Shown here in pieces: positions 1 to 64,000 of a DNA stretch of 64,000 nt. Where the stretch lies: NCBI RefSeq assembly GCF_013410375.1, contig NZ_JACCFL010000001.1, positions 3,906,001 to 3,970,000 on the forward strand, given 5' to 3'. Position 1 is the stretch's first letter, and every line of letters starts with the position of its first letter. The translations under genes and the position numbers were made by a program. This stretch comes from Leifsonia shinshuensis (GTDB taxonomy: Bacteria; Actinomycetota; Actinomycetes; Actinomycetales; Microbacteriaceae). The notes under the pieces are model-generated. The model was not told the origin of the DNA and did no database searches. It worked only from the letters and a program-made list of their open reading frames with translations.

Positions 1-770
1 GCGACCTGCCGGTCGACACGATCGTCGCCGCGGGAGCGGAGGTCTACAACGACGTCCCGAGCACGATCCCGGGAACGCTGGCGTTCGCCCCTGTCGTCGA
101 CGGCGACCTCGTCCCCGAGCACCCGATCACGGTCCTCAGCGAGGGCCGGGGCCACCCCGTCCCTCTGGTGATCGGCACGAACCGCGACGAGGCGACGCTG
201 TTCAAGTTCATGAAGTCGCCGCTCATCCCGATCACCCGCGACTCGATCGAGCGCATGTTCGCCCTGATGATGGAGGACAACCCCGGCCTGGTGCCGCCGG
301 AGCGCGACGACGTGCTCGCCGTCTACGCCGGCGTGCGCGAGAAGGTCCGCGGGCTCGACATCGCGACCGACATCGGCTTCCGGATGCCCGCGGTCTGGGT
401 CGCCTCGGGGCATTCCCGCGTCGCCCCGACCCGCCTGTACCGCTTCGACTACGCGACGCCGATGCTGCGGCTGATGGGGATCCGGGCGGCCCACGCGACC
501 GAGCTCCCGTACGTCTGGGGCGACCTGCACAGCCAGAAGAAGGATCCGACCTTCCTCCTCGGCGGCCGCCGCACCGGTGAGGCGCTCTCCGCCCGGCTGC
601 TGGGCCGCTGGACCGCGTTCGCGACGACCGGGGTCCCCGGCGACGACTGGCCCGCCTACGACGAGAACGGCCGCGACACCCTCGTCATCGGCGCGGAGGA
701 CCGCGTCGTGCCCGACCTCGACGGCCGCCTCCGGGCTGGGTGGGGCGATGCCGTGCTGTCCTTCCGGTAG
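1..770 (+). CDS. carboxylesterase type B family protein, C-terminal part
   Basis: The reading frame is open from base 3, so the N-terminus lies before the window. The visible part reads FAPVVDGDLVPEHP and then LVIGTNRDEATLF, which match the region of type B carboxylesterases around the acidic residue of the Ser-Glu-His triad. HATELPYVWGD further on fits the catalytic histidine region. The GxSxG nucleophile must be upstream and cannot be seen. It should hydrolyse carboxylic esters, with an unknown substrate. It ends 110 bases before the next gene on the same strand. The family call is firm; the specificity is unknown. Confidence 0.85.
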   Translation, partial: DLPVDTIVAAGAEVYNDVPSTIPGTLAFAPVVDGDLVPEHPITVLSEGRGHPVPLVIGTNRDEATLFKFMKSPLIPITRDSIERMFALMMEDNPGLVPPERDDVLAVYAGVREKVRGLDIATDIGFRMPAVWVASGHSRVAPTRLYRFDYATPMLRLMGIRAAHATELPYVWGDLHSQKKDPTFLLGGRRTGEALSARLLGRWTAFATTGVPGDDWPAYDENGRDTLVIGAEDRVVPDLDGRLRAGWGDAVLSFR

Positions 771-879
771 GTCGCCGCCGCGGCGCGAGGACCCGGAGTT
801 TCGGTAGACGGTAGAGAATCTTACTTGTCTAGGGATATCCTCGGCACTGGGGCGATCCAGCGCCGGGAAGGACCTCACC

Positions 880-1866
880 ATGGCCAAGAAGACTTCGATG
901 ACGGTGATCGAGTACGACACGAACGGCGACACCGACGTCCTCAGCGCGCGGTCGCGGGCGATCCCCGCTCCCGGGCCCGGTGACGTGCTCGTCGAGGTGA
1001 TCGCCGCCGGCATCAGCCACATCGACGGGTTCATCCGCAGCGGTCGCGAGGAGGCCTGGGCGGACGAGCCCTTCCCGCGCGGTTCCGGGAGCGATTTCGC
1101 CGGCATCGTCGAGGTCGGCGACGCGGACGGCCGCTTCCGGCGCGGCGACGAGGTCATCGGGCACGTGCGCCAGGGTGCGCACGCCACCCATGTCGTCGTC
1201 CCCGTCGCGGCGCTGGTCCCCAAGCCGGCGCACGTCCCGTGGGAGGTCGCGGGCGGGCTCTTCCTGGCCGGCGTGACCGCGCTCGACATCCTCGACGACC
1301 TCCGCATCGGCCCGGGCGACACCGTGGTGATCTCCGCCGCCGCGGGCGGAGTCGGCAGCATCGAAGCCCAGGTGGCCAAGCACCGGGGCGCCTTCGTCAT
1401 CGGCACCTGCGGGGAACGCAACTTCGACTATCTGCGGCAGCTCGGCATCAAGCCGGTGACCTACGGCGAGGGCATCGAACGCCGCATCCGCGAGTTCGCG
1501 CCCGACGGCGTGACGGCTCTGATCGACAACTTCGGTCAGGACGGCCGTGGCCTCGCGGAGGAGCTCGGCGTGCCGGCGTCACGGTACCGGTCGAGCGCCG
1601 ACCGCCGCGACACCGAGCTGCGGCTGCTCCAGGACGATCCCGCCTCGATCGCGCACGCCACCGCCCAGCTCGGCCGCCTCGCCCAGCTGGCCGACGAGCG
1701 CGCGTTCACGCTGCTCATCTCCGGCTACTACCCGCTGGACGAGATCGCGGTCGCCTACGACGACCTGGCGAAGCTGCACTCGCGCGGCAAGGTCGTCCTC
1801 GGCACCCACCCGGTCACCACGTACCGCAACCTGAAGGCCCGCGACGTGCAGGAAGCGCGGGGCTGA
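880..1866 (+). CDS. NAD(P)-dependent MDR-family oxidoreductase (quinone oxidoreductase-like)
   Basis: This is a 328-residue zinc-free medium-chain dehydrogenase/reductase. An N-terminal GroES-like half (PGPGDVLVEVIAAGISHID) is followed by a Rossmann half with the AAGGVGS nucleotide-binding turn near residue 155, and the C-terminal SRGKVVLG is typical of quinone oxidoreductases. No structural-zinc cysteine cluster is seen. The ATG follows a GGAAGG ribosome site at good spacing. The 110 bases upstream contain an imperfect TAGAC/GTCTA inverted pair (805-809, 827-831) that might be an operator. It probably reduces an electrophilic carbonyl or quinone with NADPH; the substrate is not shown by context. 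Confidence 0.88.
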   Translation: MAKKTSMTVIEYDTNGDTDVLSARSRAIPAPGPGDVLVEVIAAGISHIDGFIRSGREEAWADEPFPRGSGSDFAGIVEVGDADGRFRRGDEVIGHVRQGAHATHVVVPVAALVPKPAHVPWEVAGGLFLAGVTALDILDDLRIGPGDTVVISAAAGGVGSIEAQVAKHRGAFVIGTCGERNFDYLRQLGIKPVTYGEGIERRIREFAPDGVTALIDNFGQDGRGLAEELGVPASRYRSSADRRDTELRLLQDDPASIAHATAQLGRLAQLADERAFTLLISGYYPLDEIAVAYDDLAKLHSRGKVVLGTHPVTTYRNLKARDVQEARG

Positions 1867-1873
1867 TCGCCCC

Positions 1874-1933
1874 GCGACCGTCAGCTCGGCGACCGTCGGC
1901 TCGGCGACCGTCAGGCCAGCGACCGTCAGCTCA
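1874..1933. repeat. four tandem copies of a 15-bp unit
   Basis: The unit GCGACCGTCAGCTCG occurs four times head to tail (1874, 1889, 1904, 1919) with one to three changes per copy. It fills the gap between two convergent genes, and the last copy contains the stop codon of the AraC gene. There is no hairpin potential that would make it an obvious terminator. It looks like a slippage-grown minisatellite. Confidence 0.85.
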
Positions 1934-2891
1934 GCGCGGCCGCCCGGGCCGCCGACGGCGACTCCCCGTACGCCGCCTTGAACACCCGGCTGAAGTGCGC
2001 GGCGTCGACGAAGCCCCAGCGCGTCGCGATCGACGCCACCGAGCGGCCGGCCGACAGCGGATCCATCAGCTCGCGACGGCAGCGCTCCAGACGGCGCGAC
2101 CGGATCCACGCCGAGACGGTGGTGCCCTGCTCCTGGAACAGCCCCTGCAGGTGCCGGGTCGAGATGAAGTGCGCCGCCGCCAGCTGCGCAGGTCCCAGGT
2201 CCGCGGACGACAGGTTGGCCTCGATGTACTCGCGGATGCGGCCCATCAGGGCGTGGTGCGGGTGGGCGAGCTCGGCGGCGGTGCCGAGGTGGTCCGCGAA
2301 GAGCGTGGCGGTCAGGTCGAGGGCGCTGTGCGCCAGCCGCGCGCCGGTCGCGCCGGAGAGCCGGTCGAGGTTGCCGGCGAGCTGGCCGAGGTACGGCGCG
2401 ACGATGCTGCCGACCCCGGCGCCGCCGTCGAACCGCACGGCGGTGAGCTGCGAGACCAGCTCGGCCGGCAGCCCGATCAGGTGCTTCGGGAACATGACGA
2501 CGACGGTGCGGAAGTCGTCGTCGAACACCAGGGTGTACGGCCGGTGGGTGTCGTAGACGGCGAGGTCGCCGGGCCGCAGCACGGCCTCCCGCCCCTCCTG
2601 GATGAGCAGCCCGGTGCCCGAGAGCATGAGGCTGAGCTTGAAGTAGTTGCGGTCGGCGCGCGCGATCAGTTCGGGCGTGCGCTCCACGACGTGCCGCGAG
2701 GCGTTCACCTCCGACACGTGGATCTCGTCGGCCTCCGCCGAGCGGATCCGCCCGAAGAACGGCTCCGGCCGGTCGCTGGTCACCTGCAGGGGCACGAAGG
2801 ACTCCGACACCGCGGTGCGGAAGCCGCTGAAATCGAGCAGGGGCGCTGACTCGGAGGACCGGAGAAGCTCGGGTGGCACGATCGACCTCAT
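1926..2891 (-). CDS. AraC-family transcriptional regulator
   Basis: The 321-residue protein has an N-terminal sensor half of the FeaR type (about residues 20-200, including RPGDLAVYDTHRPYTL) and a C-terminal pair of helix-turn-helix motifs (about 220-320, ending SIATRWGFVDAAHFSRVFKAAYGESP). The ATG at 2891 was chosen because the longer frame back to 3032 runs through the intergenic region, codes for low-complexity sequence and would nearly reach the divergent gene. It lies divergent from the aldehyde dehydrogenase gene with a 152-bp shared control region, so it is probably the activator of the downstream amino-alcohol cluster. The inducer is not known. Confidence 0.88.
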   Translation of the reverse strand: MRSIVPPELLRSSESAPLLDFSGFRTAVSESFVPLQVTSDRPEPFFGRIRSAEADEIHVSEVNASRHVVERTPELIARADRNYFKLSLMLSGTGLLIQEGREAVLRPGDLAVYDTHRPYTLVFDDDFRTVVVMFPKHLIGLPAELVSQLTAVRFDGGAGVGSIVAPYLGQLAGNLDRLSGATGARLAHSALDLTATLFADHLGTAAELAHPHHALMGRIREYIEANLSSADLGPAQLAAAHFISTRHLQGLFQEQGTTVSAWIRSRRLERCRRELMDPLSAGRSVASIATRWGFVDAAHFSRVFKAAYGESPSAARAAALS

Positions 2892-3043
2892 TCTGGACCG
2901 GGGACTACTTTGTATACGATCCGTGACGAGGATGTTAGCACCGTCCGTGCACCCCTCGTCATACCCCCTGCGCGCACGGACAACCTCCCCGGGCCGGCCC
3001 GAGCAAGACTGAACGGACCACTTCCCGCGCAAGGAGAACCACC
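2892..3043. promoter_or_regulatory. shared control region between the araC-like and aldehyde dehydrogenase genes
   Basis: This 152-bp gap between divergent genes holds TTTGTATACGAT at 2909-2920, whose GTATAC core is palindromic and could serve as a -10 element on either strand. An AAGGAG ribosome site sits before the ATG at 3044. No clear pair of AraC half-sites could be picked out by eye. Confidence 0.5.
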
Positions 3044-4453
3044 ATGACCGATGTCCGCGACCTCCTCGACCGCGTCAGCGCACCGGACGGCGACGGCCGG
3101 CCCATCCACGATCCGGCCACCGGCGAGGTCATCGGCAACGCTCCGGAGGCGACCGTCGCCGAGCTCGACGCGGCGATCGCCCGAGCGCGGGCGGCGCAGC
3201 CCGCGTGGGAGGCGCTCGGCCACGAGGCGCGCTCGGCCGCGCTGAACGCCGCGGCGGACGCCGTCGACGCCCGCGCCGAGGAGCTCGCCCGGCTGCTCTC
3301 CCGCGAGCAGGGCAAGCCGCTGAACGGCCCGAACGCGCGCTTCGAGGTGGGCGCCTGCTCCGCGTGGCTGCGCACCAACGCCGCCCTCCGGCTGGAGCCC
3401 GAGGTGCTCGTCGACGACGGCGAGACGCACGCCGAGCTGCACTACCGCGCCGTCGGCGTGGTCGGCGCGATCGGCCCGTGGAACTGGCCGCTCATGATCG
3501 CCGTCTGGCAGCTCGCGCCGGCCCTGCGGATGGGCAACACCGTCGTCGTCAAGCCGTCCGAGTACACCCCGCTCAGCGTCCTCGCCCTGGTCGACGTGCT
3601 GAACGAAGCCCTCCCGGCGGACGCGCTCATCGCCGTCTCCGGCGGCCGCGACGTCGGCGCCCGGCTGGCCTCCCACCCCGACATCGACAAGGTGATGTTC
3701 ACCGGGTCCACCGCGACCGGCCGTCGGATCATCGAGAGCTCGGCGGGCAACCTGGCCCGGCTGACGCTGGAGCTCGGCGGCAACGACGCCGGGATCGTGC
3801 TGCCCGGCACGGACGCGACGGCGATCGCGCAGGATTTGTTCTGGGGCGCGTTCATCAACACCGGCCAGACCTGCGCCGCGCTCAAGCGGCTCTACGTGCA
3901 CGACTCGGTCTACGACGAGGTCGTGGAGGCCCTGGCCGAGGTCGCGAAGGCCACCCCGATGGGCAACGGGCTGGACGAGGACAACGTGCTCGGCCCGCTG
4001 CAGAACCGGCAGCAGTTCGACATCGTGAACCGCCTGGTGGAGGACGCCAAGACGCACGGCGCCCGCATCGTCACCGGCGGCTCCCCGGCCACCGAACTCG
4101 GCGAGCTCTTCTACCCGATCACCCTGGTCGCCGACATCGCCGACGGCGTCGCGCTCGTCGACGAGGAGCAGTTCGGCCCGGCGCTCCCGATCATCCGCTA
4201 CACCGACGTGGAGGACGCCATCGCCAGCGCGAACCGCCTCGACGTCGGCCTCGGCGGCTCCGTCTGGGGACCGGACCGCGACGAGGCGCGCCGGATCGCC
4301 GCCCGCATCGAGTCCGGCACGGTCTGGATCAACTCGCACGGCGGCGTCCACCCGATGATCCCGTTCGGCGGGGTCAAGGGCTCCGGCTACGGTGTCGAGT
4401 TCGGCGTCGAGGGCCTGAAGGCCGTGGCGGTCCCGCGCGTCATCAACGGCTGA
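3044..4453 (+). CDS. aldehyde dehydrogenase family protein
   Basis: The 469-residue protein carries the full aldehyde dehydrogenase signature: GPWNWP near 144-149, Lys170 in VVVKPSE, the general-base Glu243 in TLELGGND, and the nucleophile Cys277 in NTGQTCAALKR. It oxidises an aldehyde to an acid with NAD(P)+ in the cytoplasm. A kinase gene follows 7 bases after the stop and a phospho-lyase gene comes next. In that setting the likely substrate is the aldehyde released by the phospho-lyase (for example acetaldehyde, propionaldehyde or an aminoadipate semialdehyde); this last step is inference. Confidence 0.93.
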   Translation: MTDVRDLLDRVSAPDGDGRPIHDPATGEVIGNAPEATVAELDAAIARARAAQPAWEALGHEARSAALNAAADAVDARAEELARLLSREQGKPLNGPNARFEVGACSAWLRTNAALRLEPEVLVDDGETHAELHYRAVGVVGAIGPWNWPLMIAVWQLAPALRMGNTVVVKPSEYTPLSVLALVDVLNEALPADALIAVSGGRDVGARLASHPDIDKVMFTGSTATGRRIIESSAGNLARLTLELGGNDAGIVLPGTDATAIAQDLFWGAFINTGQTCAALKRLYVHDSVYDEVVEALAEVAKATPMGNGLDEDNVLGPLQNRQQFDIVNRLVEDAKTHGARIVTGGSPATELGELFYPITLVADIADGVALVDEEQFGPALPIIRYTDVEDAIASANRLDVGLGGSVWGPDRDEARRIAARIESGTVWINSHGGVHPMIPFGGVKGSGYGVEFGVEGLKAVAVPRVING

Positions 4454-4460
4454 GGCCGCT

Positions 4461-5501
4461 GTGCGAGCCGAACCCGCGACCGCGACCGATCCCGCCGAGG
4501 AGCTCGCGCGGCGCGCGCTGGGCGACTTCGGGATCGACCGGGAGGCCGCCCTCCGTTTCGCGAACCGCCGGGAGAACGTGGTGTTCCGCGTCACGTCCGG
4601 CTCCGCGGAGTGGGCGCTCAAGGTCCACCGCCCGGGCTATCGCACCGACCGGGAGATCGAGTCGGAGTCGGCCTTCCTGGAGTCCGCCGCCCGCGCCGGC
4701 GTGAACGTCGCGCGTCCGCTGCGGCGGCGCGACGGATCGCACGTCGCGCACGTGACCGACGCGCAGGGAGCCGTCGCCCAGGTCACCGCGCAGGAGTGGC
4801 TGCCGGCCGCGACCCCGATCGGCTCGTCGCCGGACACCTTCACCGGCCGGAGCCGGCCCGCCGCCGCCCACCTCCGCGAGCTCGGCCGCACGATCGCGGC
4901 GCTGCACGACTGCGCCGAGCGCTCCGGCGCACCGGAGGGCTACGACCGGCCCGCCTGGGACGCCGCCGGCCTCTGCGGACCCGCGGCGCTCTGGGGTCGC
5001 GCCTCCGGGCTCCCCGCGCTGACGCCCGGGCAGCGCGCGACGCTGGCGCAGGCACAGGACACGCTGGCCACGGAGCTCGCCGCGCTCGAGCGCTCGGCGG
5101 CGACCTACGGCCCCATCCACGCCGACCTGACGCTCGAGAACGTACTGCTCTCCGCCGGCAGGATCGCCGTCATCGACTTCGACGACTGCGGGGAGGGCTG
5201 GTACCTGTTCGATCTCGCGACCTCCGCCTTCTTCCTCACCGGGCATCCGGAGGCCGACGCGCTGCTGGCGGCGCTGCTGGACGGCTACCGGGAGCGGCGG
5301 ACGCTGACCGCGGCCGACGCCGCCGCCTGGCAGCCGCTCCTGCTCGCCCGCTCGCTCTCCTACCTGGCGTGGTCGGTGGAGCGGCCCGACGAGGAGGCCA
5401 CCCGGTTCCACCTCGAGCACCTCCTCCCCCGCATCGTCCGGGCCTCGTCGCTCTATCTCGCGACCGGCCGCACCGGCTGGCCCGAGCTCGTCCTGGGCTG
5501 A
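4461..5501 (+). CDS. APH-family small-molecule kinase, probable amino-alcohol or hydroxylysine kinase
   Basis: This 346-residue aminoglycoside-phosphotransferase-fold protein has an N-lobe Lys in EWALKVHRPG (about 54), the Brenner motif HADLTLEN (220-227, catalytic Asp222) and the metal-binding VIDFDDCG (about 238-244). The start is GTG with a weak GAGG site. Family members next to class III phospho-lyases phosphorylate hydroxylysine or amino alcohols rather than antibiotics. The position directly before such a lyase gene and after an aldehyde dehydrogenase supports that role. It is unlikely to be a resistance gene. The substrate (ethanolamine, 1-aminopropan-2-ol, 5-hydroxylysine or similar) cannot be read from the sequence. 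Confidence 0.82.
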   Translation: MRAEPATATDPAEELARRALGDFGIDREAALRFANRRENVVFRVTSGSAEWALKVHRPGYRTDREIESESAFLESAARAGVNVARPLRRRDGSHVAHVTDAQGAVAQVTAQEWLPAATPIGSSPDTFTGRSRPAAAHLRELGRTIAALHDCAERSGAPEGYDRPAWDAAGLCGPAALWGRASGLPALTPGQRATLAQAQDTLATELAALERSAATYGPIHADLTLENVLLSAGRIAVIDFDDCGEGWYLFDLATSAFFLTGHPEADALLAALLDGYRERRTLTAADAAAWQPLLLARSLSYLAWSVERPDEEATRFHLEHLLPRIVRASSLYLATGRTGWPELVLG

Positions 5502-5527
5502 CGGGCGCCCGGCGCCCCCTCTCCGAT

Positions 5528-5573
5528 CCCCGATGGACTCCCCGACCCCGATGGACTCCCCGACACCGATGGA
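5528..5573 (+). repeat. 18-bp tandem repeat with a possible 17-codon ORF before the phospho-lyase gene
   Basis: CCCCGATGGACTCCCCGA occurs at 5528 and 5546, with a partial third copy from 5564. A short frame from ATG 5533 reads MDSPTPMDSPTPMEAAP and stops with a TGA that overlaps the ATG of the next gene (5583). It could couple translation, or may be only a by-product of repeat expansion. Confidence 0.6.
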
Positions 5574-5582
5574 AGCAGCCCC

Positions 5583-6890
5583 ATGACCGACCTCCTGACC
5601 CGCCGGTTCGACACGCTCGGCCCGTACAGCCCGCTGTTCTACGACCGGCCCCTCGAGTTCGTGCGAGCCGAGGGCGTCTGGCTGACCGACGCGCACGGCG
5701 ACCGGTACCTCGACGGCTACAACAACGTCCCGCACGTGGGCCACGCGCATCCGCGGGTCGTCGCCGCGATCGCGGAGCAGGCCGCGACGCTCAACATCCA
5801 CACCCGCTACCTGAACGATCGCGTGGTCGACTACGCCGAACGGCTGCTCGCGACCTTCGACGACGCCCTCGACCGGATCGTCTTCACGAACAGCGGGTCG
5901 GAGTCGAACGACCTCGCGTTCCGGATCGCCACGCAGCACTCCGGCGCGTCCGGAATCCTGATCTCGGACTTCAGCTACCACGGCCACACCCAGGCGCTCG
6001 CGCGGGTCACGACCGGCCTGCGCGCGCACGAGGGGCTCGGCCCGCACGTCCGCACGCTGCGGATCCCCGACCTCGACGGCGCCGACGTGGACGGTCCCGC
6101 CGGCGCGCAGCCGGAGGACGCGGTGCTGGACGCCGCTCTGCGCGAGGTGGACGAGGCGATCGCGTCCCTGCAGGCGGCCGGGTTCGGCGTCGCCGCGGTG
6201 CTGTTCGACTCCCTGTTCTCGACCGAGGGGCTCAACCGGGTGCCGGAGGGCTACGTCCGCGGGCTGGCCGAGCGCGTCCGCCGCGCCGGCGGCCTGGTCA
6301 TCGCCGACGAGGTCCAGTCCGGCTTCGGCCGCACCGGCCGCAGCTTCTGGGGCCACCGGAACCACGGCATCGTCCCGGACCTGGTGACGATGGGCAAGCC
6401 GATGGGCAACGGCCACCCGCTCGGCGGCGTGGCCCTCCCCGCCGCCTTGTTGGACGAGTTCGGCCCCCGCAACATGTACTTCAACACCTTCGGCGGCAAC
6501 CCCGTCTCCGCCGCGGCCGGCCTGGCCGTGCTCGACGTGCTGGCGGACGAGCGCCTGGTCGAGCGGGCGCAGGAGAACGGCCGCGCCATCCGGGCCGCCC
6601 TGGCGCAGCTCGGCGCGGAGCACCCGTGGATCGGCGTGCCGAAGGGCGACGGACTGTTCTTCGGCGTGGAGGTCTACGACCGGCCCGCCGCCGACGCCGG
6701 CGCCCGGCCCGACCCCGCCCGCACCAAGGCGGTGGTGGAGGCGATGCGCCACCGCCGGGTGCTGGTCAGCAGGATCGGCCGCCACGACAGCGTCCTCAAG
6801 ATGCGGCCGCCGCTCGCGATCGAGGCAGCGGAGGTCGACCTGCTGCTCGCGACGCTCGCCGACGCGCTGGCGGAGGTCGGCGGGCGCTGA
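5583..6890 (+). CDS. class III PLP enzyme, probable O-phospho-amine phospho-lyase
   Basis: The 435-residue fold-type I PLP protein has the cofactor aspartate in ADEVQSGFGR (Asp242) and the Schiff-base lysine in TMGKPMGNG (Lys272). Its N-terminal part reads YLDGYNNVPHVGHAHP and LNIHTRYLND. These resemble the NNVxHVGHxHP and LNTNxRYLHD signatures of the ethanolamine-phosphate and phosphohydroxylysine phospho-lyases more than ordinary transaminases. Such enzymes release ammonia and phosphate from a phosphorylated amine and leave an aldehyde. The kinase and aldehyde dehydrogenase just upstream complete that route. A plain omega-transaminase is the alternative. Confidence 0.83.
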   Translation: MTDLLTRRFDTLGPYSPLFYDRPLEFVRAEGVWLTDAHGDRYLDGYNNVPHVGHAHPRVVAAIAEQAATLNIHTRYLNDRVVDYAERLLATFDDALDRIVFTNSGSESNDLAFRIATQHSGASGILISDFSYHGHTQALARVTTGLRAHEGLGPHVRTLRIPDLDGADVDGPAGAQPEDAVLDAALREVDEAIASLQAAGFGVAAVLFDSLFSTEGLNRVPEGYVRGLAERVRRAGGLVIADEVQSGFGRTGRSFWGHRNHGIVPDLVTMGKPMGNGHPLGGVALPAALLDEFGPRNMYFNTFGGNPVSAAAGLAVLDVLADERLVERAQENGRAIRAALAQLGAEHPWIGVPKGDGLFFGVEVYDRPAADAGARPDPARTKAVVEAMRHRRVLVSRIGRHDSVLKMRPPLAIEAAEVDLLLATLADALAEVGGR

Positions 6891-6904
6891 CCATCGGAAA
6901 CGAG

Positions 6905-6938
6905 GATGCCCGGGCCGTCCTCAGACGGCCCGGGCATC
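6905..6938. terminator. bidirectional terminator between convergent genes
   Basis: A perfect 15-bp stem (GATGCCCGGGCCGTC with its complement) closes a 4-base loop (CTCA) between the stop of the phospho-lyase gene and the stop of the convergent permease gene. Confidence 0.85.
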
Positions 6939-6953
6939 GTCGTTCGACTCGCC

Positions 6954-8510
6954 TCAGAGCTCCGGCGCGTTCTGCTCCGCTGTGTTGTGCTCCTCCGTGT
7001 TCTGCTTCTCCGTGCCATGCCCGATCTGCGCGTACACCCGCGGGTTGCGGCGCTTGAGCACGTAGCCCCAGACGATGCCGGCGACGCCGGAGAGGATCAC
7101 GATCGCCGGGAGCAGGAACGTGGTCGCCGACGGCGGGGCCGTGGGGTCGCTGGTCAGCAGCGTGTTGAAGTACACGACGATGAGGATGAAGACCACGGTC
7201 AGCCCGATCCCGGAGACCACCGGGGCGACCACCCGCTGCCAGACGCCGAGACCGTGGCCGGAGCGCCGGAAGAAGCCGACGACCGCGAACGACACGATCG
7301 CCATCAGCAGCACCAGGCCGAGGGCGCCGGTGTTGGTCAGCCACGAGAACAGCGTCAGCACCGGGAACAGGATGGCCGGGGCGCCCTTCGGCGGCACCCA
7401 GCCGACGCTGGCGAGCGCGAACACGGCGATCACGACGAGCGCGAGGACCGTCTGGGTGAGCGAGCCCGCCCACGGCGCCCGGCTGTGCGCGCGGACCCGC
7501 GCCAGCCACGACGGCAGCACGCCCTCGCGGCCGAGGGAGAAGAAGTAGCGGGCGACGGCGTTGTGGAAGCTGACCAGCGACGCGAACAGGCTGGTGATGA
7601 ACAGCACCTGGGCGATGTCGCTGATCAGCACGCCGACGTTGGTCTCCAGGAACGAGAAGATCAGGTTCGGGCCCTGCTCCGTCGAGTCCTTGATGACCTT
7701 GGCGGGGCCGGAGGCGATGGTCATGGCCCACGACGACAGCGCGTAGAAGAGGGCGATGACGCCGACCGCGGTGTAGGTCGCGCGCGCGACGGTCCGCTTG
7801 GGGTCCTTCGCCTCCTCGCCGTAGATCGCGGCTCCCTCGAAGCCCATGAAGGCGGCGATGCCGAACGCGAAGACCGCCCCGATGCCGGGCACGAAGAGCG
7901 CCGCGGGGCTGAGCGCCTGCGCGCTGACCCCCTCCGGGGCGACGACGAACGCGGCCACGTCGTAGACGATGACGACCAGGAACTCGAGCGCCACGAGCAC
8001 GCCGAGCACCTTGGCGGAGAGGTCGACACGGTTCACGCCGAGGACGCCGACGATCGCGATGCAGACGAGGATCGGCAGCCACCAGGGCAGGTCCCAGCCG
8101 AACTTGGTGTTCAGCAGCGAGGCGACCTGATAGCCGAAGAGGCCGTACACGCCGATCTGCATGGCGTTGTACGACACCAGCGCGACGATCGAGACGCCGA
8201 CGCCGAGCGGCCGCCCGATGCCCTGCGAGACGTACGAGTAGAAGGCGCCGGCGTTGGTCACGTAGCGGCTCATGGCGGCGTAGCCGACCGCGAAGATCGC
8301 GAGCACGGCGCCGAGCAGCAGGAACGACAACGGCACCCCGAGCACGCCGGTGACGGCGAACGTCGTCGTCACGCCTCCGGCGAGGACGGTCAGCGGCGCC
8401 GAGGCGGCGACGATCATGAAGGTGACGGCGGGCACACCGAGACGGCGGTGGGCGGCAGGATGCGGGGTGACGCTGACAGCGGTGTCAGAGGTGTCAGAGG
8501 TGGAGGTCAC
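6954..8510 (-). CDS. APC-superfamily amino acid/amine permease
   Basis: This permease of about 518 residues has roughly 12 hydrophobic segments and APC-family landmarks: ASAPLTVLAGG in helix 1, GFEGAAIYGEEAKDPKRTV in the mid-protein loop, and FHNAVARYFFSLGREG. GTG at 8510 was chosen over the upstream ATG because AGGGAG lies 9 bases before it and the longer N-terminus is low-complexity. It converges on the kinase/phospho-lyase operon and probably imports its amine substrate, which is an inference. Two paralogs lie at 26976 and 32371. Confidence 0.88.
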   Translation of the reverse strand: MTSTSDTSDTAVSVTPHPAAHRRLGVPAVTFMIVAASAPLTVLAGGVTTTFAVTGVLGVPLSFLLLGAVLAIFAVGYAAMSRYVTNAGAFYSYVSQGIGRPLGVGVSIVALVSYNAMQIGVYGLFGYQVASLLNTKFGWDLPWWLPILVCIAIVGVLGVNRVDLSAKVLGVLVALEFLVVIVYDVAAFVVAPEGVSAQALSPAALFVPGIGAVFAFGIAAFMGFEGAAIYGEEAKDPKRTVARATYTAVGVIALFYALSSWAMTIASGPAKVIKDSTEQGPNLIFSFLETNVGVLISDIAQVLFITSLFASLVSFHNAVARYFFSLGREGVLPSWLARVRAHSRAPWAGSLTQTVLALVVIAVFALASVGWVPPKGAPAILFPVLTLFSWLTNTGALGLVLLMAIVSFAVVGFFRRSGHGLGVWQRVVAPVVSGIGLTVVFILIVVYFNTLLTSDPTAPPSATTFLLPAIVILSGVAGIVWGYVLKRRNPRVYAQIGHGTEKQNTEEHNTAEQNAPEL

Positions 8511-8710
8511 TGGGGTTCTCCCTCGATGGGACGCGCTCAGGGGATGCGCGATTGAAGACGATCCAATCGCGCGCGGGCCCGACGCGCTTGCTCGGGGGTG
8601 CACGGCGGTTGACTGCAGCGGAACAGTCGGGGTGGTGTCAGGCGTCGCGGCGGACCGCACTTACGCGATCCCCTCCAGCGCCGATAGCGGTCGGTGAGGA
8701 AAGGTATCGC

Positions 8711-9424
8711 GTGCACTTCTTGGGACTCGAGGTCGGACCGCTCGCGTCGTGGACAGCCGTGCTGATCGCAGTCGGCTCCTTGGCCGTTTCGATCGTTGCT
8801 CTCGCGCAGGCGCGGACGAAAGCACGGGGCGAGATCGGCTTCGAGATCCATCGTCGGGTCGAAGGGCTGCTCACCCTTCTCGGAAGCGACGACGTGATGG
8901 ACGCGCGCCGCAAGCTCGAGGGATCCGGGCCGGTGATCCGCACGACCGGCGAGGCGTACGACGGGCGGAATTGGTGGTACCCGCGACCGAGCGGGTACAG
9001 CGAAGATGCGCAACTCGGCGCGCGGACAGGCGTGTTGTTCGCGAGCGACCTCGTCGATTTCGAACGGCAGTACAGCACAGTGCTCAACTGCGTCGAGCGT
9101 GCGGCGTGGGCAGCGCCGCCTCGCCGCTCACGGATGAGGGCAGGTGCAGCTGTCCGCGAGTGGAGGAGGCAGTCGGGAGGCGTCTACGCACACCTCGGGG
9201 AGCTGCTGATGAGCACCGGCGAAGGCCGCTGGGAACTTCACAAGATCCAAGCCGTCTTCGCGATCTCCTTTCACGACCAGAGGGTCCTGAGTCTTCTCGC
9301 CCGGCTGAACGCGGTCAGGCCGAGAGGGAGCCGCGGACTCGTACTGCCGCACGCACACCTGCGGGACGCCGCGCCCGTCCTTGTGACCCCGGCTATGGCT
9401 GCGCACGAGACCTCGGAAGGCTAG
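8711..9424 (+). CDS. single-pass membrane protein of unknown function
   Basis: The GTG at 8711 follows AGGAAAGG at 7 bases; the frame upstream of it is open but lacks a start with a ribosome site. The 237-residue product has one N-terminal membrane helix (about 12-34, WTAVLIAVGSLAVSIVALAQ), then a soluble helical part with DDVMDARRKLEG and DFERQYSTVLNCVERAAWA. That layout resembles DUF4760-type proteins, but I cannot confirm membership. Codon use is less GC-biased than in the neighbours, suggesting recent gain. No role can be assigned; it stands alone between two clusters. Confidence 0.6.
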   Translation: MHFLGLEVGPLASWTAVLIAVGSLAVSIVALAQARTKARGEIGFEIHRRVEGLLTLLGSDDVMDARRKLEGSGPVIRTTGEAYDGRNWWYPRPSGYSEDAQLGARTGVLFASDLVDFERQYSTVLNCVERAAWAAPPRRSRMRAGAAVREWRRQSGGVYAHLGELLMSTGEGRWELHKIQAVFAISFHDQRVLSLLARLNAVRPRGSRGLVLPHAHLRDAAPVLVTPAMAAHETSEG

Positions 9425-9461
9425 GCCGCCGCGGGCGACGCCGTCAGGCAGACGCGCCGGC

Positions 9462-10496
9462 TCACCCACGGGGATCAGGCGGAAGGCACCGGATCGCACG
9501 CAGCTCCCCGGCCAGGCCGACCGGCCCCGCGCCGTGGGGAATGAGGACGACATCGCCGGCTGTCAGCGTGATCGTCTCTCCGCGGGTGCGGAGCGTCCCC
9601 TGTCCGTCGGTCGCGACCAGCACCGCGTACTGCGCCGGGAGCTCGATCGGGCTCTCGGGAGTCACCGCGATGGCTTCCGCCCGGAAGAACGCGCGTGCGG
9701 CGTCCGGGAACAGCGCGGCGTACGGACCGGCTGGGAGCCGGCCGAGGGCTTCGGCGATGTCCGCCGGGGTGAAGCGCGTGCGGGCGACGCTGCTCAAGGC
9801 CGTGCGGGCATCCAGTCCGAGGAGCGCAGCTTCACGCGTCAACCGCTCGAAGGGGGCGTACTCGAGGATCACCGACAGGTCGGCCGGTTGCTGCAGTTCG
9901 AGGAGCAGGATGCCCGAGCCGATCGCATGCGGCACCCCGGCCGGGACGAAGAGGGTGTCGCCGGGGTGCAACTCGATCTCGTTGAGCGCGGCCACCAGCT
10001 CATCCGGTTCCTGCTTCTCGAACCAGCTCTCGAGGCGATCGGCGTCCACGTCATCGGCGAACCCGAGCCAGGCGCGGCCGCCCTCGGGTTCGTCGACGGC
10101 GAGCACGATCCAGGCCTCGGTCTTGCCGGTGTCGGCTCCGAGCTCGCGCCGCGCGAAGTCCGAATCCGGGTGCGCGTGCACGAACAGCCGCTCCCCCGTG
10201 TGCAGCAGCTTGCACAGCAGCCGGGTGTCGGCTCCGAAACGCTCGACGTGCTCGGCGCCCAGGAAGCCGAGCGGGTCGGCGGCGATGAGGTCCCTCAGCG
10301 GGACACCGTCGATCCTCGTGAGCCCATCGTCGTTCGAGCCGAAGGTGGTGACCGTGGAGCCGAGGAAGTCCTCGGGTGCCCACGGATCGGCCGCCCCGAT
10401 CACCGCTCGGAAGCGCTCGATGCCGGCCCCGCCTCGATACGGCCGGGGCGTCGGCCGGTTCGCCTGCAACCGGATCGGGCGGGTCGACCCCGTCAC
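9462..10496 (-). CDS. manA: mannose-6-phosphate isomerase, class I
   Basis: The 344-residue cupin-fold isomerase shows class I landmarks: KLLHTGERLFVHAHPD with the zinc histidines, GKTEAWIVL, and FVPAGVPHAIG. It interconverts aldose and ketose 6-phosphates, typically mannose-6-P and fructose-6-P, using zinc. The GTG start overlaps the stop of the upstream kinase gene by 4 bases (GTGA) with GAGGGGG just before it, so the two are translationally coupled. As the last gene of the sugar operon it may feed fructose-6-P to the kinase and aldolase. A related sugar phosphate is possible. Confidence 0.87.
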   Translation of the reverse strand: MTGSTRPIRLQANRPTPRPYRGGAGIERFRAVIGAADPWAPEDFLGSTVTTFGSNDDGLTRIDGVPLRDLIAADPLGFLGAEHVERFGADTRLLCKLLHTGERLFVHAHPDSDFARRELGADTGKTEAWIVLAVDEPEGGRAWLGFADDVDADRLESWFEKQEPDELVAALNEIELHPGDTLFVPAGVPHAIGSGILLLELQQPADLSVILEYAPFERLTREAALLGLDARTALSSVARTRFTPADIAEALGRLPAGPYAALFPDAARAFFRAEAIAVTPESPIELPAQYAVLVATDGQGTLRTRGETITLTAGDVVLIPHGAGPVGLAGELRAIRCLPPDPRG

Positions 10497-11743
10497 CGGG
10501 CCCCCTCGCGTTCGCCGACGGGAAGTCCGGCGAGAAGACCTCCGACGAAGCAGTCGCCGAGCCCGATCGTCGTCGGATTCTCCGCGTGCAGGATGTACGC
10601 GGGAACGCACCGGATGCTCGCGGGGTCGGACGCGGCGATCGCCTCCGCCACCGTCCGATGCGCCTGCGGCACGGCTTCGCTCTCGAGGCGCGCCACGTCG
10701 TCGGCGGTCACCCCGTCGCCGTGGAGGTACCGCGCGGACGCCGCCCGGATACCGCCCGCCAGGGCGGTCTCCAGCCGCGGCGCCAGCGGACCGGATGCCA
10801 GGGCCCAGTGCCGCGTGTGGATGACGAGGGTGGGCCCGGGGAACAGCAGGTGCAGGTCGGCGACCGCACGAAGGACGTCCTCCGGGTCGAGGAGATCCAC
10901 GTCACGCGCGAGGTGGACCTGCAACTCGTCTTCGTTCATGCTGTGGACGTCGATCAGCGGGGTCAGCCCCGCGAGCGCGACAGCGCGTATCTCGTCCGAG
11001 TGGTAGCCCGCATCCTCGTAGAAGATGAGCGCACCGGCCGGCAGGGACCGCGCCGCACGCTCGAGCGAGTCGAGGCGCGCCCGGAGCAGGCCCGCCTCGG
11101 TCATGGCGTTGAACCCGGAGATGAGCAGCACCTCCGCGGCCTCCAGCGCCTGGCCGAGGTCCGGGCTCAGCTCCATCAGGGTCTGCGGCGGGTCGTTGAC
11201 GAAGATCAGCCGGTTCGGCCGGTCGATGACGATCTCGCCGTCGGCCACCGGCACCCGGCCCGCGGCAGGGAGCTGGACGATCAGGTGCGGGGTCAGCCGG
11301 GCCTCGCGGTCGCTGAGGAGGTAGTCGCAGTCGGCCGGGTACAGGCTCAGGAACGTCTCATCGATCGCGACCAGGACGGTCGTCGACCGCACGCCGAGCT
11401 CCCGCATGATCAGACCGGCGCGCACGCAGGTGCCGCCGATGGTGACGACCCGCTCATGCCGTGCGGAGAACGTCCCGATGACGTCGGGGACGGCGACGAA
11501 CCGTTCGCCGCCGCGCCGAGCGCGCGCGTGCCCGAGGATGACGGCGACGAGCGACCGCTCGTCGACGATGGGCAGCTCGGGGTCGCAGTTCGCGACCCCG
11601 AGCCCGTACGCCGCGGCGAGCGCAGTCAGGAGCTCGCCGTCCCACACGATCTCGTGGTCGATCGTGCCCCCGAAGCCCAGGACGAATCGCCCTGGCCCCG
11701 AGGGAGCGTGCGCGTCAGTAGAGATTCGCTTTGCCGGCTGCAT
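10493..11743 (-). CDS. ADP-dependent sugar kinase (ADP-PFK/GK family)
   Basis: The 416-residue ribokinase-fold protein matches the ADP-specific glucokinase/phosphofructokinase family: FGGTIDHE at the N-terminus, FVNDPPQTLMELS, IDVHSMNEDELQ, VIHTRHWALA, and the catalytic TTIGLGDCFVGG near the C-terminus (GxGD aspartate). It would use ADP as phosphoryl donor for a hexose or hexose phosphate. The ATG overlaps the aldolase gene end by 29 bases. The family is best known from archaea and animals and is sparse in bacteria, so an operon linking it to a class II aldolase is notable. The exact substrate is undetermined. Confidence 0.85.
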   Translation of the reverse strand: MQPAKRISTDAHAPSGPGRFVLGFGGTIDHEIVWDGELLTALAAAYGLGVANCDPELPIVDERSLVAVILGHARARRGGERFVAVPDVIGTFSARHERVVTIGGTCVRAGLIMRELGVRSTTVLVAIDETFLSLYPADCDYLLSDREARLTPHLIVQLPAAGRVPVADGEIVIDRPNRLIFVNDPPQTLMELSPDLGQALEAAEVLLISGFNAMTEAGLLRARLDSLERAARSLPAGALIFYEDAGYHSDEIRAVALAGLTPLIDVHSMNEDELQVHLARDVDLLDPEDVLRAVADLHLLFPGPTLVIHTRHWALASGPLAPRLETALAGGIRAASARYLHGDGVTADDVARLESEAVPQAHRTVAEAIAASDPASIRCVPAYILHAENPTTIGLGDCFVGGLLAGLPVGEREGAR

Positions 11744-12578
11744 CGAACAGTGCGATCTTCTCCGCCGCGGTGACTTTCAGGGCCGCGATCGGCTCGGGCT
11801 GGATGGCGTTCGGCTCGCGCAGGCGCTCGTCCGTTCCCAGGACCTCCCGCATCCGGTTGTGGTACGAGACCTTGATGTCGCTGGAGATGTTGATCTTGTT
11901 GATACCGAGCTCCACCGCCCTGCGCAGTTCGGAGTCGGGGTTGCTCGATCCGCCGTGGAGCACCAGCGGGATCCCGGTCGCGGCCTTGATCTCCTGGAGC
12001 AGGTCGTGGCGCAGTTCCGGGTTCTTGTCGGACGGGTAGAGGCCGTGCGAGGTGCCGATCGCGATGGCGAGGCTGTCGACGCCGGTCTCCTCGATGAAAC
12101 GGACCGCGTCGGCCGGGTTGGTGTAGATGATCTCCGCGGCGCCCGCCTCGCCGTAGCTGTCGTTGGCCCCGATCGTGCCGAGCTCGCCCTCCACCTGGAT
12201 GCCCACCGCGTGGGCGGCGTCCACGACCTTGCGGGTCAGCGCCACGTTCTCGGCGAACGGCAGCAGCGACGCGTCGATCATCACCGAGGTGAACCCGGCC
12301 CGGATGGCCGTGATGATCTGCTCGTACGTTCCGCCGTGGTCCCAGTGGATCGCGACCGGCACGCTCGAGCGGTGCGCGCGCGAGTGCATCGCCGGGATGA
12401 GGTCGGTGGTGACGTGGGCGACCTCGTCCGGGTGGATCGCGATGATCACCGGAGCCTCGAGCTCCTCGCTGATGTCCATCACGCCATTGAACATCGCCCA
12501 GTCGCTGATGTTGAAGGCGGGGATGGCGAAGTTGTTCGCATTGGCGACGTCCAGGATGGACTTCCCTGTGTATAGCAC
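11715..12578 (-). CDS. class II ketose-bisphosphate aldolase (GatY/KbaY/Fba type)
   Basis: At 287 residues from the GTG at 12578 it fits the 284-286-residue tagatose/fructose-bisphosphate aldolases. The sequence shows FNISDWAMFNGVMD, the zinc region AIHWDHGGTYEQI, VEGELGTIG, IAIGTSHGLYP, LVLHGGSSNPDSELRRAVELG and INISSDIK. It cleaves a ketose bisphosphate to triose phosphates using zinc. Longer frames upstream run into the permease gene. A weak GAGAG site precedes the start. It sits second to the kinase that would make its substrate. Confidence 0.9.
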   Translation of the reverse strand: MLYTGKSILDVANANNFAIPAFNISDWAMFNGVMDISEELEAPVIIAIHPDEVAHVTTDLIPAMHSRAHRSSVPVAIHWDHGGTYEQIITAIRAGFTSVMIDASLLPFAENVALTRKVVDAAHAVGIQVEGELGTIGANDSYGEAGAAEIIYTNPADAVRFIEETGVDSLAIAIGTSHGLYPSDKNPELRHDLLQEIKAATGIPLVLHGGSSNPDSELRRAVELGINKINISSDIKVSYHNRMREVLGTDERLREPNAIQPEPIAALKVTAAEKIALFDAAGKANLY

Positions 12579-12622
12579 GGTTCTCTCTTTCTGTTTGACG
12601 TTCGATCGGACGCTCGTCAGGT

Positions 12623-13474
12623 TCAGGACTTCACGGCGCCGGCCGCGAGACCGCCGACGAAGTACCTCTGGAACACGAGGAACAGCACGAGCACGGGGAT
12701 CGAACCGAGGATGCTCATGGCCATCACCTCGTTCCACAGGTAGTTGTTCTGACCCATGAGGAGTTGGATGCCGACGGGCACGGTGCGGCGGTCGTCGGTT
12801 TGCGTGAGGGTGAGCGCGAACAGGTACTCGTTCCACGAGATCATGAAGGTGTAGAGGCCGACGGCGACCATGCCGGGAACGGAGATGGGCACGAAGATCC
12901 GCCACAGGATCGCCATCGCCCCCGCCCCGTCCATGCGGGCGGCCTCATCGAGCTCGCGCGGGAGACTGTCCAGGTACGCGGTCATCATGATGATCGCGTA
13001 GGGCAGCGTGAACACCACGTAGGTGATGATGAGCCCCTGGTAGGTGTTGTAGAGCTGCAGCCCGACCATGATGCCGAAGAACGGGATCAGCAGCGTGATC
13101 GGCGGCACCGCCTGCACGCCGATGATCACGACGCGGATGATCGACTTGCCCGCGAACTCGTAGCGGCTGAAGACGTAGGCCGCCAGCAGCGAGATCACCA
13201 GTGTGATGATGACCACGGCGATGGCCACGATGTAGCTGTTGACGAAGTAACCGACCTTCACGGGATCGGTCAGGACCGAGACATACGACTGGAACGAGAA
13301 CGAGCTGTCGACGAGCCGCGGCGGGTAGGCGAAGATGTCGGCGTTCGACTTGAACGAGCTCGACAGCATCCACACGACCGGGAACGCCGCGAACACGGCT
13401 CCTGCCAGCAGCCCGATGTACAGGAGCACCCGTCCCACGGTGCGTCGGGTCCTGGTCTTCATGACGATGGTCAC
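12623..13474 (-). CDS. carbohydrate ABC transporter permease (MalG type)
   Basis: The 283-residue inner-membrane protein has about six helices and the EAA loop LDEAARMDGAGAMAILWRIFVPIS that docks the ATPase, typical of sugar permeases of the MalG kind. The GTG at 13474 overlaps the stop of the preceding permease gene (GTGA); an ATG four codons later is a second choice. It pairs with the next permease and the lipoprotein below. No ATPase gene is present in the operon. Confidence 0.93.
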   Translation of the reverse strand: MTIVMKTRTRRTVGRVLLYIGLLAGAVFAAFPVVWMLSSSFKSNADIFAYPPRLVDSSFSFQSYVSVLTDPVKVGYFVNSYIVAIAVVIITLVISLLAAYVFSRYEFAGKSIIRVVIIGVQAVPPITLLIPFFGIMVGLQLYNTYQGLIITYVVFTLPYAIIMMTAYLDSLPRELDEAARMDGAGAMAILWRIFVPISVPGMVAVGLYTFMISWNEYLFALTLTQTDDRRTVPVGIQLLMGQNNYLWNEVMAMSILGSIPVLVLFLVFQRYFVGGLAAGAVKS

Positions 13475-14424
13475 AGCTGGCTCGCCTTCCTCTGCTGGCG
13501 CACGTAGAAGATCGCGACGAAGAGGGAAGCGATCAGGATCAGCACGGCGCTGGTGGAGGCCATCGAGAACTGATAGCTGTTGAACGCCAGCTTGTACGTG
13601 TAGGTGCTGAGCACCTCGGTGTGGTTGATCGGGCCGCCGCCGGTGGTGGCCCAGATGAGCGTGAACTGCTGCGTCGTCCAGAGCAGGTCGAGCAGCGCCA
13701 TGCTGTAGAGGATCGGCCGGAGGGCGGGCAGCGTCACGCTGACGAACTGGCGGATGAGTCCCGCGCCGTCGACGCGCGCGGCCTCGTACAGCTCGGTGGG
13801 AACGCCCTGCAGTCCCGCGAGCAGGCTGATCATGAAGAACGGGTACCCGGACCAGATGTTGATGACCGTCACCGCGATGAGCGCCGTCGCCGGCGTCGCC
13901 AGCCACGGCACCGCCTCGTGCAGGATCCCGAGCGTGGTCAGGACGTAGTTGATGACGCCCGACGGGTCGAGCAGCAACCGCCAGAGCACCGCCACGACGG
14001 TCGCGGTGAAGATCCACGGGAGGATGTAGATCGCCCGGAAGATGACTTTCGGCAGCGTGTGGACGAGCTTCGAGTTCAGCATCAGGGCGAACAGCACGCC
14101 GATGGTCATGTGGATGACGACGCTGGCCACGGTGAAGATCAGCGTGTTGCCGACGGAGTTCCAGAAGTTCGGGTCGGTCAGCACCGTGACGTAGTTCGCG
14201 ACGCCGACGAACTGGGGGTTCTGGTTGGTGACGACATTGTCGAACAGCGAGTAGCCGACGACGATGACGACCGGTACGACCATGAGCCCGAGCACGAGCA
14301 GCACGGTCGGCGCGATCAGGAGATAGGGCTCCAGCCGCCCGCGTCGGCCGTGCGCCTGCGGCGCCGGCTGCTTGCGTGGCTGGGAGGTGGTGGTCGTCGC
14401 CGTGTCAGGCGAGGAGACGGTCAT
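13471..14424 (-). CDS. carbohydrate ABC transporter permease (MalF type)
   Basis: The 317-residue protein has a cytoplasmic N-terminal stretch of about 40 residues, then six helices. The EAA loop LYEAARVDGAGLIRQFVSVTLP is present. The ATG at 14424 has AAGGGA 7 bases upstream, which excludes the longer frame. It forms the channel with the following MalG-type permease for the sugar recognised by the lipoprotein encoded just upstream. Confidence 0.93.
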   Translation of the reverse strand: MTVSSPDTATTTTSQPRKQPAPQAHGRRGRLEPYLLIAPTVLLVLGLMVVPVVIVVGYSLFDNVVTNQNPQFVGVANYVTVLTDPNFWNSVGNTLIFTVASVVIHMTIGVLFALMLNSKLVHTLPKVIFRAIYILPWIFTATVVAVLWRLLLDPSGVINYVLTTLGILHEAVPWLATPATALIAVTVINIWSGYPFFMISLLAGLQGVPTELYEAARVDGAGLIRQFVSVTLPALRPILYSMALLDLLWTTQQFTLIWATTGGGPINHTEVLSTYTYKLAFNSYQFSMASTSAVLILIASLFVAIFYVRQQRKASQL

Positions 14425-14494
14425 GAGGGTCCCTTCCCGGATGGCCGGCCGCATCCGTTCCCCGGATGCGACCGGCCGCTCGGTCAGAAGCAGG

Positions 14495-15796
14495 TCAGAA
14501 CTGCTTCTTCCACTGGTCCTGGACGTTCTGCAGCATGGTGGACGTGCTCTGCTGGCCTGCGACGTTCTTCTGGAACTCGGTCAGGAACGACGTCATCAGC
14601 TGGTCGGCCGCGGGCAGCCCGACGAACTCGTTGACCGGCTTGCTCTTCTGGTAGATCGCGAAAGCGTCCTTGAAGTGCGGGTCGGCGCCGGTGAAGTCGG
14701 GCGTGGCGGTCTTGTTGCCGGGGAACCCGTTGGCCAGGGTGGAGAGCTTGGAGTTGGCCTCCTTGCCCATCAGGTACTGGATGAACTCCCACGCCTCGGT
14801 CGCGTGCTGCGTCTTGGCCGACATGCCGATGCCCCACGACGCGTACATCATCCCGCGGGTGCCGCTGTAGCCGTCCTTGGCCGGCTGCGCCGAGACCGTG
14901 AACTTCAGGTCGGGCGCGCCCTTGACGATCGTCGTCGCGTGGGCGAGGGAGTCGATCATCATCCCGACGCGGCCATTGATGAAGTTGGTGACCTTGTCGG
15001 TCTCCTGCAGGCCGTTCGCCCCGGGCAGCACCGCGTTCGCGTTGACGAGGTCCTTGACCAGGTTCACCGCACCCGTGACATCGGGGTTATTGGTCAGGTT
15101 CGGCTCGCCGTTCTTGAGCATGCTCCCTCCCGAAGCCCAGGCCCACGACAGGATGTCGTTCTGGGCGCCGTTGGGGTTCGTCGTGCCCAGCGGGACCACC
15201 CAGCCCTTGACGCCGTTCTCGGACTGGCTGATCTTCTTGGCGTCCTCCGTGAACTCGCTCCAGGTGGACGGCGGCGTGGTGATGCCGGCCTTGCTCAGGA
15301 TCGCGTCGTTGGTGAAGAGAGGGTAGACGAAGTTGACCGTCGGGATCATGTACGTGCTGCCCTTGAATTGGACCTGGCTGGCCAGCTCGCTCGGGTCGTA
15401 CTTCGCCGCCTTCATCGCATCGCTCAGGTTGTAGAGGGCGCCCTGCTTGTACAGCGGGTTCACCCATGCTCCGTCGAGCCCGACGATGTCGGGGAGCGTG
15501 CCGGAGGCCGCTTGCGAGATGGTCTGCGTCTGAAGCGACGCGAACGGTGCGCTGATCAGCTTGACGGTGATGTTCGGGTGCGTCTTCTGGAAGGAGTCCA
15601 CGATGCCCTGGAGTGCTCCGTTGGGCATCTCGGGCGCCCACCATTGCGAAAACGTCAACGTCACCTTCTGGTCGGAGCCGCTGCCCCCACCACCACCTGT
15701 GCAGCCGCTCAACGCCAGGGCCGCCGCGGCAGCGACCGCGGTCGCGCTGAGCGCCCAACGGACGCGGCGACGCGGCAACCGAGCTTCGTTGCTCAT
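14495..15796 (-). CDS. sugar-binding lipoprotein of the ABC importer
   Basis: The 433-residue protein starts with a lipoprotein signal: arginines at 9-13, a hydrophobic stretch, then the lipobox LSGC with the lipidated Cys32 and a Gly/Ser linker. The mature part is a family 1 solute-binding protein (VTLTFSQWWAPE, DKVTNFINGRVGMMIDS). It captures a sugar or oligosaccharide outside the membrane. GAGGGGAG precedes the ATG. It is the first gene of the operon, and its promoter region is shared with the DeoR gene. Confidence 0.93.
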   Translation of the reverse strand: MSNEARLPRRRVRWALSATAVAAAAALALSGCTGGGGGSGSDQKVTLTFSQWWAPEMPNGALQGIVDSFQKTHPNITVKLISAPFASLQTQTISQAASGTLPDIVGLDGAWVNPLYKQGALYNLSDAMKAAKYDPSELASQVQFKGSTYMIPTVNFVYPLFTNDAILSKAGITTPPSTWSEFTEDAKKISQSENGVKGWVVPLGTTNPNGAQNDILSWAWASGGSMLKNGEPNLTNNPDVTGAVNLVKDLVNANAVLPGANGLQETDKVTNFINGRVGMMIDSLAHATTIVKGAPDLKFTVSAQPAKDGYSGTRGMMYASWGIGMSAKTQHATEAWEFIQYLMGKEANSKLSTLANGFPGNKTATPDFTGADPHFKDAFAIYQKSKPVNEFVGLPAADQLMTSFLTEFQKNVAGQQSTSTMLQNVQDQWKKQF

Positions 15797-15819
15797 GATT
15801 CTCCCCTCACTGGAAGACT

Positions 15820-15946
15820 TGCTGTTCTATTCTGCTTTTTGCAGCTATTTGCATGTTATTCCTCTCGAAATCGCATGGTCAAGCGAGAAGATGCAGACAG
15901 TTACCAACTCGTGATGAGCTATGCACGCATAGCGGTGCTGTTCTAT
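15820..15946. promoter_or_regulatory. candidate DeoR operator region: 11-bp direct repeat plus palindrome
   Basis: TGCTGTTCTAT occurs at 15820-15830 and again at 15936-15946, each followed by a similar CTG-TTT tail. Between them lies GCTATGC-AC-GCATAGC (15918-15933), a perfect 7-bp inverted repeat. One direct repeat lies by the binding-protein gene and the other by the deoR-like gene, so they are good candidates for the regulator binding both promoters. Confidence 0.6.
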
Positions 15947-15982
15947 GCTGTTTTCTACTGGAGTTGGCGAAGGAGCATGCAC

Positions 15983-16840
15983 ATGGGGGAGCCAGTGAGC
16001 GAACCGCGGGACGCGGAAGAGACGGACGCCGACCCCGCCACCGCGAAGCGGTTGCCTGCCGGGCGGAAGGTCGAGCTCGCCGCCTACGTGTCAGAGGTCG
16101 GGGAGGTCACCGTGGCCCGGCTCGCATCGCACTTCCGCGTCTCCCTCGACACCATCCGGCGCGACCTCGACCAGCTCGACGCCGAAGGCCTGGTGATCCG
16201 GACCCACGGCGGCGCCGTGAGCCTGGCCGCGGGCAACCGTCCGGACACCGAGCTCGAGGTGCGGCTGCACGTGCAGGCCGACGCGAAGGAGACCATCGGG
16301 ATGCTCGCGGCCTCCTTGGTCGAGGACGGATCGGTGATCATGCTCAACGGAGGCACCACGACACTCGCCGTCGCCAGGCACCTCCGCAAGCATCGGAACC
16401 TCACGATCGCCACGAACAACCTCCGCATCCCCGCAGAGATCTCGCCCGCCGTGCTGCGCGACATGTACATGTTCGGCGGGGCCGTGCGCACGCTCAGCCA
16501 GACGACCACCGGTCCGGTGTCGCTGCGGCTGATGCCGGGGACCAACGACATCGAGCTGCAAGCCGATCTCGCCTTCATCGGCGTGGGCGCCGTGTCCGCC
16601 GAAGGCGGCTACTCCACGAGCAACCTCAGCGACGCGGCGATGATGGAGGCGATGATGGAGCGCGCGACGCGCGTCGCCGTCCTGGCGGACTCGGCGAAGT
16701 TCGACCGCCGGCTGTTCGCGCAGGTGGGTGCGCTCTCCTCCGCCGACTACTTCATCAGCGAGAAGCGCCCGCCCAAGGACCTCCTGACGGCGCTGCGCCG
16801 CAGCAAGGTGGAAGTGATCGTGCCGGAGGACGGCCGCTGA
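15983..16840 (+). CDS. DeoR-family transcriptional regulator of the sugar operon
   Basis: The 285-residue protein has the DeoR N-terminal winged helix (VARLASHFRVSLDTIRRDLD, then EGLVIRTHGGAV) and the DeoRC sensor domain of ISOCOT type (MLNGGTTTLAVARHL, FGGAVR, FIGVGAVSAEGGYS, VLADSAKF), which binds sugar phosphates. ATG 15983 was chosen because AGGAG at 15971 is 7 bases before it; ATG 15977 is too close to that site. It is divergent from the sugar operon and probably represses it until a phosphorylated intermediate accumulates. Confidence 0.9.
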   Translation: MGEPVSEPRDAEETDADPATAKRLPAGRKVELAAYVSEVGEVTVARLASHFRVSLDTIRRDLDQLDAEGLVIRTHGGAVSLAAGNRPDTELEVRLHVQADAKETIGMLAASLVEDGSVIMLNGGTTTLAVARHLRKHRNLTIATNNLRIPAEISPAVLRDMYMFGGAVRTLSQTTTGPVSLRLMPGTNDIELQADLAFIGVGAVSAEGGYSTSNLSDAAMMEAMMERATRVAVLADSAKFDRRLFAQVGALSSADYFISEKRPPKDLLTALRRSKVEVIVPEDGR

Positions 16841-16924
16841 CGCATCGCCGCGCGCTCGCCTTCACCACACGCGGATCCGTGAGCGACCTGCCGTCAACCC
16901 GGCGAGCGGGCCGGCCGCGCCCCG

Positions 16925-17596
16925 TCAGTGCGTGCGGAGATACTGCTCGAGCGCAGCGTCGATGTGCTGCTCGGCTGCTGCCCGGGCGACCTCCGGCCGG
17001 CCGTCCTCGATCGCGGAGATGACCTCGTCGTGCTGTTGCTCCACGACCTGCATCCACGCCGAATCGCTCAGGTTCGACACTGTCGAGACCGCGATGCGGT
17101 CCCACACCCTCCCCAAGGCGTCCAAGAGCATCGGATTTCCCGCGCTGCGACCGATCGCGCGGTGGAGCGCGAGGTTGGCCATGGCGGCCGCGCGCGGCGT
17201 CGGGGCAGCAGCCACCGACTCCGCTGCTTCGCGGATGAGCCGGACCTCCTTCGGCGCCAGCTCTCCGCGGGACTGGCGCTGGGCCGCCAGCTCGGCGGCC
17301 AGGCCTTCCAGGCGCGCGCGCAGCACGTAGAGCTGACGGACCTCGTCGCCGCTCAGCGTGGCGACGGCGACGCCTTTCGCCGCGCCCACCACGAGGCCGT
17401 CGGCGCGCAGCCGCCCGATGGCCTCGCGGATCGGAGTCCGGCTGACTCCCAGCTCTTCCGCGAGGGCGGCTTCGGTCAGCCTCTCCGCCGGAGCCAGCTC
17501 TCCGTTCGAGAACTTCCTTCTCAGGGCCTCGTAGACCATGTCGGCGCTGCCCGCTGAAGCATCCGGTTCTGCTCTCATTGCCTGCAGTGTATTCAT
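16925..17596 (-). CDS. GntR-family (FCD) transcriptional regulator
   Basis: The 223-residue protein has an N-terminal winged helix (AALAEELGVSRTPIREAIGRL, about 43-63) and an all-helical FCD effector domain with its metal histidines (LALHRAIG, EQQHDEVISAIEDGR, AAEQHI). It is the last gene of a seven-gene operon, overlapping the deacetylase gene by 4 bases (ATGA), so it is co-transcribed with what it likely regulates. A 12-bp palindrome upstream of the first gene of the operon (23300-23311) fits a GntR operator. The ligand is unknown but is likely a carboxylic pathway intermediate. Confidence 0.9.
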   Translation of the reverse strand: MNTLQAMRAEPDASAGSADMVYEALRRKFSNGELAPAERLTEAALAEELGVSRTPIREAIGRLRADGLVVGAAKGVAVATLSGDEVRQLYVLRARLEGLAAELAAQRQSRGELAPKEVRLIREAAESVAAAPTPRAAAMANLALHRAIGRSAGNPMLLDALGRVWDRIAVSTVSNLSDSAWMQVVEQQHDEVISAIEDGRPEVARAAAEQHIDAALEQYLRTH

Positions 17597-18516
17597 TGTG
17601 TGCGTTCCGGCATAGTGGACGCGCCCGCCCGCGCGTGCGCCGACGCGCCGAGGTAGCTCTCGAGGATGTCCTGCCCGGTGCAGAACACCGCGTCCTCGTG
17701 ACCGAGGATGTACGCGAGCGCCTCATCGACGTATCGCGCACGGTGGGGCGCTCCCATGATGTACGGGTGCACCACGAGGGCCATCACGCGGGGAATCCCC
17801 GTGGCGATCGCGTCCTCCCTGAGCTGGGTGAACTGATCGATCGCCCGGTTCCGGTACTCGGCCGCCGGGTGGTGCTGGATGAGCATCATCGCCACGTCGT
17901 TGCATTCCTGGGTGTAGGGGATGCTCGTGATCCGACCCGAGCGGGTGGTCAGCGAGGTGGGCAGATCGTCGAGCACCCAATCGCAGACGTAGTCGTAGCC
18001 TTCTTCGACGAGGATGTCGGGCGTCTCCCACGTCTCGGTGAGACCGGGTCCGAGCCAGCCCCGGGGCCTGACTCCGGAGGCACGTTCGATCGCCTCGGTC
18101 GTGAGCCGGATGTCCAGTCGCTCGTCGTCGACCTTCTGCATGTTGCGCTGCGTGAGCCCGTGTCCGATGAACTCCCACTCGCGTGCGATCGCGGCCTCCA
18201 CGATCGGCGGATACGAGTCGATCGCGGCGCCGTTGATCGCCAGCACCGCGGGAATGCTGTGCTTGTCGATGATGGAGAGCAGTCGCCAGAAGCCGACGCG
18301 GTTGCCGTACTCGTGCCACGCCCAGTTGGGGATGTCGGGAGTGGGAACCCCGCCGGCGGGAGGAGTCGTCAGGACGGTTCGGGGCATCGGCTGAAGCGGG
18401 TCCCACTCCTCCACATTGACGATCAGCCACACGGCCACGTTGGCGTCGCCGGGAAGGGACACCCGGTCGGCCCGGCTGTGGATCGGGCTGTATTCGATTC
18501 GCTCAGTGGGAAGCAT
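17593..18516 (-). CDS. polysaccharide deacetylase-fold hydrolase, PuuE-allantoinase-like
   Basis: The 307-residue NodB-fold protein starts at ATG 18516, with AAGGAG 6 bases upstream; the longer frame is rejected. It shows the PuuE-type variant motifs rather than a classical chitin deacetylase: VNVEEWD (33-39), WHEYGNRVGFWRLL (67-80), IGHGLTQ around His119, and a late VVHPYIMG histidine. PuuE-like members open cyclic amides such as allantoin. With no signal peptide it should act in the cytoplasm. In this operon it could hydrolyse a heterocyclic ring; the substrate is inferred, not shown. Confidence 0.82.
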   Translation of the reverse strand: MLPTERIEYSPIHSRADRVSLPGDANVAVWLIVNVEEWDPLQPMPRTVLTTPPAGGVPTPDIPNWAWHEYGNRVGFWRLLSIIDKHSIPAVLAINGAAIDSYPPIVEAAIAREWEFIGHGLTQRNMQKVDDERLDIRLTTEAIERASGVRPRGWLGPGLTETWETPDILVEEGYDYVCDWVLDDLPTSLTTRSGRITSIPYTQECNDVAMMLIQHHPAAEYRNRAIDQFTQLREDAIATGIPRVMALVVHPYIMGAPHRARYVDEALAYILGHEDAVFCTGQDILESYLGASAHARAGASTMPERTQ

Positions 18517-19210
18517 CTTCCACTCCTTTTCCAATGGTGACGGTGAGACGGGGGATTCCGTCGATATCGACCGCGACCTCATCGCCGGGGACCAGGGACG
18601 ACACTCCCGCGGGCGTCCCGGTGAAGATGAGGTCCCCGGGCCGGAGCTCGTAGTCGGCGGACAGGTGGGACACGATCTCGGGAACGTTCCAGATCATCAG
18701 GCTCAGCTGCGTCTGCTGCGCGATCGAGCCGTTGACCGTCACGGTCAGCGCGGCGCTCTCGAGGTCGCCGACGGCCGCCGCGGGAACGAACGGGCCGACG
18801 GGCGCGGAATGATCGAAGGCCTTGCCGGCCTCCCAGGAGAGGCCCATCGCCCGGCAGTCGCGCTGGCGGTCGCGGCGCGTGAGATCCAGGCCGGCGGCGT
18901 AACCCCAGACCACCTCATTCGCGTGCTCGACCGGGATGTCGAGCGCGCGGGCTCCGATGGCCACGACCAGTTCGCCCTCGAATTGGAAGTCGGCGGTGCG
19001 CGACGGGTAGGGAACCGTCGCGCCGTCTTCGACGACGGCGTCCGTCGGCTTCTGGAAGAAGAAGGGGTCGTCTCGCTCGTCGCCCTCCTTCATCTCCCTG
19101 ATGTGGTCGAGGTAGTTCCTGCCGACGCAGTAGATGCGCCTCACGGGGATGCGATCCGGTGAACCGGCGATGGGCGCCGATGTCTGCGGGATCGTCCAGA
19201 GCTGGGTCAT
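18503..19210 (-). CDS. fumarylacetoacetate hydrolase (FAH) family protein
   Basis: The 235-residue protein has FAH-fold motifs: CVGRNYLDHI near the N-terminus, DPFFFQKPTDAVV, the metal-binding FEGELVVAIG, GLDLTRRDRQ, WEAGKAFDHSAPVGPF, FTGTPAGVSSLVPGD. Such enzymes cleave or decarboxylate acylpyruvates and related keto acids with Mg2+. ATG 19210 has AAGGAAG in front and overlaps the amidohydrolase stop by 4 bases. It may process the open-chain keto acid left after ring opening by the neighbouring hydrolases. Confidence 0.9.
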   Translation of the reverse strand: MTQLWTIPQTSAPIAGSPDRIPVRRIYCVGRNYLDHIREMKEGDERDDPFFFQKPTDAVVEDGATVPYPSRTADFQFEGELVVAIGARALDIPVEHANEVVWGYAAGLDLTRRDRQRDCRAMGLSWEAGKAFDHSAPVGPFVPAAAVGDLESAALTVTVNGSIAQQTQLSLMIWNVPEIVSHLSADYELRPGDLIFTGTPAGVSSLVPGDEVAVDIDGIPRLTVTIGKGVEDASH

Positions 19211-20580
19211 GGCTTCCTTTCGGTTGGTTCCGGAGTGGCGAGCGCGCCGGGAGGCGGCCAGTGGCCGTGCGAGCGCGCCCGTTCGAGCAGGTCCGCCGTG
19301 TAGCGGGCGGCATCGTCGACCGCTTGCCGATCGGAGGGCCGGGTCAGCTTCCCTTCTCGCTTGAGAAGGCGGCCATCGGCGATGACGGTGTCGATGTTCT
19401 CGCCGCGCCCCTGGCGCACGAGGTCTTCGTACGGATCCCCCGGCGGCTGAAGATTGCTGTCGCGGCGGATGAGGACGAGGTCGGCGCGCTTTCCCGGCGT
19501 GATCGATCCCGTCTCGTGCGAGAGCCCGAGGTCGCGAGCCCCCTCGATCGTCGCCATGGCGAGCAGTCCCCGCGGCGTGACGACCGACCTGCCCGTTCGC
19601 GCCAGCTCGACGGCCTCGAGCGCGCGCAACGTGCCGAGCACGTCCGGGGAGGTCGGCATGGCCAGCGTGTCGGTGGAGAGGGAGACCGAGACGCCGGCCT
19701 CGAGGAATTCGGTGAGGAGAGGGAATCCCATCGTCCGCAGCTCGGTGATCGGGCTGAGCGAGATCCGCGTTCCCGTGCGTGCGACCGCCTGGATGTCCGC
19801 CGGCGACGCGTGCACGGCGTGGACGATCTGGACGTCGCTGCCGAGCAGGCCGTTCTCGGCGAGCAGACCGAGACCGCAGTTGCGGCAGTTGTCTTCGCGG
19901 AGGCAGCGGTCGCAGTGCATCGTGATCGGCAGATTCAGCGAGCGCGCGGTGTCCCACTCGGCCTGCCAGACGACCCGGGGCGTTCGGTACAGGCCGCGCA
20001 GGGCGACGCCGAAGTGGATCAGGCCGCGGGTGCGGCTTTCCGGCCAGCGTTCGAGCAGGCGCGGAAGGTCCTCGAGGTCCATCGGGTGGTCCGACGCGGT
20101 GGAGTCGCGGGGACCGTAGGAGAACCGCCCCCGGATGCCGGCGTCGAGCTGAGCCCGGATGTTGAGGTCGGCATCCTCCGGCGACTGCACGTTGTGGTCC
20201 CAGTTGTGGACGGACGTGATGCCGGCGGCGATGGCCTCCGCGAGGCCGAATCGTGCGGCCCAGTAGAAGTCCTGGCTCGTGTAGACCGGGGCGAGCGCGC
20301 GCTTGACGGCGAAGTAGTCGCGCCCCGGCGCGTCGGAGACGACCCCGCGCAGCAGGCTGTTCCAGAGATGCCAGTGCGTGTCGACGAAGCCGGGCAGTGC
20401 GATCATCCCGTCCCCGTCGATGACGAGGTCGTACGAGCCCTCCCCGGCGGAGGCGGTCACGTCGACGATCGTCCCGTCGACGATGGCGATGTCGGCGCGC
20501 GGCAGATCGCCGATCTCCGGGTCCATGCTCAGGACGGTGACGTCCCTCACGAGAACACTCTGGGGCTGAGCGGTTTTCAC
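19207..20580 (-). CDS. amidohydrolase-superfamily deaminase/hydrolase with an inserted Cys cluster
   Basis: The 457-residue TIM-barrel protein has the metal site of the chlorohydrolase/guanine-deaminase branch: PGFVDTHWH (His69, His71), His222, HAVH (254-257) and STDT (Asp304). Right after His222 comes CDRCLREDNCRNCG (Cys223, 226, 232, 235), a CxxC-x5-CxxC knuckle not expected in the family and possibly a structural zinc site. GTG 20580 overlaps the permease stop (GTGA) and AGGAG lies 7 bases upstream. It probably deaminates or dechlorinates an N-heterocycle or hydrolyses a cyclic amide. The substrate is unknown. Confidence 0.88.
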   Translation of the reverse strand: MKTAQPQSVLVRDVTVLSMDPEIGDLPRADIAIVDGTIVDVTASAGEGSYDLVIDGDGMIALPGFVDTHWHLWNSLLRGVVSDAPGRDYFAVKRALAPVYTSQDFYWAARFGLAEAIAAGITSVHNWDHNVQSPEDADLNIRAQLDAGIRGRFSYGPRDSTASDHPMDLEDLPRLLERWPESRTRGLIHFGVALRGLYRTPRVVWQAEWDTARSLNLPITMHCDRCLREDNCRNCGLGLLAENGLLGSDVQIVHAVHASPADIQAVARTGTRISLSPITELRTMGFPLLTEFLEAGVSVSLSTDTLAMPTSPDVLGTLRALEAVELARTGRSVVTPRGLLAMATIEGARDLGLSHETGSITPGKRADLVLIRRDSNLQPPGDPYEDLVRQGRGENIDTVIADGRLLKREGKLTRPSDRQAVDDAARYTADLLERARSHGHWPPPGALATPEPTERKP

Positions 20581-21320
20581 CAGTGAACTCCTAACACGAT
20601 GGCCAAGATCAGGCCGTAGCAGACGACTCCCCAGCGGATGAAGCGGGCCGGGATCCGCCGAGCGACGAGGACCCCCAGTCGGCCGCCGAGGAAGCCGGTG
20701 ACTGCGAGAGCCAGCGCCTCCGGCCAGGCGACGGGGGCGAGAAGGGTGAAGAAGAGTGCGGAGACGCACCCGACCACGAGGGAGAGCAGTCCCTTCAGCG
20801 CGTTGATCCGGTGCAGGGAATCGTCGATGAACATGCCGAGCGCTGCGAGCATCATGATTCCCAGCCCGGCGCCGAAGAAGCCGCCGTAGATCGAGATGAC
20901 GATCTGGGACGTGACGAGGGCCGCCGTGCGGGGCGACCGCGTTCGGAGGCGCGACTTCAGCGCCGGCTGGATCGCGAGCAGAACAGCCGAGCCGGCGATC
21001 AACCAGGGCACGAGGCTCCGGAAGACGTCGGACGGGACCTGGAGGAGGAGGAGCGAACCGGCGAGGGCGCCGACCATGCTCACCAGCGAGAGGAGCACGA
21101 TGCGTCTGCGTTGGCCCGCCAGTTCGGGCAGGTAGCCCAGACTCCCGCCGAGGTAGCCGGGCGCCGCCGCGACGGCGTTCGTCACGTTGGCGGGGATCGG
21201 CGGCAGTCCCGTCGCGAGAAGGGCCGGGAACGAGATCATGGATCCGCCCCCGCCGACCGCGTTCACGGCGCCGGCGCCGAGCCCGGCTACGGCGAGCAGC
21301 AGCCACGAGTACGGTGCCAT
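20577..21320 (-). CDS. TauE/SafE-family membrane transporter
   Basis: The 247-residue protein has about eight membrane segments and the two family repeats, each starting with a Gly-rich turn (GAVNAVGGGGSMISFPAL near the N-terminus, YGGFFGAGLGIMMLAALG in the middle). TauE/SafE proteins move sulfonates, sulfite or other organic anions. AGGAGG stands 8 bases before ATG 21320, excluding the much longer frame. Within the operon it may export an anionic product or take up a sulfonated substrate. Confidence 0.88.
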   Translation of the reverse strand: MAPYSWLLLAVAGLGAGAVNAVGGGGSMISFPALLATGLPPIPANVTNAVAAAPGYLGGSLGYLPELAGQRRRIVLLSLVSMVGALAGSLLLLQVPSDVFRSLVPWLIAGSAVLLAIQPALKSRLRTRSPRTAALVTSQIVISIYGGFFGAGLGIMMLAALGMFIDDSLHRINALKGLLSLVVGCVSALFFTLLAPVAWPEALALAVTGFLGGRLGVLVARRIPARFIRWGVVCYGLILAIVLGVHW

Positions 21321-21349
21321 CTCCACCCTCCTTTCGAGCGAGGTCGGGT

Positions 21350-21781
21350 TCAGCCGTCGATGACGGCGGTCGCCTCGATCTCGATCAGCAGATCGGGATC
21401 GGCGAGGCGCGAGACCTCGACATGGGTGCGAACGGGGCGGTGACTGTCGAAGAACCGCAGGTACGCGGCATTGACCGCCGCCTGGTCGCTCATCCGGGTG
21501 TTGTAGATGACGACCTTGACGATGTCGTCCTTCGTCCCGCCGACCGCACGCACCAGATTGTGGATGTTGGCCAAGCAGGCCTCGGTCTGCTCCTCGAGAG
21601 AAGCCTCGGCCGCCGGCTTCTGCCCGCTGACGCCGATGATCGGGTACGTCTGGCCGGACAGGTAGACCGTGGTTCCGGAAGTCTTGACGACCGGGGCGAA
21701 CGGGGGCCGTGCCAGACCGGTCGCTTCTGCCAGGGAGGCGGACCAATGCGCCTCCAGCCCGGCGTCGATGTACTCATACAT
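21350..21781 (-). CDS. RidA-family enamine/imine deaminase
   Basis: The 143-residue protein fits the Rid/YjgF family (TTVYLSGQTYPI, EEQTEACLANIHNLVRAVGGTKDDIVKVVIYNTR, HVEVSRLADPDLLIEIEATAVI). The arginine expected in canonical RidA before VEV is replaced (THVEVSRL), so it is probably a RutC-like or Rid1-7 member. It overlaps the permease gene by 8 bases, with GAGGAG before its ATG. Rid proteins hydrolyse reactive enamines or aminoacrylates, fitting nitrogen-ring catabolism. Confidence 0.88.
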   Translation of the reverse strand: MYEYIDAGLEAHWSASLAEATGLARPPFAPVVKTSGTTVYLSGQTYPIIGVSGQKPAAEASLEEQTEACLANIHNLVRAVGGTKDDIVKVVIYNTRMSDQAAVNAAYLRFFDSHRPVRTHVEVSRLADPDLLIEIEATAVIDG

Positions 21782-23207
21782 ACTGATCTCCTCGTTTCGT
21801 GAATGGTCCGCGGGTCAGGACGGCGAACACCAGGGCGCCGAGCAGGATGCCGACGGGGTACGCGAGGTCCGCTCCGTCGAGAGCCTGCCGCGACACCGAA
21901 CCCACCAGCACGGCAGCGGCGTTGTGGCTCTGGGCGAGGTCCGATCCCACCGCCGTGCTGGAGAACGGAAGTGCGCCGAGGTAGCCGATGATGATCGCCG
22001 CCAGTGCCGCCCAGCCCGGGCGGAGCGCCGAGTTCCGCGTCGTCGCGGTCTTCATGAAGAGGGCGAGGTCGGGCTTGCGCGCCCAGACCACGATCCAGAT
22101 CCCGACGAAGGGGCCGATCCAGTACGTGGCCAGAAGGAGGACGTTCGTGAACTTGTCGCTGAGGTTGCCGCCCTCCAGATAGAGCGTCAGAGCCAGGGCG
22201 ACAGCAGCGACGATCGCGGTCACCAGCGGCCTGGGCAGGCGGATACCCGCTCCGAGGATCTGCAGTCCCGCGGAGTACTGGGCCACGGCCGCATTGGCCA
22301 CGACGCCCAGGTACATCGCGACCATCACCAGCACGCCGATGGCGCCCCCTCCGACCAACCCGTTGATCGAGGCCATCGGTGAGCTCCCGGTGAGGAGGGA
22401 GCTCGCGGTGAGGCCCAGGACCTCGACCCAGGTGCACGCCACCGCGATCCCGGTGAACGTCGCCCAGAACAGCCGGGGCTTCGAAGTGGATTGCGGGAGG
22501 TACCGGCAGTAGTCGGGCGCATTGTGCGCCCAGCCGAAAGCGAACCCGAAACTGATCGCGGCCAGGAGGAAGAACGAGCCGACTCCGCCTGTCGTGGCTT
22601 TGGCGGCAGCCGTCTGGACGCCCCCGACGTCGGCCAGGACGACGACGGTGATGAGGATGAATCCGGCCGCGACGACGAAGGCCATGACACGTTCGAACAG
22701 ATGCAGGATCCGGTAGCCCGCGACGCTGACCAGCCCCTCCAGGAGGAACACGAGGAGGATCGCGACGGTCGGGTTCAGGCCGAACGCCACCTCCAGCGCC
22801 TGAGCGCCGAAGATGGCGCCCAGCGCGATGAACGCGATGCTGGTCAGCGCGGCGAGGACACCCGCGACGCCGGTGAGCCGACCGAACGGGACGCGCGATT
22901 GGGCGAGGCATGGCAGACCGGTCGTGGGTCCGGTGAGGCCCAAGGCCGCCGGCCCGATCACTCCGAGGACGTTCCCGAGGACGATGGCCGCCGTCGCGGC
23001 CCAGTAGTTGAGGTTCAGACCGCCTGGACCGCCGATCACGCCGAGGAACAGCGCGCTCGGCACGAGCTGGGCTGCGAACCACAGCCCTCCGACATGCCAG
23101 GGCTTGCCGTGGCGTTCGGCTGCGGGGATCGGCGCCAGGCCCGTCCATTCGATGACGGACGTGCTTTGCGTGATCGGCCCTTCGATCGGGATGTTCTCGG
23201 TATCCAT
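21774..23207 (-). CDS. NCS1-family nucleobase/heterocycle permease
   Basis: The 477-residue protein has 12 predicted helices and NCS1 features: IPAAERHGKPWHVGGLWFA before helix 1, NYWAATAAIVLGN, GPTTGLPCLAQSRVPFG, and SFGFAFGWAHNAPDYCRYLP. NCS1 carriers import cytosine, purines, hydantoins, thiamine or similar rings with Na+ or H+. It is the first gene of the operon, with AGGAG 9 bases before ATG 23207, and indicates that the substrate is a small N-heterocycle. Confidence 0.92.
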   Translation of the reverse strand: MDTENIPIEGPITQSTSVIEWTGLAPIPAAERHGKPWHVGGLWFAAQLVPSALFLGVIGGPGGLNLNYWAATAAIVLGNVLGVIGPAALGLTGPTTGLPCLAQSRVPFGRLTGVAGVLAALTSIAFIALGAIFGAQALEVAFGLNPTVAILLVFLLEGLVSVAGYRILHLFERVMAFVVAAGFILITVVVLADVGGVQTAAAKATTGGVGSFFLLAAISFGFAFGWAHNAPDYCRYLPQSTSKPRLFWATFTGIAVACTWVEVLGLTASSLLTGSSPMASINGLVGGGAIGVLVMVAMYLGVVANAAVAQYSAGLQILGAGIRLPRPLVTAIVAAVALALTLYLEGGNLSDKFTNVLLLATYWIGPFVGIWIVVWARKPDLALFMKTATTRNSALRPGWAALAAIIIGYLGALPFSSTAVGSDLAQSHNAAAVLVGSVSRQALDGADLAYPVGILLGALVFAVLTRGPFTKRGDQYV

Positions 23208-23299
23208 CGGTTGATTCTCCTGTTGTCGCCGTTGATTCTTGGAGCTTCGCGGTGGCCGGTGACGTCGCGTCCCGACCGATGATTGAATGCTATGTGCGC

Positions 23300-23311
23300 A
23301 TTGCATGCAAT
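23300..23311. promoter_or_regulatory. 12-bp palindrome, candidate GntR operator
   Basis: ATTGCATGCAAT is a perfect palindrome 93 bases upstream of the NCS1 permease start. It fits the TTG-N4-CAA shape seen at operators of FCD-type GntR regulators. The operon ends with such a regulator, so autoregulation is likely but unproven. Confidence 0.55.
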
Positions 23312-23346
23312 GTCAACCATGATCCTCGACCGGAAGGGAGCGACAC

Positions 23347-24930
23347 CTAGATCAGGTGCTCCCGCGCAGCGTACGCGGCGGCAGCCGTGCGTGAACCGAG
23401 GCCGAGCTTCAGCAGGATGTTGGCGACATGCCGGTGGACCGTGTGCTCGCTGACCGTCAGTTCGCGGGCGATGTCGGCGTTCGTCATCCCGCGGGCGATG
23501 AGGCGGAGGACCTCGCGCTGGCGCGCCGTGAGGCCGGTCGGCTCCGTCGGGGAACGCACGCCGAGCTCGTCGAGGATCGCGGCGGCGGCGGCGCGCTGCT
23601 CGGCCGCTCCGGCAACGTCGCCGAGTGCCGCTAGGGCGTCAGCGAGGGAGCGCCGGCTGTGCGCCTCCTCGTAGCGCAGCCCGGACGCAGCGAACCACCG
23701 CACCGCCTCGCGCCACCAGGTCAGCTCGGGAGCCCCCGACGACACCGACCCGGTAGCGGCCGCCGCGAATCCGCGCAGCGGCTCCGTCGCCACCCGACGG
23801 GCGATGGCGTCGAGCTCGCCAGCGAGTCGTCGCGCGTCGTCCAGGTCGTCGATCGCCACCGCCGCGGCCACGGCCGTCGGCAGCACGGCCGCGCGGGCGA
23901 GCAGGTTCGCCGACGGGATCGCGTCGAGGAGGCCGGACAGGTCCAGCCACGCCGCCGCCGGCTCCCCCTGGTCGATCCGGAGGCGCGCCCGGCTGACGAC
24001 CGCCGGACCGAAGAACTCCGCCTGCCGCAGGAGGGCCTCCGCCTCCGCGAGCCGCCCCTGCCGGCGGCGCAGCTCGCCCAGCTCGGCGACCGCTTCGACC
24101 CGGGACTCCCGTCGGGACCCGGAGAGCGTGTCCAGCGTGCGACGCAGCTGGGCGTCCGCCACCGTCCACGAGCCGCGCGAGACGAGGATCGCGGCGTACT
24201 GGATGCGGCACACCGTGGTCAGCGGGGCGAGCTCGCGGGCCGCGCTCATCGCCTCCACCCGCGCGCACCACTCGGCCGCCCGCTCGATGTCCTGCGACTG
24301 GCGGCAGGCGACGATGAGCCAGCAGCAGATCTTGCCCATCCACATCGGGTCGGCGACGTCGCCCGCGGTCGCCGCGGCGACCGCTCCGTCGAGCAGGTGC
24401 ATCCCTGAGTCCACATCGCCCGCCATGACCAGCGCGAGCCCCGAGTACGCCTGGCCGGCGAACGCCAGATCGTCGTCGGCCAGCTCCCTGCCGATCGCGC
24501 CGGCGACGCGGGCGGACGCGAGCGCGGCGTCCGTGTCGTCATCGAGGGTGAGCGCGAGCTCCGCGCCGCGGACCGCATGCCAGCCGTGCTCCGCGTGAAC
24601 CGGGAGGCCCTGCAGGAGATCGGCGGCGCGCGCGTACCATCCCCGCGCGACGGCGGCTCCCCGCCCGAAGAGGACGGCGTCCCACGCCAGCGACGTCGCG
24701 GCGCGCGCGGCGCCCAGGTCGTCGCCGCGCTTGCGATACCCGCGGTAGGCGGCCTCGCGCGAGGCCAAGGATTCGTCCCCGTCGTCGAGCCACCAGTACG
24801 CCTGCGCCAGACCCTCCCGGGCCTCGGGCGCCTCATCGCCCTCCAGGGCCGCCAAGAACCCGCGGACGGCCTCGGCCCACGCCCCGCGTCGGAGGGCGTC
24901 CTGGGCCGAGGCAAGCGCCGGCGACTCCAT
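23347..24930 (-). CDS. LuxR-family transcriptional regulator with a TPR-like N-terminal region
   Basis: The last 60 residues form a LuxR/GerE helix-turn-helix (GLTARQREVLRLIARGMTN then VSEHTVHRHVANILLKLGL). The first 460 residues are Ala-rich helical repeats of TPR character with no ATPase P-loop, so it is not a full MalT/LAL protein. ATG 24930 was chosen, but a GTG at 24963 is equally possible since neither has a clear ribosome site. Its gene end is about 140 bases from the NCS1 start on the same strand, so it may influence that operon, but its signal is unknown. Confidence 0.85.
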   Translation of the reverse strand: MESPALASAQDALRRGAWAEAVRGFLAALEGDEAPEAREGLAQAYWWLDDGDESLASREAAYRGYRKRGDDLGAARAATSLAWDAVLFGRGAAVARGWYARAADLLQGLPVHAEHGWHAVRGAELALTLDDDTDAALASARVAGAIGRELADDDLAFAGQAYSGLALVMAGDVDSGMHLLDGAVAAATAGDVADPMWMGKICCWLIVACRQSQDIERAAEWCARVEAMSAARELAPLTTVCRIQYAAILVSRGSWTVADAQLRRTLDTLSGSRRESRVEAVAELGELRRRQGRLAEAEALLRQAEFFGPAVVSRARLRIDQGEPAAAWLDLSGLLDAIPSANLLARAAVLPTAVAAAVAIDDLDDARRLAGELDAIARRVATEPLRGFAAAATGSVSSGAPELTWWREAVRWFAASGLRYEEAHSRRSLADALAALGDVAGAAEQRAAAAAILDELGVRSPTEPTGLTARQREVLRLIARGMTNADIARELTVSEHTVHRHVANILLKLGLGSRTAAAAYAAREHLI

Positions 24931-24973
24931 CACGAGGCCAGCTTCGCCCGCGAAGCGCCTCACGGCAACGGTG

Positions 24974-25198
24974 TCAGACGGCGACCCCCGCCGCGAGCGA
25001 CTTCACGTCGCTCGTGGTCAACGGGTTGCCCGCGATGCCCCAGTCCCCGCTGCGCACCTCCTCGACCACGCACCACGTGACCGGGCGCATGTTCTCGCCC
25101 TCGATCGTGACCATGGCGTCGGTGAGGACCCGGATGATCTCCTGCTTCTGCTGCGCGGTGAACACGTTCTCGATGACCTTGACATTGATGAGCGGCAT
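24974..25198 (-). CDS. 4-oxalocrotonate tautomerase family protein
   Basis: The 74-residue protein begins MPLINVKVIENVFTAQQKQE. Proline 2 becomes the N-terminal catalytic base after Met removal, as in the tautomerase superfamily. AGGAGG is placed well before ATG 25198. It is about the normal subunit size. The substrate could be a 2-hydroxymuconate-like or halogenated acid; it lies next to no aromatic-degradation genes, so no pathway can be named. Confidence 0.88.
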   Translation of the reverse strand: MPLINVKVIENVFTAQQKQEIIRVLTDAMVTIEGENMRPVTWCVVEEVRSGDWGIAGNPLTTSDVKSLAAGVAV

Positions 25199-25344
25199 CA
25201 GTCCGCCTCCTCCTGGAATCGCTCCCGCCCATCGGGAGCACTACGTTCACGATCGCGGTCGCCGGGCGTGTGCCGCTTCGGCCGGATCGGCCATCTTGTT
25301 CGAAGGGAAGGAGTGGCCCGAACGGGCCATGCCGCGCGCACCGC

Positions 25345-26265
25345 CTACTCCGTGCCCACCAGGACGCGCTTCTCCTCCGCCGGCCGCGCTCCGCGACCGC
25401 GCAGTTCGCTGACCAGCACGCCGACCACCACGAGGAGCGCACCGACGACTGTGGTGAGCGGCATGCGGTCGCCCGCGAGCCGTCCGACGATGCCGCCCCA
25501 GACCGGCTCGCCCGCGTAGATGATCGTGGCGCGGGTGGGCGAGACGTGCCGCTGCGCCCAGTTCATGGTCAGCTGGATGAGGCAGCTCGCGATGCCGAGC
25601 CCGATCGCGGGGACCAGCCAGTCCCACGACGGCGCGGGCGCCGCCTCCCCGGTCAGCGGCATCGCGACGAAACCGAACGCGCCGGCGGCGAGCAGCTGCA
25701 CGATCGTCACGCCACGGGCGTCGACGCGGGAGGCGAACGCGCTGATCAGGATGATCTCCGCCGCGATCGGCACGGTGCTCACCAGCGTCGCGATCTCGCC
25801 GGGGCCGAGCCCGACGGTGAACGCCGCGGGACCGGCGATGAACAGCAGCCCGGCGAACGCGAAGCCGACGCCCACGAGCGTCATCCGGCGCGGCGGACGA
25901 CGGAGCACCAGCCACTGCAGCAGCGGAACCAGAGGAACGTAGAACGCGGTGATGAACGCGGACGTGCTGCTCGGGATGGTCGCCAGCCCGGCGGTCTGGA
26001 GCCCGTAGCCGAGAGCGATCGCCGCCCCGATCGCCGCGCCCGCGCCGAGCTCGCGCCACCGGATGCGCATCAGCGAGCGGTGGAACACCGCCACGCTCAC
26101 CAGCCCGGCCACAGCGAACCGCAGCCCGACGAAGAACCAGGGGCCGGTGTGCGCCATCGCCAGATGGACGATCAGGAACGTGGTCCCCCACAACGCCGTG
26201 ATCGCGATCAACGCAAGCTCGTACCGGCTCACGGAGAACCGGACACGCTTGGCGATGTGCAACAT
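25345..26265 (-). CDS. EamA/DMT-family membrane transporter
   Basis: About 306 residues with ten membrane segments in two EamA repeats (ITALWGTTFLIVHLAMAHTGPWFFVGLRFA; later MNWAQRHVSPTRATIIYAGEPVWGGIVG). Such proteins usually export amino acids or other metabolites. ATG 26265 was preferred because TAGGAT ends 7 bases before it, as in other leaderless genes here; ATG 26274 would add three residues. It is divergent from an XRE-cupin regulator whose ATG is only 31 bases away, so the two are almost certainly controlled together. Confidence 0.88.
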   Translation of the reverse strand: MLHIAKRVRFSVSRYELALIAITALWGTTFLIVHLAMAHTGPWFFVGLRFAVAGLVSVAVFHRSLMRIRWRELGAGAAIGAAIALGYGLQTAGLATIPSSTSAFITAFYVPLVPLLQWLVLRRPPRRMTLVGVGFAFAGLLFIAGPAAFTVGLGPGEIATLVSTVPIAAEIILISAFASRVDARGVTIVQLLAAGAFGFVAMPLTGEAAPAPSWDWLVPAIGLGIASCLIQLTMNWAQRHVSPTRATIIYAGEPVWGGIVGRLAGDRMPLTTVVGALLVVVGVLVSELRGRGARPAEEKRVLVGTE

Positions 26266-26296
26266 AATGCACATCCTATGGTGCAGAATAGTGCAC
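26255..26296. promoter_or_regulatory. overlapping divergent promoter with two inverted repeats
   Basis: ATGTGC-N8-GCACAT (26255-26274) and GTGCA-N6-TGCAC (26281-26296) lie side by side in the tiny gap between the exporter and regulator starts. Both share a GTGCA core and look like tandem binding sites for the XRE-cupin protein. Confidence 0.6.
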
Positions 26297-26866
26297 ATGC
26301 AACCCGGCGACACCAGCGTCCTGGCCCACCTCGGGGAGAACCTGCGCCGTCTGCGCCGCGACCGCTCGCTGAGCCAGGAGGCGCTCGCCCAGGCCTCGGG
26401 GATCAGCCGCCGCACCATCATCAACCTGGAGGCCGGCGAGACGAACGTCAGCCTGGTCGCCCTCGACCGCCTCGCCGGCGCGCTCGGTGCGACCTTCACC
26501 GACCTCGTCGTCGCCCACGTCGCCTCTGAGGAGCACCTCGACCCGGCGGAACTCGACGTCGCGGTGTGGCGCGGCACCGCCACCACGAGCATCGGCCGGC
26601 TCGTGGGAGCCGTCGCCGCTCGCTCGGAAGCACAGGTGCTCAGTTGGCAGCTCGCGCCGGGCGAGCGCTACGACGCCGACCCGGACCCGGCCGGATGGCA
26701 CGAGATCGCCGTCGTCCTTTCGGGTGCGGTACGGCTGCGCCTGGACGCTGGCGGGGACCTCCTCCTCCGCCACGGCGACCACGCGGTCTTCTCGAGCGCC
26801 CAGCCCTACACGTACGAGCCGGAGGGCGAGGAGGGCGCCCGCTTCCTGCGTATCGTCGTTTCCTGA
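26297..26866 (+). CDS. XRE-cupin transcriptional regulator
   Basis: The 189-residue protein joins an N-terminal XRE helix-turn-helix (LGENLRRLRRDRSLSQEALAQASGISRRTIINLEAGETN, roughly 13-52) to a C-terminal cupin (GWHEIAVVLSGAVRLRLDAG, HGDHAVFSSAQPYTYEP). This is the SutR/PuuR-like layout that senses a small metabolite. The ATG at 26297 has no ribosome site. It probably represses the divergent exporter gene and itself. Confidence 0.9.
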   Translation: MQPGDTSVLAHLGENLRRLRRDRSLSQEALAQASGISRRTIINLEAGETNVSLVALDRLAGALGATFTDLVVAHVASEEHLDPAELDVAVWRGTATTSIGRLVGAVAARSEAQVLSWQLAPGERYDADPDPAGWHEIAVVLSGAVRLRLDAGGDLLLRHGDHAVFSSAQPYTYEPEGEEGARFLRIVVS

Positions 26867-26975
26867 CGGCCGACGTTCTGCGCCGTATCCAGCCCCGACT
26901 GCGCCCCGCGAATCCGAACGCACAGCTGCCCGTCGTGGTTCCGGACGCGCCTCTACCGGCTCCGCGCCCGCCCGC

Positions 26976-28484
26976 TCATGTGCCGTGCGCGTCGGGCAGC
27001 CCTTCCGACCTCCCCAGCCGCGCGTACGCCTCCGGCTGTCTCCTCCGCAGCCGCAGCGCCCACCACACTCCGACCGCGCCCAGGACGAACAGCGGGCCGA
27101 CCAGTGCGAGGTTGATCCAGCCGGTCATCGCGGTGAGGAGGTCGAAGTTGGTCAGCATGAGCCAGAGGCCGACGGCCAGCCCCAGGCCGCCGAGCGCCGG
27201 CGCGATGAACACCCGGAAGGGCGAGTGGCCTCGACGGTCCCTCCAGAAGAACCGGATGACCGCCAGCATGCAGAGCGCCTGCAGGAAGACGATGCCCACG
27301 ATCCCGACACCGTTGGTCCAGAGCAGCAGCTGGAGGTACGGGTCGCCGCCCAGCACGAGCGTGATCAGGATGAGCAGCACCGATCCCCCGCTGACCACGA
27401 GGCTCGCCAGGTACGGCGACGCGAAGCGCGGGTGGGTCCGTGCGACCGACCGCGGCAGCATCCCGTCACGGCCGAGGGCGAACATGTAGCGCGAGGTCGC
27501 GTTGTGGAACGCGAGCGTCGCCGCGAAGATGCTGGTCAGCATCAGAATGTCCATCGTGACCTTCGCCCACGGGCCGAGGTACGAGCCTGCGAGCATGAAG
27601 TACAGGTTCTGGAAGTCGGCCGACCGCGCGTACTTCTCCAGCCCGTCCACGCCGAGCGCAGCCGTCGCGACCCAGGTGATGAACCCGTAGAAGAGCGGGA
27701 GGAACGCGACCGCGAGGTACGTCGCGCGCGGCACCGTCCGGGCCGGCCGTTTCGCCTCCTCCGAGTAGATCGCGGTGCTCTCGAAGCCGAGGAAGGCTCC
27801 CAGCGCCAGCACGAACATTCCGCCGGAGGCCGGGTTGAAGACGTTGGCGGGTGCGAACGGCTCCGCGCTGAAGTTCTTCGCGCCGTCGGTCGCGAGCACC
27901 GCGACCGCGAGGACGACGAGGATCAGCACCTCCAGCCCCATCAGCACGCCGAGCAATCGGGCGCCGACCGTGATCTGCCGATAGCCGAGGACGCCGACGG
28001 CTGCGGCGCCGGCCAGCGCGAACACCGACCAGTGGATGTCGGCCCCCGTCAGATCCTTGATCGAGCTGTTCGCGTAGAAGCCGAGGAAGCCGAAGAAACC
28101 GAAGCAGATCAGTGCGTACGAGACGAGCGCGACGATCGCGCTCCCCGCGCCTGCCGGGCGGCCGAGGCCCTTCCCGATGAACGCGTAGAACGCTCCGGCG
28201 CTGCGGACGTGCTGCGAGAACGCGGTCAGCCCGGCGGCGCAGAGCAGGTACACCACTCCGGAGAACACGTACGCCCCCGGCGCCCCGATCCCGCCGAGGT
28301 TGAAGGCGAGCGGTGCGGCGCCGGCCATGACCGCGAGCGGCGCCGCCGCCGCGACCACGAAGAACACGATGTCGGTGACGCCGAGGGACCCGCCCTTGAG
28401 GGCGCCGGTCGTGGCGGCGCCGGTCTGCGCCGCCGCTGGCGCCTGCCGCACCTCGGCGCCCGGCGCCGTCGTCTCGCCGCTCAC
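26976..28484 (-). CDS. APC-superfamily permease next to an amidase
   Basis: The 502-residue protein has about 12 helices and landmarks shared with the other two APC permeases in the window: AAAAPLAVMAGAAPLAF, LGFESTAIYSEEAKRPARTVPRATY, and FHNATSRYMFALGRDGMLP. GTG 28484 overlaps the amidase stop (GTGA), so the pair is one operon; the much longer frame upstream is a shadow of the amidase gene. It probably imports the amide or amine used by that enzyme. Confidence 0.9.
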   Translation of the reverse strand: MSGETTAPGAEVRQAPAAAQTGAATTGALKGGSLGVTDIVFFVVAAAAPLAVMAGAAPLAFNLGGIGAPGAYVFSGVVYLLCAAGLTAFSQHVRSAGAFYAFIGKGLGRPAGAGSAIVALVSYALICFGFFGFLGFYANSSIKDLTGADIHWSVFALAGAAAVGVLGYRQITVGARLLGVLMGLEVLILVVLAVAVLATDGAKNFSAEPFAPANVFNPASGGMFVLALGAFLGFESTAIYSEEAKRPARTVPRATYLAVAFLPLFYGFITWVATAALGVDGLEKYARSADFQNLYFMLAGSYLGPWAKVTMDILMLTSIFAATLAFHNATSRYMFALGRDGMLPRSVARTHPRFASPYLASLVVSGGSVLLILITLVLGGDPYLQLLLWTNGVGIVGIVFLQALCMLAVIRFFWRDRRGHSPFRVFIAPALGGLGLAVGLWLMLTNFDLLTAMTGWINLALVGPLFVLGAVGVWWALRLRRRQPEAYARLGRSEGLPDAHGT

Positions 28485-29905
28485 AGGGCCGGCCACCAGT
28501 CCGGGTTCGAGGTGAGCGCGAGCTCGGCCTCGGCGGCGGCGCCGATCCGGAAGACCGTGGGGTCGTCGTAGGTGCGACCGACGACCTGCACGCCGGTGGG
28601 GACGCCGTTGGCGGCGCGTCCCGACGGGACGGCGAGTACGGGCACGCGGCCGACGACGTTGAATGGGAGCGTCATCAGCTGGGAGAACACCTCGGCGCTG
28701 TCGGTGCAAGCCGCGTCCGCGGGCATCCCGGTGTTCGCGATGGTCGGGCAGACCAGTGCGTCGTACCGGTCGAGCACCGCGCCGAGCGGGCGGTAGAACC
28801 CGGTCTCGGCCGCCAACCCCTCGGCGAAGCTCCCCGCGCTCGAAGCGGCCTCGATGAAGGCGCGCGTGTAGGGCATGAGCTGGGCGACGCGCGCAGGATC
28901 CTCCTCGCCGACGCTCTCGATGAACGGACCCATGATGCCGCCGAAGTGCGCCCAGGCGATCTCGAGCACCTTCTCCGGCGTCCACGGGAGGTCGACCTCC
29001 TCGACCACTGCACCGGCAGCCCGCAAGGCATCGGCGAATGCGGTGGTGTTCGCGACGACCTCGGCGGTCGGCGCGTAACCGCCGAGCGTGTACGACAGGG
29101 CGATCCGCATCCCGGTCAGGTCGGTCACCTCGCCGCTGACCCGCACGGTGGGGCGCAGGGAGGCCTGGTCGCCGGACCACGGCCCCGCGATGACATTCTG
29201 CAGCAGGGCGGTGTCGGCCACGCTGCGAGCCATCGGGCCGTCGGCGCAGTAGGTGTCCTGGTTGAACGGCGAGAGGCCGGGAATGCGGCCGAAGGGCGCT
29301 TTGAAGCCGACGACGCCGCAGTACGACGACGGAATGCGGATCGAGCCGCCGATGTCGGAGCCGGTGGCGAGGACCGTCTCCCCCGCCGCCAGCACCGCAC
29401 CCGACCCACCGGACGATCCACCGGGGGTCATCGCGATGTTGTGCGGGTTGCGGGTGATGCCCCACAGGGCGGTGTGCGTGACCGGTGCGCAGCAGAACTC
29501 GGGGGTCGTGGTGCGGCCGTGGACCACGGCGCCGCTCGCCAGGATGCGGGAGATGATCGGGTGGGTCTCGTCGGCGATCCGCCCCTGCTCCAGGAGGGAC
29601 CCCTCCTCGGAGAGCCGACCGGCGATCGGCTGCTCCTCTTTGAGCATGAGCGGGATGCCCTCCAGCTCGCGAGCGGTGCCGTTGCGGTAGCGCGCCTCGG
29701 ATTCGCGCGCCGCCTCGTACGCGTCGTCGAGGAGTTCCTCGGTGACGGCCCCGACGACCGGCTCGACGGCGCGGGTGCGTGCGACGACGGCGTCCAGCAG
29801 TTCCACGGGCGAGAGCTCGCCGCTTCGGAACAGCGCCACGGCGTCGGTCGCAGTCAGATGGTGGAGGCTCATGGATCGCCGCTCACGGGTGGATTCCTGC
29901 GTCAA
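28481..29905 (-). CDS. amidase-signature family amidase
   Basis: The 474-residue protein has the Ser-cisSer-Lys triad of the family: Lys in PLMLKEEQPIAG, the Gly/Ser segment MTPGGSSGGSGAVLAAG, and the nucleophile in GSDIGGSIRIPSSYCGVVGFK. TTG at 29905 was chosen because AAGGAG lies 9 bases upstream; an internal ATG (29872) has no such site. It hydrolyses a carboxamide to acid and ammonia. It is divergent from a TetR gene across tandem palindromes, so amide supply probably controls it. Confidence 0.9.
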   Translation of the reverse strand: MTQESTRERRSMSLHHLTATDAVALFRSGELSPVELLDAVVARTRAVEPVVGAVTEELLDDAYEAARESEARYRNGTARELEGIPLMLKEEQPIAGRLSEEGSLLEQGRIADETHPIISRILASGAVVHGRTTTPEFCCAPVTHTALWGITRNPHNIAMTPGGSSGGSGAVLAAGETVLATGSDIGGSIRIPSSYCGVVGFKAPFGRIPGLSPFNQDTYCADGPMARSVADTALLQNVIAGPWSGDQASLRPTVRVSGEVTDLTGMRIALSYTLGGYAPTAEVVANTTAFADALRAAGAVVEEVDLPWTPEKVLEIAWAHFGGIMGPFIESVGEEDPARVAQLMPYTRAFIEAASSAGSFAEGLAAETGFYRPLGAVLDRYDALVCPTIANTGMPADAACTDSAEVFSQLMTLPFNVVGRVPVLAVPSGRAANGVPTGVQVVGRTYDDPTVFRIGAAAEAELALTSNPDWWPAL

Positions 29906-29930
29906 GAGATATCGCTCCTTTGCGAACCTT

Positions 29931-29955
29931 GGTACTAAGTACCGTACTAAGTACG
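29931..29955. promoter_or_regulatory. tandem TetR operators
   Basis: GGTACTAAGTACC (29931-29943) and CGTACTAAGTACG (29943-29955) are two near-perfect palindromes sharing one base and the core GTACTAAGTAC. They lie between the divergent amidase and TetR genes and are strong operator candidates for the TetR protein. Confidence 0.75.
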
Positions 29956-29973
29956 ATCTATTACCCTACTTCC

Positions 29974-30624
29974 ATGGCCCCACGTCAAGCGCCCCGTGCT
30001 CGAGACCCGCGCCCGCGTGGGTCGCTGGACCGTCGCACCGTCGCAGCGACCGCCATCGACGTGATCGAGGAGCACGGGATCGACAGCCTCACCATGCGTG
30101 CCCTCGCCTCGGAGCTCGACTGCGGCACGATGACCCTCTACAGCCACGTACGCAACCGCGACGACCTGATCGTCGCCATCCTCGAGCGGCTGATCGAGGA
30201 GCTGGACGTCGTCGCCCACACGTCCCATGCCGATGACGGCTGGCGCGACGTCCTGGTCCGCCTCTTCGGCGCCTACCGCGAACTCGCCGAACGCCACCCC
30301 CACGCGTTCGAGCTCCTCGCCCTGGCCCCCTACGACGCCGAGCCGGTCGCCTCCCACCTCGAGTCGGTGCTCGCCAGCCTCGAACGCGCGGGACTGTCGC
30401 CCGACGACGCCCGGCGGGTCCTGGGCATCTCCGACGCTTTCGCGACAGGCTTCCTGGTCGTCCGGGCACGCACGACGACCCGCCCTGGCGCTGTGGCCGG
30501 CGCCTCCACCCCGCTCGGAGACCTGCGCTCGGTCGGCATGTACGAGCGCGGCATCGAGGCGATCCTCGCGGGGATCGAGGGGACACTCACCGGCGTGACG
30601 ACGGACCACCGCTCCAGCATCTGA
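29974..30624 (+). CDS. TetR-family transcriptional regulator
   Basis: The 216-residue protein has an N-terminal TetR DNA-binding domain (VAATAIDVIEEHGIDSLTMR, then ASELDCGTMTLYSHVRNRDDL) and a helical ligand domain. It resembles the TetR/AcrR members with a TetR_C-like part. The ATG at 29974 is the first start after the operators. It very likely represses the divergent amidase-permease operon. The gene ends 15 bases before a hairpin duplicated from the tRNA-Met locus, which can serve as its terminator. Confidence 0.9.
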   Translation: MAPRQAPRARDPRPRGSLDRRTVAATAIDVIEEHGIDSLTMRALASELDCGTMTLYSHVRNRDDLIVAILERLIEELDVVAHTSHADDGWRDVLVRLFGAYRELAERHPHAFELLALAPYDAEPVASHLESVLASLERAGLSPDDARRVLGISDAFATGFLVVRARTTTRPGAVAGASTPLGDLRSVGMYERGIEAILAGIEGTLTGVTTDHRSSI

Positions 30625-30639
30625 CGGATCACACGAAAG

Positions 30640-30666
30640 AACGGCGGCTGATCATCAGCCGCCGTT
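30640..30666. terminator. duplicated hairpin terminator downstream of the TetR gene
   Basis: A perfect 12-bp stem with a 3-base loop, identical to the one after tRNA-Met (35203-35229). On the + strand it follows the TetR stop by 15 bases; on the - strand it follows the amidohydrolase gene and the tRNA fragment. Confidence 0.85.
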
Positions 30667-30724
30667 CCCCGTGTTTTCACGCTATGTAGCGAGGGCGGGA
30701 CTCGAACCCGCGACACCCCGATCA
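30640..30724. repeat. left copy of an 85-bp direct repeat: tRNA-Met 3' half plus terminator (att-like site)
   Basis: Bases 30640-30717 match 35203-35280 at 77 of 78 positions, with weaker identity for about seven more bases. The copy holds the tRNA terminator hairpin (30640-30666) and a 36-base fragment equal to the 3' end of the tRNA-Met gene up to the anticodon loop (30687-30722). The fragment lacks the 5' half, so it cannot make a tRNA. Its end touches the stop codon of the neighbouring amidohydrolase gene. This is the arrangement left by site-specific integration into a tRNA gene. Confidence 0.9.
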
Positions 30725-32374
30725 GCCGGCGTCGACGGTCGACGCGGGGCTGACGGACGGCCGGCCGCCGACCACGGTCAGGATCACAGGGGACTCCGCG
30801 AAAGCGTCTGGATCGGTGGTGAGCGGGTTGAGCGCCCACACGGTCAGGTCCGCGGGCAGCCCCGGCTCGATCCGACCTCCCGGTTCGCCGACGCTGCGCC
30901 AGTACTCGCTCGTATAGCCCTCGACGGCCGCCCGCGCGCTCAGCGACTGGTCGGGGCGGACGGGCTCGACCTCCTCGCGTCCGGCGGGGCGGCGCAGCTG
31001 GGCGGCCGCGACGACGCCGCGTGGGTCGTACGGCGCGATCGGCCAGTCGGAGCCCAGGGTGAGGATGGCGCCGCGGTCGCGGAGGTCGCGGGTGCGCCAC
31101 GCCCGGTCGGCGCGTTCGTCGCCGAGCCGCTGCGACCAGTTGTCGGTGTGGTCGGCGCGCGTGTACAGCGTGCAGTGGGTGGGCTGCATGCTGGCCGCGG
31201 CGCCCGACGCGATGATCTCGTCGAGCACCTCGTCGGGCAGCGTCTCGATGTGCTCGATGCGGTGCTGCACGTCGCTCGCAGGCAGCGCCGACAGCGTCTC
31301 GGCCACGAACGCGATGCCCTTGTCGCCGATCGCGTGCGTCGTGGTCGGGATGCCGTGCTCGTGGAAGAAGCGCACGGCCTCCCGGTACTCGGCCGGGTCG
31401 AGCCAGATGGACTGGGTGGACTCGCCCTTGGTGTCCGGCTCGAAGAGCCACGCGGTGCCGTTGTCGATGGTGCCGTCGATCATCAGCTTGACGCCGCGCA
31501 CGTACCAGCGGCGGCCGGCCAGCTCCTGGAACCGCAGGTGGCGCTCGAGGTCCTCGCGCGTGAAGCCCGGGAACACCGACGGCGAGATGCGCAGGCGGAT
31601 CGGGAGGTCCTGCCGACGCTCCAGCTCCTCCAGCAGATCGAACGAGTCCGCTGCCATGAGGTCGAGCATCTGGCCGGCGACGATGCCGGTCGCGGCCATC
31701 CCGCCGAGCAGGTCGGCGAGCTGCTGCACCCGGTCGTCGAAGGTCAGCTCGGGGACGTGCGAGAGCACCAGGTCCTGCGCCGAGAACTCGTAGAGCATCC
31801 CGTTCGGCCGGCCGTCTGCGTCGAGCCCGAGCGCGGACGCGTCGGAGAAGACCTCGTCGCCCCGCACGCCGGCCGCCTCGATCGCGGCGGCCGAGGCGAG
31901 CGCCGAGTGGCCGTCGAACAGGGTGATGAACAGCTTGCGGCCTCCGTCGATGCCGGTCAGCAGATCGTTGCCGAACTCGCGGCCGCCGAACGCCGCTGGG
32001 TCGAGACCCCAGGCGAGGATCCAGTCCTCGTCAGCCGGGCGCTCGGGGACGTAGGCGGCGATGGTGCTTCGCACGGCCTCCCGCTCGGTGATCCCCGAGA
32101 GGTCGAGGCCGCGCGTGAGCTGCAGCCCCATGATCGGGTGGATGTGGGCGTCGACGAAGCCGGCGCTCACCGTGGCGTCGCCGACGTCGAGGACCTCGGC
32201 AGCGGCGGCGGGCCAGCCCGCGGCATGCGCACCGGCCTCGGAGGCGATGCCGACGATGATCCCGTCGCGGACGGCGATCGCGGTGCGCTCCGGGGACCTC
32301 CCCGATGCGGAGGCGATGACCTCGGGCGTGAGCACCGTGTCGGCGATCAGGAGCAAGTCGATCGTGTCGGTCAT
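30722..32374 (-). CDS. amidohydrolase family 3 (YtcJ-like) metal-dependent hydrolase
   Basis: The 550-residue protein has the family layout: VSAGFVDAHIHPIMG with the HxH metal pair, VKLMIDGTIDNGTAWL with the bridging residue region, TTHAIGDKGIAFV, HRIEHIETLP and GSDWPIAPYDPR. YtcJ-like enzymes hydrolyse amides or carbamates, with mostly unknown substrates. ATG 32374 overlaps the permease stop (ATGA) and has AAGGAGG 6 bases before it. The stop codon lies exactly where the att-like repeat begins, so the gene ends at the island border yet appears complete. Confidence 0.9.
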   Translation of the reverse strand: MTDTIDLLLIADTVLTPEVIASASGRSPERTAIAVRDGIIVGIASEAGAHAAGWPAAAAEVLDVGDATVSAGFVDAHIHPIMGLQLTRGLDLSGITEREAVRSTIAAYVPERPADEDWILAWGLDPAAFGGREFGNDLLTGIDGGRKLFITLFDGHSALASAAAIEAAGVRGDEVFSDASALGLDADGRPNGMLYEFSAQDLVLSHVPELTFDDRVQQLADLLGGMAATGIVAGQMLDLMAADSFDLLEELERRQDLPIRLRISPSVFPGFTREDLERHLRFQELAGRRWYVRGVKLMIDGTIDNGTAWLFEPDTKGESTQSIWLDPAEYREAVRFFHEHGIPTTTHAIGDKGIAFVAETLSALPASDVQHRIEHIETLPDEVLDEIIASGAAASMQPTHCTLYTRADHTDNWSQRLGDERADRAWRTRDLRDRGAILTLGSDWPIAPYDPRGVVAAAQLRRPAGREEVEPVRPDQSLSARAAVEGYTSEYWRSVGEPGGRIEPGLPADLTVWALNPLTTDPDAFAESPVILTVVGGRPSVSPASTVDAG

Positions 32375-33894
32375 CGCTGCCCTCCTTCGGCGACCCCGTC
32401 GCCCGAGACGGCGTCGCCCGCTGTGTCCAGGCTCGCAGGAACGACCTCCGCTCCTCCGATCCGGGCGAAGACGTCCGGTCGCGTGCGCTTCCACACCGTG
32501 GCGAGCACGACTCCGACGAGGAACACGATCGGGATGGTGGCGAGCACGATCCCGTCGACGACCGGGCCGCCCGCGGTCAGCAGGTCGAGGTCGGCGCACA
32601 GCAGGTACAGCACGACGGTCATCGCGACGAGAGCGACGATCGCGGACGGCATGACATACCACTTGCGTGCGACCTCGCGGTGCCGGACGAAGTAGACGAT
32701 GACCGCGGCGCAGGTCAGCGCCTGGAGGACGATGATCCCGATCACTCCGGGGCTGTTCACCCAGAGGAGCAGCTGCAGATAGGGGTCGCCGTTCACGATC
32801 GCGAAGAAGATCACGACCACCAGCGCCAGCACGGTCTGGAAGGCGCCCGCAGCCGCCGGCGAGCCGAAGCGGTTGGTGCGGTGCAACGCGTGCGGGAGGG
32901 CCCCGTCGCGGGCGAGCGCGAACGTGTAGCGGTTGATCGCGTTGTGGAACGCCAGCTGCGAGGCGTACACGCTGCTGAGGATGAGGATGTACATCGTCAG
33001 CTCGGCCCACGGGCCGAGGTAGCGGCCGGCCTGCTGGAAGACGAGCCCGGCGGTGTCCTTGCCCGCGGCCGCCTGCACGTGGCTCTCGCCGACCGCGATG
33101 ACGATCGCCCAGACCACGAACCCGTAGAACACCGCCATGAACGCCACAGAGATGTAGGTCGCGCGCGGGATGGTGCGGTGCGGCTCGCGGGCCTCCTCGC
33201 GATAGAGCGCCGTCGACTCGAAGCCCATGAAGGCCGCGAACCCGAAGCCGAGGATGCCGAACATGCCCGGCGCCAGGAAGGCGTTCGGCGAGAAGGTGCC
33301 GAACGTGACGCCTTCCGCCCCGCCGTGCAGGAGCACCGCGACGGCGAAGACGACGAGGATCAGGGCCTCCAGGCTCAGCAGGACACCGAGGACCTTCGCG
33401 CCGACGTCGACACCGCGGTAGGCGACGGCGAACACGGCGAGGATGCCGACGAGGGCGATCGCCCACCACGGCACGTCGATGCCGAACTCGGTCTTCAGCA
33501 GGTCGTGCCCTTGCGCACCCATCAGCCCGTAGAGCCCGATCTGGAGGGCGTTGTACGAGAACAGGGCGACGAACGACGAGCCGAGGCCCACCCGCTTGCC
33601 GAGCGCCTCCGTGATGTAGGTGTAGAAGCCGCCGAGCGCCCGGACGTGCCGCGTCATCGCCATGAAGGCGATCGCGAAGATGCCGAGGATCACGCCGGCG
33701 AACGTGTAGACCAGCGGCGCCCCCACGCCGCCGATCAGGATCGCCAGCGGGGCGACCCCGGCGACGATGGTGAGCGGGGCGGCGGCCGAGATCACCATGA
33801 AGACGATCCCTCCGGTGCCGAGGGCGTTGCGGCGGAGGGCTTCGGTGGGCGGTGCTGCCGCCGCCTGCGGCTGGTTGTCTTTCGTGAGTTCCAT
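32371..33894 (-). CDS. APC-superfamily permease inside the tRNA-Met island
   Basis: The 507-residue, 12-helix protein shares family landmarks with its two paralogs here (AAAPLTIVAGVAPLAI, MGFESTALYREEAREPHRTIP, FHNAINRYTFALARDGALP). AAAGGAG lies before ATG 33894. It is the first gene of a two-gene operon with the amidohydrolase, and probably imports the compound that enzyme hydrolyses. LacI-type sites precede it. Confidence 0.9.
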   Translation of the reverse strand: MELTKDNQPQAAAAPPTEALRRNALGTGGIVFMVISAAAPLTIVAGVAPLAILIGGVGAPLVYTFAGVILGIFAIAFMAMTRHVRALGGFYTYITEALGKRVGLGSSFVALFSYNALQIGLYGLMGAQGHDLLKTEFGIDVPWWAIALVGILAVFAVAYRGVDVGAKVLGVLLSLEALILVVFAVAVLLHGGAEGVTFGTFSPNAFLAPGMFGILGFGFAAFMGFESTALYREEAREPHRTIPRATYISVAFMAVFYGFVVWAIVIAVGESHVQAAAGKDTAGLVFQQAGRYLGPWAELTMYILILSSVYASQLAFHNAINRYTFALARDGALPHALHRTNRFGSPAAAGAFQTVLALVVVIFFAIVNGDPYLQLLLWVNSPGVIGIIVLQALTCAAVIVYFVRHREVARKWYVMPSAIVALVAMTVVLYLLCADLDLLTAGGPVVDGIVLATIPIVFLVGVVLATVWKRTRPDVFARIGGAEVVPASLDTAGDAVSGDGVAEGGQR

Positions 33895-34011
33895 TGTGCC
33901 CGGCTCCTTTGCTCGAGACGACGCGGTTCGGGGATAGCGGGCGTTCCGTGACGGCTCTTGTCGAGGTGTGTGTGGCTCCGACGCTAAGCGGGGAGTGTTT
34001 CCGACGTGTCA

Positions 34012-34080
34012 CGAATCGCGATCGATTTCGTGAAGACTAATCGATTCACCACACGAAAAACAAGATGCCTAATCGATTTC
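34012..34080. promoter_or_regulatory. three AATCGATT-type sites, candidate LacI operators
   Basis: The gap between the lacI-like gene and the permease gene contains AATCGATT at 34039-34046 and 34071-34078, and GATCGATT at 34020-34027 inside a longer imperfect palindrome (34012-34030). LacI-family regulators bind such short palindromes with a central CG. They are well placed to control the permease-amidohydrolase operon. Confidence 0.55.
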
Positions 34081-34091
34081 TCGATGCGAAA

Positions 34092-35102
34092 TCAGTGGTC
34101 CTGCGCGATGCCCTGCGTCGACTCCCGCTCGATGAGGTCGATCGGGACGGGGACGCGACGTCCCGCCGGCTCTCCGTCGAGGGCCGCGATCAGGGCTTCC
34201 ATGCACCGGATGCCCATCTCCCGAGGGTGCAGGTCGAGGGAGGTGACCGTGGGCTGCATCACGCTCAGCGCGTCCGAGTCGACATAGCTGGCGACGAGAA
34301 CGTCCCGGCCTGGGACGAGCCCGGCCGCGCGGATCGCCTCCACCGCCACGATCGCCACGCCCTCCGGGGCCGAGATGATCGCGTCGGGCCGGCCAGGGCC
34401 GGCCAGCAGGTCGTCCAGCTCACGCCGGACTACCTCCATCGGAGCGTCGAACCAGCTGAGCACCCGCCGCTCGGGGATGCCGCGCTCGGCGCACCAGGCG
34501 GCGTATCCGCGCGCCATGTCGCGCCCCCACGCCATCGACGGGTCCGGGAGCATCACAGCCGGATGGCGGCTGCCCCGCTCCCACACGTGATCGAGCAGTC
34601 GCCGCATCGCGGAATCGTGGTCGCCGTAGACCACGGCGAACGGCTCCGGCGTACCCGCGGGAGGGTCCTCGCCCGTGACGACCGGCTTCGGCCCGGCGAG
34701 CAGACGCTCGGTCAGAGGGTCGCCGTCGACCGGGTCGATGATGAGGAATCCGTCCAGTTGATCGGTGATCCCCGGCTGGGCGAATGCCGGAGGGAGAAGC
34801 GTGACCAGCATTCCGGCCTCTTTGGCCCGCTCGACCGCGCCGAAGGCGACGTCCATGTAGTAGCGGAAGCTCAGCGTCAGGTCGGGAACGCTGAGGCCGA
34901 CGGTTCCCGTGCGCGCCGTCCGGAGGCCGCGCGCGATCAGGTTCACCGAGTACTCGAGCTCGGCGGCGACCTCCCGGACACGCTGGCGCGTCTCGTCCGA
35001 CATGCGGCCTTTTCCGCTCAGCGCCTGGGAGGCGGTGGCGCGTGATACGCCGGCGCGGTCCGCCACGTCCTGCAGCGTCACCGTGCGCGTGTCGGTCCCC
35101 AT
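34092..35102 (-). CDS. LacI-family transcriptional regulator
   Basis: The 336-residue protein has the LacI headpiece (TLQDVADRAGVSRATASQAL, hinge VNLIARGLRTARTGTVGL) and a periplasmic-binding-like sensor domain (DALSVMQPTVTSLDLHPREMG). ATG 35102 is favoured over the adjoining GTG because TAGACT ends 6 bases before it, the leaderless pattern seen elsewhere in the window; no ribosome site is present. It lies upstream of the permease-amidohydrolase pair on the same strand and likely represses it. Confidence 0.92.
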   Translation of the reverse strand: MGTDTRTVTLQDVADRAGVSRATASQALSGKGRMSDETRQRVREVAAELEYSVNLIARGLRTARTGTVGLSVPDLTLSFRYYMDVAFGAVERAKEAGMLVTLLPPAFAQPGITDQLDGFLIIDPVDGDPLTERLLAGPKPVVTGEDPPAGTPEPFAVVYGDHDSAMRRLLDHVWERGSRHPAVMLPDPSMAWGRDMARGYAAWCAERGIPERRVLSWFDAPMEVVRRELDDLLAGPGRPDAIISAPEGVAIVAVEAIRAAGLVPGRDVLVASYVDSDALSVMQPTVTSLDLHPREMGIRCMEALIAALDGEPAGRRVPVPIDLIERESTQGIAQDH

Positions 35103-35202
35103 CACGCCAGTCTAAGAGGCGCGGCGGATGCGACCGCCGAACTGATGCGGAGGAGTCTCCGAAGGCACGACGTCAGGGAAGGGGAAAGGAACACAACGAG
35201 AA

Positions 35203-35229
35203 AACGGCGGCTGATCATCAGCCGCCGTT
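35203..35229 (-). terminator. terminator of the tRNA-Thr/tRNA-Met transcript
   Basis: A perfect 12-bp inverted repeat with a 3-base loop lies 20 bases past the tRNA-Met 3' end on the - strand and is followed by TTTTCTC. This is the original of the copy at 30640. Confidence 0.88.
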
Positions 35230-35287
35230 CCCCGTGTTTTCAAGCTATGTAGCGAGGGCGGGACTCGAACCCGCGACACCACGATTA
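35203..35287. repeat. right copy of the 85-bp direct repeat (att-like site in tRNA-Met)
   Basis: This copy lies within the intact tRNA-Met gene and its terminator. The region between the two copies (about 4.56 kb) holds LacI, APC permease and amidohydrolase genes. No integrase gene remains. Confidence 0.9.
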
Positions 35288-35323
35288 TGAGCCGTGTGCT
35301 CTAACCACCTGAGCTACCCCGCC
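35250..35323 (-). tRNA. tRNA-Met (CAT), elongator type
   Basis: 74 bases fold as a cloverleaf: acceptor GGCGGGG pairs with CCTCGCT (two G-U pairs), the D arm begins GCTCAGGTGG, the anticodon loop is CTCATAA with CAT at its centre, and the T arm is GCGGG-TTCGAGT-CCCGC. The sequence resembles actinobacterial elongator tRNA-Met; tRNA-Ile2 (lysidine-modified CAT) is a less likely alternative. CCA is not encoded. It lies 31 bases downstream of tRNA-Thr, so they are probably co-transcribed. Confidence 0.93.
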
Positions 35324-35354
35324 GGGGCCTCCCGTCGTCGCGACCGGGAGACGG

Positions 35355-35426
<72 letters not shown>

Positions 35427-35524
35427 GAAGCCGGGCATCCGGAAGGGTCCGGGCCGTTTTCGGCAACCGTACGAGGATACCATCCTCGCGAGGGTGCTTC
35501 GTACCACCCGGACCCCGGATCGGT

Positions 35525-35560
35525 GCTCGATCGAGCGGGCGCGTGCCCGCCCGATCGAGC
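35525..35560 (-). terminator. terminator of the aldo/keto reductase gene
   Basis: A 16-bp stem with one mismatch (GCTCGATCGAGCGGGC and its near complement) closes on GCGT, 6 bases past the reductase stop codon on the - strand. Confidence 0.8.
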
Positions 35561-35565
35561 CGTGC

Positions 35566-36522
35566 TCACGCGGCCTTGGCGGCCTCCGACGCGCCGTCGA
35601 GCGCGGCCAGCTCGTCGGCGGTCAGTTCGAGGTCCACCGACGCCAGGAGGTCGGGCAGCTGCTCCAGGGTGCGGGCGCTCGCGATCGGGGCGGTGACGGT
35701 CGGCTGGGCGGCGAGCCAGGCCAGCGCGGTGGTCGCGACCGAGGCGCCGTGGGCGGCCGCGACCTCGTCGAGGGCGGCGAGCACGCTGCGGCCGGTCTCG
35801 TCCAGGTACTTGGCCGCGCCGCCGGCGCGGGCGCTGTCCACGGTCACGCCGTCGCGGTACTTGCCGGTCAGGAAGCCGGCGGCGAGCGCGAAGTACGGCA
35901 TCACGCCGAGGCCCTCGCGCTCGGCCAGCGGGCGGTACTTCTCCTCGTAGGAGCGCTCGACCAGGTTGTAGTGCGGCTGGAGGGCGACGGCGCGGTGCAG
36001 GCCCTCGCGCTCGGTGATGGCGAACCACTCCTCGATGCGCTCCGGGGAGTAGTTGGAGATGCCGATGTGGCGGACCTTGCCCGCGTCCACGAGACCCGAC
36101 AGCGCGGCGACGGTCTCCTCCAGCGGGACCGACGGGTCGTCGAAGTGGGCGTAGTAGAGGTCGATGTAGTCGCTCTGCAGGCGCTCGAGGGAGGCGTCGG
36201 CGGCGCGGCGGATGTTGTCGGCAGCGAGGCCCTTGAAGTCGGGGTGCTGGCTGACCTTGGTCGCGAGCACGACGTCGTCGCGGCGGCCGCGCGCCGAGAA
36301 CCACTCGCCGAGGATGCTCTCGGAGTCGCCGCCGGTGTTGCCCGGCACCCAGGCCGAGTAGCCGTCGGCCGTGTCCACGAAGTTGCCGCCGGCCGCCGTG
36401 TAGGCGTCGAGCACGGCGAAGGACGTGTCCCGGTCGGCGGTCCAGCCGAAGACGTTTCCGCCCAGTGAGAGCGGGAAGACCTGGAGGTCGGAGGTTCCGA
36501 TGGCGCGGCGCGGTGAAGTCAT
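35566..36522 (-). CDS. aldo/keto reductase
   Basis: The 318-residue TIM-barrel oxidoreductase shows the catalytic tetrad: Asp and Tyr in NFVDTADGYSAW, Lys in VLATKVSQHP and His in YYAHFDD. NADPH-site residues appear in PIASARTLEQL. ATG 36522 was chosen because AAAGGA lies upstream. It reduces an aldehyde or ketone, or oxidises the alcohol. It is a single-gene unit with its own terminator, and the substrate is unknown. Confidence 0.92.
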   Translation of the reverse strand: MTSPRRAIGTSDLQVFPLSLGGNVFGWTADRDTSFAVLDAYTAAGGNFVDTADGYSAWVPGNTGGDSESILGEWFSARGRRDDVVLATKVSQHPDFKGLAADNIRRAADASLERLQSDYIDLYYAHFDDPSVPLEETVAALSGLVDAGKVRHIGISNYSPERIEEWFAITEREGLHRAVALQPHYNLVERSYEEKYRPLAEREGLGVMPYFALAAGFLTGKYRDGVTVDSARAGGAAKYLDETGRSVLAALDEVAAAHGASVATTALAWLAAQPTVTAPIASARTLEQLPDLLASVDLELTADELAALDGASEAAKAA

Positions 36523-36649
36523 TCCGTGATCCTTTCGTGGCTGTCGTTCCACGCTAACGCGGGCGGCCGGAGGCTATTCCGAATGTGTCGAAGATGTGGG
36601 GAGACGACCGGCGCGGCACTGCTGTGGAGGGCAGCCCTATTGTGGAGGG

Positions 36650-37516
36650 ATGGCTCCGTCCCCGTCGCCCGCGCCGGAGCGAGCGCTCTCCGCCGACTGC
36701 GCGTCCTGCTCGGGACTCTGCTGCGTCGCCCTCGCCTTCGCGCGCTCCGCGGACTTCGCGTTCGACAAGCCGGCCGGCGAGGAGTGCGTCAACCTGGAGG
36801 ACGGCTTCGGGTGCCGAATCCACCCGCAGCTCCGCGAGCGCGGCTTCAAGGGCTGCACCGTCTTCGACTGCTTCGGCGCGGGCCAGCTCGTCACCCGGCA
36901 CACGTTCGGCGGCCGGTCCTGGCGCGACGACGCGGGCGTCCGCGCGGAGATGTTCGCCGTGTTCCCGATCGTCCGCCAGCTCCACGAACTGCTCTGGTAC
37001 CTCCGCGAGGCGCTCGCGATGCCGGCTGCGGCGCCGCTCCACGCCGCGCTGCGGAGCGCCTGGGATGAGGTCGCGCACGCCGCGGACGCTGCGCCCGCCG
37101 ACATCCTCGGCCTCGACGTCGACGAGCTCCGCGACCCGGCGGCGCGGCTGCTGCGGGAGGCCGCGCGCCTGACCCGCGAGGCCGCCCTCCGCGAGCGGAC
37201 CGCCGCCGCGAGCACCGCCACCCGCCGCGTCAAAGCGTCCCGCCTGCACCCGGGCGCCGACCTGCTCGGCGCTGACCTGCGCGCCGCCGACCTCCGCGGC
37301 GCCGAGCTGCGCGGAGCCCTCCTCATAGGGGCGGACCTCCGCGACGCCGACCTCAGCGCGGCCGAGCTGATCGGCGCCGACCTCCGCGACGCCCGGCTCC
37401 ACGGCGCCGACCTCGACCGCGCCATCTACCTCACGCAGCCCCAGCTCGACGCGGCGCAGGGCGACGCCCGCACCCGCCTGCCCGCCGCGCTGCACCGCCC
37501 GGCGCACTGGAGCTGA
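36650..37516 (+). CDS. Cys-cluster (YkgJ-like) protein fused to pentapeptide repeats
   Basis: The 288-residue protein has an N-terminal CASCSGLCC followed by [17 protein letters not shown] and GCTVFDC, the CxxCxxxCC pattern of YkgJ-type metal-binding domains. Residues about 195-265 are A(D/E)L-type pentapeptide repeats ([19 protein letters not shown] and so on), forming a right-handed quadrilateral helix. ATG 36650 is placed 6 bases after TATTGT, so the transcript is probably leaderless. No partner gene is apparent. It may bind iron or zinc; a function cannot be named. Confidence 0.75.
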
Positions 37517-37712
37517 GCCGCACCCGCCCATCCGCGTGCGCGCAGTTTGCCGTCCGGACACGCGACGCACAGTCGCAGGGGGCTAGCATGGCTCGCAGCG
37601 CCGACGACGGCGCGCCGGTCCCGGTGCCCCAGCGGCGCGCGCGGAGCGACGGCGCCCCCCGATCGTTCCCCGACGCGTGATCGCGAGGGCGCCCCGTCCT
37701 CCGCCAAGACAG

Positions 37713-39455
37713 GTGATCCCCATTCCGACTTCCGAAACCTCCCGCACGCTCGCGCCAAGCACGCCCGGCCGCGAGTGGTGGCGCTCCGCCGTCATCTACC
37801 AGGTCTACCCGCGCTCGTTCGCCGACGCAGACGGCGACGGGATGGGCGACCTGCCCGGCATCACCCGCCGCCTCCCCGCGCTGCGCGACCTCGGCGTGGA
37901 CGCCGTCTGGCTGTCCCCGTTCTACACGTCGCCGCAGAACGACGCCGGCTACGACGTGGCCGACTACCGCGACGTCGACCCGAGCTTCGGCACCCTCGCC
38001 GACTTCGACGTGCTCCTGGAGACCGCGCACAGCCTCGGACTGCGCGTCATCATCGACGTCGTCCCCAACCACTCGTCGAGCGACCACGTCTGGTTCCAGG
38101 AGGCCCTGGCCGCCGCGCCGGGCAGCCCCGAGCGGGCGCGCTACCTGTTCCGCGACGGCAAGGGGGCGAACGGCGACGAGGCCCCCAACAACTGGGAGTC
38201 CATCTTCGGCGGCTCCGCCTGGACCCGGATCACCGAGCCCGACGGCACCCCGGGCCAGTGGTACCTCCACCTCTTCGACAAGTCGCAGCCCGACTTCGAC
38301 TGGGAGAACCCGTGGGTGCGGGAGCAGTTCCGCGACATCCTGCGGTTCTGGCTCGACCGCGGCGTCGACGGCTTCCGCGTGGACGTGGCCCACGGCATGA
38401 TCAAGGAGGCTGGCCTCCCCGACTACACGCCCCCCGCGAACGCCGGCAGCATGGGCGGCGGCGCGATCGCGACCACCACGGGCGGGATCGTCCTGGAGCC
38501 CGAGATCAGCGCTCACGCCGAGGGCGAGCCCGTCACGCCGCCCTACTTCGGTCAGGACGGTGTGCACGACATCTACCGCGACTGGCACCAGGTCCTCGCC
38601 GAGTACGAGGGCGACCGCGTGCTCTGCGGCGAGGCCTGGGTGGAGCCGCTGGAGAAGCTCGCGCACTGGGTCCGCCCCGACGAGATGCAGCAGACCTTCA
38701 ACTTCGGCTACCTGGAGACGCCGTGGGACGCGGTCGCGCTGCGCACCGTGATCGACCGCTCCATCGCGGTGTTCGGCAGCGTCGGCGCGCCCAGCACCTG
38801 GGTGCTCTCGAACCACGACGTGGTCCGGCACGCCACCCGCCTCGCGCTCACCGGCGACAACCCGCAGGGCCACGGCATCGGGCCGAAGTCGACGGGCATC
38901 CCCGACCCGGCCTTCGCCCTGCGCCGTGCCCGCGCGGCGACGGCGCTGATGCTCGCGCTGCCCGGCTCGGCGTACCTGTACCAGGGCGAGGAGCTCGGCC
39001 TCCCGGAGGCCATCGACCTCCCCGACGAGGCGCGCCAGGACCCCACCTGGTTCCGCACCAACGGCGAGCGCTACGGCCGCGACGGCTGCCGGGTGCCGAT
39101 CCCGTGGGAGGGCGCCGACCCGTCGTACGGTTTCGGTCCCGGCCCGAAGAGCTGGCTCCCGCAGCCGGCGACGTGGGCGGACTACACGCGGTCGTCCCAG
39201 GAGGGCGTGCCCGGCTCGACCCTGACCATGTACCAGGAGGCGCTGGCCGCCCGGCGCGAGCACGATCTCGCGTTCGGCGAGCTGCAGTGGGCGAACGCCG
39301 GCGAGGACGCGCTGCGGTTCACCTCCGGGAAGGTCACGGTCGTGGTGAACTTCGGCGAGGCGCCGCTGCCGCTCCCGGCGGGCACGGTCGTCCTGGCGAG
39401 CGGCCCGCTCGAGGGCGGCATGCTGCCCCGCGACACCACCGCCTGGCTGGTCTGA
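37713..39455 (+). CDS. GH13 alpha-glucosidase (oligo-1,6-glucosidase type)
   Basis: The (beta/alpha)8 glycosidase has the GH13 conserved regions DVVPNH, GFRVDVAHG (nucleophile Asp), GEAW (acid Glu) and SNHD. QPDFDWENP and the small C-terminal domain match oligosaccharide alpha-glucosidases. Two GTG starts are possible (37677, 37713), neither with a strong ribosome site; the second removes a Pro/Arg-rich tail. There is no signal peptide, so it cleaves imported malto- or isomalto-oligosaccharides or sucrose in the cytoplasm. Confidence 0.92.
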   Translation: MIPIPTSETSRTLAPSTPGREWWRSAVIYQVYPRSFADADGDGMGDLPGITRRLPALRDLGVDAVWLSPFYTSPQNDAGYDVADYRDVDPSFGTLADFDVLLETAHSLGLRVIIDVVPNHSSSDHVWFQEALAAAPGSPERARYLFRDGKGANGDEAPNNWESIFGGSAWTRITEPDGTPGQWYLHLFDKSQPDFDWENPWVREQFRDILRFWLDRGVDGFRVDVAHGMIKEAGLPDYTPPANAGSMGGGAIATTTGGIVLEPEISAHAEGEPVTPPYFGQDGVHDIYRDWHQVLAEYEGDRVLCGEAWVEPLEKLAHWVRPDEMQQTFNFGYLETPWDAVALRTVIDRSIAVFGSVGAPSTWVLSNHDVVRHATRLALTGDNPQGHGIGPKSTGIPDPAFALRRARAATALMLALPGSAYLYQGEELGLPEAIDLPDEARQDPTWFRTNGERYGRDGCRVPIPWEGADPSYGFGPGPKSWLPQPATWADYTRSSQEGVPGSTLTMYQEALAARREHDLAFGELQWANAGEDALRFTSGKVTVVVNFGEAPLPLPAGTVVLASGPLEGGMLPRDTTAWLV

Positions 39456-39476
39456 GCCCGCCCCTCCCCTGCGCAC

Positions 39477-39519
39477 AACGGAGGAGTTCCGCCCCGATCC
39501 GGGACGGAACCCCTCCGTT
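39477..39519. terminator. bidirectional terminator
   Basis: AACGGAGGAGTTCCG pairs with its near complement at 39505-39519 across a 13-base loop, with one mismatch, between the convergent glucosidase and peptidase genes. Confidence 0.75.
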
Positions 39520-39572
39520 CGCTGTCTCCAGCCGGCGTGTCGGGCCGGATCTCCTCCGTTGCCCGCGGCCGC

Positions 39573-40478
39573 TCAGCTCGCGTTGGCCCGCAGCCACGCG
39601 ACCGGGTCGACAGGCTCCGTGCCGTTCAGCCGGATCTCGAAGTGGAGGTGCGGCCCGGTCGAGATGCCGGTGTTGCCGACGCGCCCCACGATGTCGGCGA
39701 CGCGGACCTGCTGACCCGCCGCCACCCGCACCGAACCGGTCTGCAGGTGGCAGTACTTGCTGCTGACCAGCTGCCCGCCGATCATGTGGTCGATGGTGAC
39801 GTTGACGCCGCAGCCGCCGCCGTCGTGGGCCACGACCTCCCGCACGACGCCGTCGGCGATGATCTGGACGGGGACGCCGGCGCCCGGCGCGAAGTCGACG
39901 CCGAGGTGGTTCGTGGACGCGCCCGCGGTCGGCGCGGTTCTCGGTCCGAACCCGGAGGTGATCGGCACGCCGACCGGGAACGGCCACTGGATGGCGCCGG
40001 CCGGGTTGTTGCGGAAGGTGTCCGCGATCCGCATCGAACGCAACGCTGCGAGCTGCTCGCCGGAGGTCGCGGCGCCGCTGTCGCGGATGATCGCCTCGCG
40101 CTCGGCGGAGGTGATGCTGTCGAGCGCCTGGACGTCGCCCTCCGACGCCGGTGCGCTGGAGAAGTGCGCGGTCGCCGTGCGCGCACGGACCTGGTCGTCG
40201 GTCAGGAGGGCCATCGCGGGAACGGTCGTGGCGACCGCGATCCCGAGGACGGAGAGCATCGCCACGACGCTGACTCCGCGGCCGAAGCGCGGCTCGCGGG
40301 CCCGTCGGGCCGCCTCCTCGCGCTGCCGGAGCTCGCGCCGGGTGGGCTGGCGGTGCGCCTGCGCGCCCCGGCCCGGTCGGCCCGGGGTCGCAGCGTCCGG
40401 GGTCGCCCCGGCCGGAGGCGCCCCGTCCGGGGTCGCCGGTGCGCCGATACCCGTCCGAGGTCTGGTTCCGTGGCGCAC
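39573..40478 (-). CDS. M23-family zinc metallopeptidase, membrane-anchored
   Basis: The 301-residue protein has a basic, Pro-rich cytoplasmic N-terminus, one membrane segment (about 68-90), a helical stalk and a C-terminal LytM/M23 domain with zinc ligands in NHLGVDFA (His191, Asp195) and PHLHFEI (His279), plus His244. It should cleave peptidoglycan cross-bridges or act as a regulator of amidases outside the membrane. GTG 40478 is 7 bases from a TATATT -10 element on the - strand and has no ribosome site, so the mRNA is probably leaderless. Confidence 0.9.
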   Translation of the reverse strand: MRHGTRPRTGIGAPATPDGAPPAGATPDAATPGRPGRGAQAHRQPTRRELRQREEAARRAREPRFGRGVSVVAMLSVLGIAVATTVPAMALLTDDQVRARTATAHFSSAPASEGDVQALDSITSAEREAIIRDSGAATSGEQLAALRSMRIADTFRNNPAGAIQWPFPVGVPITSGFGPRTAPTAGASTNHLGVDFAPGAGVPVQIIADGVVREVVAHDGGGCGVNVTIDHMIGGQLVSSKYCHLQTGSVRVAAGQQVRVADIVGRVGNTGISTGPHLHFEIRLNGTEPVDPVAWLRANAS

Positions 40479-40503
40479 CCGACCCAATATAACGAAACGG
40501 TAA

Positions 40504-41343
40504 CTACGACACCACTTCCCCGGACGAGGGTCGGTCCCAGTTCCGGTAATACCGCTGGACCAGCGGGTCGAGCTCCTCGAACAGGTCGGGCGCCGCCGCC
40601 AGGAGCAGTTCCCGGCCGGCCGGCGCATCGCCGAGGCCGCCCAGCCGCGCGCCCGCCTCCTGGGCGATGAGGGCTCCCGCCGCGTGATCCCACGGGTTGA
40701 GCCCGCGCTCGTAGTAGGCGTCGAGCCGTCCGCACGCGACGGAGCACAGGTCGAGCGAGGCCGCCCCGATCCGCCGGATGTCGCGCACCTGCGGGATCAG
40801 CTCGGTGACGAACGCCGCCTGCTTGCGCCGGATCTCGGGGTCGTACCCGAACCCGGTACCCACCAGTGCGAGCGGCAGCCCCACCCCCTCGTTCACCCGG
40901 ATGGGCTCGCCGTTCAGCCGCGCCCCGCCTCCCGCGGCGGCCGTGAACACCTCGCCGGTGACCGGGTTCACGACGGCGCCCGCGAGCGTCCGCCAGCTCG
41001 CCGGATCGGGGTCGCCCTCGACCACCGCGACACTCACGGCCCAGGCGGGGATGTCGTAGAAGTAGTTGACGGTCCCGTCGATCGGGTCGACCACCCAGGT
41101 CAGCCCGCTGCTGCCCGCGTCGCCGCCCGACTCCTCCCCGAGGAACCCGTCCCGCGGCCGCGCGGCCGCCAGCGCACTCCGGATCAGGTCCTCCGACTCC
41201 CGGTCGGCCCGCGTGACGATGTCGGTGATGGTCGACTTGGAGGCCGCGACCTCCACCCCGTCCCTCCGCCGCTGCAAGGCCAGTGCGGCCGCCCGGCGGG
41301 CGACGGTGGCGGCGATCTCGAGCAACGCGTTCGGGGTGGGCAT
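40504..41343 (-). CDS. inositol monophosphatase family protein
   Basis: The 279-residue Mg2+-dependent phosphatase has WVVDPIDGTVNYFYDIP (metal site), GFLGEESG, and GLNPWDHAAGALIAQEAG near the C-terminus. It removes phosphate from inositol-1-P, histidinol-P or a related sugar phosphate. ATG 41343 is preferred to the TTG 33 bases upstream, which would add 11 residues not typical of the family. It is 25 bases upstream of the peptidase start on the same strand. Confidence 0.9.
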   Translation of the reverse strand: MPTPNALLEIAATVARRAAALALQRRRDGVEVAASKSTITDIVTRADRESEDLIRSALAAARPRDGFLGEESGGDAGSSGLTWVVDPIDGTVNYFYDIPAWAVSVAVVEGDPDPASWRTLAGAVVNPVTGEVFTAAAGGGARLNGEPIRVNEGVGLPLALVGTGFGYDPEIRRKQAAFVTELIPQVRDIRRIGAASLDLCSVACGRLDAYYERGLNPWDHAAGALIAQEAGARLGGLGDAPAGRELLLAAAPDLFEELDPLVQRYYRNWDRPSSGEVVS

Positions 41344-41401
41344 GGGGATAAGCCTGACAGGGATCGGCGCCGACAACCACTCACGCGGGGATGAGCGGGG
41401 A

Positions 41402-41442
41402 CGACGAAGGGGACCCGGCTACGTGCCGGGTCCCCTTCGTCG
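41402..41442. terminator. terminator downstream of tRNA-Tyr
   Basis: A perfect 18-bp stem (CGACGAAGGGGACCCGGC with its complement) and TACGT loop, 5 bases past the tRNA-Tyr 3' end on the - strand. There is no T-run on either side. Confidence 0.85.
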
Positions 41443-41447
41443 ATGGG

Positions 41448-41529
41448 TGGCGAGTGAGGGATTCGAACCCCCGAAGGCTACGCCGGCTGATTTACAGTCA
41501 GATCCCTTTGGCCGCTTGGGTAACTCGCC
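41448..41529 (-). tRNA. tRNA-Tyr (GTA)
   Basis: 82 bases form a class II tRNA: acceptor GGCGAGT/ACTCGCC, anticodon loop with GTA (CTGTAAA), a long variable arm (CCGGCGTAGCCTTCGG region) and T arm GGGGG-TTCGAAT-CCCTC. The discriminator is A and CCA is not encoded. It is a single tRNA gene with its own terminator. Confidence 0.95.
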
Positions 41530-41616
41530 ATTCGCGCTCCCGACCACCAGTCAGCTGCTGACCGAAGGCGCCATGTAAGGATACTCGGCGCGCGCCGCCG
41601 AACGAAATCGGGGGGC

Positions 41617-41919
41617 TCAGGCGGCGAGGAGCACTGTCGGCGCGTCGGCCGGGCGGGCGTCGGCGCCGTCGCGGACCAGGCTCACGACCTCCGCCTCGGC
41701 GAACTCCGTGACCACCTGCGCGAGCAGTTCGCGCTCGGTCACGTCCAGCACCCGGCACAGTGCCGCGAGGATCTCCGAGGAGGCCTCCTTGCGGCCGCGC
41801 TCGATCTCCGAGAGGTACGGGATGCTGATGCGCGAGCTCTCCGAGAGCTCGCGCAGCGTGGCGCCCCGCTCCGTCCGCAGCCGGCGGAGCACGGAGCCGA
41901 TCGCGTGCCGCATCAACAT
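41617..41919 (-). CDS. XRE-family regulator, ClgR-like
   Basis: The 100-residue protein is a single XRE helix-turn-helix: IGSVLRRLRTERGATLRELSESS, then ISIPYLSEIERGRKEASSEILAALCRVLDV. The YLSEIERGxKEASSE segment is characteristic of ClgR, the activator of clp protease genes in actinobacteria. ATG 41919 lies 6 bases after a TAGGCT -10 element, so the mRNA appears leaderless. It probably regulates proteolysis genes elsewhere; this is by resemblance only. Confidence 0.85.
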   Translation of the reverse strand: MLMRHAIGSVLRRLRTERGATLRELSESSRISIPYLSEIERGRKEASSEILAALCRVLDVTERELLAQVVTEFAEAEVVSLVRDGADARPADAPTVLLAA

Positions 41920-42075
41920 GCCTGAAGCCTAAGCCGCGGCCCCGCGTCCGCGCGGATCGGTCTTTCGGATTCCGCCCACAGCAGAATCGGCACGGGCTCC
42001 GCACGACCTCCGCGACTTCGCGACACACCCCGACGCCTGCCGTCGATGTCGGTGGCGGCGCGCACAATCGTGGGC

Positions 42076-42219
42076 ATGAGAACCCTCGAGATTTGCGAAC
42101 GGTGCGACGGGACGGGTGCCGACCCCCGGCAGCACAGCGAGGAGATCATCCTCTGCGTGGAGTGCGGCGGCGACGGCTGCCACGTCACTTACTACGCCGA
42201 GCTCCAGCAGACGGCCTGA
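42076..42219 (+). CDS. small zinc-ribbon-like protein (47 aa)
   Basis: This short gene encodes 47 residues with two DnaJ-type half-knuckles: CERCDGTG (Cys7, Cys10) and CVECGGDGC (Cys27, Cys30, Cys35). Four cysteines in two CxxC pairs would bind one zinc. CACAAT ends 7 bases before the ATG, so it may be leaderless. Codon choice is normal for the genome. Its role is unknown; similar mini-zinc-fingers act as protein- or RNA-binding modules. Confidence 0.75.
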   Translation: MRTLEICERCDGTGADPRQHSEEIILCVECGGDGCHVTYYAELQQTA

Positions 42220-42254
42220 TCGGCGGGCGGTCACTGGCCGCGCGCTTCTCCCGC

Positions 42255-42278
42255 GTTATATAGTGCGGTATATAGAAC
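42255..42278. promoter_or_regulatory. VapBC operator/promoter
   Basis: GTTATATA-N6-TATATAGAAC contains TATATAG twice and is nearly palindromic, 20-43 bases upstream of the vapB-like ATG. Antitoxins of this kind bind such AT-rich repeats in their own promoters, and TATATA can serve as the -10 element. Confidence 0.6.
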
Positions 42279-42297
42279 CGCGACCGCAGGGGGCGAT

Positions 42298-42519
42298 ATG
42301 GCAATCACGTCGATCGACATCGACCAGGAAGAGCTGAGACAGGCCAAGGAGCTGACCGGCGCTGCTTCCAATCGCGAGGCCGTCGACCTCGCGCTCAGGA
42401 CTCTGATCGCCGTTCGTCGCCAGCCATCCGCCGTGGAGCGCATCATCGGGCGCCGCTTCGATCCGAGCCAGATCGACGCCCCTACGATCGCACCGGCACC
42501 AGGTCACTCCGCAGCGTGA
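42298..42519 (+). CDS. VapB-type antitoxin
   Basis: The 73-residue protein starts with a ribbon-helix-helix-like MAITSIDIDQEELRQAKELTG and NREAVDLALRTLIAVRR, as in VapB antitoxins of the DUF2191 type. Its C-terminal tail (about 45-73) would embrace the toxin. The stop overlaps the toxin GTG by 4 bases, so they are coupled. It should neutralise the toxin and repress the promoter. Confidence 0.88.
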   Translation: MAITSIDIDQEELRQAKELTGAASNREAVDLALRTLIAVRRQPSAVERIIGRRFDPSQIDAPTIAPAPGHSAA

Positions 42520-42920
42520 CGACGTACCTGGTCGACAACAGCATCTGGCAGAAGGCGGGATCGAGCGCAGCCATCGCGCAGAGGCTCAGGGAGATCTCGC
42601 CGCAACACCTCATCATCACCTGCCCTCCCCAGGTCTTGGAATACTGCCATTCCGCCCGCTCGCCTGAGGAACACGCGGAGCTGAGAGAGGACATGGATGC
42701 CCTGCTCGGGGCGTGGAAGCACCCGGGCGAGCGCGACGCCCTCGATATCCAACAGGCACTGTGGAAAACCGGCCTCGTGCGAGCCGCGGCGGCGTTCGAT
42801 TGCCTCATCGCCGCCTATGCGGTCGCCAACGACGCAGTCGTGCTGAACTCCGATCTGGATTTCGGCTACATCGAATACGCGACGAACGGCGCCGTCCGGC
42901 AGGAGTACATCGCAGCCTGA
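42516..42920 (+). CDS. VapC-type PIN-domain toxin
   Basis: The 134-residue PIN domain has the acidic site intact: Asp7 (LVDNS), Glu42 (VLEYC), Asp95 (FDCLIAAYA) and Asp113 (NSDLDFG). VapC toxins are Mg2+ RNases that cut tRNA or rRNA. The start is GTG overlapping the antitoxin stop. The pair looks complete and functional. Confidence 0.9.
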   Translation: MTTYLVDNSIWQKAGSSAAIAQRLREISPQHLIITCPPQVLEYCHSARSPEEHAELREDMDALLGAWKHPGERDALDIQQALWKTGLVRAAAAFDCLIAAYAVANDAVVLNSDLDFGYIEYATNGAVRQEYIAA

Positions 42921-42993
42921 ACGACCCGCGACCCGAGAGACCATCATCCACTCCGCGTAAGCTGGAACCTGGCCAACCGAAGGGAATGGAACA

Positions 42994-43482
42994 GTGGCAG
43001 ACTCCTCGTTCGACGTCGTCAGCAAGGTCGACAAGATGGAGGCGGACAACGCCGTCAACCAGGCCCGCAAGGAGGTCGAGCAGCGCTACGACTTCAAGAA
43101 CGTCGGCGCCTCGGTCGAGTGGAGCGGCGAGTCGGTGCTGCTCAAGGCCAACACCGAGGAGCGCGTGAAGGCGGTGCTCGAGGTCCTGGAATCCAAGTTC
43201 ATCAAGCGCGGCATCACCCTCAAGTCGCTCGACACCGGCAAGCCGTACCCGTCGGGCAAGGAGTTCCGCATCGAGGTCGGGCTCAAGAACGGTATCGAGC
43301 AGGACGCCGCCAAGAAGATCAACAAGCTGATCCGCGACGAGGCGCCCAAGAGCGTCAAGTCGCAGATCCAGGGCGACGAGCTGCGCGTCAGCTCCAAGAG
43401 CCGGGACGACCTCCAGGCGACGATGGCGCTCCTGAAGGGCGCCGACCTGGACGTGGCCCTCCAGTTCGTGAACTTCCGCTGA
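42994..43482 (+). CDS. YajQ-family nucleotide-binding protein
   Basis: The 162-residue protein matches the YajQ family from end to end: SSFDVVSKVDKMEADNAVNQ, RYDFKNV, KRGITLKSLD, and the C-terminal LKGADLDVALQFVNFR. YajQ proteins bind nucleic acid or cyclic di-GMP. The GTG start follows AAGGGAATGG. Its last 95 bases overlap the end of the convergent alpha/beta-hydrolase gene. Confidence 0.95.
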   Translation: MADSSFDVVSKVDKMEADNAVNQARKEVEQRYDFKNVGASVEWSGESVLLKANTEERVKAVLEVLESKFIKRGITLKSLDTGKPYPSGKEFRIEVGLKNGIEQDAAKKINKLIRDEAPKSVKSQIQGDELRVSSKSRDDLQATMALLKGADLDVALQFVNFR

Positions 43483-44470
43483 GCGCCCCCCGCAGCCAGC
43501 CCGCCAGCTGCGTGTAGGCGGCGACGCGCGCCCGCTCCTCGGACAGGAACACGTCGTGCAGGGCGCCGTCGATCCTCGCCACGGTGACGGTCGGCGCGAG
43601 CCGCAGCGACCGCACGGCGATGTCCTCCACAAGGAGCACTACGTCCGAGCTCCGCATCTCCTCCGTCCAGTACGGCAGCAGCGTCGACCGCGCCGACAGC
43701 AGGGTGAGCACCGGCGCGTCGATCGCGAGGCCGGCGGCGACGCGGGTGTGCCCGGCGAGGACGGCGGTGAGCCAGGCCGGGTACACGGTGAAGCCGCGCA
43801 CGGGGCGCCAGGTCAGGTCATAGTCCCACTCGCCGTCCAGCGTGCGGGAGACGGAGCGGGTGTAGAAGCCGAGGTCGACGTTCGGCATCGCCGCCTTCGG
43901 CTCGATCCGGGACTGCAGGTCCACCAACGGCGCGAGCATCGCCCGGCCGGCCGAGTGGGCCTGGAACTCCAGCCACGGGCTGTTGAGGACGAGCGCGGAC
44001 ACGCGTCCGGGATGCCGGTCCGCCCAGAGGCTCAGCGTGAGGCCTCCGGTCGAGTGGCCGAGCAGGACCAGGCGGCGGTGCGTGTGCTCGCCTTCCGCGT
44101 GGCCCATTGCGGTCAGCGCGGCCTCGATGTCGGCGTCGTAGGTGTCGAGCGAGTCGACGAATCCGGGCGTCTGGCCGGGCCGGAGGCTGCGGCCGTACTT
44201 GCGCAGGTCCAGCGCGAAGAACCGCGCGCCCTGGTCGTGCCAGAACCGTGCGAGCCCGGTCTGGAAGAAGTAGTCCGACCAGCCGTGCACGTACAGGACG
44301 TCGGTCTCCTCGGCCGGAGGCCCCGGCCGGAGGTCGGCCAGGTGCGGCCAGGGCTCGTAGCGCACGAGCGTGGCGACGACCTCCCCCTCGGCGTCGTGGC
44401 CGAGCGGAAGCGTCGCCTGCTGGAACCCGCCGCCGAGGACGTCGGGGCGCCATTCCACGGGGCCGACCAT
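43388..44470 (-). CDS. alpha/beta-hydrolase (serine lipase/lysophospholipase-like)
   Basis: The 360-residue protein has VLYVHGWSDYF (oxyanion region), LGHSTGG with nucleophile Ser140, and a late DGALHDVFLSEER with the catalytic His. It has no signal peptide. The C-terminal 30 residues are Pro/Gly/Arg-rich, and their codons overlap the 3' end of yajQ on the opposite strand, so this tail may be a read-through extension. The substrate is unknown, perhaps a lysophospholipid or other ester. Confidence 0.85.
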   Translation of the reverse strand: MVGPVEWRPDVLGGGFQQATLPLGHDAEGEVVATLVRYEPWPHLADLRPGPPAEETDVLYVHGWSDYFFQTGLARFWHDQGARFFALDLRKYGRSLRPGQTPGFVDSLDTYDADIEAALTAMGHAEGEHTHRRLVLLGHSTGGLTLSLWADRHPGRVSALVLNSPWLEFQAHSAGRAMLAPLVDLQSRIEPKAAMPNVDLGFYTRSVSRTLDGEWDYDLTWRPVRGFTVYPAWLTAVLAGHTRVAAGLAIDAPVLTLLSARSTLLPYWTEEMRSSDVVLLVEDIAVRSLRLAPTVTVARIDGALHDVFLSEERARVAAYTQLAGWLRGALSGSSRTGGPRPGRRPSGAPSSPGGRPGSWS

Positions 44471-44534
44471 GCCTCCAGCGTGCCAGATCGGACGCGCGAG
44501 ACGCGAGGGGCGTTCCGCTCGACGCAGGACCGGG

Positions 44535-45917
44535 CTACTCCGCCGCCGTGGCCTCCACCGCTGCGCCGTTGGACGCTCGGATCATCTCGTCGCGCGGCAC
44601 CACCTTGATCCGCGCGCGACCGCGCTCGGCGCCGAGCGCCTGCTCGTGCGCGTCCAGGTTGTGCCAGCCGTCCAGGTTCGTGTACTCCACACCCCGGTCG
44701 CGGAGCAGCTTCTCCACAGATTCCTCGGAGGGGTCTGCGGGAGACCACCAGTTGCCCTGATCGTTGATCACATGCTTGATCGTCTCCATCGCATCCGACT
44801 TGGTGTGACCGATGAGGCCCACCGGGCCCCGCTTGATCCACCCCGTCGCATACACGCCGTACATCCGCTCGTTGTCGCGGTTGCGCAGCACCTGGCCCTC
44901 GTGGTTCGGGATGACCCCGTGCTTCTTGTCGAACGGGATCCCCGGCAGCGGCGAGCCGAAGTAGCCCACCGCGCGGTAGAGCGCCTGGATCTCCAGCTCC
45001 CGGATCTCACCGGTGCCGCGCACGCCGCCGGCGCCGTCCGACTCGGTGCGCTCGTAGCGGATCGCGCGGACGTTGCCGTCCTCGTCGCCGAGCACCTCCA
45101 GCGGCTTGGCGTAGAAGTGCAGGTGCAGCCGCCGGGAGGCCGCGCCCACCTCGCGCTGCCGCCACTGCTGCAGCACCCGGTCGATCACCATGACCTGCTT
45201 GTTGCTCGCGATGGCGTCCTTGGAGTGCTCGTCGTACTCGAAGTCCTCGTCGTAGAGGATCATGTCGACGTCGCGCAGCTCGCCGAGCTCGCGCAGCTCC
45301 AGCGGGGTGAACTTCACCTGCGCCGGGCCGCGCCGGCCGAAGACGTGCACGTCGGTGACCGGCGAGTTCTTCAGGATCTCGTAGACGTTGTCGGGGATCT
45401 CCGTCGGCAGCAGGTCGTCGGCGTGCTTCGCGAGGATGCGGGAGACGTCGAGCGCCACGTTGCCGTTGCCGATGACCGCGACGGACTTCGCGTTCAGCGG
45501 CCAGGTGCGGGGGACGTCGGGGTGGCCGTCGAACCAGCTCACGAAGTCGGCCGCGCCGTACGAGCCGCCGAGGTCGATGCCCGGGATGTCGAGGTCCGAG
45601 TCGCGCACCGCCCCGGTGGCGAAGATCACGGCGTTGTAGTGCCGCTTGAGGTCGTCGAGCGTGATGTCGACACCGTAGGTCACGTTGCCGAAGATCCGGA
45701 TGTCGCCGCGGTCGAGCACCTCGCGCAGCGCGGTGATGATGCCCTTGATGCGCGGGTGGTCGGGGGCGACGCCGTAGCGGACCAGTCCGTACGGCGCGGG
45801 GAGCGCCTCGAAGAGGTCGATCGAGACGTCGAAGCCGCGCTCCGCCTTGAGGAGGATGTCAGCGGCGTAGATCCCGGCCGGGCCGGCGCCGACGATCGCC
45901 AGTCGCAGTTTGGTCAT
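44535..45917 (-). CDS. fprA: FprA-type ferredoxin/adrenodoxin-NADP+ reductase
   Basis: The 460-residue flavoprotein shows the FAD motif IVGAGPAGIYAAD, PYGLVRYGVAPDHP, the NADP motif VIGNGNVALDVSRIL and GRRGPAQVKFT, and ATGWIKRGPVGLIGHTKSDA near the C-terminus. These match mycobacterial FprA and mitochondrial adrenodoxin reductase. It passes electrons between NADPH and ferredoxins for P450s or other acceptors. It lies 18 bases downstream of the prenyl synthase gene in one transcription unit with menG. Confidence 0.93.
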   Translation of the reverse strand: MTKLRLAIVGAGPAGIYAADILLKAERGFDVSIDLFEALPAPYGLVRYGVAPDHPRIKGIITALREVLDRGDIRIFGNVTYGVDITLDDLKRHYNAVIFATGAVRDSDLDIPGIDLGGSYGAADFVSWFDGHPDVPRTWPLNAKSVAVIGNGNVALDVSRILAKHADDLLPTEIPDNVYEILKNSPVTDVHVFGRRGPAQVKFTPLELRELGELRDVDMILYDEDFEYDEHSKDAIASNKQVMVIDRVLQQWRQREVGAASRRLHLHFYAKPLEVLGDEDGNVRAIRYERTESDGAGGVRGTGEIRELEIQALYRAVGYFGSPLPGIPFDKKHGVIPNHEGQVLRNRDNERMYGVYATGWIKRGPVGLIGHTKSDAMETIKHVINDQGNWWSPADPSEESVEKLLRDRGVEYTNLDGWHNLDAHEQALGAERGRARIKVVPRDEMIRASNGAAVEATAAE

Positions 45918-45935
45918 GCGTTGATTCCTTCGTGC

Positions 45936-47015
45936 TCAGCTGGAACGTTCGACGATCGTGTCGGCGAACCGCACGAGCGCCTTCTTCACGGGGCCGTCGG
46001 GCAGCGGGGCGAGGGCCTCCACGGCCTCCCGCGCCCAGCGGTGCGCCTCCTCGAGGGTCTCCGCCGTCACCTCGTGCTCCCGGAGCGCGGCGATCGCCGC
46101 GGTGGCCTCCGGAGTGATCTCGCCCTCTTCCGCCGTGCCCATGACGTCGCGCTCGAGGCGCTCGAGCAGGGCCTTGGCCTCGGGATCGGCGTCGGCGCGC
46201 GCCCGCAGCTTCAGGACCGGCAGGGTGGCGACGCCGGCGCGGAGGTCGTTGCCCGGCGTCTTGCCGGTCTCGGCGACGCCGACCGAGGAGAGGTCGATGA
46301 CGTCGTCGATCAGCTGGAACGCGACGCCGATCTTCTCGCCGAACGTGACGACGGGCTGCTCGTAGGACGGGTCGGCGCCCGAGAACGCGACGCCCATCTG
46401 CGCGGCGACCGCGATCAGCGACCCGGTCTTGTCCTCGAGCACCCGGATGTAGTGCGCGATCGGGTCCTCGCCGTCCTGGGGTCCGATGGTCTCGTGCAGC
46501 TGCCCCAGGCAGAGCCGCTCGAAGGTGTCTGCCTGCAGCTGGATGGCGCGCTCGCCCAGCGCGGAGACCAGCTTGCTGGCCCGGGCGAACAGGAGGTCGC
46601 CGGTGAGGACCGCGACCGAGTTGCCCCAGACGAACTGCGCGGTCGGGACGCCGCGGCGCATCTGCGAGTCGTCCATCACGTCGTCGTGGTAGAGCGAGGC
46701 GAGGTGGGTGATCTCGACGGCCTCCGCCGCCTGCAGCACCCGCGGGGTGTTGCCCTCGCCGAGCTGGGCGGTGAGCAAGGTGAGCATCGGCCGCACGCGC
46801 TTGCCGCCGGCCTCCAGCAGGTAGCGGGTGGTGACGTCGGCGAGGTTGTCGGCGAACCGCATCTCGCGGTGCAGGCCCTCCTCGACCAGCGCGAGGCCGT
46901 CGTCGACGGCGTTGGCGACCTGGCGGTCCTCCCCGCGGACGAAGATCCGCTCGGTCAGGCCGAGCTGGCTGGTGAGCGACGCGGGACGCCGCACGGCCGG
47001 AACGCTTCGTGGCAC
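45936..47015 (-). CDS. polyprenyl diphosphate synthase (menaquinone side chain)
   Basis: The 359-residue trans-prenyltransferase has the two Asp-rich motifs DDVMD (111-115) and DDVID (237-241), GGKRVRPML and KTGSLIAVAAQ. The residues before the first motif (SLYH) leave room for a long chain, fitting heptaprenyl to decaprenyl products. GTG 47015 overlaps the TAG of menG by one base. It makes the isoprenoid tail that is joined to the naphthoquinone ring before MenG acts. Confidence 0.92.
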   Translation of the reverse strand: MPRSVPAVRRPASLTSQLGLTERIFVRGEDRQVANAVDDGLALVEEGLHREMRFADNLADVTTRYLLEAGGKRVRPMLTLLTAQLGEGNTPRVLQAAEAVEITHLASLYHDDVMDDSQMRRGVPTAQFVWGNSVAVLTGDLLFARASKLVSALGERAIQLQADTFERLCLGQLHETIGPQDGEDPIAHYIRVLEDKTGSLIAVAAQMGVAFSGADPSYEQPVVTFGEKIGVAFQLIDDVIDLSSVGVAETGKTPGNDLRAGVATLPVLKLRARADADPEAKALLERLERDVMGTAEEGEITPEATAAIAALREHEVTAETLEEAHRWAREAVEALAPLPDGPVKKALVRFADTIVERSS

Positions 47016-48511
47016 TACTCCCCCTCGGGTGGGACGGCGGACGTCGAGTCTTCGGAGCCGGCCGGTCGCCCGGATCGCGCCGAGGCGGCGGAACCGGACG
47101 CGGGGTCGGCGGATGCGGGCTTGGCGGCGGCGGGCTTGGCGGCGGGCGCCTTGGCGGGGGCGGGTTTCGCGGATGCGGGCGCCTTCGCGGATGCGGGCTT
47201 GGAGGATGCGGGCACCTTCGCGGATGCGGGCTTGGAGGATGCGGGCGCCTTCGCGGATGCGGGCTTCGCGGGCCCGGGCTTCGCCGCGCCGGGCTTCGCG
47301 GGCCCGGGCTTCGCCGCGCCGGGCTTCGCCGTGCCGGGCTTCGCCGTGCCGGCCTTCGCAGCACCAGCCTTGGAAGCGGGCGCCGTTGCGGCAGCGGGCT
47401 TCACGGACGCAGGCTTCGCGGCCAGTGCCTTCGTCGCAGCAGGAGCGGCGGCCTCGGACTTCGCAGCCGCAGGCTTCGAAGCCTCAGGCTTCGCGGATGC
47501 GGACTTCGCGGCAGAAGCCTTCGGTGCCGCGGACTTCGCGGCAGAAGCCTTCGGTGCCGCGGGCTTCGCGCCAGCAGGCTTCGCGGCGGCCACCGTCGCG
47601 GCAGCGGACTTCGCGGCCCCCGTTGCCACGACCTCAAGGTTCGCAGCCTCAGCCCCCGCGTCCACGTCAGCGGGCTTCCCGCCCGTCGCCTTCGTCGCGC
47701 CCGCGTTCGACCGCGCTGCGGGCGATCCGGCCGCCTTCGCCGCGGTGGACTTCCGTGCGGCGGGCTTCGCCTCCGCCTCCGCACCGGCGTGGGCCCCGCC
47801 CGTCGCCTCGACCGGCTTCCAGCCGCGATGAAGCGCCACGATCCCGGCCGTCAGGTTACGCCAGGCGACGCGTTCGAAGCCGGTCTCGCGCAGCCACGAC
47901 GCCAGCGCCGGCTGGTTGGGCCACGCCTCGATGGACTCCATCAGGTACTCGTACGCCGCCGGATTCGAGCTCGCCAACCGGGCGAGGACCGGCATCCCGT
48001 AGCGCAGGTACGCGCCGTAGCCCGCCCGCACCGGCGCCAGCGGAGGCTGCGAGAACTCGCACACGACGACCCGGCCGCCCGGCTTGGTCACCCGGTAGAA
48101 CTCGGCGAGCGCCGCCCGCGGGTCGACGATGTTGCGCAGACCGAACGAGATCGTGACCGCGTCGAAGGTGTCGTCGTCGAACGGCAGCGCCGTGGCGTCG
48201 GCCTGCACGAAGCTGATGAAGGGGTTGCCCGCCTGACGGCGCCTGCCGACCTCGATCATCCCCTCGGAGAAGTCCGCGGCGACCACGCTGGCTCCGTTGC
48301 GCGCGAGCGACGCGCTGGAGGTGCCGGTGCCCGCCGCGACGTCCAGGATCGTCTCGCCGGCGCGCGGGGCGACGGCTCGCGTCGTCGCCACGCGCCAGAG
48401 CGTCGCATTGCCCATCGAGAGGACGGTGTTGGTCCGGTCGTAGTGGGTCGACACCTCATCGAACATGGCGGCGACCTGGGCGGGCTGTTTGCTGAGGTCG
48501 GCCTTACTCAC
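47015..48511 (-). CDS. menG: demethylmenaquinone methyltransferase MenG/UbiE with a 265-residue Ala/Lys/Pro tail
   Basis: Residues 1-233 are a complete MenG (FDEVSTHYDRTN, SAM motif LDVAAGTGT, GLRNIVD, VTKPGGRVVVCEFSQP, NLTAGIVALHRGWKP), which methylates demethylmenaquinone in the last step of menaquinone synthesis. Residues 234-498 form a low-complexity basic tail of repeated AAKPGAAKPGPAKPASAK-like units, as in histone H1 or the tails of actinobacterial HU. The tail is in frame and runs to the stop just before the next gene. GTG 48511 follows TAAGCT at 6 bases (leaderless). The enzyme role is sure; the tail is unexplained. Confidence 0.93.
   Translation of the reverse strand: MSKADLSKQPAQVAAMFDEVSTHYDRTNTVLSMGNATLWRVATTRAVAPRAGETILDVAAGTGTSSASLARNGASVVAADFSEGMIEVGRRRQAGNPFISFVQADATALPFDDDTFDAVTISFGLRNIVDPRAALAEFYRVTKPGGRVVVCEFSQPPLAPVRAGYGAYLRYGMPVLARLASSNPAAYEYLMESIEAWPNQPALASWLRETGFERVAWRNLTAGIVALHRGWKPVEATGGAHAGAEAEAKPAARKSTAAKAAGSPAARSNAGATKATGGKPADVDAGAEAANLEVVATGAAKSAAATVAAAKPAGAKPAAPKASAAKSAAPKASAAKSASAKPEASKPAAAKSEAAAPAATKALAAKPASVKPAAATAPASKAGAAKAGTAKPGTAKPGAAKPGPAKPGAAKPGPAKPASAKAPASSKPASAKVPASSKPASAKAPASAKPAPAKAPAAKPAAAKPASADPASGSAASARSGRPAGSEDSTSAVPPEGE
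47090..47810 (-). repeat. coding repeat array for the Ala/Lys/Pro tail of MenG
   Basis: The segment is made of short degenerate repeats of the GGCTTCGCG/GGATGCGGGC kind, mostly in multiples of 15 bases, with near-identical 30-base blocks around 47260-47320 and 47170-47260. Repeat length is a multiple of three throughout, so the reading frame is preserved. Confidence 0.8.
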
Positions 48512-48517
48512 CCCCCC

Positions 48518-48629
48518 AGCTTAGGCTGCGGCGACATGCCGTGCATTTCGGGCCTGCGGAGGGGGCGCACAGCGTCGGGGGAACGTCCAGCCGCCGCGCA
48601 TCCGGCGCCCAGCGCCCCGGGCGTAGGCT
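48518..48629. promoter_or_regulatory. divergent leaderless promoters of menG and menF
   Basis: On the - strand TAAGCT (48518-48523) lies 6 bases before the GTG of menG; on the + strand TAGGCT (48624-48629) lies 6 bases before the GTG of menF. Neither gene has a proper ribosome site. The 124-bp gap controls both menaquinone genes. Confidence 0.65.
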
Positions 48630-48635
48630 GGTCCG

Positions 48636-49955
48636 GTGACCGCACCCTCGACCACCCGCCGGGCTACGGGCGTGACCGCCCTGTCGGTCGAGACCACCCC
48701 CCTCGACGACGTCCGGCATCTCGTTCCCTTCCTCGACTCCCGCCGTCCCCTGGTGTGGATCCGCAAAGGCGAGGGGATCGCCGGCATCGGCGAGGCGCTG
48801 CGGCTGGAGTTCCGCGGACCGGACCGGATCCGGCAGGCGTCGGACGCGTGGCGGGCGACCGTGCAGGCCGCGACCGTCACGGACGCCGTGCGGACGCCGG
48901 GGACCGGCCTGATCGCGTTCGGGACTTTCGCGTTCGACGACGAGAGCTCGGCCACGAGCGTCCTGATCGTGCCGGAGGTCGTGCTCGGCCGCCGCGGCGG
49001 ACGCAGCTGGATCACCCGCATCACGCAGACGGACGACACGGCGACCCCCGAGAGCGACGCGGCCGCGTCCTCCCGCGCCGACAGGGGCCGGCCGGGTTCG
49101 CGCACCGACCTCCCCCGGCCGATCGCGTTCGGCGACGAGTACCGCCTCAGCCTCCTGCCCGCCGGCCTGGACGAGGGCGGCTACGAGGCCGCCGTCGCGA
49201 CCGCGGTGGAGCGGATCCGCGAGCACGACCTCTCCAAGGTGGTGCTCGCCAGGGAGCTGTCGGCGCACCTCCCGCTGGAGTCCGATGTGCGGCGCGCGCT
49301 GGTCGAGCTCGCGCTCGGCTACCCGGACTGCTGGACCTTCGCGGTCGACGGACTGGTCGGCTCCTCCCCCGAGACGCTGGTGCGCGTGCACCACGGCACG
49401 GTGACGGCGCGTGTCCTCGCCGGGACGATGTCCCGCGGCCGCGACGCGGAGAGCGATCGCGCGTCCGCCGAAGCCCTCGCGGGTTCGGCGAAGGACCAGG
49501 GCGAGCACCGGTTCGCGGTGTCCAGCGTGCTCGACGCGCTCCGTCCGCACAGCGCGGACCTCGCCGCGAGCGACGAGCCGTTCACCCTCAAGCTGCCGAA
49601 CCTCTGGCACCTGGCGACCGACATCGCCGGCACGCTCAGCGACGGGTCGAGCTCGCTCGACCTCGCGGACGCCCTCCACCCGACCGCCGCCGTCGCGGGG
49701 ACGCCGACGCCGGAGGCCGTCGCGCTCATCCGCGAACTGGAGCCGTTCGACCGCGGCCGCTACGCGGGCCCGGTCGGCTGGGTCGGCGGGGACGGCGACG
49801 GGGAGTGGGCGATCGCGCTCCGCTGCGCGCAGCTCACCGAGTCGGGCGACCTCACGGCCTACGCCGGCGCGGGGATCGTCGCCGACTCCGACCCCGCGCG
49901 GGAGTACGCCGAGACGACGATGAAGTTCCGCCCGATCGTCGAGGCCTTCGGCTGA
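48636..49955 (+). CDS. menF: isochorismate synthase (menaquinone pathway)
   Basis: The 439-residue chorismate-utilising enzyme has the C-terminal catalytic domain with KVVLARELSAHLP, GSSPETLVRV, RVLAGTMSRG, LPNLWHLATDIAGTL, LHPTAAVAGTPTPEA, and YAGPVGWVGGDGDGEWAIALR. It converts chorismate to isochorismate with Mg2+. The context beside menG and a prenyl synthase favours MenF over a siderophore or salicylate role. The start is GTG, leaderless. Confidence 0.92.
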   Translation: MTAPSTTRRATGVTALSVETTPLDDVRHLVPFLDSRRPLVWIRKGEGIAGIGEALRLEFRGPDRIRQASDAWRATVQAATVTDAVRTPGTGLIAFGTFAFDDESSATSVLIVPEVVLGRRGGRSWITRITQTDDTATPESDAAASSRADRGRPGSRTDLPRPIAFGDEYRLSLLPAGLDEGGYEAAVATAVERIREHDLSKVVLARELSAHLPLESDVRRALVELALGYPDCWTFAVDGLVGSSPETLVRVHHGTVTARVLAGTMSRGRDAESDRASAEALAGSAKDQGEHRFAVSSVLDALRPHSADLAASDEPFTLKLPNLWHLATDIAGTLSDGSSSLDLADALHPTAAVAGTPTPEAVALIRELEPFDRGRYAGPVGWVGGDGDGEWAIALRCAQLTESGDLTAYAGAGIVADSDPAREYAETTMKFRPIVEAFG

Positions 49956-50013
49956 CCCGAACCTGACCCCGGCTCCGGCCGGAACGGATCCGCCGAACGC
50001 GAGTCCCGTCCGC

Positions 50014-50868
50014 CTAGCTCGCCGCCAGCCGCGCCTTCTCGAGGTCGAGGTCGTAGTCGGGCTTCGGCCAGTCCAGCTCCAGCTCCTCCAGAGCGTGGAT
50101 GAGCAGGTGCTGCACAGCGATCCGCGCGAACCACTTGCGGTCGGCCGGCACCACGTACCACGGCGCGTACGCGGTGGAGGTGCGATCGAACACGACCTGG
50201 TAGGCGTCCTGGTAGCTGTCCCAGAGCAGGCGCTCGTCCACATCGCCCGGGGTGTACTTCCAGTGCTTGTCCGCGCGGTCGAGGCGGTCGGCCAGCCGCT
50301 TCTTCTGCTCGCCCTTGCTCAGGTGCAGCATGACCTTGACGATGGTCGTGCCGGTCTCGGCCAGTTCCAGCTCGAAGTCGTTGATCGCCTGGTAGCGGCG
50401 CTCGATCTCGTCGTCCTCCGCCAGCCCGCGGACGCGGCCGATCAGCACGTCCTCGTAGTGCGACCGGTCGAAAACGCCGACCTCGCCGGCTCCCGGCACG
50501 TGGTTCCAGACCCGCCAGAGGAAGTCGTGCGCCAGCTCCTCCTGCGTCGGACGCTTGAAACCCGCGTACCGCACGCCGCCCAGGTTCATCTGCCCGACGA
50601 CGTGCGTCACGATGCCGCCCTTGCCTGCCGTGTCCATCGCCTGGAGGACGAGGAGCACGCTCCGCCGGTCGCCGAGCGTCCCCGCGGCGAACAGCCGCTC
50701 CTGGAGGTCCGCGAGGATCGCGGCGCCCTCGGCGAGCGCCGCCTCGCCGTCCTTCTTGGACCCGTCGAATCCCGGCGTCGCGTTCGTGTCGCGGTCGGCC
50801 AGCCGGAATCCGGCGCCGACCCGGAGCAGCGGGTCCGGGTCCTCAGCCCAATAGGTCTCGCGTCCCAT
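50014..50868 (-). CDS. polyphosphate kinase 2 family protein
   Basis: The 284-residue protein has the PPK2 Walker A AMDTAGKGG (77-85), the Walker B-like FDRSHYEDVLIGRV (133-146) and the lid region HLSKGEQKKRLADRLDRADKHWKY. PPK2 enzymes transfer phosphate between polyphosphate and nucleotides; a single domain of this size uses polyphosphate to phosphorylate ADP/GDP or AMP. GAGGAGG precedes ATG 50868. It is convergent with menF. Confidence 0.93.
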   Translation of the reverse strand: MGRETYWAEDPDPLLRVGAGFRLADRDTNATPGFDGSKKDGEAALAEGAAILADLQERLFAAGTLGDRRSVLLVLQAMDTAGKGGIVTHVVGQMNLGGVRYAGFKRPTQEELAHDFLWRVWNHVPGAGEVGVFDRSHYEDVLIGRVRGLAEDDEIERRYQAINDFELELAETGTTIVKVMLHLSKGEQKKRLADRLDRADKHWKYTPGDVDERLLWDSYQDAYQVVFDRTSTAYAPWYVVPADRKWFARIAVQHLLIHALEELELDWPKPDYDLDLEKARLAAS

Positions 50869-50929
50869 GTCGCCTCCTCAGCTGCGCCGGCACCCGTGCA
50901 GTGCGCGTACGGGGAATCGTACGGCCCGA

Positions 50930-52852
50930 TCACACCCCGGCGACATCGACCACTGGCTCGAACGCGTCCGGACGGTGCAGAACCACCCGTGTCCTCACGC
51001 CCTCGGGGAACAGCCGGGCGATGTCCGCCGCCGCGGCGCGGTCGTCCACGATGACGTCGATGGTCTCGCGCCACCGACCGTCCGGCATCCGCTGCAGCGT
51101 CGCCTCCCAGGTGAGCCCCGGTGTGGTGCGGGCCTGCAGCCGCAGGTGGATGCCGACGCCGCGCCGCCGGCCGAGCAGCGACAGCAGGCCGCGGTAGATC
51201 GCCGCCCGCCGGGTGGGAGCGAGCCACGGCTCGAGCGCGCGCACCAGGACGTCGGCGCTCCAGAGGATGGTCGTCGCCAGGCCGCCGCGGGACTGGTACA
51301 CGTCCACCGCGTACACTCCGGCGAGCCGGCGGAGCGACTGCCGCAGCGAGCCTCGGGTGATGCCCTCCTCCACGGTGCTGTGCAGGTACAGCGGCACGGC
51401 CGCCCTGGCCGGGAGGCTCCCCGCGCGCAGCGCAGCGCGGTCGTGCACACGCTGGCCCTCGCCGAAGAACGGCCGGAGCTCGCCGAGCAGCACGGCCACG
51501 GGCGCGCCGGGCGGATCCGTCTCGATGACCCCGGCGGTGTCGGCGTAGGCGACCGCCTGGTGCAGCGCCCCGAGCCGGAAGCCGGGCGCGAGCGGCGGTC
51601 CGGCCTTGACGGTGACCAGCACCTGCGGCCCGTCGAGATCCAGCCGCACGGCGTTCTCCCTGCCGTCGATGCGCGGCACCAGGTCGAGCACGTGCTCGAT
51701 CGCGAGCGTCCGGACGCCGTCCGGCACGGCCAGCCGGCCGAGCGGCGTACCCGCGACCACCAGGTGCGTCACCGTGAACCCGGCGGCGCGGGCCCGGACG
51801 GCGACCTGGGCCGCGACCATCCCGCCGAGGCTGAACCCCGCGAGCACCACGGGCTCCCCCTCCCGGATGCCCGCCTCCCGCATCGTCTCGATCGCCGCCC
51901 TCGTGATGGTGGCCTCGTGCTCCGCGCCGATCACGAGGTCGGCGGTGAGGTCGTTCGGCGCGATACCCGGGCGGGGATGCCACGACTTGGTACTCGGGAA
52001 CTGCACGATCCAGTGCCGCACGCCCTCGTGCTCCCGCACCACCAGGCGGATCACGGCCGTGTCGATGCGCTCGTCCAGGTCCGGATCGCAGAGGTCGTCG
52101 ATCTCGCGCTGGCTGAGCAGCAGGTCGCGGAGCGTGTGCACGGACCTCCGCCGCATCGCGCCGGCGGCCAGGCCGGGCGTCCCGAGCGGGTCGGGCGACG
52201 GACCCAGCTCGAGCCCGAGCAGTCCGGCCGGCACGTCGGGCAGTCCCGGCGGCGGCGTGTAGTCGTCTCCGCCTCGGGGGTCGTCCCACCAGCGGAGGAA
52301 GTCGTGCAGGAGCGGGAAGCGCCGCTCCAGGAGGTCGTCGTAGCCGAGCAGCACGGCGTCGTGCCCGTCGCGCAGCAGCCCCCGCCTGCGCCCGAGCGCG
52401 ACGGTCTTGCGGAGCAGCGCGGGCAGCGTGAACACCGCGAGGTAGGGCCGGGCGCGCCAGCGCGGCACGACGATCCCCACGAGCCCGATCAGGAGGGCGA
52501 GCGGCGCGAGCACCCAGCCCGCCACCCGCGCCAGGCCGCCGGTCAGCCGCGGCGCCGACGCCAGGTACAGGCCGCTCAGCGCCGTCCGCCGTGTCCGCCT
52601 GCGGCGCGGCGCCGGCACGGGGAACGGGTACGGCGGCCGTGCCGCGCGCTGGATGGCGTACCAGGTCCACTCGCCCGCGAGCGCCAGGAGGAAGACGACC
52701 ACCGCGACGACGGCGACGACGACGCCCACGGCCGCGAGCACCAGCCCCAGGCCGAAGGCGATCGGGACGCCCACGATCAGTCCGACGATCAGCCCCGCCC
52801 AGCCGCCGGGCGTCCTCCCCCGCCACACACGCGGCGGCAGCTGGCTGAGCAT
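50930..52852 (-). CDS. membrane-anchored alpha/beta-hydrolase-like protein of unknown function
   Basis: The 640-residue protein has two hydrophobic N-terminal helices (about 15-62), another pair near 105-130, then a large soluble part with a lipase-like nucleophile elbow AGFSLGGMVAAQVAV and PSTKSWHPRPGIAPND upstream. No known name comes to mind. ATG 52852 is 6 bases from TAGGCT on the - strand (leaderless). It could be a membrane-surface esterase or PGAP1/lipase-like protein. It lies 61 bases upstream of the PPK2 gene on the same strand. Confidence 0.75.
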   Translation of the reverse strand: MLSQLPPRVWRGRTPGGWAGLIVGLIVGVPIAFGLGLVLAAVGVVVAVVAVVVFLLALAGEWTWYAIQRAARPPYPFPVPAPRRRRTRRTALSGLYLASAPRLTGGLARVAGWVLAPLALLIGLVGIVVPRWRARPYLAVFTLPALLRKTVALGRRRGLLRDGHDAVLLGYDDLLERRFPLLHDFLRWWDDPRGGDDYTPPPGLPDVPAGLLGLELGPSPDPLGTPGLAAGAMRRRSVHTLRDLLLSQREIDDLCDPDLDERIDTAVIRLVVREHEGVRHWIVQFPSTKSWHPRPGIAPNDLTADLVIGAEHEATITRAAIETMREAGIREGEPVVLAGFSLGGMVAAQVAVRARAAGFTVTHLVVAGTPLGRLAVPDGVRTLAIEHVLDLVPRIDGRENAVRLDLDGPQVLVTVKAGPPLAPGFRLGALHQAVAYADTAGVIETDPPGAPVAVLLGELRPFFGEGQRVHDRAALRAGSLPARAAVPLYLHSTVEEGITRGSLRQSLRRLAGVYAVDVYQSRGGLATTILWSADVLVRALEPWLAPTRRAAIYRGLLSLLGRRRGVGIHLRLQARTTPGLTWEATLQRMPDGRWRETIDVIVDDRAAAADIARLFPEGVRTRVVLHRPDAFEPVVDVAGV

Positions 52853-52958
52853 GCGGTCAGCCTAACCGCGACCGCCGTCGCCGCAGCCGCGCACTGCCGT
52901 CTAGCCAGACTCGTCGCTCCACGGCTACGGTGTGCTCACCGATCGAGAGGAGCCCGTC

Positions 52959-53345
52959 GTGAACGGTTTCTGGAACTTCATCTGGCTGATCTTCTGGTCG
53001 TTCGCCTTCGTCGCCTACCTGATGGTGCTGTTCACGATCCTGGCCGATCTCTTCCGGGACGAGAAGCTCAACGGCTGGTGGAAGGCCGTGTGGGTGATCT
53101 TCCTGATCTTCGCGCCGTTCCTCACGGCGCTGGTGTATCTGATCGCCCGCGGGCGGGGCATGGCCGAGCGCAACGCACGGGATCGGCGGACGGTCCCGGA
53201 GGACACCGACTACTACACGCATCCCACGCCCTCCGCGACGCCGGCGGCCGACATCGAGCAGGCGAAGGCCCTCCTCGACAAGGGCGTCATCAGCCAGAAC
53301 GAGTTCGACGCGCTCAAGGCGAAAGCGCTCGGCAACCGCTTCTGA
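52959..53345 (+). CDS. small membrane protein with C-terminal SHOCT domain
   Basis: The 128-residue protein has two or three N-terminal helices (NFIWLIFWSFAFVAYLMVLF, WWKAVWVIFLIFAPFLTALV), a charged linker and a C-terminal SHOCT motif (DIEQAKALLDKGVISQNEFDALKAKAL). The N-terminal part resembles PLDc_N-type segments. GTG 52959 is chosen since GAGGAG lies 6 bases before it; GTG 52932 is weaker. SHOCT domains are short helical modules that often help oligomerise membrane proteins. No function is known. Confidence 0.85.
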   Translation: MNGFWNFIWLIFWSFAFVAYLMVLFTILADLFRDEKLNGWWKAVWVIFLIFAPFLTALVYLIARGRGMAERNARDRRTVPEDTDYYTHPTPSATPAADIEQAKALLDKGVISQNEFDALKAKALGNRF

Positions 53346-53456
53346 CACCGCCCGGATCCGCTTCCTGGGAGCTGCCCCAGAGGCGTGCGATACGACACGC
53401 ATAAACTCGTGACGCGATGGTCTTGCATCCGACGGGGGTGGATGTAATATTCATGT

Positions 53457-54134
53457 ATGCCTGTACCCATCGCAGAGGCCGTCAGTCCCCGACGGCTCAT
53501 CAGAGACGAAGTATTCGTTCGTCTGCTCGACGCCATCGTCGACGGGGACCTCACGCCAGGAGAACAGCTCTACGACGCTGAAATCGAGAAGTGGGTGGGG
53601 GTCTCCCGGACGCCCGTCCGCGAAGCCCTCAACCAGCTCGCGGCCATGGGCCTCGTCGAGATCATGCCGCAGAAGCGCACCCGAGTCACGCCGATCGACC
53701 CGGAGCGTCTCCGCGCGCTCATCGACACCGTCGGGAGCCTGGTCGTCGGCATCGTGCGCGACGCCACCCCGCTGCTGACCGACGGCGACAAGGACGCCCT
53801 CCGTGCCTTCGCCGAGCGGATGGGCGACGGCAGCGACATGGCGGAGCTCGTGCGCGAGCGCGTGCTCACCGACGGCTTCGTCGGCGTCTTCCTCCGCCGC
53901 CTCGACAACCGCACCCTCGCCAAGCTGTTCACGCGCCACCTCCCGGAGGTGCGCCGCGCACTGATCGCCGCGCCGTCGTCGCAGGCCTTCGAGAAGGGCG
54001 CCCCGTACGTCGCCGCCGCCGTGGACGCGGCGGTCGCCGGCAACGGCGCCAAGGCAGCCAAGGCCGTGTCCGACTTCTGGAACAAGGGGCTCGTCACCGT
54101 CGTCGACGAGTTCGGAACGAAGGAGGCCCGCTGA
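53457..54134 (+). CDS. GntR-family transcriptional regulator
   Basis: The 225-residue protein has an N-terminal winged helix (IEKWVGVSRTPVREALNQL, then MGLVEIMPQKRTRVTPID) and a helical C-terminal domain lacking clear FCD histidines. ATG 53457 lies 6 bases after TAATAT, so it appears leaderless. Its stop overlaps the start of a second, damaged paralog (TGATG), suggesting a tandem duplication whose two proteins once acted together. Confidence 0.9.
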   Translation: MPVPIAEAVSPRRLIRDEVFVRLLDAIVDGDLTPGEQLYDAEIEKWVGVSRTPVREALNQLAAMGLVEIMPQKRTRVTPIDPERLRALIDTVGSLVVGIVRDATPLLTDGDKDALRAFAERMGDGSDMAELVRERVLTDGFVGVFLRRLDNRTLAKLFTRHLPEVRRALIAAPSSQAFEKGAPYVAAAVDAAVAGNGAKAAKAVSDFWNKGLVTVVDEFGTKEAR

Positions 54135-54821
54135 TGCCGCTCCCCGTCAAAGACTCCGCGCCCGTCGAGCGCCAGCTGCTGCGCGACGTCGTCTACAACC
54201 GCCTCTACGAGGGCATCCTCGACGGCACGCTGGAGCCGGGCGAGACCCTCCTCGACGAGAAGCTCACCGCCTGGCTCGGCGTCTCCCGCACGCCGATCCG
54301 CGAGGCGCTGATGAAGCTCGCCGACATCGGCCTGGTCGAGATGGCGCCCAACCGCGCCGATCGACCTCCGCGCGATCGACGAGGCCATCTACACCACGGG
54401 GCTGCTGCACGAGTACGCCGCCCGCTCCGTGGTTCCCGGCCTCGACAACGCCGCGCTGGGACGTCAGGACAAGGCGCTCAAGGAGATCCGCAAGGCCGCC
54501 AAGTCCAACAACCTGCCGGCGCTCGGCCGCGCGGTGAACGACTTCTTCCTGGAGTTCGAGCGCAACAGCGGCAACGACGTGCTGATCTCGATCAGCGAAG
54601 GCCTCAGCCCGCAGGTGCTGCGCTACATCGCCGTGTGGAAGCGCCCGTTCGACACCGACGAGCTGCCGGCGCGGATCACCGAGATCCACGACGCCGCCAA
54701 GGCGCACGACGGCGAGAAGGCCGGCGACCTGGTCCGCGACCTGTACGCGCCGGCGCTCGCCCAGTTCCTGTCGGACTACCGTCGCAACGACGAGGACATC
54801 GAGGAGAGCCCGGTCTTCTGA
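54134..54821 (+). pseudogene. GntR-family regulator paralog with a frameshift
   Basis: The frame starting at 54134 encodes a winged helix (VVYNRLYEGILDGTLEPGE, LTAWLGVSRTPIREALMKL, GLVEMAPN) aligned with the upstream paralog. After about base 54352 homology continues in another frame (APIDLRAIDEAIYTTGLLHEYAARSVVP and on to ESPVF). Against the paralog motif QKRTRVTPID the junction looks like loss of about 11 bases between short CGC repeats. The rest of the frame is intact to 54821. Either it is a recent pseudogene or a sequencing error. Confidence 0.8.
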
Positions 54822-54855
54822 CCGGCTTTCCGCACGGCCGCCCCTCCGCCACCAC

Positions 54856-54884
54856 CGTGCCCGGCGCCCTAGGCGCCGGGCACG
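54856..54884. terminator. bidirectional terminator
   Basis: A perfect 13-bp stem (CGTGCCCGGCGCC with its complement) and a CTA loop, between the convergent gntR paralog and Dabb gene. Confidence 0.88.
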
Positions 54885-54891
54885 CGTGCGT

Positions 54892-55191
54892 TCAGTCCTC
54901 GGCGTCCACGGCCGCGCGGCCGGAGACCACGGAGCGGATGTACGACGCGACCTTCTCGTGCTCCGGGTGCACGACGTACCGCTGCAGCGCGGCCTCGTCC
55001 TCGAAGTCGCTGACGAGCACGATGTCGAACTCGTTCACCGGCAGGCTGTTGACGCCCACCTCGAAGCGCAGGATCTCCGGGATCACGGCGGGGAGGGACT
55101 CCAGCCCCGCCTTGATGCGCGCCGCCTGGTCGGCGCGCTCCTCCTCGACGGTCGACGCGAGCTTCCACATGACGACGTGACGCAGGGTCAA
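54892..55191 (-). CDS. Dabb-family (stress-responsive A/B barrel) protein
   Basis: The 99-residue ferredoxin-like protein begins TLRHVVMWKL and shows FEVGVNSLPVNEFDIVLVSDFEDEAALQRYVVHPEHE, the standard Dabb pattern with a central His. The start is TTG at 55191, overlapping the stop of the glutaredoxin-like gene (TTGA) with AGGAGG upstream. Members act as dimers in stress response or as small oxygenase-like enzymes. No substrate is evident. Confidence 0.9.
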   Translation of the reverse strand: MTLRHVVMWKLASTVEEERADQAARIKAGLESLPAVIPEILRFEVGVNSLPVNEFDIVLVSDFEDEAALQRYVVHPEHEKVASYIRSVVSGRAAVDAED

Positions 55192-55454
55192 CGGTCCTCC
55201 TCCAGCAGGGCGGTGCGCAGGCGCGCCTGGTCGACGCGCCAGTAGGTGTGCTGCCGGCCGTCCACGAGCACGACCGGGATGTCCTCCACGTAGCGTTCGT
55301 GCAGCTCCGCGTCGTCGAGGATGCTGAGCTCCTCCACGCGCACCTCAGGGGCGCCGGCGGGGAGGCCGCCGATCACGGCGCGGATCGCCTCCCGTGCGTC
55401 GTCGCACAGGTGACAGCCCGGCTTGCCGATGAGCGTGACGGTGACGGTGGACAC
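55188..55454 (-). CDS. glutaredoxin-like thiol protein
   Basis: The 88-residue protein begins with TVTLIGKPGCHLC (CxxC at Cys14 and Cys17) followed by DIPVVLVDGRQHTYWRVD, the cis-Pro region of the thioredoxin fold (DUF836-type glutaredoxin). It likely exchanges disulfides in the cytoplasm. GTG 55454 lies 7 bases after TAGGCT, hence leaderless. It is coupled to the Dabb gene by a 4-base overlap. Confidence 0.9.
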   Translation of the reverse strand: MSTVTVTLIGKPGCHLCDDAREAIRAVIGGLPAGAPEVRVEELSILDDAELHERYVEDIPVVLVDGRQHTYWRVDQARLRTALLEEDR

Positions 55455-55576
55455 GAGGTCCAGCCTAACCTGCGTCCGGACAGCAGGCTGCGCCCTTGCC
55501 GACAGCAGGCTGCGCCTCTGGACAGCAGAAAGCGCCGGACCTCACGGACCGGCGCTCGAGCAGCAGACGCTGAGGT

Positions 55577-55675
55577 CTACTTCTTGTTGCGACGCTGGTG
55601 GCGCGTCTTGCGAAGAAGCTTGCGGTGCTTCTTCTTCGCCATACGCTTGCGACGCTTCTTGATAACGGAACCCAC
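55577..55675 (-). CDS. small basic ribosomal protein bS22 (AURKAIP1/COX24 type)
   Basis: The gene encodes 32 residues, MGSVIKKRRKRMAKKKHRK at the N-terminus and RNKK at the end. It closely resembles the short bS22 protein found in mycobacterial ribosomes near the 16S decoding region. More than half the residues are Lys or Arg. A GTG start with GTGAGG upstream is used. A BldC-like gene lies directly upstream, as beside the mycobacterial homolog. Confidence 0.92.
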   Translation of the reverse strand: MGSVIKKRRKRMAKKKHRKLLRKTRHQRRNKK

Positions 55676-55743
55676 GTAGACCTCACAAAGTTAGGGGTTT
55701 GCCGCGGGATACGCGGCGACACAAGCAGCCAGTCTACCCGACT

Positions 55744-55974
55744 TCAGGCCGAGTCTGCGACGCCGCCGTCCAGATGCGGGGTCACAGCCTCCAGCGCCTG
55801 CGCCACGGCCGACTCCGGGACGCGGAACGACCGGCCGAATCGGATCGCGGGGAGCTCGCCGGCGTGGACGAGCCGGTAGACGGTCATGCGCGAGACGCGC
55901 ATCATGTCGGCCACTTCGGCGACCGTCAGGAAGCGCACCTCCCGTAGGGCGTTGGAGCCCCCATCGTGAACCAT
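55744..55974 (-). CDS. BldC/excisionase-like helix-turn-helix protein
   Basis: The 76-residue MerR-type winged helix reads FLTVAEVADMMRVSRMTVYRLVHAGELPAIRFGRSFRVP, close to BldC-like regulators and not phage excisionase by context. ATG 55974 has AAAGGGA upstream; an earlier ATG at 55998 is less likely. The neighbouring bS22 gene matches the order seen beside proC in mycobacteria, so it is a conserved chromosomal gene. Confidence 0.9.
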   Translation of the reverse strand: MVHDGGSNALREVRFLTVAEVADMMRVSRMTVYRLVHAGELPAIRFGRSFRVPESAVAQALEAVTPHLDGGVADSA

Positions 55975-56069
55975 GCGGTGTCCCTTTCTGCCCGTCATCG
56001 TACTCGGGTAGTGACGACGGGGAACTAGGGAACTCTAGCCGTTCAGGGGGTCGCGCCTCTACGGGTTCG

Positions 56070-56486
56070 TCAGTCCCTGCGCCACTTCTTCGGAGTGACG
56101 CGCTCCACGCGGGCGCGGGTGTCGGCGAGGACCTTGCCGACCGTGCTGGCGAACTCGCGGGTCTCGTCGGCGAGCTGCACCGAGTAGGCGGACAGGTCGA
56201 CGTCGGAGGCGGTGAACGGGATGACCCAGTCCTCGACGGCCTCCAGCGGAGTGGGGTCCAGCCGGTAGTAGCGGTGCTGCCCCTCCTCCCGGACGGCCAC
56301 CAGCGACGCCTCGCGCAGCACCTTGAGATGCTTGGACACCGTCGGCTGGCTGAGCTCCAAGGTGGCGACGATCTCCGAGACCGAGATCTCCCCGGCGGTG
56401 CGCGTGTCATCCGAGTTGCGGTCGAGCAGCACTTTGAGGATGTCGCGCCGAGTCGGGTCGGCGATCACGTCGAAGATGTCGGCCAT
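56070..56486 (-). CDS. ArsR-family transcriptional regulator
   Basis: The 138-residue protein has an ArsR winged helix (VIADPTRRDILKVLL, VSEIVATLELSQPTVSKHLKVLREASLVAVREEGQHRYYRL). No metal-binding cysteines are present, so the signal is something other than a classical metal site. ATG 56486 is 6 bases after TAGCCT on the - strand (leaderless). It is divergent from the potassium transporter genes and could control them. Confidence 0.9.
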   Translation of the reverse strand: MADIFDVIADPTRRDILKVLLDRNSDDTRTAGEISVSEIVATLELSQPTVSKHLKVLREASLVAVREEGQHRYYRLDPTPLEAVEDWVIPFTASDVDLSAYSVQLADETREFASTVGKVLADTRARVERVTPKKWRRD

Positions 56487-56522
56487 TGCACCAGGCTAGT
56501 CGTACGGGTGTCGGAGTACCAT

Positions 56523-56550
56523 GTCCGAAGCTGTCGGTCCGAAGCTGTCG
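56523..56550 (+). repeat. 14-bp tandem duplication in the trkH leader
   Basis: GTCCGAAGCTGTCG is repeated twice without a gap just upstream of the ribosome site (GGGAGG) of the trkH-like gene. It is either slippage or a short leader element. Confidence 0.75.
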
Positions 56551-56563
56551 GGAGGAACGGACG

Positions 56564-58000
56564 ATGCGCACCACGCAGGCGGTTCGGCGCGGGCCCGCCG
56601 CCGCGGGAGGGCGCGTCCGCGCGGCGCTGAACGGGTTCGCCCAGCGCAGTCCGTCGCGGTTCGCGATCCTCGTGTTCACCCTCCTGATCCTCGTCTTCAC
56701 CCTGCTGTTCTCGCTTCCGGTGTCGTCGGCGTCCGGCGCGTGGACGGGACTGGCCGACTCCCTGTTCACCGCGGTGTCGGTCATCTGCGTCACGGGCCTG
56801 GCGACGGTCGACATGGCGACGCACTGGTCCGTCTTCGGCCACCTGCTCGTCTACCTCGGCGTGCAGGTCGGCGCGGTGGGCGTGCTGACGATGGCCAGCA
56901 TCCTCGGCATGGTGATCTCCCGCCGGCTGGGGCTGCGCGCCAAGCTCATCGCCGCCAGCGACAGCAACCCGCTGCGCATCCACGCCGGCCCCGTCGCCGA
57001 GGGGCAGGCGGTGCGGCTCGGCGACGTCGGCAAGCTGCTGCGCACCGTCGCGATCAGCATGGTCGTGATCGAGGGCGGGGTCGCCCTCCTGCTGTTCCCG
57101 CGCATGCTGATCGCCGGGATGGACGTCGGCACCTCGCTGTGGGAGAGCCTCTACTACTCCGCGATGGCGTTCACGAACACCGGCTTCGCACCCAACGTCG
57201 AGGGGCTGACGCCGTTCGTGGAGGACTACTGGTTCCTCGGCGCGCTGATGATCGGCGTGTTCCTCGGTGCGATCGGCTTCCCGGTCATCCTGGCGCTGGC
57301 CTCCAACCTGCGGCAGCGGCGCAGGCGGTGGTCGATCCACGTCAAGCTCACCCTGCTGACCTCCGTCATCCTCCTGGTCGCCGGCGCCGTGCTCTACATC
57401 GTGCTCGAAGCCGACAACCCGAAGACCTTCGGCCACCTGGACGCCGGGCACACGGTGTTCCAGTCCTTCTTCCTCTCGACGATGAGCCGCTCCGGGGGCT
57501 TCGCCACCATCCCGATCTCCGACCTGCACGGGTCGAGCCTGCTGGTCACCGACATGCTGATGTTCATCGGCGGCGGGTCCGCCTCCACCGCGGGCGGCAT
57601 CAAGGTGACGACGCTCGCGGTGCTCTTCCTCGCGGCGTTCGCGGAGGCGCGCGGCGTGGAGTCGATGGACGCCTTCAAGCGGCGCATCCCGATCGACGTG
57701 CTGCGGCTCTCGGTGGCGGTGGCGCTGTGGGGCGCGACGATCGTGGCGGTGTCGAGCATCCTCATCCTGCAGATCACGAAGGCGCCGCTGGACCACGTGC
57801 TCTTCGACGTGATCTCCGCGTTCGCCACCTGCGGCCTGTCGACCGGGCTGACCGAGGGGCTGCCCGACCCCGGCGTCTATGTGATGGCCGCCACGATGTT
57901 CTGCGGGCGCGTTGGTACAGTGACTCTCGCCGCCGCGCTGGCGCAGAGCCAGCGCAGGCAGCTCTACCAGAATCCCGAGGAGAGGCCGCTCGTTGGTTGA
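56564..58000 (+). CDS. TrkH/KtrB-type potassium transporter membrane subunit
   Basis: The 478-residue protein has four M1-P-M2 repeats, with filter glycines in SVICVTGLATVD, SAMAFTNTGFAPN, TMSRSGGFATIP and SAFATCGLSTGL. It conducts K+ across the inner membrane together with the nucleotide-binding subunit encoded next. ATG 56564 is fixed by GGAGG 8 bases upstream. It shares an 8-base overlap with the trkA-like gene. Confidence 0.93.
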   Translation: MRTTQAVRRGPAAAGGRVRAALNGFAQRSPSRFAILVFTLLILVFTLLFSLPVSSASGAWTGLADSLFTAVSVICVTGLATVDMATHWSVFGHLLVYLGVQVGAVGVLTMASILGMVISRRLGLRAKLIAASDSNPLRIHAGPVAEGQAVRLGDVGKLLRTVAISMVVIEGGVALLLFPRMLIAGMDVGTSLWESLYYSAMAFTNTGFAPNVEGLTPFVEDYWFLGALMIGVFLGAIGFPVILALASNLRQRRRRWSIHVKLTLLTSVILLVAGAVLYIVLEADNPKTFGHLDAGHTVFQSFFLSTMSRSGGFATIPISDLHGSSLLVTDMLMFIGGGSASTAGGIKVTTLAVLFLAAFAEARGVESMDAFKRRIPIDVLRLSVAVALWGATIVAVSSILILQITKAPLDHVLFDVISAFATCGLSTGLTEGLPDPGVYVMAATMFCGRVGTVTLAAALAQSQRRQLYQNPEERPLVG

Positions 58001-58664
58001 CCGGATCAAGCACAACGCGCCCGTCCTCGTCATCGGTCTCGGCCGGTTCGGCGCGGCGACGGCGGGGCAGCTCGACCGGCTGGGCCGGGAGGTGCTCGCG
58101 ATCGACACCGACGCCGGCCTCGTGCAGAAGTGGGCCGACCGGGTCACCCACTCCGTGCAGGCGGACGCCCGCTCCATCGAGACGCTGCGGCAGATCGGCG
58201 CGGAGGACTTCTCCATCGCGGTCGTCGCCGTCGGGTCGTCGATCGAGGCGAGCGTGCTGATCACGGCGAACCTGGTCGACCTGCACGTGCCGCAGATCTG
58301 GGCGAAGGCGATCTCGCAGTCGCACGGCAAGATCCTGGAGCGCATCGGCGCCAACCACGTCATCTACCCGGAGGCGGAGGCCGGCGAGCGCGTGGCCCAC
58401 CTGGTGTCGGGGCGGATGCTCGACTTCATCGAGTTCGACGACGACTTCGCGCTGGTCAAGATGTTCCCGCCGAAGCCGATCCGGGGCCTGAACCTCACCG
58501 AGTCCGGCGTGCGCACGAAGCACAACATCACCGTCGTCGGCGTGAAGAGCCCCGGCAAGCCCTTCACCTACGCCACCGCCGACACCGTCGTCAGCAACCA
58601 CGATCTCATCATCGTCTCCGGCGCCTCCGCCGACATCGAGCGCTTCGCCGCCCTCGACGCCTAG
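57993..58664 (+). CDS. TrkA/KtrA-type potassium uptake regulatory subunit
   Basis: The 223-residue protein has an RCK_N Rossmann domain (VLVIGLGRFGAATAGQLDRLG, AIDTDAGLV) and an RCK_C domain from about residue 140. It binds NAD(H) or adenine nucleotides and gates the TrkH-like channel. The start is TTG with GAGGAGAGG upstream, overlapping trkH by 8 bases. Confidence 0.92.
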   Translation: MVDRIKHNAPVLVIGLGRFGAATAGQLDRLGREVLAIDTDAGLVQKWADRVTHSVQADARSIETLRQIGAEDFSIAVVAVGSSIEASVLITANLVDLHVPQIWAKAISQSHGKILERIGANHVIYPEAEAGERVAHLVSGRMLDFIEFDDDFALVKMFPPKPIRGLNLTESGVRTKHNITVVGVKSPGKPFTYATADTVVSNHDLIIVSGASADIERFAALDA

Positions 58665-58667
58665 CCC

Positions 58668-58747
58668 CAGCCGCCGAGCACCAGCCGCCGAGCACAGGAA
58701 AAACGTCGCCCAAGACGGGGCTTTTGCGACGATTTTCCTGTGCTCGG
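58668..58747. repeat. palindromic element upstream of the DUF559 gene, with a 14-bp direct repeat
   Basis: CAGCCGCCGAGCAC occurs twice in tandem (58668, 58682). The second copy leads into a long inverted repeat: 58688-58709 and 58726-58747 pair over 22 bp with one mismatch (CCGAGCACAGGAAAA core) around a 16-base loop. A related palindrome flanks the other end of the gene at 59697. Confidence 0.85.
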
Positions 58748-58801
58748 CAGCGGCTGTGGATAAGTTCTGCAGGAGTTGGAGGAGGCGTCGAGGATTGGTC
58801 C

Positions 58802-59719
58802 ATGGGGGAAGAGACACAAACGAGAGCGTTCACTGTGGCCGAGGGGTACCAGCGGGGACTCAGCGAAGGGCAGCTTCGGACTCGGCAGTATGCACGACCG
58901 TTCCATGGCGTGAGGGTCACAGGCGCATTCGATTCACAAGACCTCCGCGCGCGATGTCACGCGCTCCGGGTCAGAATGCGACCCGGGCAGGTCTTCAGTC
59001 ATGAGACCGCGGCCATGCTGCACAGCTTTCCGCTGCAGTGGTCGCGTTCCCGACCAGACGCGGATCTCCATCTCAGCGTGTTCGAGCCGGATCGCGCGCC
59101 CCAGCTGCGAGGGGTGCGATCGCACGAGCTCAAGGCGGTCGGCCATCGAGTCGTGTTCTTGGATGGCCTAGCAGTTCTCGGCCGCGAGGACACCTGGGCG
59201 CAGCTTTCGCCGCGGGCCGCGGTGGAGGAGCTGGTCGTCCTCGCCGACTGGCTCATCACAGGAGACGAACCCTATTCCGGCGTTCCGGCAGCGACCACCA
59301 TCGACGAACTCGATCGCGCCATCGCCCGGCGCGGACGCATGCGCGGCGTCCGCAGCCTGCGCCAGGCTCGAGATCTCGCACGCTATGGATCGCTGTCACC
59401 TCAAGAGACCAGGCCCCGATTGGCGATGGTCGCAGCAGGTCTGCCCGAGCCTTCGTTGAACCACCGGATCGTCGATCGCGACGGCGCCCTCGTGGCGATG
59501 GTCGACCTTGCCTATCCCGACCAGCGAATCGCCATCGAATACCAGGGCGACCACCACAGAACCGTCAAGAGCGTGTATCGAGACGACATCCTGCGCCGCG
59601 AGCGGCTCACCGAGCGCGGCTGGTCGGTCATCTTCACGACCGCCGAAGACGTCGCCTCCCCCGCCTACCTCATCGTCCGGCTGCGTCGCTTGCTCGCGAG
59701 CACAGGGAAATCGTCGTGA
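58802..59719 (+). CDS. DUF559-type endonuclease-fold protein
   Basis: The 305-residue protein has an N-terminal AbiEi-like winged helix region (FTVAEGYQRGLSEGQLRTRQYARPFHGVRV) and a C-terminal PD-(D/E)xK-like domain of the DUF559/Vsr kind (MVDLAYPDQRIAIEYQGDHH with Asp and Glu, then RERLTERGWSVIFTTAED). Codon use is less GC-rich than in the neighbours. It stands alone between related palindromes. Proteins of this type are common in actinobacteria; their function is not established, with DNA cleavage or antitoxin-like roles suggested. Confidence 0.8.
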   Translation: MGEETQTRAFTVAEGYQRGLSEGQLRTRQYARPFHGVRVTGAFDSQDLRARCHALRVRMRPGQVFSHETAAMLHSFPLQWSRSRPDADLHLSVFEPDRAPQLRGVRSHELKAVGHRVVFLDGLAVLGREDTWAQLSPRAAVEELVVLADWLITGDEPYSGVPAATTIDELDRAIARRGRMRGVRSLRQARDLARYGSLSPQETRPRLAMVAAGLPEPSLNHRIVDRDGALVAMVDLAYPDQRIAIEYQGDHHRTVKSVYRDDILRRERLTERGWSVIFTTAEDVASPAYLIVRLRRLLASTGKSS

Positions 59720-59753
59720 AATCGGCGAAATCGCAACGGATTTCCTGTGCTCG
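59697..59753. repeat. palindromic element at the end of the DUF559 gene
   Basis: CGAGCACAGGGAAATC (59697-59712) pairs with GATTTCCTGTGCTCG (59739-59753) with a single bulged base. The left arm lies in the last codons of the gene. The sequence CGAGCACAGG is shared with the element at 58688, so both belong to one repeat family. Confidence 0.85.
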
Positions 59754-59757
59754 GGGG

Positions 59758-60606
59758 CTACTGGGCGGCTAGTTCTTGGGCTCGGGTGAGGGCGGCGGTG
59801 GTGGCGCGGGTGAAGAGGGACGGGAGGTCGGCTTCGGAGAGGACGGCGATGGCGCGTTCGGTGGTGCCGTTGGGGCTGGTGACGCGGCGGCGGAGCTCGG
59901 CCGGGTCCTCGCCGGAGGCCACAAGCAGTTCGGAGGCGCCGAGGAAGGTGCCGTTCACCAGGGTGCGCGCCTGCTCGGGCGTGAAGCCCTTCTCGATGGC
60001 GGCCGCGGTCAGCGCCTCCACGAGGAGGAACACGTAGGCCGGGCCCGAGCCGGAGATGGTGCTGAGCGCGTCGAGCTGGGACTCCGGCACCTCCACGACC
60101 TCCCCGACGGTCTCGAAGAGCGCGCGGACCAGCGCGAGGTCATCCGGCTCGGAGCGGTTGCCCGGGCTGATCCCGGTGACCGCCTTGCCGACGACCGCTG
60201 GCGTGTTGGGCATCGAGCGGACCACGACCACCGACGGAGGCAGCAGCGACTCGAAGGTCGTGATGGTGACTCCGGCCGCGACGCTCACGACGATGGCGCC
60301 GGGCGTCAGCGAATCGGCGATTTCGCGCAGGAGGTCGGGCACCATGCCCGGCTTGACCGCGACGATCACGAGCTCGGCGCCGTCGACCGCGAGCCGGTTG
60401 GCGTCGCCGTCGTGCTCGGTCGCGTAGGCCGTCACACCGGGGATCCCGGCGAGCTCGGCCGCCCGCGCCTTCGACCGGTTGGTCACCCGGATCCCGCCGG
60501 ACACGGTCACTCCCGGCGCGGTCAGCCCGGAGAGGATGGCGCGCCCCATCGACCCTGCTCCGAGCATCGCGATGGTGGGCAGCGTGACGTTCTTCGTGTC
60601 GCTCAT
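59758..60606 (-). CDS. proC: pyrroline-5-carboxylate reductase
   Basis: The 282-residue enzyme has the NADP motif AMLGAGSMGRAILSGL, VRSMPNTPAVVGKAVTGI, SGSGPAYVFLLVEALT and LRRRVTSPNGTTERAI, the ProC signature. It reduces pyrroline-5-carboxylate to proline. ATG 60606 lies 6 bases after TAGGAT on the - strand. Its promoter shares a palindrome with the divergent CDF gene. Confidence 0.95.
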   Translation of the reverse strand: MSDTKNVTLPTIAMLGAGSMGRAILSGLTAPGVTVSGGIRVTNRSKARAAELAGIPGVTAYATEHDGDANRLAVDGAELVIVAVKPGMVPDLLREIADSLTPGAIVVSVAAGVTITTFESLLPPSVVVVRSMPNTPAVVGKAVTGISPGNRSEPDDLALVRALFETVGEVVEVPESQLDALSTISGSGPAYVFLLVEALTAAAIEKGFTPEQARTLVNGTFLGASELLVASGEDPAELRRRVTSPNGTTERAIAVLSEADLPSLFTRATTAALTRAQELAAQ

Positions 60607-60612
60607 GAGCCC

Positions 60613-60622
60613 ATCCTAGGAT
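60613..60622. promoter_or_regulatory. palindromic -10 element shared by two divergent leaderless genes
   Basis: ATCCTAGGAT supplies TAGGAT on both strands. On the + strand it is 6 bases before the ATG of the CDF gene (60629); on the - strand it is 6 bases before the ATG of proC (60606). The two start codons are only 22 bases apart and both mRNAs would begin at or near the start codon. Confidence 0.75.
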
Positions 60623-60628
60623 GAGGGC

Positions 60629-61591
60629 ATGAGCGCAGAAGGCGGCACCAGGGCGATCGTCGCGGCCTTCGCCGCCAACCTCGGGATCGCCCTCACCAAG
60701 TTCATCGCGTGGGCGTTCTCCGGCTCGTCGTCCATGCTCGCGGAGGGCGTGCACTCGGTCGCCGACTCGGGCAACCAGCTGCTCCTCCTGCTCGGCGGAC
60801 GCCAGGCCAAGAAGAAGGCCGACAAGGAGCACCCGTTCGGCTACGGCCGCGAGCGCTACGTCTACGCGTTCGTCGTCTCGATCATCCTGTTCTCCGTCGG
60901 CGGCGTCTTCTCCCTCTACGAAGGTGTGGAGAAGCTGACGCATCCGCACCCGCTGGAGAACTGGTGGCTGCCGCTGCTCGTGCTCGCCGTCGCGATCGGC
61001 CTGGAGTCGTTCTCGCTCCGGACGGCCGTGCACGAGTCGAACCCGCTCCGCAAGGGGATGTCGTGGCCGCAGTTCATCCGCCGCGCGAAGGCCCCGGAGC
61101 TGCCGGTCGTGCTGCTGGAGGATGTCGCCGCGCTGACCGGTCTGGTCTTCGCGCTGATCGGCGTCGGGCTCACCATCATCACCGGCAACGGCGTCTGGGA
61201 CGGCGTCGGGACCGTCCTGATCGGCCTCCTGCTCGTGGCCGTCGCGATCGTCCTAGGGATCGAGACCAAGAGCCTCCTGGTCGGCGAGGGCGCGTCCGAC
61301 GCCGACGTGGAGGCCATCCAGCGCGCGATCCTGGCCGGCGACGAGGTCGAGCGGATCATCCACATGCGCACGCTCTACCTCGGGCCCGACGAGCTGCTGG
61401 TCGGCGCCAAGCTCGCCGTCGCGGGCGAGCAGACCATGCTGGAGGTCTCGGCCGCCATCGACACGATCGAGCGCCGCATCCGCGACGCGGTCCCCGTCGC
61501 CCGGGTCATCTACATCGAGCCGGACGTGTGGGTCGACCCGAACGAGCGGCACCCCGCCACCGACACCGTCATCATCAAAGGACTCGAGTGA
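60629..61591 (+). CDS. cation diffusion facilitator (CDF) transporter
   Basis: The 320-residue protein has four to six membrane helices with the HxxxD metal site in HSVADSGNQLL and the second half FVVSIILFSVGGVFSLYEGVEKL, then LLEDVAALTGLVFALIGVGL and a C-terminal cytoplasmic domain (ERRIRDAVPVARVIYIEPDVW). CDF proteins export Zn2+, Fe2+ or Mn2+ in exchange for protons. It overlaps the amidotransferase gene by 4 bases (GTGA). Confidence 0.92.
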   Translation: MSAEGGTRAIVAAFAANLGIALTKFIAWAFSGSSSMLAEGVHSVADSGNQLLLLLGGRQAKKKADKEHPFGYGRERYVYAFVVSIILFSVGGVFSLYEGVEKLTHPHPLENWWLPLLVLAVAIGLESFSLRTAVHESNPLRKGMSWPQFIRRAKAPELPVVLLEDVAALTGLVFALIGVGLTIITGNGVWDGVGTVLIGLLLVAVAIVLGIETKSLLVGEGASDADVEAIQRAILAGDEVERIIHMRTLYLGPDELLVGAKLAVAGEQTMLEVSAAIDTIERRIRDAVPVARVIYIEPDVWVDPNERHPATDTVIIKGLE

Positions 61592-62289
61592 CCCGCACCG
61601 CGCTGATCCTGCAGCACGACCCGTCCATCCACCTCGGCAACATCGGCCCGGTTCTCGTCGAGCACGGCTACGACCTCCGCATCGTCGACGTGACGACTCA
61701 GGACGTCTCCGCCCTCGACCCGCACGAAGCCGACCTCGTCGTCGTGCTCGGCGGCGAGATGGGCGCCTACCAGACGGACGAGTTCCCCTTCCTCGCCGCC
61801 GAGCGGGACCTGCTGCGCAGCCGCCTCGACGCCGAGCGGCCGACGCTCGGCGTGTGCCTGGGCGCGCAGCTCATGGCCGGCGCCCTCGGCGAGCGCGTCT
61901 ACAAGGGCGACACCATGCAGATCGGTTTCCGGCGCGTGGAGCCGACGGAGGCCGGCGCGGCGTCGCCGATCCGGCACTTCGACGGGGTGCCGGTGGTGGA
62001 GTGGCACGGCGACACCTTCGAGCTCCCGGAGCGGGCGACCCGGCTGGCGTCCTCGAGCGACTACTCCAACGAGGCGTTCTCGATCGGCGGCTTCGCGCTG
62101 GCGGTGCAGTTCCATCCCGAGGTGACGGACGAGATGCACGAGAAGTGGGTCGCGGACGGTTACAACGAGTTGGACGAGCACGCGATCGACCCGGAGGCCA
62201 TGCGCGAGGACCGCGCCCTGTACTCCGCGCGGATGCAGGAGGCCTCCCGCGCCGCCTTCTCGGAGTGGCTGGCGGCGCTCCCCCGCTGA
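61588..62289 (+). CDS. class I glutamine amidotransferase (GMP synthase-like domain)
   Basis: The 233-residue protein has the class I amidotransferase triad: nucleophile Cys90 in LGVCLGAQLMAG, and His176/Glu178 in VQFHPEV. It would hydrolyse glutamine or a similar gamma-glutamyl compound. Stand-alone members of this type include gamma-glutamyl-GABA-like and GuaA-like hydrolases. The GTG at 61588 overlaps the CDF stop. The substrate is unknown. Confidence 0.9.
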   Translation: MTRTALILQHDPSIHLGNIGPVLVEHGYDLRIVDVTTQDVSALDPHEADLVVVLGGEMGAYQTDEFPFLAAERDLLRSRLDAERPTLGVCLGAQLMAGALGERVYKGDTMQIGFRRVEPTEAGAASPIRHFDGVPVVEWHGDTFELPERATRLASSSDYSNEAFSIGGFALAVQFHPEVTDEMHEKWVADGYNELDEHAIDPEAMREDRALYSARMQEASRAAFSEWLAALPR

Positions 62290-62295
62290 GCCGGG

Positions 62296-62763
62296 TCAGC
62301 GCTTCGCGCGGAAGAAGTCGAGCAGCAGGTCGGCGCACTCCTCGGCGAGGACGCCGGGGTACACGGCGACCTGGTGGTTGAGCCGCCGGTCGCGGAGGAC
62401 GTCGTACACCGAGCCTCCCGCACCGGCCTTCTCGTCCCACGCCCCGAAGACCACGGTCGGCACCCGCGCGGCCAGCACGGCGCCGGCGCACATCACGCAC
62501 GGCTCCAGCGTGACCACCAGCGTGCAGCCCTCCAGGTGCCAGTCGTCGCGGGTCGCCGCGGCGGCGCGGAGGGCGAGGATCTCGGCGTGCGCGGTCGGGT
62601 CGCGGTGCAGTTCGCGCTCGTTGCGCCCCGTCCCGATGACCTCGCCGTGCTCGTCCAGCACGAGCGCCGCGACCGGCACGTCGCCGGTGCCGAAGGCCAG
62701 CCGGGCGTCCGCGACGGCACGGCGCATCCACCGCTCGTAGTCGGCGGGCACGGGAAGGGTCAC
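62296..62763 (-). CDS. tadA: tRNA adenosine(34) deaminase
   Basis: The 155-residue zinc deaminase has HAE (His59-Glu61) and PCVMC (Cys89, Cys92), the TadA signature for converting A34 of tRNA-Arg to inosine. GTG 62763 has AGGAG 5 bases upstream. Its stop and the amidotransferase stop face each other 6 bases apart inside a small palindrome (62284-62301). Confidence 0.93.
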
Positions 62764-62816
62764 GGCTGCTCCTCGTCGGGGCCCCGGGCGGGGCCGGTTC
62801 GGCTAGCCTTGAGCCT

Positions 62817-63449
62817 ATGCGAGTGCACGTAGCTGACCACCCCCTCATCACCCACAAGCTCTCCGTGCTCCGCAACAAGGAGACCCCGTCGCCCGTGTTC
62901 CGGGCGCTCACGGAGGAGCTCGTCACCCTGCTGGCCTACGAGGCCACCCGAGCCGTGCGGGTCGAGCCGGTGGAGATCGAGACCCCGGTGACCACGACGA
63001 TGGGCGTCACCCTCAGCCAGCCGCGCCCGCTGGTCGTCCCGATCCTGCGCGCGGGCCTCGGGATGCTGGAGGGCATGGTCCGGCTGATGCCGACCGCCGA
63101 GGTCGGCTTCCTGGGCATGGCGCGCAACGAGGAGACCCTCGAGCCGACCACCTACGCCGAGCGCCTGCCGATGGACCTCTCCGACCGGCAGTGCTTCGTC
63201 CTCGACCCGATGCTGGCGACCGGAGGCTCGCTCGGCGCCGCTATCGACTTCCTGTTCAAGCGCAACGCCGTCGACGTCACGGCCATCTGCATCCTCGCCG
63301 CCCCGGAGGGTCTGGCGGCCCTGGAGAAGGCGACCGAGGGCCGCGACGTGACCATCGTGCTCGGCGCGCTGGACGAGCGGTTGAACGAGAACGGATACAT
63401 TGTGCCCGGTCTCGGCGACGCCGGAGACCGTTTGTACGGCACTGTGTAG
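62817..63449 (+). CDS. upp: uracil phosphoribosyltransferase
   Basis: The 210-residue protein begins [20 protein letters not shown] and has the PRPP-binding [27 protein letters not shown] and the C-terminal [18 protein letters not shown]. It makes UMP from uracil and PRPP. ATG 62817 is 7 bases after TAGCCT (leaderless). Confidence 0.96.
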
Positions 63450-63483
63450 GGTGTCGAGCACCTCTGAAACATTCCGTCACGAT

Positions 63484-63513
63484 TTGACACGACGGGTCAC
63501 CGGGCGGTTTACT
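63484..63513 (+). promoter_or_regulatory. promoter of the Cys-leader ORF
   Basis: TTGACA (63484-63489) and TTTACT (63508-63513) with 18-base spacing; the ATG of the leader ORF follows 7 bases later, so the transcript starts at or next to the start codon. Confidence 0.7.
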
Positions 63514-63520
63514 TCTCAAC

Positions 63521-63625
63521 ATGACTGACAACTCGCGCACCCTGACCTCCTTCGAGGCCCTTGGGGATGCCGGCATGATGATGCCCGGCCGCGACTCGGT
63601 CATGTGTTGCCGAATGTGTCGCTAA
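63521..63625 (+). CDS. 34-codon cysteine-rich leader peptide
   Basis: The short frame reads MTDNSRTLTSFEALGDAGMM and ends SVMCCRMCR followed by TAA. Three cysteines and two arginines crowd the end, as in leader peptides where ribosome stalling on scarce Cys-tRNA or another signal controls downstream expression. Hairpins follow at 63657-63676 and 63726-63745. Actinobacterial Cys-containing leader peptides upstream of sulfur-metabolism genes are known. Here the downstream product is not recognised, so the sensed amino acid is inferred. Confidence 0.7.
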   Translation: MTDNSRTLTSFEALGDAGMMMPGRDSVMCCRMCR

Positions 63626-63870
63626 TCTGACGACCCTTTCGCCGAGCGGTCGCCCACCGACGCAGACGAGCGTCGGCACCGGGCACAGCTCCCCGGGCGC
63701 GCCACACGAACGCACCCGCGCATCAGTCCCTTTCTGAACAGGGACACCTCGTCACACCGGAGAACCCGTCCCGGCACATCCTCCTCAGCAGCTCCATCCG
63801 GAGCTCGAACGCAGGAGACCAGCCGTACCCGGGTCCGGACGCATCATCATCACCGAAGGACTCCCCTCCC
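63626..63870 (+). other. leader region with hairpins between the Cys-leader ORF and the next gene
   Basis: The 245-base stretch contains three inverted repeats: CGACC/GGTCG (63631-63652), CCGACGC/GCGTCGG (63657-63676) and GTCCCT/AGGGAC (63726-63745). No protein frame is apparent. It could form alternative terminator and antiterminator structures. AAGGA lies 10 bases before the next ATG. Confidence 0.5.
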
Positions 63871-64000
63871 ATGTCTCTCGCAACCGTCGACACCCTCCGC
63901 CCCTCCGCTCCCGCCCCGGTCGCCGCTCCCGCGCCGGCCCCCCGCCTCCGCGCCGTCCCCGAGGGGACCGAGGCCCGCGGCTTCGTCCTCTACGTCGGCA
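63871..64000 (+). CDS. start of a gene cut by the window end, product not recognised
   Basis: An ATG at 63871 opens a frame to the window end reading MSLATVDTLRPS, an Ala/Pro-rich linker, then LRAVPEGTEARGFVLYVG. The N-terminus is low-complexity and the start of a folded part is just visible. It resembles the beginning of a regulator of the winged-helix kind found in Microbacteriaceae, but this is weak. It is the target of the Cys-leader arrangement upstream. Confidence 0.6.
   Translation, partial: MSLATVDTLRPSAPAPVAAPAPAPRLRAVPEGTEARGFVLYVG

Follow-up and report, generated by a model that had tools for sequence, protein, structure and literature searches.

A three-gene islet between two tRNA-Met ends in Leifsonia shinshuensis, probably the remainder of a site-specific integration

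The region 30633-35285 of the analyzed DNA is probably the product of a site-specific integration into the anticodon loop of a tRNA-Met gene, which has meanwhile decayed to a CIME-like islet and lost its integrase. The window, i.e., the whole 64-kb stretch that was analyzed, corresponds to positions 3906001-3970000 of the single-contig 4.42-Mb genome (G000) of Leifsonia shinshuensis. The islet is bounded by a direct repeat with the topology of an integrated element, resides at a hotspot of the genus, has its crossover place in common with six other genomes and contains no integrase, while integrases are found at the same site in relatives.

The repeat and the genes between its copies

The two copies of the repeat (D2) comprise 90 nt, lie 4,563 bp apart and agree in 86 of 90 positions (96%). 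Since the second-best ungapped match of the 90-mer inside the 64-kb window merely reached 45/90, a chance origin of the repeat can be excluded. By a recount, the mismatches were located at 30637, 30639, 30680 and 30718, which agrees with the single mismatch in 78 positions (30640-30717 versus 35203-35280) reported by a preceding sequence-only reading. Its statement that the repeat holds the 3′ half and the terminator of tRNA-Met was borne out as well, since in each copy the 3′ part of tRNA-Met(CAT), from the anticodon loop onward, is followed by a short spacer and then by a palindrome that forms a strong hairpin. The folding energies of the hairpins in the two copies are -29 and -29.5 kcal/mol, with z values of -6.4 and -6.8. 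At one end of the islet the tRNA gene is intact, at the other a 3′ fragment lies in the same orientation, which is the topology of a tRNA-targeted site-specific integration that had been proposed. ARAGORN identified no tRNA at the displaced copy. The sole mismatch within the tRNA part, at position 30718, sits in this copy and breaks a pair of the anticodon stem, and the intact copy retained the sequence of the genus. Such a change is expected once the displaced copy is freed from tRNA function.

Table 1. Features of the islet and its flanks (window coordinates).
Feature	Position	Strand	Basis or remark
Intact tRNA-Met, anticodon CAT	35249..35323	-	ARAGORN; Rfam RF00005 at 35250-35323
Repeat copy (att-like) overlapping the intact tRNA; 3′ part of the tRNA, then spacer and terminator hairpin	35196..35285	-	D2, recount
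Displaced repeat copy (att-like); 3′ fragment of tRNA-Met starting in the anticodon loop, then spacer and hairpin	30633..30722	-	86/90 identical
Terminator-like hairpin after tRNA-Met	35199..35233	-	Folding
Hairpin within the displaced copy, flanked by the convergent genes for the hydrolase and TetR	30639..30667	.	Folding
LacI-family regulator, 337 aa	34092..35105	-	PF00356, PF13377
APC amino-acid permease, 507 aa	32371..33894	-	PF13520, PF00324
Amidohydro_3 (YtcJ-type) hydrolase, 550 aa	30722..32374	-	PF07969; relatives named YtcJ in the database
Pair of AATCGATT sites between the LacI and APC genes, candidate LacI operators	34039..34078	.	
tRNA-Thr(GGT), conserved side	35353..35426	-	ARAGORN
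Aldo/keto reductase (AKR), conserved side	35566..36552	-	PF00248
TetR-family regulator adjoining the displaced copy	29980..30624	+	PF00440; ortholog (90%) elsewhere in G016
APC permease and amidase, far flank	26976..29905	-	With TetR, block 91% identical to a G016 block elsewhere

Pfam matches agreed with the earlier description of the interior as genes for a LacI regulator, an APC permease and an amidohydrolase, and also the claimed position of the hydrolase stop codon at the repeat boundary proved correct, the stop (30722-30724) overlapping the final base of the repeat. The idea that the hydrolase was cut short by a stop codon supplied by the junction was rejected, as seven full-length relatives (86-98% identity) comprise 547-553 amino acids compared to 550 and a relative at 98% has identical terminal residues. 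These relatives stem from the best 120 of 2254, 21 of which were aligned.

The grouping of the three genes recurs in the genomes G011, G236 and G392, which corroborates that the interior is a coherent unit. Within the 64-kb window, AATCGATT was found twice, both times in the LacI-APC gap, and the core ATCGAT is present in this gap in all four genomes harboring the unit. The predicted gene products suggest LacI-controlled uptake and hydrolysis, the substrate of which may be an amide- or N-acyl-like compound.

GC content and codon bias, which had been put forward as checks, did not set the islet apart. Its GC content of 70.2% compares with 69.9% and 71.0% in the flanks and is thus no marker of the islet. 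The codon distances of the islet genes fall inside the range of the 46 longer genes of the window; these distances are approximate, since the pool was corrected for the counts of each gene compared, including the three islet genes, which had not contributed to it.

The tRNA-Met site in the genus

A query of 135 bases covering tRNA-Met and the terminator matched all genomes of a set of 28 Leifsonia genomes including G000. Strong matches were obtained in 27 of them; those of G023 (110 contigs) did not exceed ~80% identity and concerned other tRNA genes. In each of the 27 loci that were read (the window and 26 others), tRNA-Thr lies beside tRNA-Met, and in 25 loci the AKR gene follows beside the two tRNA genes, being missing there in G003 and G027. 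The opposite side of tRNA-Met varies in most species. Blocks on this side are common to G001 and G012 as well as to G011 and G013, and a few genes are common to other pairs. Past the variable region a conserved stretch is located, whose distance from tRNA-Met is ~43 kb in G000, ~83 kb in G006, ~149 kb in G024, ~153 kb in G015 and ~193 kb in G020, in the same orientation. It is split into two pieces in G007 (~121 and ~164 kb from tRNA-Met, same orientation), whereas in G010 and G016 it is not on the contig that bears the intact tRNA, and in G014 it was not among the matches.

Additional 3′ fragments of tRNA-Met were detected in 11 of the 28 genomes. In seven genomes (G000, G004, G015, G016, G017, G020, G021) their start lies in the anticodon loop and in five (G007, G016, G018, G022, G026) upstream of it, G016 possessing both kinds. 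Two start places would be expected if two integrases with separate crossover places had acted. Among the fragments of the anticodon-loop kind, those of G000, G004 and G021 have TGATCG at the junction in common. Most copies of the tRNA part also include the hairpin, G017, G004, G021 and G022 being the exceptions, and the fragment of G021 is short and imperfect (36/38 positions). Islands with the intact tRNA and the fragment on the same contig are present in nine genomes: G000 (4.6 kb), G004 (23 kb), G015 (46 kb), G017 (41 kb), G018 (21 kb), G020 (89 kb), G021 (5.9 kb), G022 (1.0 kb) and G026 (55 kb); G007 and G016, in which fragment and intact tRNA are on separate contigs, were left out. A tRNA-Met islet of 3.2 kb was also found in Herbiconiux sp. 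SYSU D00978. Across the genus, the tRNA-Met site is a hotspot whose content shows a high turnover.

Tyrosine integrases were identified at the site in several relatives. A first family is represented in G016 by two ORFs, at distances of 160 bp to the tRNA and 53 bp to a fragment, and in G020, 3.1 kb from tRNA-Met. Both integrases of this family that were scanned contain PF00589 and an arm-binding domain. G017 harbors an integrase of a second kind, which has PF00589 and lacks the arm-binding domain of the first family, at a distance of 77 bp from its fragment. Remnants of integrases reside at the site in G008, G017 and G027, the last of which revealed a further match to the integrase profile ~11 kb from tRNA-Met, and exact arm-like direct repeats occur in the loci of G010, G016, G018 and G027. 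Except for G017 and G020, the same-contig islands (seven of nine) are devoid of PF00589 matches between tRNA and fragment, with a cut-off of E <= 0.01 for eight islands, and with G004 judged by five matches at E <= 0.001, all of them on other contigs.

The absence of a recombinase from the islet, noted before, was confirmed by zero PF00589 matches within the repeat-bounded interval. Neither a profile built from the integrases of relatives nor tblastn disclosed an integrase remnant in the window, and one form of the arm-like repeat was not found there with up to three mismatches, so that the parent element is not visible. Genome G000 exhibits nine PF00589 matches at E <= 0.01, the nearest ~384 kb away from the islet. 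Because the three integrases that were placed sit by other tRNA genes, namely tRNA-Ser(TGA), tRNA-Ser(GCT) and tRNA-Leu(TAA), the genome has no evident helper of its own for tRNA-Met; two of the other matches are presumably Xer-like. Viral contigs contained neither an exact match to a 32-base tRNA-Met 3′ sequence nor a relative of the LacI protein.

Origin of the islet

For an integration event the following course can be envisaged. The tyrosine integrase of the incoming element would have exchanged strands in the anticodon loop of tRNA-Met. The tRNA 3′ half and terminator carried by the element would have completed the gene again, and those initially present would have been displaced to the far end, the two copies representing attL and attR. 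Integrase and arm-binding sites were probably lost after integration, leaving between the att-like ends the LacI-APC-amidohydrolase unit, which may have arrived with the element. In favor of this reading are the intact tRNA and the same-orientation 3′ fragment at opposite ends, the fragments in 11 of 28 genomes with seven from the anticodon loop, the tyrosine integrases in G016, G017 and G020 together with the remnants at the site, the change at 30718 in the function-freed copy, and the sporadic occurrence of the hydrolase. A close ortholog of the latter exists in only two of the 28 genomes, G000 and G011 (73%), followed by G022 at 45%. Against it count the ordinary GC content and codon use, the lack in the window of an integrase remnant (profile and tblastn) and of the one arm-like repeat form tried, the short, imperfect fragment of G021, the failure to recognize a tRNA-Met integrase resident in G000, and the lack of an empty site beside a strain-specific far flank.

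The predicted empty site, tRNA-Met adjoining the TetR gene, was present in none of the genus genomes, and the TetR flank is itself strain-specific. The sole close orthologs of TetR and amidase in the genus are those of G016 (90% and 94%), where their block is on another contig than tRNA-Met, ~4.5 kb from a tRNA cluster. When this TetR stretch of G016 was searched against G000, its flanks mapped to ~2.16-2.19 Mb and the TetR block alone to the window. Among blastn matches with a query start < 35200 and a length > 150, the segments 23347-25334, 25345-26870 and 26987-30615 correspond to G016 blocks at 82, 90 and 91%, located on three different contigs; in G016 the counterpart of 25345-26870 begins ~50 bases beyond tRNA-Ser. 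The mosaic nature of the TetR-side flank explains why the search for an empty site was unsuccessful.

Of the three explanations initially offered, the decayed, CIME-like island fits best, and a cassette moved in trans or a recombination between two islands fits less well. The two tRNA copies might date from an older island whose content was later exchanged for the operon through homologous or illegitimate recombination; alternatively, two islands might have recombined at their common ends. We consider this unlikely. The mosaic of blocks in the far flank, with counterparts on three G016 contigs, would be compatible with it, and in G011 the unit lies within a 7.3-kb stretch that is missing between two convergent genes of G013. 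As this stretch is not bounded by tRNA copies, the unit can enter without site-specific ends. In the islet, however, the unit joins the displaced copy exactly at the start of the anticodon loop, and no leftover island sequence is present there.

It is quite unlikely that the islet is a minimal cassette, still mobile, which never had an integrase and was recombined in trans by the tRNA-Met anticodon-loop integrases of other elements. The operon occupies nearly the entire interval, into which a decayed integrase would not fit, and the seven islands without PF00589, including the short ones of G021 and G022, as well as the Herbiconiux islet, point in the same direction. On the other hand, G000 has no evident integrase aimed at tRNA-Met, the displaced copy is changed near the crossover, and no second location with the cassette between att copies was found. 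Moreover, the integrase-less islands of 20-55 kb (G004, G015, G018, G026) also resemble decay. A broader version of this idea, to which we give little credence, is that tRNA-Met in Leifsonia and its kin serves as a cassette dock, at which recombinase-less, operon-sized pieces, all closed off by a tRNA 3′ half and in most cases by a terminator, would be swapped by the integrases of passing elements. Most islands would then be integrase-less by design, and the terminator within the repeat would insulate each operon.

In a sample of 398 genomes of the family, nine (G000 counted) contained an ortholog of the hydrolase at E <= 1e-140, with the three best candidates scored per genome. Among the best 120 of 2254 relatives, closer ones belong to a Leifsonia shinshuensis (98%) and two other Leifsonia (89% and 88%), all outside the 28 genomes, and several come from metagenomes. 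The unit of G011 lies ~3 kb from tRNA-Met without extra tRNA copies, and its proteins show identities of 69-79% versus 67-83% for flanking core genes. While the G011 unit and the closer Leifsonia relatives could be reconciled with a unit that resided beside tRNA-Met in the ancestor of the genus, was lost in most lineages and is unrelated to the repeat, such a history is very improbable given the close orthologs in just two of 28 genomes, the lack of the unit's hydrolase in the nearest relatives G006, G020, G010, G016 and G007 (25-taxon tree of three flank proteins, with G003 dropped for want of an AKR match and G023 and G027 left out), the different neighbors of the unit in G011, and the units of G236 and G392, which have no tRNA-Met in the 20 kb read around them.

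Related elements and significance

A decayed integration product resembles the cis-mobilizable elements (CIMEs), which PMC5704250 describes as flanked by attL and attR and free of integration and transfer genes. At the sequence level, the islet has att-like direct-repeat flanks with tRNA topology, no integration gene (no PF00589) and no transfer genes, its three genes filling the interval. Like a CIME, it has retained att-like ends and lies behind a tRNA gene, whose 3′ end serves other elements as an insertion site as well. It differs in its cargo, which is far smaller than a decayed conjugative element would suggest. CIMEs are mobilized in cis after accretion with an element at the same site (PMC5704250), for which the islet is at most a candidate. 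As to the origin of CIMEs from an ICE or IME by deletion, no remnant was found in the window by the profile, tblastn and arm-repeat searches, and no parent element was identified.

In the Islander approach (PMC4383910), a tDNA island consists of a tRNA gene and its 3′ fragment 2-200 kb apart with an integrase ORF required inside. The islet matches this description in the order, orientation and spacing of tRNA and fragment and in its anticodon-loop type of site, but it does not contain the integrase ORF demanded there. With regard to the Islander demand that the fragment overlap no Pfam domain of a coding gene, the Amidohydro_3 match stops at residue 539 of 550 and the fragment touches the stop codon only. 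The ssrA islands of Dehalococcoides (PMC3146451) are similar in that several islands have been displaced outward from a single RNA gene, with variable cargo operons and in some cases no integration module; they differ by a serine recombinase and a tmRNA target, compared to tyrosine recombinases and tRNA-Met here.

The islet is thus a small, well-marked instance of an already known kind of genome scar. It provides a clean case in which a metabolic operon became fixed next to a tRNA gene, at a tRNA-Met site that took up many different insertions in the genus. The data suggest that island searches requiring an integrase would miss most islands at this site (seven of nine here). If short islands can be excised in trans, the transfer of operon-sized pieces without a recombinase of their own becomes testable.

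Short islets at tRNA-Met in other genomes

Stretches bounded by tRNA-Met and its 3′ fragment were also found elsewhere (see table). The stretch in Leifsonia genome G021 (5.9 kb; GC content 58.9%) is enclosed by tRNA-Met and a short 3′ fragment and contains one ORF of 1331 aa, which gave a marginal match to NACHT and a weak, partial PADLOC match. It is possibly a defence-type islet lacking an integrase. A similar counterpart in another genus was identified in Herbiconiux sp. SYSU D00978, where tRNA-Met and its 3′ fragment are separated by 3.2 kb; a domain scan of the enclosed 526-aa ORF alone revealed matches to Excalibur, B_lectin and GmrSD_C.

Coordinates of the features
Feature	Genome	Position
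Integrase	G000 (source genome)	L122:1501-3081 (= G000:63822-65402)
tRNA-Met stretch	G021	L050:9520-15452
tRNA-Met islet	Herbiconiux sp. SYSU D00978	L154:77-3379
Related cargo	G007	L038:2906-10846
Stretch carrying the LacI-APC-amidohydrolase unit	G011	L042:7480-14806
Far (TetR) flank	G000	window 23347-30615
15-base repeat	G000	window 37238-37432 (gene 36650-37516)

Related cargo in Leifsonia

In G007, relatives of the window's amidohydrolase (40%) and APC permease (41%) lie within 8 kb of a tRNA-Met 3′ fragment, the intact tRNA being located on a different contig. The 7.3-kb stretch of G011 carrying the LacI-APC-amidohydrolase unit is missing from locus L044 of G013; in the alignment, the corresponding two flanking genes of G013 are separated by 16 bases.

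Integrases and the flanks of the islet

An integrase sharing 62% identity with the one located 3.1 kb from tRNA-Met in G020 adjoins tRNA-Ser(TGA) in the source genome (G000) and in G007, G012 and G013; a single integrase family is associated with differing tRNA targets.

On the tRNA-Thr side, one gene contains a nine-fold repeated 15-base period, resembling the pattern of pentapeptide-repeat proteins.

The far flank comprises three adjacent blocks, each of which is intact on a separate contig of G016, two of them close to tRNA genes. Operon-sized blocks seem to be passed from one tRNA-linked variable region to another.
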